Part shown: in pieces, positions 1-64,000 of the stretch | Layout of the letters: every line of letters begins with the position of its first letter | How positions within the stretch are numbered: the stretch's first letter is position 1 | Assembly: GCA_947623455.1 (NCBI GenBank) | Contig: OX392536.1 | Coordinates: 36,275,465 to 36,339,464, forward strand | Length of the DNA: 64,000 nt | DNA from: Mimachlamys varia | Taxonomy: Eukaryota; Mollusca; Bivalvia; Pectinida; Pectinidae | Direction: 5' to 3' | The notes under the pieces: model-generated | What the model was told of the DNA's origin: nothing | What the model saw: only the letters and a program-made list of their open reading frames with translations | Databases searched by the model: none | Position numbers and translations under genes: made by a program

Positions 1-1200
1 GCTATTTTATATCTTCCAATACACACACTAATCGATATTTTTACACGATGAAAAAAAAAACTGAAAGAAAATGATTCAATCTGATAAAGCAATGTTTTAA
101 AATAAATAAATGCCCCATTGTCAATCAGTATTTGTTGAAATTTCAATATGTTCTGAATAAAATTGAATAAATTCATTAAACTAATAATCAAATTAAATGA
201 TAACACGATATGTGATACAATGTAGCATCCAGTTTGAATGAAAACATGATTTACCAGTTTTTAAAATAATTGTCATATACAATCTGATGTCAATGCATAA
301 ATATTATAAATTTTTGAATATGAAATGTATTTGCAAGATTAAAATATTATTCGAATCCTGATTATTTTTTTAAGTTAATGGGTTTATGACCGCAATGGAC
401 CTTGTTACAAATTCAAAACAAGCTGCAAAGAGGTTTATACCCATGAACCTCGTTAAAATAGGATTCGGTCGTTGAATTGGTTTCATGAAATAATATTCTG
501 TTGAAGGAATGACAACAATTTTTTTTAAGGTGATACGGTATATACCGAAAAAAAATGTGTGCACTTTGCATAAATATGCGAAGCGGTTTATGCAAAAAAG
601 TGCACACAGTTTTTTCGGTATATACCGTATAACCCTAAAATAAATTGTGGTCATTCCTTATAACTTTATTTCTAAAGATACAAATATAAGACATAAGTCT
701 TAAACAATGATTGCCTATTTATAATAACAAAAATTGAATGGTTTTGCAAAATACAAAAACATGTGCATAAATTTCACCGCAAAATAACTTCAACCAATCA
801 GAAGGTTGATTACAAAAAACCTCTCCAAAAATGGCCGTATATGACGTCATCAGTTTTTGCGTTGTCCGATTTTCGAGGTTATACGATATAACCTGAAAAA
901 GTGTAACATTGCGGGAATAGGCAAAGTTAAATGATACGTATACATTACTTCTCGTTCGACGTCTACAAGTTCTAACCAACCAGTACATTCACAGTTTCGC
1001 ATACACGTTTGGATGCTTACACCTAAACATGCATAGCAACTATCATAAATGCTTAAAATTTGAAGTTCTAATCAGATACCTAATTGAAAAATACTATTGT
1101 GTATAACTAGGGGATAGTGCGTTGTTTTGAGTGGTTATATTGGCGATTAGAACATGAAATTTGGTCTAAACTCTAGACCTATAGCTCGAGAGTTTAAACC
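1..1200 (+). repeat. Duplicated block, copy A, first part
   Basis: 1-505 matches 17125-17618 and 930-1200 matches 17619-17905, same strand, with scattered substitutions and small indels. The part from about 506 to 930 is absent from the other copy. No gene seen. Confidence 0.9.
506..657. mobile_element. Foldback element in copy A
   Basis: Long inverted repeat: arms begin ggaatgac and end gtcattcc, with nested cggtatataccg and gtgcac motifs. It lies in the stretch that the second block copy lacks, which fits a later insertion. Confidence 0.7.
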
Positions 1201-1252
1201 AAATTTCATGTTCTAATCGCCAGTATAGACACGAAAAACAATGTACTATCCC
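1110..1252. repeat. Inverted repeat (palindromic element)
   Basis: Arms ggcgattagaacatgaaatttgg and its complement around a short ctcgag-containing centre; outer arms end gggatagt and actatccc. A related hairpin is at 17800-17910 in the other block copy. Confidence 0.8.
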
Positions 1253-1259
1253 GAGGCTA

Positions 1260-2340
1260 ACATGTTTAGATACACTGTATTTCCCTGCTACAAGTACGTA
1301 GTACAGTACTCTGTGACCTGGGTGGTAACGTGTCTTTCTATAGCCAACTGACCAATCAGAATGAAGCTTTCAAAAGTCGGTCATTTAGCCCCGCCCATAC
1401 ATACATGTACTGGTGAGCGCTTGGTCTGGATGTTGACGAGGCGGAATATTTGGATTTAGATTCTTCGTGAACGTATGTTAACGACAAACTTTGATTAACA
1501 TGGACAAAATGTCTACAATGCCATGTCACTATGCATGCCAATATGGTCGTATCGACAAGATCTGTGAAGAGTTTTGTGCAAATTCACACGATACAGACAG
1601 AGTGAAAAGTTTGGTTTGATTCCGGATCAAGATGTCTACACATGGATGGAATTAACGTTTCATGAATAAATGGAGGTAAGAACATGAAATGATTACGTTT
1701 TATTCTTAATGAATTCAACAAATACTATCAATCGGTCCTCTCTGCTCTACTTGACGTACTTGACGTGGGTAGAATTAGGGCGTGACTTAAGCTCGATGGG
1801 CGGAGCTTGACACGATTGATCATGATTCCATCGCACATTAGAACATGGTCCATATCCAATCAAAACGCGCGTTACAAACCTATCACATTAAATGTGTATA
1901 TTGTCAGAAAAAACACTACATTCCAGATTTTTTTTAGCATTTGATTGAATGTTCAGTTTCCAAAATACGCTCCTGTCTAGTATTGGTTTTACTTGTACAA
2001 ATAATTCTTTCATTCATTTATTTTTGTTTGCTTGTTAAGAAATAATCAGTTATACTTTATTAAAGACGATATTAACTGGCAAACAATTAACGACGATATG
2101 TCCTACATCTCTAAGAGAACAGATCCGGATCTAATTTTCTGACAGCACCTGTTAGACACATTTGACATGCCCAGAACGACGTAAACAAGATGGCGACCAC
2201 TAAACGCAGACGCCGGTACACGCAGTATATTGAGCTAACAGAATAATACAAACACGTTTTCCTCATTTATGATGACTGTTTGAGATTTTTGAGAATGCAT
2301 TTGACATAGCAGCCATTTGATACGGTTTGTATTTGCTTAT
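1260..2340. other. No gene found; unique to block copy A
   Basis: This 1.1 kb differs from the 0.9 kb at the same place in copy B. It holds a 39-codon open frame at 1500-1619 with four cysteines that I could not support as a gene. Confidence 0.5.
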
Positions 2341-3900
2341 CAATCAAATTGCAAGTGCTATAATCGTCAAACATCTAAGAACATATTTCAATTTAAGATT
2401 TTAATATCATGTATTATGACATTTTTACCAGTGAAATATCAGAAAATATTAGCTTAATAAAACTTATATATCATCACTTCTTATATCATCACTAGTTTTA
2501 TATCATCACTAGTGATGATATCAGTTTCGGCCCAATATCATGGCGCACTATTGTGTATTACTTTTTCGTTATTCTAGAATCAAATCATATAAAGTAAGGC
2601 AATTAAAAATTAAAACCTAATATGTTTTTTTGTTTTGTTTTTTGAATTTTTAATATATTTTGAACACAAAATAGAACTTTATCCTGTGGCATATTAATAT
2701 TCTATAAACCTTAGACACTCTGTCCCGATCAGTTGTAACCGCAAATTTTATAAACGAATATAATCTATAGCTGAAACACGAAATTAGGCTTGGGCAAATA
2801 TTCATGCTAGAGCATGAGAACGGTTTCATGAATACAGGCCCATGTGTTCCTGAATATAAAGCGTCTTCTGCTTCATCAACCAAACGTATACACAATAACA
2901 CAACTATAAGGACCAATAGGGACCTACATATATGGGGATAACAAACTTTCAAAGGCAAAATCCAAGATACCCGCCTTTCAGCCATTTTGTTTTTCTGATC
3001 AGTCCAAAATTCAGCAGGGCAAAACAAAAGACCAAGGACAACCTAGCTTTAAAGTTTTAGTACTTCTCACGAAATAGCGATAACAAACTTTCATTTCAAA
3101 ATCCAAGACGGCCACCTTTCAGGCATTTTTTTATCAGTCTCAAAATTAAAAGGACACAATAAGGGACCAAGACAAAAATAAATTGTGCAATTTGAGAAAG
3201 ATCTATTCTGTACTTTTCAAGAAATAGTGTTAACAAGAATTTTATAGTAATAGATCTACTCAAAACAGAGAAATGTAAATTATGTATAAACGATGACATG
3301 CAGATCGCAACTTCAATCCAACCTTACTGCTATCACCATTACCGAGGAAAAGATTATGTGACCCTAACAGATTCCATAAATACGCATTTATATGAAATGC
3401 TTGTGTTGTTGCAGCTTATAATAGATTGTCGTTAGTACCTACCATGTCCTGGTGTCCTGTAAACACAGGTAGACTGTCCAAATAGCTGTCATCAGTGATA
3501 AACATATCAGTATCCGTCTTAAACGAATTGACTTGTTGAAGTTTACAGCCATTGATCTATTCATACATTGAAATGTCGTTTACACTAAACACTACTGTTC
3601 AACACCGGCAAAATTACTTGCCCACATGTACACCCTAAATCAGTTTTGCTCAGGTTGTTGCCGCAAGCTATCGGTATTACATGTACTTCCGCTTATGAAC
3701 TCAAATATTACTGAATTCGAAGATGTGTATATACAGTACCACAGAAATAAGAAACTGCCTCTTTCCCCTTGTGAAGCACACCCTTGTCGTTTAATGTAGA
3801 TTAATTTCTACCATATTAGGTGGGTGTTATTCAACTCTCAGGGTATCAAGTACTCATTACAACTGTTAAATAACATTTTGTTTAAACCACACGTGGAATA
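2340..3900 (+). repeat. Duplicated block, copy A, second part
   Basis: Matches 18790-20985. It includes a fragment of dispersed family B (gcgtcttctgcttcatcaac). The copy at 19228-19850 carries about 600 extra bases. Confidence 0.9.
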
Positions 3901-4205
3901 AACTCTAAACGCATTTTGATTGGCTGATATGGTGAACTTTGACCGGGAATCACGATTGTTGACGTCGTCATCGATTGTTGACGACGTCACAAATTGGCGG
4001 GAATATATGCAAGATGATGTGCTTTCGCGCGGTTCACTCCAAAACTCAACACTGACACAGCCGATTTAATATTGTGGTAGAAACAGGTGACACGACTTGT
4101 GGGTATTGGATATGGAATTTATTTCACTGTCGTTAATATTTTTTTTATTAACCGGAGTGAAATAAATTCCATATCCAACAACCACTCGTTGTGTAACCTC
4201 TATAT
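3803..4205. mobile_element. Foldback element family E, copy 1
   Basis: ttggatatggaatttatttcac is followed after a short loop by its complement; further out come gattgttgacgtcgtc repeats and a ggtgttattcaactctcaggg end. Related copies are at 11330-11700 and 35375-35800. Confidence 0.65.
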
Positions 4206-4209
4206 ATTG

Positions 4210-5750
4210 CATTGCGACATGTAGAATTTCCGAACCTCAAAATACGACGGGATTCCTAATTATTGTACACAATTGTAATCATTCTTTTTCTATTGTGTAT
4301 AACAATATTTCAGTTTCCACTAAACCATTCATAGTTTGTTCTAAAAAATAGAAATCCCAGGTTAAAATCGTTTAAACCAGGGGCAAAATATGGGTCACAT
4401 CCAAGTAAACGTCATGTCCTAAAAGTTAGAACCAATCCATCATTCTCAATCACAATGAGTTAACACACTAATGAGCATATCGAAAAACGTCAGTGTTCAC
4501 ATCACACAAGGATACAAAATATTTCTCAATAAGACAAAGATGGCGACCATAAAGTCTGCTATTTCTGATCAACTTACCAGGTTTTGTGTTGTATATTTGT
4601 TTGTCAGCAGTCGACATATATTACAAAACTTAAAGCAATATATAATATATATTTTAACGATATTCTAGGGCTTGCGCATAAGTGTTAATGCTGTACTTCT
4701 AAAATAAAATTGAAGAAATGTGGTCATTATTAAATAAACTAATATTTCCCTGGTTAAACTACCAATTTTAGTCCTTAAACGCATAATGTCGTGAAACTTG
4801 TTTGTTAAAGATCAGTCTTTGCTGCATAACGCAGTTACTGTTCTTGTTAACAAGTCACGTGACCTCGAAATGGAGCAGCAAAAATGCATGTTGCTATGGC
4901 CAAACTGGCCAAAACATGAAAATGAACTAATTGGTATTGCAAAAACCACAATAATCAAAAGGAAATCATGCAATACTTATTTACTTCTTAGTGGATGTAA
5001 ATGAAAATGAAAGTATGTTTCAAATATGTGTATATTTCAGTGATTTGTATGTATATAAATGTAAAGTATGTGCGTTGCTATGGAAAATGTGAGTTGCTAT
5101 GGCCAAAATCATCAAACTACACTAGTACCTGGCAACTGCCCTATGTGGGATTTGAACTCGCAACCCAGAGGTGGAGGGCTAGTGGTAGAATGTCGGAACA
5201 CCTTAATTAACCCCAGGGCCACCTCAGCCCCTTTCTTAATTATAAATAGTGATTATGTAATCGTATAACTACTTGCTAATGAATGTTGCAATGCAGACTC
5301 AATAGCAGTTGGAGGGATGACGAGTCGGGGTCGACTGGCGGCAGTGAAAAGAACACTACTGTTAAAAATATTTGGCTACTGAAAACACCCAAGTTGATTT
5401 TGGTATTCTGTGATTATTTCTAAAATATTGGACTTGTGCAAGTCTATGCAGCGGAAGGTGCCAAGACATGTGATGTCATCACTCACTGTGTGACGTCATC
5501 CCAATGAAATTCATAGTTGTTTTCGTATTCAAAACAACTATAAAACGGTACAACACAAACACTTATTTGATCTGAAAACTGAAACGAAACCCAGGTTGTA
5601 AACAGTTTAAAAAAGGGACTAATTCCTGCACTACTTAACTTATGTACTGATACCACTGCCAATTGGAAGAGTGATTTATTCATAAATCGAAGGCTCATCT
5701 ATCATTCTGTGCATATGACGGAAACAAAAAATGATTTTCATTGATTTTAG
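4210..5750. other. No gene found; one tRNA-like B box
   Basis: Mostly AT-rich. On the minus strand 5159-5147 reads GAGTTCAAATCCC, a B-box-like motif that may be the rest of a SINE; a matching A box in the right orientation is not evident. Confidence 0.35.
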
Positions 5751-5754
5751 TTTT

Positions 5755-7250
5755 AGGACCCAGGTGAGCTTATGCCATACCGTGGCATCAGGCGTCCGTC
5801 CGTCAACATTTGATTATTGACTTCTTAACCGCTGATCACAATGTAGTTTAATTTGGTAGAAAGCATCCCTAGGTGTCTAGGATTCAAATTTATACAAATG
5901 ATTGGGCCTTAGGGGCGGGGCCAAAAGGGGAGTATACCGGATAGTTTAATGTTTCAAACATTCATATTTTAGTGGTAGCATCCTGGTAGCTGGGATTCAA
6001 ATTTATACAAATGATGGGGCGGGGGGAAAAGGGACCCATGTGGCTTTATTCTTATTAACGACTTCTTCTCTGGATCTAAGCAATGTGAAACATTGATATT
6101 TTAGTGAGAGTTTCCTTAAGTGGTGGAGATTCAAATTTATACAAATGATGGGCTGACCCCCTGAGTGGCGGGGCCAAAAGGGGACCATTTGGCAATATTG
6201 ATATAACTTGAAACGGTTGAGATCCCCACCCCAAAACTACATACACAATACAATTGTTTAGCATAAAGAGAACATCACAAATATGGTTTTAGATTTGACC
6301 CCAGGGTCTTCCACGCCTTTACAGACGTGACTCTTGAGTCATAACTTTTAAACGGTTGATATCCCCAGCCCAAAACTATATATACAATTAATATTGCTGA
6401 GCATAAAGAGACAATCACAAATATGATTTTAGATTTGACCTCAGGGTCTGCCACGCCCTTGCAGACGTGACTCTTGAGTCATAACTTTTAAACGGCTAAA
6501 AAACTATATATACAATTGCAGAGCTTAACAAGACGATCACAAAAATGATTTTAGATTTAATTCCATGGTCTACCACGTCCTTGCAGACTTGACTCTTTAA
6601 TTTGGGTCATAAAATTTGAACGGTTGAGAACCCCCCCCCCCCCCCCCCCCCCAAAATAAAAAGTCATACATGAATTACTGAGCGTAAAAATTCAAGCACA
6701 TGAATGATTTTAGATTTGCCCAAGGCTCTGCCACAACCTTGCCGACTTAATTATTGAGTCGTAGCTTTTAAATGGTTGAAATCCCCACCTCAAAACAAGA
6801 TATATAATTGCAGAGCACAAAAAATTATTTTAGATGATTTAAGATTTAATAATATACAACATTTGATATAGTGCCCTATCTAGCTAACAAGCCACTCGAA
6901 AGCGTTTTACAGTACATAGATATACAATTCTCATACAATCAATACAATTAACACATACAGTTCTATCATATACAATTCTGAGGAGTTCGCAGGAGCTGCC
7001 TCATCACGCGCTAACTACTTATCCTTTACCATCTGGCTAATATCTCCATATGTGTGTGTATGTATGTGTGTTTGCTGGAGATGAATTGTGTTCTGTTTGT
7101 AGTGGGACCTTTAACTTATACAGAAATACTTCAATGATAATTCTTTGTCTCTGTCCCTGTCTATAGCATTTTTTTTTTTAAATATGTTACCATGATTACC
7201 TTGATATCAATTTACCCAGGTGAGTGATACAGGTCCTCTGGGCCTCTTGT
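5755..7250 (+). mobile_element. Tandem-core element of pearl/Helentron type, second family
   Basis: Begins caggtgagcttatgccatac and ends with the hairpin caggtcctctgggcctcttg. The core has about five imperfect units of roughly 125-135 bp (cttttaaacggttgatatcccc ... ccacgcccttgcagacgtgac). The unit near 6630 has a run of about 22 C. A second repeat (6858-7090) lies inside it. Confidence 0.6.
6858..7090 (+). repeat. Dispersed repeat family D, copy 1
   Basis: tacaattctgaggagttcgc ... ctggagatgaattgtgttctg; the reverse complement of 22925-23125 matches it. Confidence 0.75.
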
Positions 7251-7769
7251 CTTTAGCAGTATTCTGCAAACGTGCGTACGGTTTTGAGCATATAACACAA
7301 AATATCAGAAAAAACGCCAAAATATGGTTGAAATTATCAATTCTCCATCAAAAAATGTACTTTGTGATATATTTTGGTAATGTATTTTGCAATATTTAGT
7401 AAAATAATAAGTTTTGGTAAAAATACCTCTGCCATATTGAATTGCCCTGTACCTAGTGCTAAATTTGAATCGCCTGTCTATAAACTAGGATTCAGATAAT
7501 TTTCTATAATATACTATGGACATATACAGGTCAAATTCGTTTGTGTCTTCAGGACTTTCAGTACTTTGATTATTTAAATATACTCTATATTCAATCCAGT
7601 TTTTTTATTTATTATTTCGAATCTTATTCAATTATATATCTTTACTCTTGCCATCGTGTGTAGAGAATTAATATAGGCTTTGTCTGGTTTTTATTCATAT
7701 TGTCTTGCAAGATCTTTTGTCAATAAATATTTGTTGATATGAAATGTCTACAAATTTCTGTACACGTAA

Positions 7770-9050
7770 CCCCTAAATGTTGAGCATGTAGAGAGCGTAG
7801 GTGAGCGTAACCCCTGGATATCGAGCATATAGAGAGCGTAACATCTTGATATCGATGATGTAGAGAGCGTAGGTGAGCGTGGCCCCTGGATATCGAGCAT
7901 GTAGAGAGCGTAGGTGAGCGTAACCCCTGGATATCGATGATGTAAAGAGTGTAGGTGAGCGTAACCTCTTGATAACGATGATCTAGAGAGTGTAGGTGAG
8001 CGTAACCTCTTCATATCGATGATGTAGAGAGCGTAGGTGAGCGCAACCCCTGGATATCGAGCATGTAGAGAGTGTAGGTGAGCGTTACCCTTAGATATCG
8101 ATGATATAGAGAGTGTAGGTGAGCGTTACCCCTGGATATCGATGATGTAGAGAGCGTAGGTGAGCGTTACCCCTGGATATCGATGATATAGAGAGTGTAG
8201 GTGAGCGTTACCACTGGATATCGATGATGTAGAGAGTGTAGGTGAGCGTTACCCCTGGATATCGATGATGTAGAGAGCGTAGGTGAGCGTAATCCCTGGA
8301 TATCGATGATACAGGGAGTGTAGGTGAGCGTAACCCCTGGATATCGAGGATGTAGAGAGTGTAGGTGAGCGTTACCCTTAGATATCGATGATATAGAGAG
8401 TGTAGGTGAGCGTTACCACTGGATATCGATGATGTAGGGAGTGTAGGCGGGCGTAACCCCTGGATATCGAGGATGTAGAGAGTGTAGGTGAGCGTTACCC
8501 TTAGATATCGATGATATAGAGAGTGCAGGTGAGCATACCCCTGGATATCGATGATGTAGGGAGTGTAGGCGGGCGTTATCACTGGATATCGATGATATAG
8601 AGAGTGTAGGTGAGCGTTACCACTGGATATCGATGATGTAGGGAGTGTAGGCGGGCGTTACCACTGGATATCGATGATGTAGGGAGTGTAGGCGGGCGTT
8701 ACCACTGGATATCGATGATGTAGGGAGTGTAGGTGAGCGTTACCCCTGGATATCGAGGATGTAGAGAGTGTAGGTGAGCGTTACCACTGGATATCGATGA
8801 TATAGAGAGTGAAGGTGAGCGTTACCACTGGATATCGATGATGTAGGGAGTGTAGGCGGGCGTTACCACTGGATATCGATGATATAGAGAGTGTAGGTGA
8901 GCGTTACCTCTGGATATCGATGATATAGAGAGTGAAGGTGAGCGTTACCCCTGGATATCGAGGATGTAGAGAGTGTAGGTGAGCGTTACCACTGGATATC
9001 GATGATATAGAGAGTGAAGGTGAGCGTTACCACTGGATATCGAAGATGGG
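7770..9050. repeat. 41-bp minisatellite, about 31 copies
   Basis: Unit gatatcgatgatgtagagag followed by tgtaggtgagcgttaccactg. Variants (gcgggcgttaccac, gaaggtgagcg, cttagatatcg) come back in blocks, so it also has higher-order order. Open frames here are by-products. Confidence 0.95.
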
Positions 9051-9234
9051 TAAGAGTGGAATGTGTTATATCGGACTACATTCATCCTAATTCGGGTTGG
9101 TTATGTAACACAATTAATTGGGATTTGATGAAGATACCTTGTCATAGCCGGGTATTTGATGTGATGGGATTTATGAAAGTTTTGTAAATTTAGTCATTAA
9201 ACTGAAGAGATTTTAAACAGAATTTCGGAGGTTA

Positions 9235-9375
9235 AAACAATCATAGAATACCAAAGCGTTAAAAAACCATAATCCGAACACAAAATCGCTTAAACTAGAG
9301 GAGGCAAAAAAGGAATAAAAGAAGATTTACATGGAAACTCACGTAAAAGCACAAGAGAATAAGACTAGGCCCCAG
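9235..9375 (+). repeat. Dispersed repeat family B, fragment
   Basis: ataccaaagcgttaaaaaaccataatccgaac ... acaagagaataagactagg; other copies at 12410-12790, 19540-19690, 58099-58275, 60765-60915 and 61320-61640. Confidence 0.75.
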
Positions 9376-9529
9376 GATCAGGAAACAATCCTAAGCCTAA
9401 ATTAAGTATTGACTTAGCCAATCACAATTAGTGTTACGAAAAGTAACGTCATGTGTGATTGGCTAAGCACAAACTTAACATGTCTGGAGGCCAATCACTA
9501 CCATAGGACATTCAAAGTTATCTTGTTGG

Positions 9530-9930
9530 TTAGATATCTGAATGCTGTGTGTCGTATATTGAGCAGCTGAACATTAAAACTTTGAATGTCATATGTTGAG
9601 CCGGCCGACTTTCAAAAGTTGTCTCGTTGGTCAGTAAGGTGAATGTCGTGTGTCGTATATTGAGCCACTTAAAATTCAAAATTTGAATGTCGTATATCGT
9701 ATGTTGAGCCGCTTGACATTCAAAAGTTATCATATTGGTCAGTAATGTGAATGTTGTATGTCGTATGTTGAGCCGCTGAACATTCAAAATTTGAATGTCG
9801 TATGTCGTATGTTGAGCCGCTCGACATTCAAAAGTTATCTTGTTGGTCAGTAATCTGAATGTTGTATGTCGTATGTTGAGCCGCTGAATATTCAATTGTT
9901 TTTAATGTCGAATGTCGTTAGTCGTTTGTT
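9530..9930. repeat. Compound tandem array, about 105-110 bp unit
   Basis: Alternating halves gttggtcagtaatgtgaatg and gtcgtatgttgagccgctgaac, about 3.5 copies, with inner self-similarity (gaatgtcgtatgtcgtatg). Confidence 0.85.
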
Positions 9931-10076
9931 GAACTAATTTCACACAACTTGTCCATTATAACATCGACATATGAAGCAATCCGTAAGCAGACACAATCCA
10001 GTCGATCACATCGTAAAACATATCTCTCACCACATGAGAATCTAGAGAGATTTAACGCTACAGTAATTTCAGGATT

Positions 10077-10082
10077 TTTATT
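10077..10082 (-). promoter_or_regulatory. Polyadenylation signal AATAAA for the NXPE gene
   Basis: AATAAA on the minus strand about 88 bases after the stop codon; right spacing for the 3' end of this gene. Placed by motif only. Confidence 0.45.
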
Positions 10083-10169
10083 TTTTCTATTCTCTTTCTT
10101 TAACAAGTGGTTGTTTTCCAAACTGTTAAAATATCAATAATCCGGCGGTTACCATAATGCATCATATTA

Positions 10170-10957
10170 CTACTTACAAATAAATGAAAATACAAAATTT
10201 GACATAATCGGATTAAAGGATGGAAGGGGATGTATGTCTACATTTTCATTCCCCACTGTTGCATCCCACTGATCTATATAATACACTTTGTCTTGTAATT
10301 CTTTGAATTCTTCGTAGAGTATCTGTTCATAGACTCTACTGCTGTAATCAAAGGGTTCACGAAAGCGATGGAACGTGTAAGAGTGAGGACCCTTTATGAG
10401 AATGCTTGAACGAGGAGAGCGTCTCAACAGTCGTAATATGGCGTGCTTAGCACTCGCTATATGACTCCTATATTGTTTCGGAGTTGTCCTTGTCATATGA
10501 CCAAACCAATGAAGCAAAACAATAGCACTTTTGTTTGCAGGTAAATCGTCTATTCTTGATGCGACAGTTCGAAAGTTTCGTTTGTCTTGTTCATAGCTGA
10601 AAAACGGAATTCCATGTGGTGACCAACAGATCGATAGGGATTTTGCATTATTTTCTGCTTCAGCAAATTTTTGCCATGCTTTATCCCTGACCTCATGGCG
10701 TCCAACGAATACGGGTAATTGCAACAATGCAGTTAAAGGTGAAAACCAGTTTCTTGTGGTAGAATCACCAGTAATAAGTACAGGGCGATCTCTTAAACAC
10801 TTGGCGTATGAGTCATACTTCCACGAGAGTGTGGGCTTACAGATCCGCGATCGCCAATTACCGTTGTAGAAGTAGCCTGTCGGGTTGGTGGTCTGCCATG
10901 TAATGGTACTGCTGACGTCATAACAGGAGACATTCGATTCTCCTGTGGCACCAGAAC
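10170..10957 (-). CDS. NXPE-family C-terminal PC-esterase exon
   Basis: Acceptor gattcctag; the open frame runs about 262 codons to TAG at 10172-10170. GDSTTR and the D-x-H block are intact, so the esterase-like site is not obviously dead. An alternative acceptor (ccacag, 15 bases further in) keeps the same frame. Confidence 0.88.
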
Positions 10958-13900
10958 CTAGGAATCAAAATAAAACATTTAAATCAAAACAGAAATCTAC
11001 TTCATATTAATAAAACCGTGATATACACTATTTAAAATTTGTTTTAATCACCCATTTGTCCTCATTTTAACGTATGTTCGTGTTAAGTTTAGACCATATG
11101 TGTATGCAGGGTATTTATCACTTTATCTCATGTCTTATCTGCCCAGTTTCAACGATAAAACAGTACTATGTTGTTAAGTGTAAATACCAATTTACATCAT
11201 ATAACTTATATATATATAGAGGTTACACAAAGAGAGGTCGATGGCTATGCTATTTAGTTCACTCGAGTTAGGTTATTATTATCATTATTAGGTCAAAAAT
11301 TACGAATGACACGCGCTTTAGCGAATATCTTTTGTAACTTTTGATAATTAACTAACGAGAGTGAAATAAGTACTATATCCATCAACCACGAGTCGTGTGA
11401 CCTGTTTCTCCCACAATACCAGCCAAAAACAGCAGTATTTCATTGACTTCAATATATATGATCCGCTGACAATATTGGTGTCAACATATATCGGATATTA
11501 TTTTCCCACAAAATGATGACGTCGTCAACAATCAGTAAGTGACGTTGTTTCGGTCAAAGTTCACCATGTAAGCCGATCAAAACTTGTTGAGAGTTTATTC
11601 AACGTGTGGTATAAACAGAAATGGTATTCAACAATTGTTATGATTATTTTCAACCCTGAAAGTTGAATAACATCCAACTATTGTGGTAGAGACATTGTTT
11701 AGCACTCCCTATCAAGGGTATTGCTTACTTTGATGCTTGGATTTCCTTCTAACCGTCAGTATCACTTGTACTGTACACGTATATTTGTGGCGACGTTATA
11801 TCTGAACATGCTTATGACCGTCAGTGTCTCGTCCGGATTATTTGTAAGATACATTGTGATAATGATACTAATAATTCAGGGTTCTTACAAACCGCTTTAT
11901 CATAACCTTTAGAGGACGTCCCAAAGTGGTTATAGGACCTTTGCAACCAGCCAATATCGTCCTCAACTCCCTTTGGAATATGTGACCGTTGCTGCCATTT
12001 TGGCACTCACAGCTAGCATTCTACAATGGTAGCACTGCCCAGCCACGTATTTATTTACAGTTGATAGACTGGAAGAATAATTCTTCTTAAATCTCCTTTT
12101 GGTCAGTCAGAAGGGAACTTTGTAACATGGTGGTCAACATTGATCTCTGTGGTACACCTTGGTATATGTTTTCACCTGCAATATGATACCACTACGTGAC
12201 ATAATATTGTGTTCCAGTATCCATACATAGTCCTGGTATGATGATTCAAATTTCAAAAACATTTCCCTATTGATTACAATATGCATTGACTAGATCCGGA
12301 GTAACAATATTGTGTTACTTATTGACCCAGGTTGTCGCTGTCAAATCGTTATTCTATGGCTTGCTATAGATACCGATAACATCCCGAGATGTATCGCCTG
12401 CTGACGAACAACCTCACGACACAGGTATAAGAGAGGGTAAGGTTAAAGAGAATGAAAAGTTGTTAAGGACGCCATCTTGGTCTCTTTGAGAGATAGTGTC
12501 TATCCTTTTATGATGAAGGTGGAAGATTTTGAATATATGTTCATCATTTTGATAACTTGTTGTGATGCAGAAAGATGCCTTCAGTCTCACGTTGATGACG
12601 AGACATTTACTTGGATGATAGGTAGACTTGCATGGCGGGTGTTGTCGATGAAAAAGAAGACACTTATTCTTCACGAACACCTAATCGCATCTCCTTGTAT
12701 TTTTGAAAGGGTCTACTTGTAAATGTTTTCTTTGTTAATATTTGCCCCACGTTTAATCGATTTTCAGTTCGGGTTATAGTTTAGTTCTTGTTTGTTAGTT
12801 GGTTGATATTGGTTGATTGTTGGTACGTCCTAATAACAGCCAGGGTCATTTAAGACAACTGCCTCTCGGTGTATGCGATGTGGCTGTGTGAGTTAAGAGC
12901 GAGTGTTTTTGGGAGGCGCGGTATGTTCGTGTGAGCCTTCTTTCGATACTCCGGATCTTTTGCCGATTTAGGTGCTACCACACTGAATAATATTGCCGAA
13001 GGCCCCCAGCAGAACACCCCACCCGGTCACATTATACTGACAACGGGCGAACCAGTCGTCCCACTCCCATAATGGTGGACGTCAAGCAAGGAGTAGTAAC
13101 TACTTTTGGTAGAGACTCTGATATGTCTCGGCCAGTGGACAGAACCGATTGCCTTCCCGTTGATGCTTCGGCATTATCTTATTTTTGTTCACAAACCATT
13201 TGTTTCATTTAGTTTGACAATTCCATTTGACAATTCTGGTACTTAAAGGTTGCAAAACACATTTTAATTTGATGTTAAATTGTTATTTCCATTTTTTCCC
13301 GTTAATTTGAAAATATCAATTGTTTTATATGTTTAATGCAATTTCAATAAAAAAAATTAGAAAAACTATATTTTTACACTGGTGTAGCAGTTCGATTGAC
13401 AAAAAAATCGGTGTTCAAATGGAAAGGAGGAAATATGCAACTTAAACATGATTATGGCTAATTAAAACACAAAGAAACAAGTATAAAAGATCGTCCTGTA
13501 CAAGATATATAACAAAATATGCTTTGCATATAAAGAAAAAGTTGATGTTATATATGCAGAGGATAAATGAAATTCAAGTACAAATACTTCTTTATTGACA
13601 GAAAAGGATTATTCATGTTTAATCATTGTATTTCATCAAAAACTTTCAAATCGCTATAGTACCTACCAGCTATTATGGTCAGATTTTCAATACTTTTCTT
13701 TAAATACTTGTAGTGTCTGAAATATAGTATTAGTTGAACACTTAGTATAACAAGGCAAACATAATATAAATCGGCACATCATATTGATTATATGATTTAA
13801 AATATTTTGATAATTGATCAATTGATTTAGCATCCGTATATAATACTCGTACGTTTAACAATGAATGTAAGTTAATCGCCCATCACTTTGCATTGACTAC

Positions 13901-16122
13901 GGAAACAATGATATGCTGAGGAAAGTTTGTACATCGAATTATTGTCACCCTGGATAGGTGGTTTTTACGTCCTTTTAACGGCCAGGGCAATTTAAGGACG
14001 TCCTCCTATGTATGGGTGTGTTGAGCGCGTGTGTATTTGGGAGGCCTTGGTATGGTCGTATAAGCCTTTTTTGCGATGGCCTAGATATTTTGCCAAATTA
14101 AAGTGTTACCCGACTGCCGAAAGCCTATAGCAGATAACAGCATACACTTAGATAGCATGACTTAGGAATTATTCTGTGTAAACAGCCTTGTTTTATCTAC
14201 GTATAGCTTAATGTTCTATCTACATGTAAATGGAGATGACATATAGTAATAATGCATGTGTTATATTTGTCGCATGTTGAAATAAAGGGTATATCTTAAC
14301 ACTTCTCTCTTCTTGAGCCTAGGACACTCTGACGGCGAATAAGTTATAGTATAAGCAACGAAAAAAGGCTCGGCGGATTGATATTTATTCAAATATGGCG
14401 TCGTTCAAGAATTTAAAACATGGAATATATATGGAATTAATTCCTCTTGTTATACCATACATTGTTTCTGGGAAACGTTTGATTCCAATTATGCGCATTC
14501 GAAATTCGCAAACATGGCGGCGCCCTGCAGTTGTGACGTCCGACTTCGGAGAGCGTCACAATCAGATCACTGTGTCAATGCGCGTACATAACGACCGTTA
14601 TAGATAAAGAAATAAATTCGAAATGCAAGTAACATTACTTTACTTAATACCACATATACAAGTAATGTAATGGAAATAAGCGGTAAAATTGGTATAAACA
14701 TGATAAAGTTGACTTTGTGGGCTTTACATTTGTAAAACAAACAAAAAATGGTTAGTGGTTGATTGTTTGGCCTTTCCGCAACGGTTGTCTTAACTTGAAA
14801 AACTAGCTTTACAGGAAAAAAATACTAAAAACCGTACATGAGGGAAAAAAGGCGAAAAATCTAAACAAATGACCTGTGCTGGGACACGGATAATTCTACA
14901 ACCAAGTTTGCAATCTTTAATTTTAACTAGAACTTAGGAAAAACATTCCTTTTTTTGGCGGTCAAATTTTGGGTTCTAAAATCGTTTTTTGGCCCTTTTT
15001 GGTTATTTTTTATGTGGTACATGTAACATGATTTCACACACGTAACATACATAGAAAAATGAGTTTTGTAGTGGAAATTGTAGTTGACAGACATATATAC
15101 CGAATTAATATTGTTTTGTTAGTTGATACTTTTGTATTTAAATTTCTAAGACATGGGACTTGTTATTTTCAGAATCGATCTACTTTTCTGTGGTCTGCTA
15201 CATTGTACCTTACATATGCTAACGCGGACCATAGAATATGGTCGATGTCAACTACTCGCATACTACTGTATACATGTACGCAGTCAAAATGAGGTACAAT
15301 CCTTGTATGTACTTACAAAAAGTAGTGAATTTTTACTCCGCGTTCCAGTGTTGTGAATGTAGATGGTATATATCTTTAATAATATTTATAATATTATTTG
15401 AGTCATATCAATGTTGAAATAAAAAAAGTACATGTACTTACATGTACAACAATGAGCTTTGCTTCACGTCCCATGGGTCTGCAGAGGAATCTTTATACAC
15501 AGTCCAATCTGCACAGCCTAGTGTTTTGGGTTTACCACAGAAAAAAGAGAAGTTATAGTTCTGTGTTGTAAAGTTACAGTAATCTGTTACGTTAGGAATA
15601 TTTGGTACAACGCTACAAATACTTGACTCTGTCACGTTTTGTTTCTTAAATCCTGCTCTTAGGAACCTTGACAAACCATATTTATGTACTATATTCATAA
15701 AAATTCCAACATGTTCTTTGGTATTTCCAATAGCAAACATTAGCTCTGGATTGCCGGCCCACATAGCTTTGACAATTCCCGTGTAGGACCCATTGTCATG
15801 GTCGATCACATAACCGGAAACGGAAGCTTGAAGGGAAGGTTCTCGTAGCCATACCCTGAGCATGTCACCTCCCCGTGTTGACCGCTTTCCTCTTCCGTTG
15901 TACAATACAATGTCGACCAGGATGTCATCTCCGATTCTGACGTCAGATCCTGTATTTCTTATGCTGACCATTGAGGTGGTGATATTCACTAGCGACAGGA
16001 AGTCTGTGAAGTCTGTGTAGTTCATGTACATATCCAGTCGGTCTAAAGCTTTTCGTGACAAGGTCCAGCGTACATCATACTGGTATTCTTCTCTCGGACT
16101 CGGAAATGCTACTTGAATAAAC
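10170..16122 (-). CDS. NXPE-family (neurexophilin and PC-esterase domain) protein, 5' end missing
   Basis: Two strong minus-strand exons: 16122-15442 (226 full codons, starts in phase 2, ends AT before gtaagt) and 10957-10170 (starts with two bases of a split codon, ends at TAG). The first exon codes the family's N-terminal region: WTLSRKALDRL, IGDDILVDIVLYNGRGKRS, GGDMLRVWL, a DHDNGSYTG turn and a LGCADWTVYK segment. The last exon codes the PC-esterase-like part: PTGYFYNGNWRSRICK, then LITGDSTTRNW (GDS block with the presumed nucleophile) and QWDATVGNENVDIHP (Asp-His block), ending FSFIC as family members do. The exon phases (2 then 1) do not join directly, so at least one exon between them is needed. 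The N-terminal membrane or signal segment was not found. NXPE proteins are mostly type II membrane or secreted, with uncertain substrates; glycan O-acetyl chemistry is inferred from the GDSL/PC-esterase fold. Confidence 0.85.
11330..11700. mobile_element. Foldback element family E, copy 2
   Basis: Reverse-oriented relative to 3803-4205: gtgaaataagtactatatcc, tcgtgtgacctgtttctcccacaatac, gatgacgtcgtcaacaatca, gttgaataacatccaac. It lies in the intron of the NXPE gene. Confidence 0.65.
11779..11801 (-). CDS. Possible 23-nt micro-exon joining the two NXPE exons
   Basis: On the minus strand, gcatgttcag precedes ATATAACGTC and a gtgtac donor follows 23 bases later. It would complete the split codon at both sides and add IYNVATNIR, which resembles the N-I-R-V stretch found at this place in family members. 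The donor is weak and the exon tiny, so this is only a phase-compatible candidate. Confidence 0.22.
12410..12790 (-). repeat. Dispersed repeat family B, copy
   Basis: Contains catggcgggtgttgtcgatgaa and the family's end ttagttcttgtttg; diverged. Confidence 0.65.
12818..13170 (+). repeat. Dispersed repeat family C, copy 1
   Basis: acgtcctaataacagccagggtcatttaag ... cggtcacattatactgacaacgggcgaaccagtcgtccc. It resembles short interspersed repeats common in mollusc genomes; copy 2 at 13960-14150 is partial. Confidence 0.6.
13170..13960. other. No gene found, AT-rich NXPE intron
   Basis: No open frame, palindrome or repeat stood out. Confidence 0.5.
13960..14150 (+). repeat. Dispersed repeat family C, copy 2 (partial)
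   Basis: acgtccttttaacggccagggcaatttaaggacg, then gtatttgggaggccttggtatgg, as in copy 1. Confidence 0.6.
14160..15437. other. No gene found, NXPE intron
   Basis: A CpG-richer patch at 14480-14580 (atggcggcgccctgcag) is the only compositional change. Confidence 0.45.
15442..16122 (-). CDS. NXPE-family N-terminal exon
   Basis: Acceptor gttacag before GTTTATTC; donor AT|gtaagt at 15441. The reading frame runs upstream of the first internal start as FIQVAFPSPREEYQYDVRW, so this is an internal exon, not the first. It holds the immunoglobulin-like filamin/NXPE segment with GGD and NGSYTG motifs and several N-glycosylation sequons (NYT, NIT, NVT, NFS). Confidence 0.87.
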
Positions 16123-17120
16123 CTGTAACAGAGTAAAAGAGTCGACTGTTTAAATGTTTCGCATTGTGACAGATCCTACGGTTGATTTATACCACGTGTA
16201 GAGATATATGATAGCAGTGCCGTTTTCTTTTCTGTGGAACATCCGATTCGTCCGCTTTTTAAGGTGGAAGTCCTGGTATTTGTTGAAAATAAAGTCGTTT
16301 AAATATAAGGCCCCAAACGAGATGCCTGGGTCCGAATGGCTATGCCTTATACCCAATTTGAATGTTTACCTTGATATATCTTATTTGCCATTTGGCTATT
16401 TACAAATGCTTGTTTTATTTTTACAAAGAGTGAATATGGACCCTCTATCCGAGAATTGGTTCGGTTATTACAGCTCCTGTGTTTATACATAGAACGGTAA
16501 ATATTAACTTCACTTCCGGTTTTAGACATGTGCGTGTACCCAAATTGATACCCAACCAGGAAAAGCAATGAAGTGCCATAACTGTTATGTTTTGTATGGA
16601 GATTACCTTGAATAATAAGGATGTAAGTATACTTTCTGTGCCGTATTATAAAGAATAGCAAGTGTTTTTACTGTTATAAAGTCTACAGAAAGTTCGTTCA
16701 ACACATGTACAAATGTAACATTCGGAACACTCAATGTGCAGTAATTATTGTATCTTTTCTAATTTGTTCCCCTGTCTGTTTCCTTGTGATTAGAGTTTAA
16801 TAAGATATCAAGGAGTTGACTTGTCTTTTATGTTTACCAATTATACATAATCAGCTGATAATAGGGACCCAGTGGAAATAAGCCTTTATATCAACAGTGT
16901 AAGGCTGTATGGGCTATCCCAAGTTAAAGGATGAAAGAAATTAAAATCTGTGATTATAATTAATATCTGTGATATATGATTCAATGGTCATCTAAATATT
17001 GCATTCTTTTATGTATTTTATTGTTGCCTTTAACCTGACTAAATGTTATTATTACAAATTCATATGAAGAATTGTTAATATAAAGGATAAGATATGAATC
17101 GAAATAGTACAAAAATCTGA
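16123..17120. other. No exon found upstream of the NXPE N-terminal exon
   Basis: The missing 5' NXPE exon should lie at or beyond here; I saw no phase-2 exon with a membrane segment. Confidence 0.4.
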
Positions 17121-17124
17121 AATA

Positions 17125-17910
17125 CCCTATTTTATATCTTCAAATACACACACTAATCGATATTTTCACACGATGAAAAAAGAACAGAAAGAAAATTAAT
17201 CAATCTGATAAAGCAATGTTTTAAAAAAATAAATGCCCCATTGTCAATCAGTATTTTGTTGAAATTTCAATATGTTCAGAATAAAATTGAATAAATTCAT
17301 TAAACTGATAATCAAATTAAATAATAACACGATATGTGATAACATCCAGTTTGAATGAAAACATGATTAACCAGTTTTTAAAATAATTGTCATATACCAT
17401 CTGATGTCGATGCATAAATATCATCAATTTTCAAAGATGAAATGTTTTTGCAAGATATAAAAATTGTATTCGAATCGTGATTATTTTTTTAAGTTAATTT
17501 GTTTATGACCGCAATTGACCTTGTGACAAATTCAAAACAAGCTGCAAAGAGGTTTATACACATGAACCTCGTTAGAATAGGATTCGGTCGTTTAATTGGT
17601 TTCATGAAATAATATTCTATACGTATACATTACTTCTCGTTCGACGGCTACAAGTTCTAACCAACGAGGACATTCACAGTTTCGCATACACGTTTGGATG
17701 CTTACATCTAGACATGCATAGTAACTAGCGATCAATGCTTAAGAATTTGAAGTTCTGACCACAGACCTAGTTGAAATAAAATACTGTTGTGTATAATTAG
17801 GGGATTGTACGTTGTTTTGAGTGGTTATACTGGCGATTAGAACATGAAATTTGGTTTGAACTCGAGACCGATAGGTCGAGAGTTTAAACCAAATTTCATG
17901 TTCTAATCTT
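17125..17910 (+). repeat. Duplicated block, copy B, first part
   Basis: Matches 1-505 and 930-1200; lacks the foldback region 506-930. Confidence 0.9.
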
Positions 17911-18790
17911 TGGAAGTGATATGTAAAAAGAAGATTCGTAGAAAGATCGTTGTTTGTTAAATTGTTTGCGGCCAAGTAAAACTGACTGCACAACCTAATT
18001 TCTGAGATGATGTACGCCTTCAAGTATGTAACATTACATGTATTAAATGCAATTCTGAGTATAATCAGGAATTTGATTCCATAATTTACCCATAACTTTG
18101 TACATGTTATTGTGAAAAACAAAACAAACAATGCAAATACAGGTGTACCTCGTAGATGTAATTTCTCAAAACCGTCGTCTGACAGATCCTCCGTTTAAGC
18201 GCCAACTGACCATGATTAGTAATACTAAATGCTTCGAATTCGTGGGATTAATAGCACAATACAGTAACAAACATGTCATTATTGTAGACTTATACAAATT
18301 TATGAAAACTGAATCTTTAATCCAAGTCACATTTAAGGTTTTAACCGTCCAAGTAGGTTTAATGTTTGCTGTTTTATGCAGAACCCGTTGAGGGAAAAAG
18401 AAAGCAAAACCGTAATTACAAAGAAATAATTAGTTTGCCCATTTGAATTATGATTTCATTTGGTATTTTTTGGGGAAATGAATGACTTCATTGGAGTATC
18501 TTACCACAGGGACTTGAACATTTTTACTAGCTTTATTATTACTATTATTATTATCTCATTAGAAATTGGATCAATATTACTCTGTGAATAAACGAACACT
18601 TGGCTAGCCATATCATTTCCAAATGTACTAATTCCCCGTTATCGACTGTTTTGATCATCTAAGTAGCTATAATATTTTACAATCACACCACTGAATTTCA
18701 CTTTACTCTTTTTATAACAAATCTTCAAATTCAATCAAACAACCCCAACATGAAGGTAGGATGATAAAGTCTACATTTGTATGGAACTCT
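17910..18790. other. No gene found; unique to block copy B
   Basis: No match to the corresponding 1260-2340. No supported exon. Confidence 0.45.
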
Positions 18791-20985
18791 GAATTGTTCA
18801 ATCAAATCACAAGTGCTATAATCGTCAAACATCTTAGATCATGTTTCAATTAAAGATTTTAATATCATGTATTATTACATTTTTACCAGTGAAATATCAG
18901 AAAATATTAGCTTGATAAAACTTATGATATAAAAAAATTGTATCATCACTATTGATGATATCAGTTTCGGCCCAATATCATGGCGAACTAATGTGTACTA
19001 ATTTTTTCGTTATTCTTGAATCAAATCGTATAAAGAAAGGCAATTTAAAATTAAAACCTGTATAATATTATGGAAATTAATAGATATCAAATTAATTTTA
19101 TAAATATGATTTTTGTATTTTTAATGTATTTTGAACACAAAATAGAACTTCATCCTGTGGTATATTAATATTCTATAAACTTAAGACACTCTCTCCCGAT
19201 CAGTTGTAACCGCAAATTTTATAAACGAAATCAGACTTTAGGGAATTTCGAAAATGTTATAAAAAGAAAATTCAATGATTTGCCAATAAATATCAAATGT
19301 ATTTCGTTCGTATTGCAGATTAACAATAAGTTTTCACTCGTGCTTCGCAATCGTGAAAATATAAACAAAACTGCCATACTAATGAAATTTATTTGATATT
19401 TAATGGGAGCCATTGAATAGCCTCTATATATCGAAAGACACACAGCAAAACGTATAACGTACAATGTAAAAATTGCATTGCATGTCAAATAGCATTTAAC
19501 TATCATAAAAGTATAGATTAGAAAAAGATAGAACATACCGAAGCGTCAACAAAACTATAATCAAAACTCAAAATCGATTAAACTGGGGGCAAAATATGAA
19601 CGAATGAAAAACATACATGGCAATCTTTGTACAGTGTAAAAGTACAGGAGAATAAGACTAGAGCCTGTATTCAAGAAAGCGCTCTCATGTTCAAGCATGG
19701 GTTTTTTACTCAGGATAGCTTTCTTGTATCTCACCTAAATCATGTTTACGATCAAACAGTCAACTACAAATATTGAAACTAGTATTCAGCTCCAAGTCTC
19801 TTCAATCTTTTGCCAAATCCTTGACATAGTAATATTTTTCAAACAGTCCATAGTTGAAATACGTAATTAGGCTTGGGCAAATATTCGTGCTAGAGCATGA
19901 GAACGGTTTCATGAATACAGGCCCATGTGTTCCTGAAGATAAAGCGTCTTCTGCTTCATCAACGAAACATACAAAATATAACACAACTATAAGGACCAAG
20001 AGGGACCTACATATATGGGGATAACAACCTTTCAATGGCAAAATCCAAGATGCCGGCCTTTTAGCCATTTTGATTTTCTGATCAGTCCAAAAATCAACAG
20101 GGCAAAACAACAGACCAAGGACAACCTATCTATGAAATTTTAGTACTTCTCAAGAAATAGCGATAACAAACTTTCATTTCAAAATCTAAGATGGCCACCT
20201 TTCAGCCATTTTGTTTTTTGATCAGTCCCAAAATTAAAAGGATACAATAAAGGACCAAGACAAACATAAATTATGCAATTTGAGAAAGATCCATTCGGTA
20301 CTTTTCAAGAAATAGCGTTAACAAGAATTTTATAGTAATAGATCTACTTAAAAATGAGAAATGTATAGACGATTACATACAGATCGCAACTTCAATCCAA
20401 CCTTAATGCTATCACCATTACCGAGGAAAAGATTATGTGACCCTAACATATGTCATACCTTAATAAATACGCATTTATATGAAATGCTTGTGTTGTTTCA
20501 GCTTATAATAGATTGTCGTTAGTACCTACCATGTCCTGGTGTCCTGTAAACACAGGTAGACTGTCCAAATAGCTGTCACCAGTGATAAACATATCAGTAT
20601 CCGTCTTAAACGAATTGATTTGTTTACAGCCATTGATCAATTCATACATTGAAATGTCGTTTACACTAAACACTACTGTTCAACACCGGCAAAAGTACTT
20701 GCCCACATACCCTAAATCAGTTTTGCTCAGGTTGTTGCCGCAAGCTATCGGTATTACATGTACTTCCGCTTATGAACTCAAATATTACTGAATTCGAAGA
20801 TGTGTATATATACAGTACCACAGAAATAAGAAACTGCCTCTTTCCCTTGGCGAAGCACACCCTTATCGTTTAGTGTAGATTAATTTCTACCACAAAAGGT
20901 CAGTGTAATTCAACTCTCAGGGTATCAAATAATCATTACAACTGTTTAATAACATTTTGTTTAAACCACACGTGGAATAAAAAAC
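18790..20985 (+). repeat. Duplicated block, copy B, second part
   Basis: Matches 2340-3900. The extra 19228-19850 contains a family B fragment (19540-19690). The match ends inside a family E element at about 20982. Confidence 0.9.
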
Positions 20986-21980
20986 TCAGATTCCTTTATG
21001 TCAAATAATTTTTTGGAGATCTTCATCACCGTTCATGTGAAATTCAAGGTGACGATTTTTTCAAGAAAATTTCAATTTCTGTAAGTTGACCGTCAAGGTC
21101 AGTAAAGGATTATAAACTACCAGCATCTGAGGGGGTATTAGTTATCCTACTGATGACAGCTCTATAGTTAGTTAAAAAGGAGTTAACTGACAAAAAGTCA
21201 AATTAAGAACTTATCAAATGTCAAATATCAAAATCACATTTTACAGCAGCTTTTCGCCATTACTCATTTCTTGAAATGAAATTATGAAGCGAAGTTGGTC
21301 AGATTAGCAAACCAAAAACCAAGATCGCCGAGTCAAAAGTCAAGGTCAAATATTGTCTTTTTTTACTAATGACTTGTTATGTTAGACATTATGAGGCAAA
21401 GTTGGTTGGAATATATACAAGGAGACAACAGAACAAAGTCAAGGTCATCAGTTACAAGGTCAAGGTCAAATGTTTAAGCTTTTCGGAGATGACCATATTT
21501 ATGACATTATGATGAAGATAAACTGGTGTCACTTACTGATGACCGAGTTACAGTACAAAAAAGTTGGTCGACACAAAAATGACGAAAATCAAAAGGTTTA
21601 ATAAATAGTAACAAAAACAAATTCAACAACAACCCAATAACACACCGTGCAATTCATCACAATTAAATATGGTCACCGTGGTAAATCTACAAGTAAAGAA
21701 AGTACACATTAGCAAACATGAATATTTACATATACATGTAAAATTGTAAATGCAAAAAACAAAAACGCGACATATTTTCCATTAAATTGATTTTGAATTA
21801 AAATAATTCCTTTTAAAATTAGTAATAGCAAGTTAAGAAAAATTATCTGATTTCATGTATGCACTCCAAAAATTTTCCTAATTGACAACAACAATTCGTT
21901 CAATAACTAGATATGAAGGACTAACATGACTGCTCACCATGGTATATATGAGTGCTCGGCCGATCTCCACCTCCCTAGGT
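20985..21980. other. No gene found; scattered aaggtcaa motifs
   Basis: gtcaaggtca recurs at 21090, 21345, 21435 and 21462, like the core of pearl-type elements, but no unit or ends could be set. Confidence 0.35.
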
Positions 21981-21985
21981 TCCGT

Positions 21986-22044
21986 CTAACCAGTCAGGGA
22001 TCCGGTAATGTTGAAGGCGAACAACAGCAGGAGACCAGAGATCA
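21986..22044 (-). CDS. Exon 3: hydrophobic C-terminal tail
   Basis: Acceptor tttatatttcag; completes the split Leu codon and adds 18 residues before TAG. A 35-bp tandem repeat (22064-22165) lies 20 bp inside the intron next to it. Confidence 0.6.
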
Positions 22045-23703
22045 CTGAAATATAAAGGTTCGGACGTTACTGGAGAAGTCACGTGGTAGTGGAAACATAC
22101 GTTACTGGGGTGGTCACGTGGTAGTGGAAACATACGTTACTGGGGTGGTCACGTGTTGGTGAAGATTCGGTTGGTCAAATCAGAAAAGAAATGAAATTTC
22201 CCACTTGTGAAAAATATAACTTATATAGACCGAATAATTTTCTATATTTCCCCGATAAAAATGTAATAAATAAATGTATAGCATTCGCTAATCATCGATA
22301 CCATATTTGTCAATCTTAGAAGAGGTGTTCTAGCCAGGACATGGTGTTACAGTATATAAATGTATCGCCATTAGGATAAGATGAATCAGAACACCTGATT
22401 GTACATTTATAATCATTATCATTATTATTATTAATTTTTTTTTACATATTTTAAGTTCTCGGTCCCTTAGTATAATATGGGTACATCACAGTAATATATC
22501 GTTTGTATTGAACGACAGTGTGTGGTAAAAATAAATAAAATTGCGAACTTTGTTTTGCGTGAGATATCCTTTTCTGAAGATCTGGCACAGATATATCTTT
22601 AGATGTTTGGAGGGTCGGGTACATATACATACAACTAGAAATACTACTAATATGACAACGTTTTAAGAACGCACGTTTCAGTTCACGAATAAATAACAAC
22701 ATTTCGATACATATAATATATAAATTTAACATAATTTTTGTGAATGTCCTTTTCCTACTTAATTGTCGTTTGAATATACGTCGTTTCAAGATAAAAAATG
22801 AAAATTACTGTAATATGATAAAAAGTTGTTTAATTGATTAATCATCTGTCAAAAAAATCAAATAGTTTCCAGAATGATTTATACGTTTCAAAAGCATGAA
22901 CTAGTATTGTGTTCAACACAATGACAGAACACCATTCATCTCCAGCACACACACACATGAACACATACATAGGGAGATAATAGCCAGGTGGCATATGGCT
23001 GGTAGTTATAGTGCCTGATAAAGCAGCTCCTGCGAATTCTTCATAATTGTATAGGTGGTTTATTTATTGTATCGAATTATACATATATGTGTATTGTTAA
23101 GCGTTTTATGTTAATTAGGTAGGGCGCACTTTTAAATGGTGTACATATTATTATTATAGAAATTCACACTTACAGAGAGCGAAGTTGGAGCTCTTTTTCT
23201 GTTGAAGGTTTCCGTAGTTGTAGTAGTAGTTACTCAGGCCGTAACCGGAACCGTAGCCTGCCATTCCGTATCCGGGGTTACCATATCCGGAGTACTGGGC
23301 CGCAACAAAGGCCACCAGGCATGGGATCAGGATCAGGGCGAGACACTTGTTCATCTTGTAGCTGTGAAATAACATAGCGAGCATTCAAAACATTTCTCAT
23401 GGAAGACAAAGTAACTCACATTCTTTTGAGGAAATGAAAATGTTTTTGGCTTTCTAAGAATGACGCGAGGAAAAAAACATTTTTGCAAAAACAAAAAAAC
23501 AAAATAAAAACATACGTTAATTTATCCTTCAGACTTGTACTTTCAATTATATTAGCTTAACGAAAAATGTCGATCAAGTTCAACCAATCAAGCTATACAA
23601 TTATTTCCATATATGATTATATACATAGATTATACACAAATAGTTAGCTTATGGGCGTGAACATCTATGCTTACCTTTCGGTTGAGTCGTGAAGATCAGA
23701 ACT
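21986..23703 (-). CDS. Small secreted Gly/Tyr-rich protein, three exons, 79 residues
   Basis: Exon 1 (about 23703-23675) is non-coding and ends in gtaagc. Exon 2 begins after ttcacag at 23361, with ATG at 23354, and ends at 23174 before gtaagt; exon 3 runs 22044-21986 after atatttcag and ends in TAG. The phases fit (1 base, then 2). The product starts MNKCLALILIPCLVAFVAAQ, a clear signal peptide. A Gly/Tyr-rich stretch follows (YSGYG, GYGMAGYGSGYG, NYYYNYG), then QQKKSSNFAL, and exon 3 adds a hydrophobic tail LISGLLLLFAFNITGSLTG. Such GY-rich secreted proteins are typical of molluscan shell matrix, byssus or periostracum, but I recognise no named family. The hydrophobic tail could be a membrane anchor or GPI signal. 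If exon 2 is read past its donor the protein ends within six residues, giving a tail-less form. Confidence 0.7.
22064..22165. repeat. 35-bp tandem repeat, 2.7 copies
   Basis: acgttactggggtggtcacg then tggtagtggaaacat, starting at 22064, 22099 and 22134, in the last intron of the Gly/Tyr-rich gene. Confidence 0.9.
22925..23125 (-). repeat. Dispersed repeat family D, copy 2
   Basis: Reverse complement matches 6858-7090 (tacaattatgaagaattcgc, ctggagatgaatggtgttctg). It lies in the intron of the Gly/Tyr-rich gene. Confidence 0.75.
23174..23354 (-). CDS. Coding part of exon 2: signal peptide and Gly/Tyr-rich region
   Basis: 60 full codons plus one base. The start at 23354 is chosen over the upstream ATG at 23384 because the latter lies before the acceptor and would precede the signal peptide with a poor N-terminus. 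Confidence 0.72.
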
Positions 23704-23735
23704 GCCTGTCCTAAGCAATGGCCTGGATTTATATC
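23675..23735 (-). promoter_or_regulatory. TATA box, start site and 5' UTR exon of the Gly/Tyr-rich gene
   Basis: Minus strand ATATAAAT at about 23734-23727 sits roughly 30 bases before AGTTCTGATC, and a strong donor CGAAAG|gtaagc follows at 23674. This is a classic core promoter with a short non-coding first exon. Confidence 0.6.
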
Positions 23736-24402
23736 CGTAGGACGGAAGTGTTACGGTCACGGCCGTGGCGTAATGTTCCGTCGGTTACTTCCTGGTCACT
23801 ATAATTACTGCAATGCGTCGTAACATAGGCGCAACGTGTACCGCTACGGGGTTCGACTACAACGTTTTTAACGGGTAGGTCATACTGACCATGGCTTATT
23901 ACCCTGTGGACACGCTCGTATGGAAGTTGTGCAGTCTGTATGTAAATCAATAATGAATATGAAAAAAAATTAACTGAATAACTTAAATAAAGCAATGGTT
24001 ATAGTATACTTTCTATCGCTCGCGAGTAAGTTGTACAGTACGTACACGTGTGTAAAATGACAAGCAAACAATTATATAATTTTAGAAAATAACGGAATAA
24101 AAAAATGAAGAACTTATAGTAAACTTTCTATTATAATACACTGTCTATATTATTTTATGCATCACGTGACTGAATGCTGCCTTCCCATTGGCTATACACA
24201 TGGATACTATGAGGCTCAACCGTGCACTATTAAATTTGGCGCGATGTTCAACGTGGAATTATTATGACGTCACTATTTCGTTACGTCGTGCTACTGCTCT
24301 GCTAGAATAGCTGACTCTGGAAACAAGACCAAAACTGGGTGGTCTAGCATAATAAAATGATGTTTTTGTGTATACGTGTGTATTTTAATGGAAGGGTGAT
24401 GT

Positions 24403-24553
24403 ACTAAACCCATTATGGCCCTGTTAAGAGGGCACTATTGCCTCATATAATTGTCTCGTGATGAGATAGTGCCCTCGCCTTCGACTCAGGCACTATTCCA
24501 TCCCTCGACGATACCATGAGGCAATAGTGCCCTCTCAACAAGGCCATAATAGA
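24403..24553. repeat. Long palindrome
   Basis: attatggccctgttaagagg and gcactattgcctcat on the left; the complement is on the right. The centre holds a second pair (agatagtgccct / aggcactatt). Confidence 0.85.
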
Positions 24554-24554
24554 T

Positions 24555-24870
24555 TAATAGTATACTATATATTTTTATAGTATAGTCTCTCTATTGTTAT
24601 AGTATGCTCTCTATTTTGATAGTATACGCTCTATTATTATAGTATACTCTATTTAAGTATAGTATACTCTTTACTTTTTATAGTATACTCTATTATTATA
24701 GTATACTCTATTATTACAGTATATTATTTTAAAAAGCAAATAAACAATGTACTCTCTATTATTATAGTATAACCTCTATTATTATAGCATACTCTCTATC
24801 ATTATAAATGTAGTATATATAGCCTCTATTATTATAGAATATATACTCTCTATTATTTTCTTTCCTACTC
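24555..24870. repeat. Degenerate tandem repeat of tagtatactctattattata
   Basis: About 13 imperfect units of 18-24 bp. Confidence 0.8.
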
Positions 24871-25860
24871 TATATCATCGTAACTTATACTTCCTTTAAC
24901 AAACCGACTAAAACAATTTACAACATATGATCGGTTAAGTAATTACGACAGAACGAACGGACAAATAAATGTTCCATTTTTTCAAGCTATTTGCCCCTTT
25001 ATCGAGACAAAAAAATACGTTACATTACATAAACAGAAAATATGCTTGGATCATGTATTGCTTGAAAAGAATCGTGAAGAAAAACGAAGTTTAAACAAAA
25101 TACATAAAACATGAAACAAGGTTATCAATATAAATGATAAATGAGACCGAATATAGTCCCTTCAGCTGATCGGACGCCGAAGGTCCTGCTAAATCAGCAA
25201 AAAAAACCCCAACCTATAAGGTGATGTTTCGTAGATGTTAAATTCACTCAAAAATGGTGTTTATAATCGATAGCGATAGTTACCAAGTTATAATATATCA
25301 TTCATAGTCATGAGATTATGTATGTATTATATCACGTGATGTAACTTAATTGTTTGTGATACATTTATAGAGGAGAGTCCATGATTTAACAGTCTATTAT
25401 CCGTGTATCATTGTCTGGCAATATAATATGTTTTAATCAGGATTTTAATACCGTACTATAAACTGATAAAACCATACTCATTATTCTGGAACGAACTAGC
25501 TTTTACCTCTAGATATGCAGCTTCCTTGGAAGTTTTCAAAACACTATCAAAACCAGATTTGAATTAGCTGGAACGTCTATTTTGGTTTTGGTAACTGGAA
25601 AATCAATTTAATACATACAAATATGTACCAAGTGACGTCACCAAAATAGTTCAAAATCCAGTTTGAATTAAACAAAAAAATTACGCTGAGAAGTTAGACG
25701 ATTGTTGTTCCGAGTCGTCGACATATTTAGGCTTCAAATTAGATACAGCAGTTATTTAAGCAATGAATGATTTAGCAAATGTTGTTACAGACCTATAACA
25801 CACATTGCTATTGGTGACTAACAAATAAATACCGGTCGGGCTTTATGTAAGTTGTAGGCA
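24870..25860. other. No gene found
   Basis: AT-rich; the CRISPR-like or coding structure one might look for is absent. Confidence 0.45.
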
Positions 25861-25862
25861 AT

Positions 25863-26155
25863 AGCAATGTATGTTATAGAAATGTACCAACATTTGGCAG
25901 TATTTATATATACATATATATAGCAATGTATGTTATAGAAATGTACCAACATTTGGTAGTATTTATATATACATATATATAGCAAAGTATGTTATAGAAA
26001 TGTACCAACATTTGGCAGTATTTATATATACATATATATAGCAATGTATGTTATAGAAATGTACCAACATTTGGTAGTATTTATATATACATATATATAA
26101 CAATGTATGTTTGAGGAATGTACCAACATTTGGTAATATTTACATATAAATTGCT
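25863..26155. repeat. 59-bp tandem repeat, five copies
   Basis: agcaatgtatgttatagaaa ... gtaccaacatttgg(c/t)agtatt...; starts at 25863, 25922, 25981, 26040 and 26099. Units alternate c and t at one site. Confidence 0.95.
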
Positions 26156-26950
26156 AATGATGACAAATTTAAGAAAGCCCAGAAGGTCTTTATGTAAGTT
26201 GGTAGGCAGTAGCAATGTGTGTTATTATACAGTTAGGGTATGGGGTTGAGGTATATAGCAAGTTTCTGGTGTCCCAAAGACCATGTCTATTTCTTGAGGC
26301 GAAGCCGGGGAAATACAATTTTAGGCATGGTAATTTTATTATACCGATACAAACCGGAGAAATGATTTTACTAGACTTTTAAAAAAAACAACATAACGGA
26401 GCTCTTCCATGCCCAAACCACCATTTTGATGTACTGTAACTGTAACAATGGGACCAAATGGTAATTTAATGCCTCCCGGCATTAATTCATAGCGGAGAAC
26501 AAGATTTAAATATTTCCAATAACAAAACTAAAATTTAAGTGAGGTAGCCATCAGCTGCAACCTGAAACTCGCTAAACGTCCATTAGAATTATTGTGCTTT
26601 ATTTAATTATTTCGAACAATTTTGAGGAAGAAATTTAGAAAAGACAACAATGAAATTAATGACGTCAAAATAAAGATTGATGGCGTCACAATAACAAATG
26701 TTGTAACAGTCTTATATTTATTACATTTGCTCTGCATCATTCCAATGTAGCTATTTACAATTATGTTAATTAATGTACTACGTAGTGATTGGCTTTGGAG
26801 CACTTTTAATAAGGAAGTTTTAGTTGAATATGCGAGGAGTGCTTTATTATTTTTGAATCTATAAGTGGTAACGGAAATCTTTAGTTGAAATTTACATGCA
26901 ACCGTTACTCGACCTCCTTCATTATAGATGTTATAGACTGACGATTATTT
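26155..26950. other. No gene found
   Basis: AT-rich; no supported exon or repeat boundary. Confidence 0.4.
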
Positions 26951-27280
26951 CGATATATTTACATTTGCGCTGCAACCCTCTATATGAACATTTAGAAATG
27001 CATTTCATAAAAGTATGAAAGCAGTGGTTCTCGCGACGTAAACGTGTAGCACGTGCTTTGATTATGACGTCATATATCAAGCTTGTTCAATGATAGTCTT
27101 TTCGCGCCGCTTCGAATAACATGGAGAATGCCCTTGCGTCAAACGCTCAAATGACTAATTATTATCATTGGCGCCAATTTTATACAAGTTGGGCTGTTCC
27201 GCCAATGTTCTTTAAATGACGACACATATACACACGCAGGTAATAAACTATTAATTTAAAAAAAATGTAAATGAAGTTAA

Positions 27281-27664
27281 AGGCCCAATATACATAACTT
27301 TCGGCAAAATTTGAAGCGAAAATCAAGCCTAATAACTTATTATATTTATAGATTTAGTTAAGATTAACTGATATCAGCAATATTCAAGATGAGTTATTTC
27401 GCGGTTACCGGTACAGCAGCAGTTGAAACACGCTATTTGTAAACACGCGTCCATTTCGAACCGTCTTCTACCTTCGGTTTGTTGTTGAAGTGGGCCCCAC
27501 ATGAATTATTTTCTATTCTTTGGATTTTTTTGTCAAGAGTTTCTTGTTAGTTACCGCTCAGGTTAACTTCGTTTTAGGCTTATTTTTGCATGTTTATTAA
27601 CTGGAAATGTTTCAGAATTTTTCAGAATTACGAAAATTTCCCTGAAGTTACGTATATTGGGCCT
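27281..27664. mobile_element. piggyBac-type MITE, copy 1
   Basis: Terminal inverted repeats AGGCCCAATATACATAACTT and its complement; flanked by TTAA on the left and TGAA (one change) on the right. 384 bp, non-coding. Confidence 0.72.
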
Positions 27665-27899
27665 TGAAGCAATTGTTCTATAGTAAAAATATAAATATAT
27701 AGATTGAAAGTCATTTCTTTAACTTTCATAGTGTTATGAAAGGTCAGCCGTTACATCCATATTTAGTATGAAGCCCTAGCAATGTGGATGTAATGGCTGA
27801 CTTTTCATAGCACTATGAAAATTAAAAAAATGACTTTCAATCCGTATATGCAACCCACTATATGAACTTTACCAGTAAAAATGCCTTTCACAAAAGTAT

Positions 27900-28780
27900 A
27901 TTTACATTCTGATTGTTTCTTCTCTATATGAACATACCAACTGAAAACAACAAACACTAGACTATGAATACATCATGAATACAGTATGAATACATCCATT
28001 CACGTGAAGTACTTATGACGTAATATATTAGTCTTGTTCAATTGGAGTCTTACGGCTCCGCTTCGGATAACATGGAGAAGGCCCCCGCGTCAAACGTTCA
28101 AATGACTACGGTAGATTATTGGCGCCAATTTTACCCAAATTATGGCTGTGCCGCCTTTTTGGTTTAAAGGACGGCGCAATAACAAACGCAGTTGATTAAC
28201 CAGTTGTTCAATAAATAAGAAAATAAATTAGACAATTGTTCAGTGGTAAAAATGTAAATATATGAATTGAACGGCGTTGTTTTAATTTTCATGCCGGTAT
28301 GAATGCAAATCGGTTACATCCATATTGACCATGAAGCCCCCTATATATTTACATTCTGATTGTTTCTTCTCTATATGAACATACCAACTGAAAACAACAA
28401 ACACTAGACTATGAATACATCATGAATACAGTATGAATAGATCCATTCACGTGAATTACTTATGACGTAATATATTAGTCTTGTTCAATGGGAGTCTTAC
28501 GGCTCCGCTTCGGATAACATGGAGAATACCCCCGCGTCAAACGTTCAAATGACTATGGTAGATTATTGGCGCCAATTTTACCCAAATAATGGCTGTTCCG
28601 CCTTTTTCGTTTAAAGGACGGCGCAATAACAAACGCAGTTGATTAACCAGTTGTTCAATAAATAATAAAATATATTAGGCAATTGTTCAGTAGTAAAAAT
28701 GTAAATATATGAATTGAACGGCGTTGTTTTAATTTTCATGCCGGTATGAATGCAAATCGGTTACATCCATATTGACCATG
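27900..28780 (+). repeat. Direct duplication of about 430 bp, spaced 450 bp
   Basis: tttacattctgattgtttct ... ggcgccaattttacccaaa ... catgccggtatgaatgcaaatcgg occurs twice with only a handful of differences, so the duplication is recent. Confidence 0.92.
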
Positions 28781-28861
28781 AAGCCCTAGCGGGCTTCATG
28801 CAAAATGGATGTAACCGCTTTGCATTCATACCGGCATGAAAATTAAAAAACGCCGTTCAAT
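28715..28861. repeat. Near-perfect hairpin
   Basis: gaacggcgttgttttaattttcatgccggtatg on the left and its complement on the right around gaagccctagcgggcttc. The hairpin at 27701-27842 is related. Confidence 0.9.
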
Positions 28862-29211
28862 CCCTATATGAAAGCAGTGGTTCTCGAGACGTAGCACGTG
28901 GTTTAATTATGACGTCATATATATCAAACTGGTTCAATGAGAGTCTTGTCGCGCCGCTTCGAAGAACATTGAGAATGCCTTTGCGTCAAACGCTCAAATG
29001 ACTAACCATTACCATTGGCGCCAATTTTATTCAAGCTGGGCGGTGCGAAAAGACTCTCATTGAACAAGCTTCATCTATGACGTCATAATTAAACCACGTG
29101 CTACGTCTCGAGAACCACTGCTTTCATACTTTTGTGAAAGGCATTTTTACTGGTAAAGTTCATATAGTGGGTTGCAGCGCAAATGTAAATATACAATAAT
29201 AATATAATGCA

Positions 29212-29306
29212 TAATTAATTAAACAGTCCATAATAACAACCCATGTAGAGTAGCCTTATAAAAACACAAAAGGCTTTACATGGTTGTTATTATAGACATA
29301 TTAATT
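29212..29306. mobile_element. Small palindromic element
   Basis: ttaattaa at both ends; arms ataataacaacc-atgta and the complement; 95 bp. Confidence 0.7.
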
Positions 29307-29309
29307 AAG

Positions 29310-30450
29310 AATTCTTTTTTTAAAACACTGTTTTTTTCTGTTTAAGTCTCATTCATGTCCACAAGCATATGTTTTTGATAAGAAATTTGAGATGGGGTTT
29401 AAAGCATTCAAGAATCCATTGTTCAAAGAGAGACAACTCGAATTCACTGAATATTGATTTTTGTCTTCTCCTGAATATATTTGTGCAAACGTCTAAATAA
29501 AATATCATAAAATTAGAAATCGGTTTCCTCCAAATGAATAAACCCGAGGCGTATAGCCTATAACACGTTGTATGTATTATTATATCTATATGTATCTGGA
29601 TAAACCTCCAAAACCGATGACCAAAATGCAGCAAACAACATTTTGTCGAAAATATACTGACAAGACAAACGGGTATTTTCCTTTTTATATGTTTCAAAAT
29701 AGTACGCTCAGCAATAACATTCTATGGTTCATTTTACAAATACTATCTGGTACCAACATCTTTTTAAAGATATAACTATTAAGAGCAAGCATCTTTAACG
29801 ATGCTTATGTAGCTACTTCCGGTGCGATCTGCATCCCAGGATCAAATTTTTCCGGGGTGATAAACGATACGACACCGTTGATGGAGACTGTCATCTTTCG
29901 AAAGCTGACAGAAGCTCACCTTTGACATGGCTTGTTGTAGCCAAGAAGATACGTTTGTGAGCGCACTTGTGAAATATCTATTATTCTTTTTCAATTTTGG
30001 ATGCTGGGTAAGTACACACGTCCTATGGAGCCACACATAAATTGATTTAGAAAGTTGTTTACATGTATTATGAGTCACAGTAGCTTTACTGTAACACTGA
30101 TGGACGAGAAAAACATAGGGACATATTGTCAGCACCCAACAATTCAGATAGCCACTCCTAACTCTGAACATTTTTATCAACCAATCACAAACGTTCCTAT
30201 ACTATGTAAAAGTTGAGATTACAGTTATAATTTAATTAAACTTGCATATGTAAATTACATTTTTACAAGGAAGCCTAATTACAACATTGATGTAGGAATT
30301 TCCGAATATCCCGTAAGACCAGTAAGTCTAGATCGATTTAGACATTTTCACAGATAGATATCTCTACTGGTGTGGGCCTGGCAGAGTGCATGCATGCCTA
30401 CAATGTATATATATATTAATTGAATGAAAATTAAACCAGGAGTTATCCGA
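29310..30450. other. No supported gene
   Basis: Open frames on both strands lack codon structure or similarity. On the minus strand about 29940 ATGTCAAAG|gtgagc looks like a start plus donor, but nothing else supports it. Confidence 0.35.
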
Positions 30451-30464
30451 CACCATTATGTTTT

Positions 30465-30660
30465 GTGGCCGAGAGTTTCGAAGTGTACATATACCTGTCA
30501 TGTCTCCCGCTTTGGACGTGAGTCTCCCGATTATTTAAGACAGAAATCAAAATCTCCAGTTTAAAATTAATGACCCTCGCGTGTACCAAATTTTATTAAA
30601 TTTTCCCGTTTTCTCCCGCTTGCAGAAGGCCAAGCTATCCGCCATGACCCTGTGTAAAGT
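30465..30660 (-). repeat. Probable dispersed repeat
   Basis: Minus strand gcgggagaaaacgggaaaatt ... cgggagactcacgtccaaagcgggagac: two related gcgggaga halves. Likely interspersed, but only one copy is present here. Confidence 0.4.
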
Positions 30661-30753
30661 TTTGGAACTCTTCAAGCTTAATTGAAACAACAAAAAAAGT
30701 TCAAGGGTTAATTATATGATTATAACTATAAACAGGATTTGATATTGCTATAC

Positions 30754-30805
30754 CTGTAACCAAAGCTCCACTGTTAACCCATGAAGGTTCAGTTTGGTTG
30801 TCCAT
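30754..30805 (-). CDS. Candidate first coding exon of an unknown gene
   Basis: ATG at 30805 in CCAATGG context opens MDNQTEPSWVNSGALVT and runs into ACAG|gtatag, 17 codons plus one base. About 105 bases upstream on the same strand is CTTTATAAGG (30911-30917), next to a CpG-rich GATCGATCGCG patch, so promoter, leader and start are spaced as in a real gene. I do not recognise the peptide and could not find the next exon among the repeats at 29.3-30.7 kb. It may be chance. Confidence 0.28.
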
Positions 30806-30910
30806 TGGATCCCCTGTTGATAACCTTAAAGTTTTACCACAAAATACCACCAAAACTTTGAAATATCAAAAATGTAATATTCCCTTTACACAGAAGTCAA
30901 CTGTAGAACC

Positions 30911-30917
30911 TTATAAA
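30911..30917 (-). promoter_or_regulatory. Possible TATA box upstream of the candidate exon at 30805
   Basis: Minus strand CTTTATAAGG next to GATCGATCGCG. Spacing is plausible for a start near 30885. Confidence 0.3.
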
Positions 30918-30919
30918 GG

Positions 30920-33900
30920 AACGATCGATCGCGAGTAACCAGGAAGTCAATCGCTTCATTACGCATATGATCAGGGTCAAACCAAGAACTTTGTTCAATC
31001 ATTATCATTTACAAGCATATATATAACTGGCTTAATAATAAAATACACATTTGTATATCAAATCAATTTATATATAGTGTCTTGGTAATTTACATAATGT
31101 ACAAAAATTTAAGAAGTGAGTTATTAATGTTATATATTTTTTAATTTGATATATCGATCATTACATTAACAACAATTTACAAAACCTTCAAATTAGATAT
31201 ATTTCAACACATGTATAACAAAAATTTTAAAATAATGATAAACATCAGTAACAATTTAAGTAACAGTGGAAGTAACTCTGAACCTTTCCTATTGCAGAAG
31301 TGCTTACAACAAAAATTGGCTATTGAATCTAATATATTAATATTAAGTGGAAGGTCTTGGACCCCAAGGGCCTGAAGGATGTGTCAAATAGGGGAATTTT
31401 AGTACATTAAGTGTTTAAAGTCCTACTTTGCCTTAAGGAATATGTCAGGATATTGTCTAAATAGTCTAAAGCATCCTTTGGTGAAGGGGAATAAATTTTG
31501 CATAAACAGTGGGACTGATCCCGCTTAATTTGTACAGTAATACAAGATACACTATATTCAATGATGCAACATACATGTAGTGTACCTGTATTGTGCAGAT
31601 TAGAATTGATCTGAGATATGTTTTTTCGGGAGTAAAATTTAAACTTTTTATTCAGATTGTGTCTGAATTATCCATGGGTAAAGGAAAATCAAGTTTATAT
31701 AAATGGTCAATCTGATGGGCTCATGCAATTGTAAATAGGGAAAATTTATTTTATATTCTTTATAGTTCCACTTCTTAAGAAATGATAGGATTGTCCATTT
31801 TTTTATAATGATTGTTTATAAATATAGATGCAACTTTATCCAGAAGGGTATAGGCACTCTGAGCCTTTTGTTATAATATGACAAAGGCAAAGCCTTAAAA
31901 GAGCTAGCTTTATATTCGATCTCTGTTATTTACCGAGAATCTTTCTTATAATGGTTCAGAAAGTGATAAATTTCCATAATTTAAAGACGGTATTTCGAAA
32001 AAAACCCAGCTTTTAAAGCAACAGTCATCAATTGAAAGATCTGTACCTTCCGGAAATAACTGATGAAGGCCAATTGTGATGTAACATAATTGTGTGACAT
32101 ATTTCTAGTTTACCCACTCAAGGGCTTCTACTGCAGTACTTCTGGATGAAAAAGGGTAGCAAGAAATGGGAAACAACTCTGTTTACGCACGCATGTGTTG
32201 CCATTCAAGATCTTCGCTCGTGTGCTAAATTTGGCACCTGAGAGCTGCATTATGTAACAGTGCTTTTATAAATGTATTGACGACCAAGGCTAGACAATAT
32301 GTATATACATGTATATTTATACCTGTGGTTAATTACAATGTACCTGAAACAAATATGTTATTTTTACCAACCTGATCAATGTAAAAGAATATTAAAAACA
32401 AAATAATACTAATAATATGCATAAATGTCAACACCATTTGGTTCTGAGGATGATTATGAATGGGGGGGAAAATGTACAGGTGTATATATTATATACAACA
32501 TGGTATTTCTATTTATGGTAAAATGCCCCCCCCCCCCCAAAAAAAAATAAAAACAAAAAAAAAGAAGAAAAGATAATAAAGTGCCTCCCACCTAATAAAG
32601 ACACAGTAACTTATTGTCATATTATTGAACTGATTTCTATTTCTAATGTGTCAATATAAACAGTGTAAAGGATGGTTAGGTTGACTACATCTATGGGCAA
32701 AATATGCTTGGTATGTGTTTGTGTTTTTTGGGGGGCGGGGGGGGGGGGCATGATCACTATACCATGGCCATGATGAAATGAAGCCTTTCACCATTTTGTT
32801 TTGCCAGTAAACTCTAATTCATTATTCTGTACATCAACATATTCAACAAAACTGGTCAAGGGAATAGTGATGGGAAGAACCAGAATAATTTTCTAAATAA
32901 GATATGTTGAGGCTTCTTTTTGTAATTCCATGTATCATGTATATTCTACCTGCTTGTAGATAAAATATAATTTACAAAAAAAAGAAATAAAGAATTGCTG
33001 GCATTATGATTATGGAAATCCCCAAAACATACATTGTACATTAAAGGTAGATTGATGTACATTCTATAAAATCTAGTGTGTACATTTTTTTTCTGTGTAC
33101 TGTAAAGAGTTTGTTTTTACAGAATTGAATAATATTTTACTCATAACCTTTGAAATGAGGAACATGTATGTAAATTTGTTTGTTGTACATACAGTGTATA
33201 TACTCTACAATACAGTTTTATTTTGACCTTTAATTATCTCTGAAATATTATAACATTTCATCAATGCGTTCATATGTAACAGCTAGAGCAGGTCTGCTTG
33301 GAAAGTCATAATTAATCGCGATCATCATGATCAGCAAGATATATTATTCTTGTGCCATGGGGTTGCAGATTAAACTTAGGGAAATATATGTGTACGTAAA
33401 AGGAAATATGCATAAGAAATAGAAACTTACATACCTAATAGGTAATGCTCACTGAATGTGTCAACTTGCCTGAAGGTAATTGATGATGTACTTCATGTAC
33501 ATGTACATTTGAAATTATTCCAGTTTCTAGTCCGTCAAGCAGGACATTTCACACATGTGAACAAAACTTCACATATATGTCTTTTGGCATGATAATGCAC
33601 TAATATGCAGATATTTTCACTGTCTTAATTATTAGGAAATTATGTAGTTTAATTATTGATTAACCAAATACTTTTCATTATCAACTTTTTCTTTTGTCAT
33701 GAGCTTTAAGAAACTCTATGTCAAATTTAAAAAAAAACTTTTTTAATAAAAATAATGTTCAATTATTCTTCTTGTTCTGACCAAATCACCCAAATGAGTA
33801 TGATTGTTATTCGAAATGGCCACTGGACTGTAATATCAGTCCTGTTGAGCTTAAGATGTTTTAATTAATTTCTGCAGTAAAACGTAAGTCGTTTATTTTC

Positions 33901-33950
33901 TTCAAAATCATTTTTTAATGAAATATTCAACAAAGGGAATTCATTTTTTA
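30920..33950. other. No exon found; AT-rich tetraspanin 5' flank or intron 1
   Basis: Contains C and A runs at 32520-32575 and a G run at 32735. Tetraspanin exon 1 (an N-terminal KYxLFxxNxxFW segment ending in phase 0) was looked for and not seen. Confidence 0.45.
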
Positions 33951-33952
33951 TA

Positions 33953-34402
33953 CAGTGGACTCCACTTGATATCACCTCTGTTAATATCACATTCCTCTTT
34001 ATATCATGTTTTTCCCAAGCAACATTTCTCTCTATATATAATCTATGTAATTTTATTTGGTTAATAATGTATTTTGAGATGAATTCCTCTTAATATCATG
34101 TTTTATAACCAATCACATAAAATATTCAGAAAATGATGTAATTTCCATTGATTTCAGATACAACTTGTACAAAATGTTGCATAGAAAATTGAAAATTACC
34201 CCAAAAAATGATTTTTAATTGAGATAATGTTATACATATATTGAAACGTCTTCATATGTACATTGAATAGCTTAATTTTAGTTATGGAGATTGGAAATGC
34301 ACTAGATTTACTGGAAAAAACATGCTTCTCTTAATGTCACATCCCTATTAATATCATGTTTTTGTCTGACAAATGCAACATGATATAAAGAGGAGTGCAC
34401 TG
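33953..34402. mobile_element. TA-flanked MITE (Tc1/mariner type), copy 1, next to tetraspanin exon 2
   Basis: Starts CAGTGGACTCC and ends GGAGTGCACTG, with TA on both sides (33951-33952 and 34403-34404); 450 bp, no coding capacity, rich in aatatcatgtttt motifs. It ends 24 bp before the exon 2 acceptor, so the branch point may lie inside it. Confidence 0.8.
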
Positions 34403-34426
34403 TATATCTTTCCTAACCTTTTTCAG

Positions 34427-50017
<15,591 letters not shown>

Positions 50018-50036
<19 letters not shown>

Positions 50037-50315
50037 TCAATGAACCATGGCCATGGGCACCATCAGTAGTCAATGAACCCTGGCCATGGGCACCATCAGT
50101 AGTCAATGAACCCTGGCCATGGGCACCATCAGTAGTCAATGAACCCTGGCCATGGGCACCATCAGTAGTCATTGAACCCTGGCCATGGGCACCATCAGTA
50201 GTCAATGAACCCTGGCCATGGGCACCATCAGTAGTCAATGAACCCTGGCCATGGGCACCATCAGTAGTCAATGAACCATGGCCATGGGCACCATCAGTAG
50301 TCAATGAACCATGGC
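50018..50315 (+). repeat. 33-bp tandem array over the tetraspanin stop codon and 3' UTR
   Basis: Nine units of catgggcaccatcagTAGtc followed by aatgaaccctggc. The first unit holds the last codons and the stop; later ones lie in the 3' UTR. The length is a multiple of three, so other frames stay open on both strands (for example WAPSVVNEPWP) without being genes. Confidence 0.95.
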
Positions 50316-50752
50316 AATTGGCAACATAATGAATACCCATATTTTTCTGGTCAGTTTCACTATGTGTGCCAGCGTACTGTGAAGTCATATATTTTCGTTT
50401 TGTGTAAAATTCCATGTTTTTCTGACAAAACACCATGTGGTGGATACAAAAAATTGTTTTGGACTATGAGTACCCACTAAAACAAAAGTGATATATGTCA
50501 GACTTGTAATTATTTTATGAACTTAAAACTATTAATTCGTAGATGCAGATTACCCTCTAAATCAACGAAGTTTCAAACCAGACGAAGATCAACGATTTCA
50601 CAGTAATGCCATTGCAGACATGCAATGGTCACCATGAATTATCTACATTAGACTCAATATAGACAATAGCAATCTAACTCGCTTCAAACAGCATAGTTAG
50701 CTTAGACGATAGCATACATTGAATACTAGTTATATGTTTCTGCTACATTTAA

Positions 50753-51163
50753 AGGCCCAATATACATAACTTCTGGAATTTGTTTCGTGATTCTGAGAAA
50801 TTTTGAAAAAAAATCCATTTGATAACCATGCAAAAATAAGCCTAAAGCAACCATGCAAAAATAAGCCTAAAGCGAAGTAAACCTGAGCGGTAACCAACAA
50901 GAAACTCTTGACAGAAAAATCCAAAGAATTGAAAATAATTCAGGTAGGGCCCACTTCAACAACAAGCTGCAGTTAGAAGACAGTTCAAAATGGACGCGTG
51001 TTTACAAATACCGTGTTTCAACTGCTGCTGTACCGGTAACCACATAAGAATTCATCGTGAATATTGCTGATATAAGTTAATCTTAGCTACATCTATAAAT
51101 ATAATAAGTTATTCGGCTTTATTTTCGCTTCAAGTTTTGTCGAAAGTTACGTATATTGAGCCT
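50753..51163. mobile_element. piggyBac-type MITE, copy 2
   Basis: Inverted orientation relative to 27281-27664, same terminal repeats, perfect TTAA at 50749-50752 and 51164-51167. Contains a short internal duplication (accatgcaaaaataagcctaaag twice). Confidence 0.8.
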
Positions 51164-51169
51164 TTAATA

Positions 51170-54100
51170 GGTGAGACAGTGGAGCCCTGTTGGGATATAC
51201 ACATGTCCAATGTGAAAGTAATTCTCTGTAGTAGGAATGGTTATAGCTGATTAAGATGAAGCTATGTTGATTTAATTTTACAAGAACCTGATGACTAGGT
51301 AATTTAGGCAATAAGTTTTCTCCACATTTTCATTATCATAATTTACCTTAGTCTATGGGATAACAAGCAATTAGCAATTTGAAATTAGTCAGTGTGGAGG
51401 AAGGAATTATATCGCCAAGTCTTCATGTCACATTAAAATCAGATAGCAGATCCGATATTACATGTGTAAGTCTACCAACAAGTTACAGGACTAGTATGAT
51501 TATTTCCAAGAAGTGAAGTCATGGTTTTTTGTCAAAAGACCACTGAATTTGCTTGCTGTAGACTAAATTCTAACTTTTTGAAAACAAAAACAAAAATCCT
51601 AAACAATTATGAAAATAGCTATAAAATGTGCTACTTTTATTCGAATCTTCTTAAATTTAAGACATTCTGTTTGTAGACTTTGGTATGTCTATTATATTTG
51701 TTAATATTTCTAGGACTGAGAAAGTAAACCTATTAATTCTAAATATTGTGATGAGTTTAATATGCATCATTAATGAAATGTATTTGTATTGATAGGAAAT
51801 TCACAAAAAAATGAAATAAAAATTTATTTTAGATCTTGTGGACAAATGTATTGAAATGATGCAGAAAACGTAAAATCTTAAACAGCACTGTAAGAAAACG
51901 ATGTCAATGAAACATACATATATATATCTGCTGGTGTATTATGGAATCATCAAATATAATCAAAGTGGCCTTCATTAAATGTTAAGGCCAAAATGAACGT
52001 GACCAATGCTACAAAAATACGAAATATTCAAGAAAATTTCTAATATGAGATCAGTTTCAGGATAAGAGAATCAATTTCATTTTTGAAACGCAACGACTAT
52101 TAGCATCAATTTAAAGTTCCCACACAACTTTTTCATGTTTATATAAGTGCACCCCTCATTAGGTTTACATACTATGGCAACTAACTTCATCAGAAGTATG
52201 TGTTTTATGATTGGAGAGTGGTCAAATGTTTTGTTTATGTTCGTGCATTTTATCATCTCCAGGACAAAAATGAATACTTACTTTTATTATGGCATTCCAG
52301 GGAAGATTGCCACCTTTGAACTTTCTGCATTTTCGCCTTCCAAAGCGAGGCCGACGATAACATAGCCTCAAATATTTAATAATTACAAAGACCAAATTTA
52401 GTAGTAATACGGGTTGTACTGAGAAAGGTCGAAACCTTTGTAATGTATAAAATATTACTTCAATATTCCCGTTCTACTTCAATAACTCATTATTAAAGCA
52501 ATTTTACTCATGGTTTGATATTTAAAAAAAAGAAATGTTTTACTAGACTTAGTTTACTGTTTTTAATATGTTAATAGGATTTTTATTACTTTGTTAAAGA
52601 TGGATAAAGATTAAATCTGCTGATTAATTTTGTATTAAATAACACTTCTATAGTATCAACATTCCCTTTTGATTGTACTATTCTATTACAAATGTTGTAT
52701 AAGTGAGTTTATGCAATTGTATTTGTTTTTACTGCTTTCCGCAAAAAATAATAGTATTATAAGATAACAAAAGCATTCCATTTTTACACTAGTTTTACTG
52801 ATATTTATATCGATACGTATTTTCCATTTTTGTTTAAATGCGTAATCCTCGGTTGAAATTAATGGTCAGGGATTGTCTAACATGCTATTCTAATCAGACA
52901 TTGATCTTAGTCGTCCACAGCCAATCGGACTTGCATTTGTAGTCACGAGGGAAAAAATCATCGGAAGATTTTTAAAAAATATTCATCAATTTAATTTTTA
53001 ATACCATAGTTTTCATTTATACGCGAACAACTAGTCAATTAAAAGTGTTACAAGGATGACTGATCCATAAAAAGAAAGTTAAATGCAAACATTAGAATTG
53101 ATTTACTTCTTAAAGACGTAAATAAAATGAGGAAAATTAACCTTACCCAGAACAAAACCAAATGCAAATCATACGCGAATCGGTGAATAAAGCGCCACCA
53201 ACTGATCTTCAGAGCATACACACAAGAACAAGAAAAATCAAAGACATATAAAAGGTCATCTAAAACATGAATAGAGACGAGTGGGACACCAGGTGTGCCA
53301 TTTATATGAATATAATCTATAACTGACTATCGGGCTAGATTTACCTATTCCTGTTCAAGAGAGTGAGTTCGAACGTTTCTGGTAGAGTGACATTGAACAT
53401 ACTATTAATATTTCGTCAAACCCTTGTACCGGTATGCAACACAAAGAACTTTCTGTGTTATTGCTTGACAAAGGTACTAGGCTGTCTTGAAACATTGACA
53501 CGTCTAGTACGTACCGTGTTTGGGTGGAAATCAAACTTCAGATATATCTTGAGAGATATGGATATAAATGGATCCCCGAAATATGTTTTTAGTGTTTTAA
53601 AAGTGCTGTTTTGGAATTAGATATACAAATTAGTTTATTTAACTGTTATGGCGGTTGACTTGTAACTTATTATTAATTTTTAAGAAATTTTATTTATATC
53701 TAATGAAAAGGGTCTTTGCTATAGTTGTTGTAATACTTTATGGAGATTGGTCTCGTGTGATCCTCATAGACACTGGCTGCAAACTGACTGTAATGTTGCT
53801 TAAACTATATGGTCAAATGATATATCCTCTGCTTCAAAGTAATGATGCGACTTATAACGGTTTTGTGCCAGTGTTGATCATATTAATGATTTGTTTTATT
53901 GTATCTGGTTGGTCAGTGTAACTGCCTCTTGTTTTACATTTGCATATGGTTATAATTAAGTTTGTTTAGTACCAGTAATACGTACTTATACTTGAGTCTC
54001 TTAAGTGCTAGCAATATATAATGATAATTGAGCTTATTTAGTGCCAGTAATTTATTATACTTCAGTCTGTTTAGTGGCAGTAGATGCTACATAGCATAAT

Positions 54101-54360
54101 TTTGGTTTATATTATAGATAGCATATCTGCCAATGGAATTTACCTATTGTCCTTTATATTTTAGTATGTTTAGTGCCATGAGTTCAGCAATATATCTGTA
54201 CAATTATATAAGTTACAATGAAGTAACTTTATCAAAAACATGGTCATACTTTATTGTTTTTACACTCTAGTGTAATTATAATTAGCTTCTCAATACCGTA
54301 TATTTTACTTTATGTTTTGCTTTTTTTTAGCGATAATGACATATTGCTTTTTGACTTAAG
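51170..54360. other. No gene found
   Basis: AT-rich. Short open frames at 52147, 53363 and 53655 have no recognisable domain or splice support. Confidence 0.45.
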
Positions 54361-54365
54361 TCTCG

Positions 54366-54492
54366 TTGACGCCAGTGCTATCGTCGGATACCCACGTTTA
54401 ATTGCACTACGCTACGCTCCACTTGTTAGTAACAATTGATAAGTGGAGCGTTGCATAGTGCAGTCAAACATGGGTATCCGACGATGCGTCAG
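54366..54492. repeat. Palindrome
   Basis: gtcggatacccacgtttaattgcacta and tgtgcagtcaaacatgggtatccgac arms around cactt-gttagtaacaattgat-aagtg. Confidence 0.85.
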
Positions 54493-54499
54493 TACACAA

Positions 54500-55430
54500 A
54501 TATTTTGTTATTTGTTTGTATAGTTGAACAAGAATGTTAGACAAATTTATCAAGATTATGATTAATATTTTACTCTAGTCCTCTTAGTGAAACTGTCACT
54601 GCCAAATATAAGTTCAGGCCAGGGAGCAAATGAAGGCATTGCCTTTTATCAAATAGTATACACTATTCAGTCAAAAACGCAACGGAAATTCAGGTCATAT
54701 AACCATCGGCAGGTGTACATTACCGTACAATTTAGTGTCTAGTCAATTTAGTGTCTTAGTCAATTAAGTGGCAGTAATACGACAAACACTGCCGTACAAT
54801 TTAGTGTCTAGTCAGTTTGGTAGCAGTAATACAACAAACGTATTGTGTAATATCATTATACTATGATAAGTGAACAGTGTCAAACCTATTTTATTTGACT
54901 ACTGTTTTCCTGGTGCCGGTAACATTCTGTTCGTTAATATTTTGCTTGTCTCTAGGCCATCGACTGTGTAAAATAATATAGTGCTTGTTTGATGATCCTT
55001 TCTGGCTATAACATAAAGGTTGCAAGTTTAAACTACTAGTCACGTTGTTCACTCGTTTACATTGACATTGCGGCACAAACGTTTTAATATTAAGAGAGTT
55101 TGATATACGTGGTATTGTGGAAAATACCATTATGATCATGACTAAACAGGACATGTCTTTACATCGCCGAAGTGATAGAATGGCGTTTTCTTGTTCTATA
55201 GTACTGTTTTAATAATCAAATCTTGTTTTACAAGGCATTTTGATTGGCTTAGGAATTTGTGTTATGTCTCATAACGTAAACAAAAATGGCGTCACCATTT
55301 GTAACGTCGCATTTGATTTGGTGATATATTAGCGTATTGAATTTTTAGAGGAAAGAGTTCCACCATAATAGTGTATTTGCATAAGGATTGTGTAGAAAAT
55401 ATTAAATTATGAGAATTAAATTCAATATAT
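54500..55430. other. No gene found; short local repeat
   Basis: gtacaatttagtgtctagtca occurs at 54728 and 54793. Confidence 0.4.
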
Positions 55431-55435
55431 TTGTT

Positions 55436-55545
55436 TATGTTATTGAGCCATAACACAAAACAATTGGAGTGTACTCTCATCATAAACCGCTTCGTGGTTT
55501 ATTTAGAGTACACCCCGATTTTATGTGTTATGGCTCAATAACATT
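55436..55545. repeat. Palindrome
   Basis: tgttattgagccataacacaaaa and its complement, centre ataaaccgcttcgtggtttat. Confidence 0.9.
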
Positions 55546-55549
55546 AAAA

Positions 55550-57155
55550 ACTTGACGTCAATCCTTTAATTACACAGCGACATGCATTGACTGTAATATC
55601 TTGTGCCAGGAAGTGCGATATGTTATTGTCTAGATTTATTACATATTTAATATAGGAATTAATAAATTTGAAAGTAAAGGTGGCCAACACATATTTGTAT
55701 TTATGCTTTTTTGAAAGGTAATGACTAAATGTCGGATCCTAGATGTATGCTTTTGTAGGAATATCAGAATATCAGCATTTTAAATCATATATGTGTTTGT
55801 TGAATGTTATCTCCACTTTATAATTGTTAAGTATATATGGGTACAATATAATGTATGTATTTGAAATAATTATTGAATTGGTCTTTTAATGTAAGATTTT
55901 CGGCTTTAATGTCAAAGTTGCTATGTTTAATGTTACATTGTATCTTTCAAAACGTTACCTAGCAATACATGCTGTAAGGTTCAACCCATGCGCGTCTGAT
56001 TTAAAATGATGATACTGCTATTTAGGATTTTCATTCGGGGTATATTTTCAGTGTCATCGCGTTTATTTATGTAAAGGAAATTTGCTTTGTTGACAAATTG
56101 TTTATACCGTATCATATGTAGTACATGTACATCCATACATGACAATGAACATTACGCGTTTTGAACGATTTGCACTCTTTATGTTTACTTTTAAATTGTC
56201 AAACACAACAAATTGACAGCCGAAATGTACATTATTTTTGTAACTGGATTATATTACTCTAACTTGCCCACCAGATTTATTCAATTGCAATACTCAGCGA
56301 TATTCGAGACAACAATTTAATAGGAATTTAATTTTACATTTCTATTCTCTACATGTCAATTCTTGCATAATTTATGTGTATTCAAATATTAGTATTGCTT
56401 TTTACTTGCCAGGTTATTACGTGTTATGAAATAATGTAAAAGAAAAACGTCTTACGAATTCTGTGTTATCAATATATGGATAATGAAATATGTTAAATGT
56501 GCCAACCACATGTGTGGTCGTATCTGCTAATCGTGTCTAAATGTACATTGACGTTACACGAATAGTAAATATTGATGCTGTAACCATATGTTCTTTCTGA
56601 AGGCGCTTTTTCGGTAATGATATTTTCACTTTTAATACTGTGTATGTTTGCATGAAACAGTATCATGTATGTGTCCTATCTTAGTTGATATTTGCTGTAT
56701 ATTGAGCATTGGAGATGTCGACAGATATTTTGTTTTGGATTTTTATTAATTTTTTTGAATTACTTAAATGCTGTATACATGATAGTATTGCTATAACCTA
56801 TATGTGTTATATAATAAGTACAGGGGATATCAGTATGGGTGATGTCATCTCTGTCTATCTTATTTGCATTAAATGCATTTAGTCAAAGATAAAAGTTCAA
56901 AACAATAACCAATTTATTACATTAATAGTGAGGAAATACATCTGATACATGTTTAGAAATATTATCTCTTCCACAAACGTATTTTTTTATAAACATGTGA
57001 CATACAACGCTCACACTGATATCCCTGTGTGGAGGGCAAAGGGCAGACTATACCATACCATGACATATTCAGGGCAGTCTTTTTATGGGCTGTAGTGTAC
57101 ATATACATCATTTATAATAAAACAATTTAACAATAAATTAAGAGTTGTATTTGAT
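55550..57155. other. No gene found
   Basis: AT-rich single-copy sequence. Confidence 0.45.
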
Positions 57156-57512
57156 GTAACGTTAACGTCATCAGGCCTAGAACATTGATATTTGGCCGAA
57201 GGGTTCCTTGGGGGAAGCCCAACAAAGTTTGTGAAAAAGAAAAATTGACCCTTATTCAAGGGCACAAGGGTCAAATCTGTTAAAAACTTAAAAAAAATTC
57301 TGCTGATAAACCAAAAGGCCTAGAACCTTGATATTTGGCTGAAAGGTACCTTGGATGAATCCCGACAAATGTTGCGCAAAAAATGGCCTTGATCCAATAT
57401 TCAAGTTCAAGGAATAAAATCTGTTAAAATCTTCTAATGACTTCTTCAGATAAACCAAAAGGCCTAGAACCTTGATATTAGACTGAAAGATTCCTTGGAT
57501 TAAAATCATATC

Positions 57513-57872
57513 TTGATTTCCGGTCCGTTCCGTAAACTTCTCTCTGCTGCGTCAAGATCCGAGGACATCATAATATAGGGGGTCACGTTTAGATGACCTT
57601 TGTTACCTCTTTACTTAACACTAAAATAATTTTTCAATGACTTGTCATCTTGTAGCCAGTCATTTCGTCACATTATTCCACATTTACTTTTTGGTGACGA
57701 AATGACTAAACGTACAAATGCGATGATGCAAGCTTTGTCGCCTCAGATTCTGAAAGTAGTACTTTGATTGGCTAATGCAAAATGTCATATGAAAGTGACC
57801 CCCTATGTGATATCCACAGATCTTGGCGCAGCAGAGAGAAGTTTACGGAACAGAGCGGAGATCAAGATATTG
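57513..57872. mobile_element. Foldback MITE nested in the tandem-core element
   Basis: Arms of about 50 bp: atcttgatttccggtccgttccgtaaacttctc and its complement, followed by inner pairs ggggtcac / gtgacccc. It interrupts the core unit between ttccttgga and gttataagattggatgaagcc. Confidence 0.8.
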
Positions 57873-58098
57873 TTATAAGATTGGATGAAGCCCGACAAAG
57901 TATGCGAAAAAAATTACCTTGACCCTTGTAGTGATCAAGGTCACGGATGAAATCTGTTAAAACATTTGAACGACTTCTTCTGATCAACCATAATTCCAAG
58001 AAGCATGATATTTACCTGAAAGTTTCCTTTGATGAAGCCCGACAAAGTTTCCGAAAAAAATAGCCATCATAGTGTACAAGAAGAAGAAAAAATCAGAG

Positions 58099-58275
58099 AA
58101 TACCAAAGCGTCAACAAAACCATAATCCGGACTCAAAAACGATTAAACTAGTGGCAAAATAGGAACAAAGAAAAGATTTACATGGATACTCTCGTAAAAG
58201 AACAAGATAATAAGACCAGGCGTTCCGGAAGAGTAAGCGTCTTCCGCTTCATCGACGACACCCGCCATGTAAATC
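58099..58275 (+). repeat. Dispersed repeat family B, best-preserved copy
   Basis: ataccaaagcgtcaacaaaacc ... ggaagagtaagcgtcttccgcttcatcgacgacacccgcc. It is also inserted in the tandem-core element. Confidence 0.8.
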
Positions 58276-58579
58276 TTGGTCACAAGGTCACAGGATTCAA
58301 ATCTGTTAAAACCTTTAAGGAACTTCTCATGTTTAACCAAAAGGCCTAGAGGCATGATATGTGCCTGGCAGCTTCCTTGGAAGGAGCCATTCACATTTTG
58401 CAAATGAAAATTACCATGTCGTACTTTTAAGGTAACGGGGGTCAAATATGCTTATATTTCAATATGGTATTCTGAATGTCTAGCAGTTATAAGAGTTTAG
58501 GCCGCTTTAGGGTAGGCTACACGTGAGAGATATTGATACCAGCTGAGCGATGCAGGCCCACTGGGCCTCTTGTTGATAT

Positions 58580-59760
58580 TATGAATTTGTGTCTGGTTAA
58601 CAATAATGTTTATGCCATTCTGTCGTTATACTGTTATAGAGATAATGAATGCTACTATCAATGACTGAGATGAGGCAATTACTTTTTAATGATTAAAAAA
58701 AATATATATTACTGATCGCAATAATTTTATACATCGTGTGTTGGATGAACTGCCGAAAGAGTTTCAGTTAATACAGGCGCTTTCACTGTTATCAAAATGT
58801 ATCGCTTTCAAATAAAACGGAATACTTTTTGATTACTCAATCAAATCCATCTTGCGCTATTTAATTACTTGCACTTATTTAATCAGATATACACATGTCA
58901 TGATGAGAAGGATATTTCAAAAACTATTCGATCGCTTCATATAGTTGCTAAAACAAAAAATCTATATTTGTATGATTCAACGTAACCTTAAAAATATATG
59001 ACGCGATTTACTCCTGGTTATGTCGCTTACCTCCCGTTGTCCGTCGATGATTCCACCATTCCATCAATTTGTGCCTTTATCAGTTATCAGGAAGAGGCAT
59101 AAGAGCATTGTTGAAATATATTTAATTCAGCTTTTTTTCTGTAATAATTATGACTCGTTATTGATAAATCGTGATTTTGTTTTGTCCTTTTTAGACGACG
59201 TGTGGTTTCTCATTGATTGGCGCCATCCACTGCACCACCCGACCACCCGGAAATATTTATATGTATGCGGGGGGGGGGGGGGGATTAGATACAGTAAACT
59301 AGGGACACAATATGAATAGAGGAAATCTTCACATATACACGGAGACACTTAAAAAGGAAAGAAAATAAACCCAGGTATTCAGGAAGGGTAAGCGTTTTCT
59401 GATGCATCGACTTGAATCATGAATACAAAGAGGTTCCCAAGCAGATGATGGTTGCTTATCCTTTTTATCTAACCGAAGTTACTTTATCAAATTATATAAA
59501 GGCTCGTTCTTTACCAGGAATCGTTCACTATTTGAAAAGTAATTAACGATAGTCAGATAAACGTCATAGCTAATTATCACATGATTTTGGCCTTTCTCTG
59601 GCCACGGGTTGGATAGATTTACGTGGATAAATTTTAAATATAATAGAACAAGACCAGATGATCATGGGTTTTAGGCTTCACCGACGACACACGCCAAGCA
59701 GTTCTGGGTCACTAAATGAAGATGAGATCTAAGCCATGTGACGTCCTCTAACTGAGAATC
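58580..59760. other. No gene; SINE fragment at 59218-59255
   Basis: ccatccactgcaccacccgaccacccgg matches the tRNA-like head of the SINE at 36055 (minus). A G run follows at 59269-59283. Confidence 0.45.
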
Positions 59761-59764
59761 GTAG

Positions 59765-60735
59765 CATTGCTATATGCTACAGTTGTGGTATCGCACGACG
59801 CACCAAAAACTGCGTGCGTGCATCGTGCATACATCGTGCACACATAGTTCGCCCATGGTGCGCACAACGGGGCGATCTAAAGATCGTGCGTTTATGTGTG
59901 CGATTAGAATCGCACAATTTGGTACAATTGGTCGATACATATTACGAATGAAAAACATATGGAACCCTCTTCTCCGAAAACTATTTAAATTCGCATCATA
60001 TTTATTGGGATTAGGTCAATTTAACAATATACAGTAAACAGTATTACAGTGATCATGAGACAGCCAAGTGTGGGTTTAGCTACCAGGTAACAGAATATGT
60101 AAATAACATGCCACAGTTTTACCTGTCCCGTGTGCGGCGATACGTTACGACAGCCATTACCGAACGACCGTTATGAAAACAAACTGGACTCGTATACGTA
60201 TAATTAGTTATTTGAAAAACCCTCCCCTCCTCAACACTTTACCTGTGTTTTCACACCTAGGCGAGTGTTGTAAGTGCCCCGGGCTAGAGACATCTACATA
60301 TATATTGTCAATGTACAGATGCAGTTTATAACTTGGTAAAACTGGCAATATTTACTTGAATGAGAACTTGTCAATATGAGTTGAAAGTTTACATACATGT
60401 GTCTATTTGGTTTGTTTCAAAAACTGCAGAAAGACTATTACTAATTTTAAGAAATATATAGATAGAACTATCAGCTAATGTAAAAACAACTAGCGCGAAA
60501 CCGTATATATTGTTAAACCATTTCTAAATTTACATCAACCACGATTGTCATCGCACAATGTTAGTCTATCGTGCGCCCACATGTGCGTTAGAAATAATCG
60601 CCCAGGATCGCATCGTTCGCACATCGTGCATACACTGTTCGCCCATCGTGCGCCCACCGCACATCGTGTAACGTTGTGCGATCCCACAACTGTGCAAGGA
60701 CAAACTAACATCGCTATAGAAATATAGCAACTGAG
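59765..60735. mobile_element. Inverted-repeat element of about 970 bp
   Basis: Left ttgctatatgctacagttgtgg then tatcgcacgac; right gttgtgcgatcccacaactgtgc ... ctatagaaatatagcaac. Both arms contain runs of gcacatcgtgc-type words. No transposase frame in the middle. Confidence 0.65.
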
Positions 60736-60764
60736 ATCACGATGACTGCCTTAAAAGCATATAA

Positions 60765-60915
60765 AAATATCCTGAGAATACCAAAGGATCAAAGCAACCA
60801 TAATCAGAACTAAAAATCGAGTATACACTGGACTTAAAATGAAGGAGGAAAATGGTACCACGGACACATTTGAAACAGTACCAGGTGATAAATCCAGGTG
60901 TTCCAGAAGAGTAAG
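60765..60915 (+). repeat. Dispersed repeat family B, diverged copy
   Basis: gaataccaaaggatcaaagcaaccataatcagaac ... ccaggtgttccagaagagtaaggg. Confidence 0.65.
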
Positions 60916-61319
60916 GGTATTTTGTTTTGTCATATTCTATAAATTAAGGGTGCCTTTCCTTAAAAAAATATTTGCAATTAAGTGTTAAGTGCCGCACTGT
61001 CTATGATTCGAAAGTACGAAAGTCTTCTCACTTAATGATATCATGTATTTAGACCACAATGGCATTTACTGTTATTTTTAACGTGAGGATTTCAATTTTT
61101 CAATCGTATACTTTCGATTTCTTGATAGTAACATCCCTGTTTTTCCAACCAATGTTTTTACAGTTTCGAGTTGATTTGTTTTTCTAGGGCTTGCTCTAAA
61201 TATCGAGATTTCCGTGATCGATGTCGACTGCTAACAAACAATCTAGCAACACAAGAATTCGAGATATGCAGGTTGATCAGAGCTATGGGCAAGTTTTATG
61301 TTTGCTATCTTTGTCTCAT

Positions 61320-61640
61320 TGGGAAATAGTCTGCATCTTTGTGTGGTATGAAGATGGACGTTTTTGAGTATGCTCATTAATATGCTTACTTATTGTGATT
61401 GAGGACGATGACTCGGTTCTCATTTCGAGGAATAAATGTTTACTTGGATATGACCAATATCTACATGGCGGGTGTCGTCGATGAAGCAGAAGACGCTTAC
61501 TCTTCCGGAACACCTTGTCGTATTCTCTTGTACTTTTGCAAGGGTCTCCATGTAGATATGTCCTTTGTTTATGTTTTGCTTCTAGTTTAATCGACTTTGA
61601 GTTCGGATTATGGTTTTGTTGACGCTTCGGTACTCGTTTC
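61320..61640 (-). repeat. Dispersed repeat family B, longest copy
   Basis: acatggcgggtgtcgtcgatgaagc ... agtttaatcgactttgagttcgg ... ttgttgacgcttcggtact, the reverse complement of 58099-58275 with extra 5' sequence. Confidence 0.75.
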
Positions 61641-61649
61641 TTTTAAGGT

Positions 61650-62825
61650 GCAGCATGTATGTGTGTTACGTGATCTTTCGTGTTCACGTCGTTAAGCTTT
61701 ATGAAATTCGTTAAATTCACAACATCAACATGCATGTGTCTTCTCATGTGCATGTTACAATGTACGTGTACAACACGTGACTAGTTTTGCGCTATTTTTG
61801 ATCTCCTGTCGAAAGCCTAAAATGTAGTGCACTTTTAACAGACTTTATGAACTAATCTTGAGAAAAAATATAATTCCTGCCTCAATGGCATATGTTATTA
61901 TGTCTCGAAATGTTGAAATAGCGTCGGGGGAATATTTCAAAACAATCGGTTACCATGGCCAAATTGCAGTTCCTTGTTTCAGCATCATTTGTACAGTTGC
62001 TAATTTGTTCGTTTTATTTTATGATTAGCATCTTTAGAGAAGCTCTTAATGGGCACGAGACTTCTTTTTGACCCAGTTAAACCAACGTTTCATGACATGT
62101 GTAGTTTTTTTGCTTTATTTCAATGACGGATATTGATCTCAGGTTTAGTCCGTTTTTTAGTTTTAATCTCTGTATTAAATTAAATGCTGACAGCGTCACA
62201 TGGAATAAATTCATTAAGTTTAGAAGCAATGACGATACTATGTATTCGCGTGCTATATATATATCAGACTTGGGACAATTACTTGTGCTAACCCAACAAC
62301 ATTTTTCGTATAATTTACGTATTACTAGTCAATTTGACACTGCAATGATTGTGTAATCCATGTTAATTTGTTCAAATCTCAGTTTATATAATGCTGATAA
62401 ACAGTTCAAGTAGAAAATAAAAGCCGTATTTGATAAGTTTCCATACGTATATTAACGTTTTCGCACGTGAGCAACCTTACAGGCGCTACGAAAATAAACA
62501 AAACAGTTTCAGGAGGGGAATAACCGAAAGAAACATACGTTTAACTACATAAGTTCAATTCAAATTACCATGTTAAACAATCATGTATTGTACATTGATT
62601 ATAAAATGGCATGACAATTATGCGCACTGTTGTTTAGAGATCTGTTTGACTTGTGTTAGCCTAATTACAAAAGTGATGGATCTTTTCATGTAAACAATCA
62701 ATCATCTGTCGCCATTCTAAAGACAATATGATCACTATATCAAATTTGCCGGACTGACACTGATTAGGATGGGGAACCTGACTAAAAGTTGTGGGGGACC
62801 ATAAAGTTGCCTCAAAAAAACTATG
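61650..62825. other. No gene found
   Basis: Single-copy AT-rich sequence; the open frame at 62123-62356 has no recognisable features. Confidence 0.4.
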
Positions 62826-62910
62826 TATACTGAAAGATGACGTAACACCCACACATGCTGCACCTTTTTAATTTAGTAATAGATACAGTATGCCCAAAAA
62901 ATAATTAAAA

Positions 62911-62958
62911 CTGCATCATACAGCTCTTTCGTCCTCCTAGGACTCTTCAGTGGTGCAA
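62911..62958 (-). ncRNA. Hammerhead ribozyme motif, copy 1
   Basis: Read on the minus strand: stem I strand TGCACCA (62957-62951), CTGAAGA (62950-62944), stem II GTCC-TAGGA-GGAC (62943-62931), GAAA (62930-62927), a tiny stem III, GTA at 62921-62919, then TGATGCA. The predicted cut is between 62919 and 62918. All core residues fit the CUGANGA...GAAA...NUH rule. Defects are one mismatch in stem I and G where C is expected after GAAA, which breaks stem III. Confidence 0.78.
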
Positions 62959-63289
62959 AGGGTCAAAAGGTGGGAATCCCAAATGGCTAGACTAATGTAG
63001 AAGCAGAAGGGTCAGGTGCGTAAAACCCCTTTAATTTATGAATTTAGAAGTAAAATCAAACTAGTGCTGTATAATTTCAAATCGTGTACTACGAAAATGT
63101 GTATATTAAGTACCATGCCACTACTCAAATGAGATTAACCGTTGCTATGGAGACTCCAGCTAACCTCGCGGACTAAACATCCACCAGCAGAATCTGTCAC
63201 CCCCATCATAAAAGATGATGTAACACGCACATATGCTGCACATTTTAAATTTAGTTATAAATACAGTATGCTGAAAACTGAATTAAAAC

Positions 63290-63335
63290 TGCACCATACA
63301 GCTGTTTCGTCCTCCTAGGATTCTTCAGTAATGCT
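63290..63335 (-). ncRNA. Hammerhead ribozyme motif, copy 2
   Basis: Minus strand: GCATTA (63334-63329), CTGAAGA (63328-63322), ATCC-TAGGA-GGAC (63321-63309), GAAA (63308-63305), CAGCTG, TA (63298-63297), then TGGTGC. Stem I pairs with two G-U wobbles; stem III (ACAGCTGT) is self-complementary, as in minimal hammerheads that work as dimers. Stem II has an A-C mismatch at its first pair. The predicted cut is between 63297 and 63296. Confidence 0.75.
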
Positions 63336-63405
63336 AGGGGCCAAAAGGTGGGAATCCAAAATGTCTAAACTAATGTTGAAGCAGAAGGGTCAGGTGCGTA
63401 AATAT

Positions 63406-64000
63406 CTTACATATATTATGCTAGTTACCCGCTATATCTTATATGTTACAAGTAAAAGATATCGTATTTAAAGTTGAGTAGATATAGCGTTAGCAAAATC
63501 ATAATCCAAACTCAAAATTGATTAAACCGTAAGATATTTTATATGATAACACATGTATTATGGATTAATATGGCATTTTGAAAACTGTATTAAGCCATAT
63601 ACGTTGTTTCAGCTTTTGCCATATATTCCGATCAGATTTTCACCGCTCCATCACGAGTGAGGACGGTTTCTTATCTCACATTTCAAATCCCGTTCTTTAG
63701 AAGAAATCTTATAATGAACGAATAATATGACATATCGCCTATAATACTCTTTATATTATTTAATATCTTTTATATCTTATATGATATACATATTGTATAT
63801 CTTATAATGAAATTCCTATACATGATTTATTACAAAGTATATACGATCTTATATATTATAAAAGATATATAATAAAGTTGATAAGATATCTGTTTAACTG
63901 TATAAGATACCGTATATAATTTAGTATAATCCTGGATCAACGTTGCTCAATGAATTAATGACAACTTGGTTTGTCATATTCTTTTCGTCCGTCCTTTCCT
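63406..64000. other. AT-rich tail with recurring tatcttatatgatata words
   Basis: Low-complexity, no gene. Confidence 0.5.

Follow-up and report, generated by a model that had tools for sequence, protein, structure and literature searches.

A decayed hammerhead element in the scallop Mimachlamys varia, probably a non-LTR retrozyme, and the constant 3′ end of its family

Hammerhead Retroelements in Animals and Plants

Animal retrozymes carry type I hammerhead ribozymes (HHRs) in repeats of 150-450 bp and, in the portions of the paper available here, are described from corals, mussels, and amphibians (PMC7229834). In the mussel Mytilus galloprovincialis, the same portions report about 5,000 HHR copies, usually in repeats of ~350-390 bp, with circular RNA and cleavage demonstrated. 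The amphibian HHR_Amex1, with its short stem III closed by a tetraloop, is described there as acting mainly as a dimer. The plant LTR retrozymes are noncoding, with HHRs in direct repeats and circular RNA as the proposed intermediate. Their HHR is of type III, and the available parts of two papers list LTRs of ~350 bp, a 4-bp target duplication, a PBS, a PPT, and a GC content above 55% (PMC7761336, PMC7229834).

Penelope-like elements (PLEs) also have type I HHRs, which lie in a repeated end with a partial-tandem layout (accessible parts of PMC11167929 and PMC7761336). In Anolis, a PLE begins reverse transcription at internal sites of its RNA, which are also where its insertions in the genome end; its hammerhead mutants still insert in vitro (PMC11167929, in part). 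A research paper of 2020 names PLEs as a strong candidate for mobilizing animal retrozymes (PMC7229834), and a review of that year finds in animal retrozyme repeats no conserved motif that would help to deduce the mobilizing autonomous element (PMC7761336), both as far as the accessible text of each goes. In the open-licence literature, no paper on scallop retrozymes was found, though some may be published elsewhere; the only match there for retrozymes together with target-primed reverse transcription concerns, in its accessible part, other elements.

The Element in the Window

The window is the whole stretch of M. varia DNA that was analyzed, 64,000 nucleotides long, and it lies on contig C10 of the genome searched (975,302,275 bases, 71 contigs). 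An initial annotation had proposed two minus-strand hammerheads 378 nt apart, and both motifs are where it put them: the pattern CTGANGA-N13-GAAA-N5-GTA has exactly two matches in the window, both exact, RF00163 finds both, and 378 nt separate the expected cut sites. When the pattern may contain one mismatch, 0.07 matches are expected by chance, and none of 100 shuffles gives two; a looser structural descriptor has two hits in the window compared to four in 300 dinucleotide-matched random windows. The two HHRs amount to one independent event because both are copies of one repeat. The covariance-model check suggested for them yields hits to both with RF00163 (Hammerhead_1) and so speaks for them, although their scores are under the curated cut-off; over the whole window, Rfam finds nothing at the gathering score, which for this model is 34 bits. 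When the 55-nt stretches are folded singly, neither favors the hammerhead shape, and other hairpins are preferred.

Each copy had been credited with a single defect. This holds for the HHR with its core at 63328, where the RF00163 alignment shows an A:C at the base of stem II and an intact stem III (C-AGCU-G), but the HHR at 62950 has a second defect in the same alignment, a C:A in stem I beside the G:G in stem III. Both HHRs are damaged, and the copy is old and decayed.

The element is also longer than the 62911-63335 first assigned to it; by self-comparison, it extends over 62833-63402 (Table 1). Its two direct repeats are identical at 168 of 192 positions (87.5%) without a gap, its longest frame is 59 aa, and its GC content is 39.1%.

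Table 1. Features of the retrozyme copy and related sequences. Positions are those of the window unless a contig is named; RF00163 scores come from a scan restricted to 62600-63700 (1.1 kb).
Feature	Position	Strand	Basis and details
Hammerhead (HHR), core CTGAAGA at 63328	63291..63334	-	RF00163 24.4 bits, E 0.0027; pattern; expected cut 63297/63296
Hammerhead (HHR), core CTGAAGA at 62950	62913..62956	-	RF00163 24.5 bits, E 0.0027; pattern; expected cut 62919/62918
Whole element, 570 nt, ~1.5 units	62833..63402	-	Self-comparison; ends placed against other copies
First 192-nt repeat (5′ in element)	63211..63402	-	Self-comparison
Second 192-nt repeat (3′ in element)	62833..63024	-	Self-comparison
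Inter-repeat part, 186 nt; with one repeat, the 378-nt unit	63025..63210	-	Self-comparison
378-nt unit releasable by two cuts	62919..63296	-	Cut-site spacing; GC 39.2%
Element 3′ end, 86 nt past second cut	62833..62838	-	Family-wide end position, taken as reverse-transcription start
35-nt family piece, opposite orientation to element, same 3′ end	61645..61679	+	32/35 identical to 62866-62832
42-nt motif copy	61585-61626	+	Window comparison
42-nt motif copies	63527-63486; 58148-58107; 19583-19542; 9295-9255	-	Window comparison
29-mer arrays (PLE group A hammerhead)	C3:2113584-2116440; C13:4027314-4030162; C18:13297478-13300326		Exact 29-mer sites

The Family in the Genome

The expectation that other genomic copies with a conserved core exist is borne out: the 24-nt HHR core CTGANGANTCCTAGGAGGACGAAA has 3,755 exact occurrences genome-wide, and its reversed control has none. 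A first sample consisted of 39 loci fetched as best hits to a 441-nt query (the best 40 of 6,870 candidates scored), from which short and diverged copies are missing. All 39 loci carry the HHR core, and 38 of them carry two or three, spaced 373-381 nt apart. The intact 32-mer CTGAAGAGTCCTAGGAGGACGAAACAGCTGTA is matched exactly by 33 of the 80 HHR cores fetched. Copies with the intact motif reach 32.4 bits with RF00163, which is below 34, and in the alignments of L132 and L147, all pairs are standard.

The initial annotation had also argued for a fully active ancestor. That the family had an intact ancestor is right, judging by the cores that match the 32-mer, but the argument from stem I arms that pair perfectly across the two window copies does not carry over, as the family's arms differ. 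Usually, GCATCA is combined with TGATGC or TGGTGC as the stem I arms, TGATGC being the common partner. Among 151 tabulated HHRs, three (2/82 and 1/69), one of them the window's own, have a C in the 5′ arm of stem I at pair 3, and it always faces an A; because this C is a rare change, the perfect cross-copy pairing is partly coincidence.

Pair 3 of stem I was tabulated in 69 HHRs as T-A (38), T-G (19), and C-A (1). The variation between T-A and T-G preserves pairing with one side only changed. A compensatory change at this pair (C-G versus T-A) was considered and rejected, with C-G in 0 of 69 HHRs, and the compensatory stem changes that had been anticipated among copies were not seen in two-sided form in any of the HHRs tabulated. 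Shared variants give no sign of selection on the HHR (3 in 44 HHR sites versus 24 in 335 outside), and the unit, when folded, gains no stability over its shuffles (z -0.21).

In the best-hit sample, 35 units diverge from the majority by 0.5-6.6%, compared to 11.4% for the window copy. In a second sample, anchored on the core and drawn from contig C1, copies are 81.4-98.4% identical to one unit; the window copy, at 89.4%, falls within this range and is therefore of ordinary age for the family. Copies within a locus differ by 4.68%, a mean that includes the window, versus 6.12% between loci, a mean that leaves the window out (0 of 2,000 shuffles). In only 13 of 34 loci does the first copy have the second as its closest relative. 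This likeness within loci is as expected if one circle is copied more than once, and the data are the same for a circle and a linear multimer. L131, L135, and L162 were left out of this comparison, of the shared-variant test, and of the first-sample tests for target-site duplication; L151 and L167 were also left out of the comparison and the duplication tests; and L153 was left out of the comparison and, for having a single HHR, of the shared-variant test too.

Two loci, L157 and L138, are arrays of three units each; the first two show no difference over the stretch that was compared, and the third departs from them by 2.6-6.8%. In each of these loci, the units do not all share one ancestry. 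L157 has CAAA in place of GAAA in its first two units. Viral contigs were searched as well: an exact retrozyme 21-mer had no matches among them, the HHR pattern was present in at least 120 stretches, and a search for PLE proteins gave 13 pattern matches, none of which was confirmed.

One 3′ End and Many 5′ Ends

Positions of the insertion ends are counted here from the ribozyme cut. The 39 best-hit loci and the window give 40 copies, of which 38 have their 3′ end at 83-92 nt, the exceptions being L151, which is joined to an inverted copy, and L167. The 5′ ends of the same copies fall anywhere in the unit, with lengths of 432-1,055 nt.

The second sample consists of 60 loci on C1 anchored on the exact 24-mer core, from the first ~60 of 100 listed places; the intact 24-mer is required for entry, so stem II is not judgeable there. 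The 3′ end is at 83-92 in 42 of these 60 copies and at 80-95 in 46, starts range from 19 to 376, and lengths are 102-669 nt, with 50 copies under one unit and 10 over. Fourteen copies end outside 80-95. L173, L185, and L195 terminate elsewhere, and the ends of several others, such as L170, L177, L202, L208, and L225, fall off this range because an indel broke the alignment, the bases that follow being still tail-like by eye.

A third sample of 70 tail-anchored C1 loci was taken in list order from 100 listed places; it omits places beside HHRs already listed as exact, as well as closely spaced pairs, and multi-unit copies are under-sampled in it. Here, 63 of the 70 end at 83-92, and 7 continue into another unit; the shortest copy is 24 nt, the search word plus one base. 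The constant 3′ end also holds in the core-anchored sample, which is able to include tail-less copies, as the tail-anchored one cannot. Duplicated loci (L129/L131/L135; L148/L162, recognized by their flanks; and L237/L238) are counted in these figures.

Sequence runs on across the cut site. Of the core-anchored copies, 58 of 60 continue for 15 nt or more past the anchoring HHR's cut, which means a ligated or uncut template, and lengths above one unit mean that a circular or multimeric template was needed. Reverse transcription that starts at one internal site on such a template and stops at varied points would leave a fixed 3′ end and scattered 5′ ends, as observed. The family has no fixed LTR ends in the three samples. 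The window copy has seeming terminal repeats because it made 1.5 turns; they are the overlap of those turns and no LTRs. Insertion ends thus record the points on the RNA at which reverse transcription begins and halts, a footprint that can be read wherever an animal genome with elements of this kind has been assembled.

No consistent target-site duplication was found across the samples, and none in the first; the excess over shuffles in the second comes from 7 of 60 loci that share a stretch of at least 10 nt, some of them inside host tandem repeats. Two further ideas about the ends were tried and set aside. A hairpin where reverse transcription begins agrees by eye with the window's sequence, but the GTGAT in commoner copies makes it less convincing. 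The ribozyme as a roadblock, with 5′ ends at phases 371-379, was matched by 7 of the first 39 tail loci, two of these from one duplicated locus, and then by 1 of 12 loci fetched for the test.

The 35-nt piece listed in Table 1 is read, from its likeness to the element, as a strongly 5′-truncated copy of the same family. A longer dispersed repeat ends in a separate motif of 42 nt, which has window copies at 83-86% identity; one is 84 nt upstream of the retrozyme and another 18 nt upstream of the 35-nt fragment.

Penelope-Like Elements in the Same Genome

A search for PLEs gave at least 56 GIY-YIG matches (150 of 241 candidates scored), and the two PLE frames that were scanned both contain RVT_1 and GIY-YIG. 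One group of six loci (L249-L254) has CTGACGA...GAAA-CCGG-TC and another of four (L256-L259) has CTGATGA...GAAA-CATG-TA, each of which reads as a minimal type I HHR by pattern. Rfam reported none in the motifs of L249, L250, and L256, and the HHR core is absent from the PLE flank L255 and the telomeric unit L248. In five of the ten PLE loci (L249, L251, L254, L257, and L258), pairwise similarity stops ~71-85 nt past the cut; in the other five, it continues to ~182-199 nt. The match between the retrozyme tail and the PLE tails is not significant, as 100 and 33 of 379 windows score at least as well as the true tail in the two PLE groups, and 63 of 379 do so by summed score.

Some observations on the PLEs stand apart from the retrozyme. 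A 29-mer from the hammerhead of PLE group A has 21 exact sites in the genome, including three arrays with a period of 1,410-1,414 nt (Table 1); these 1.41-kb hammerhead-bounded units, in size between the retrozyme and a PLE, are perhaps non-autonomous PLE derivatives. In addition, 28 of the 56 listed GIY-YIG matches are within 100 kb of a contig end (e.g., C16:14923-20642 and C17:23627-68103), and on C16, a frame with RT plus GIY-YIG stands in tandem with a period of 2,731 nt. This is a telomere-associated Penelope-like element at chromosome ends.

Comparison with Described Systems

The scallop element belongs to a known class, the metazoan non-LTR retrozymes, as the available portions of PMC7229834 describe it: it has a type I HHR core, repeats within 150-450 bp, a GC content below 50%, and no coding capacity. 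Like the Mytilus retrozyme of that paper, it places a type I HHR in direct repeats, with a unit of 378 nt here versus ~350-390 in the mussel, and its GC-poor, noncoding copies number in the thousands and range from under one unit to several. The HHRs of both animals are without most conserved loop-loop nucleotides. In the mussel, the RNA itself has been seen to circularize and cleave, whereas the scallop family is known here from its DNA sequence and is set beside the mussel's by description. No counterpart of the scallop's constant 3′ end and scattered 5′ ends was found in those portions of PMC7229834, and the insertion-end footprint goes beyond what they describe.

As in HHR_Amex1 of newt and axolotl (PMC7229834, in part), stem III is very short and its tetraloop, AGCU here, is palindromic. 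By analogy, the scallop HHR may act as a dimer. The axolotl ribozyme retains contacts between loop 1 and loop 2, according to the same portions, whereas the scallop stem I shows no bulge. Compared to plant LTR retrozymes, the scallop element is alike in being noncoding with HHRs in direct repeats and in its proposed circular RNA intermediate, and it differs in its type I HHR, its variable 5′ ends, and its GC of 39%.

With PLEs, it shares a type I HHR in a repeated, partial-tandem arrangement, and its 3′ end, 83-92 nt past the cut, is near the 71-85 nt at which half the PLE copies here end. PLEs encode RT and GIY-YIG, whereas the scallop retrozyme is noncoding. The PLE motifs in this genome have CCGG or CATG between GAAA and the cut site, no loop-closed stem III, and another stem II. 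Unlike the minimal type of PLE pLTR, the intact scallop HHR has a stem III of a C-G pair and a tetraloop, and its repeats are no fixed terminal units.

How Copies May Be Made

The window element is quite probably a decayed copy of a metazoan non-LTR retrozyme of M. varia, one whose RNA cuts itself and is reverse transcribed from an internal start on a circle or multimer, with a PLE as the most likely lender of the enzyme. Working copies would be transcribed as RNAs longer than one unit, and the hammerheads would cut them at the GUA sites. A host RNA ligase would then circularize the ~379-nt unit, as published for other animals. Next, a borrowed reverse transcriptase would begin at a single internal site 83-92 nt past the cut, at a genomic target, and would run around the circle (or along an uncut multimer), usually stopping before a full turn. 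The outcome would be a constant 3′ end, scattered 5′ ends, and insertions of up to ~2.8 units, the window copy representing 1.5 turns. The motifs suggest that the family RNA probably cuts itself by its hammerheads, and we infer circularization and a target-primed start; mobilization by a PLE is likely. Several results count against this explanation: the in vitro insertion of the Anolis hammerhead mutants; the lack of two-sided stem changes, of a selection signal, of extra stability in the folded unit, and of a consistent target-site duplication; the loci whose second copy is not closest to the first or whose units are of mixed ancestry; the 14 core-anchored copies with other ends; and, on the PLE side, the unmatched tails, the five copies that run on, and the motifs that Rfam does not report.

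A more specific version is possible, and we offer it tentatively. In it, the PLE reverse transcriptase would recognize a module of hammerhead plus tail and start ~70-90 nt past the cut on circular RNA, making one turn or more, so that retrozymes would parasitize PLEs. If this is true, the shared hammerhead is part of the enzyme's binding target, beyond being a scissor, and the question of what mobilizes animal retrozymes is answered.

The same element could instead be moved by a LINE-type retrotransposon, in the way that SINEs are. LINE-mobilized SINEs have a constant 3′ end and 5′ truncation, the very features of the scallop copies, and the retrozyme tail has no significant sequence link to the two PLE groups. 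A LINE as lender seems unlikely to us, though, since among 43 tail-anchored copies no longer element with the same tail is evident, their 5′ flanks sharing nothing but one 54-nt match and one duplicated locus. Also, hammerheads are reported from PLEs in the accessible parts of PMC7229834 and PMC7761336 and are present by pattern in both PLE groups here.

A pseudo-LTR origin has much less in its favor. The initial annotation left the choice between a retrozyme and a Penelope-like pLTR, and the first of these is upheld by the thousands of cores, the units of ~379 nt, and the lack of coding capacity, while the second falls with the lack of fixed terminal repeats. The window copy does have direct repeats with one HHR each around a middle part, a partial-tandem layout typical of PLEs (PMC11167929, in part), and it could be taken for a PLE stripped of its ORF. 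That is very improbable: the 186-nt middle is part of the ~379-nt unit in relatives of thousands of copies and no remnant, the longest frame is 59 aa, repeat length varies between copies because the 5′ end varies, and the stem II and stem III of the PLE motifs here are different. We find it equally hard to believe that the hammerhead likeness arose by chance or is functionless. Neither the window nor the copies scanned reach Rfam's gathering cut-off, and there is neither compensatory change nor a selection signal; against this stand the low chance expectation, the rarity of hits in random windows, and the intact relatives with all three stems paired and a full core. Least probable of all is a tandem satellite spread as DNA with the ribozyme as a passenger, for although two- and three-unit arrays exist and L157 and L138 mix units of different ancestry, five-sixths of the core-anchored copies are under one unit, and the copies are dispersed, with differing flanks and a single constant 3′ end.

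Other Features of the Window

Exons of an NXPE-family gene lie at 10170-16175 on the minus strand (NXPE4_C, E 2.5e-48; Neurexophilin, E 2.7e-8); a protein search with an NXPE-like exon gave 824 candidates, none at E 0.001. In the region 38323-48424, repeats of 39 bp and 145 bp form long arrays that alternate four times, and an array of a 41-bp repeat occupies 7834-9048.
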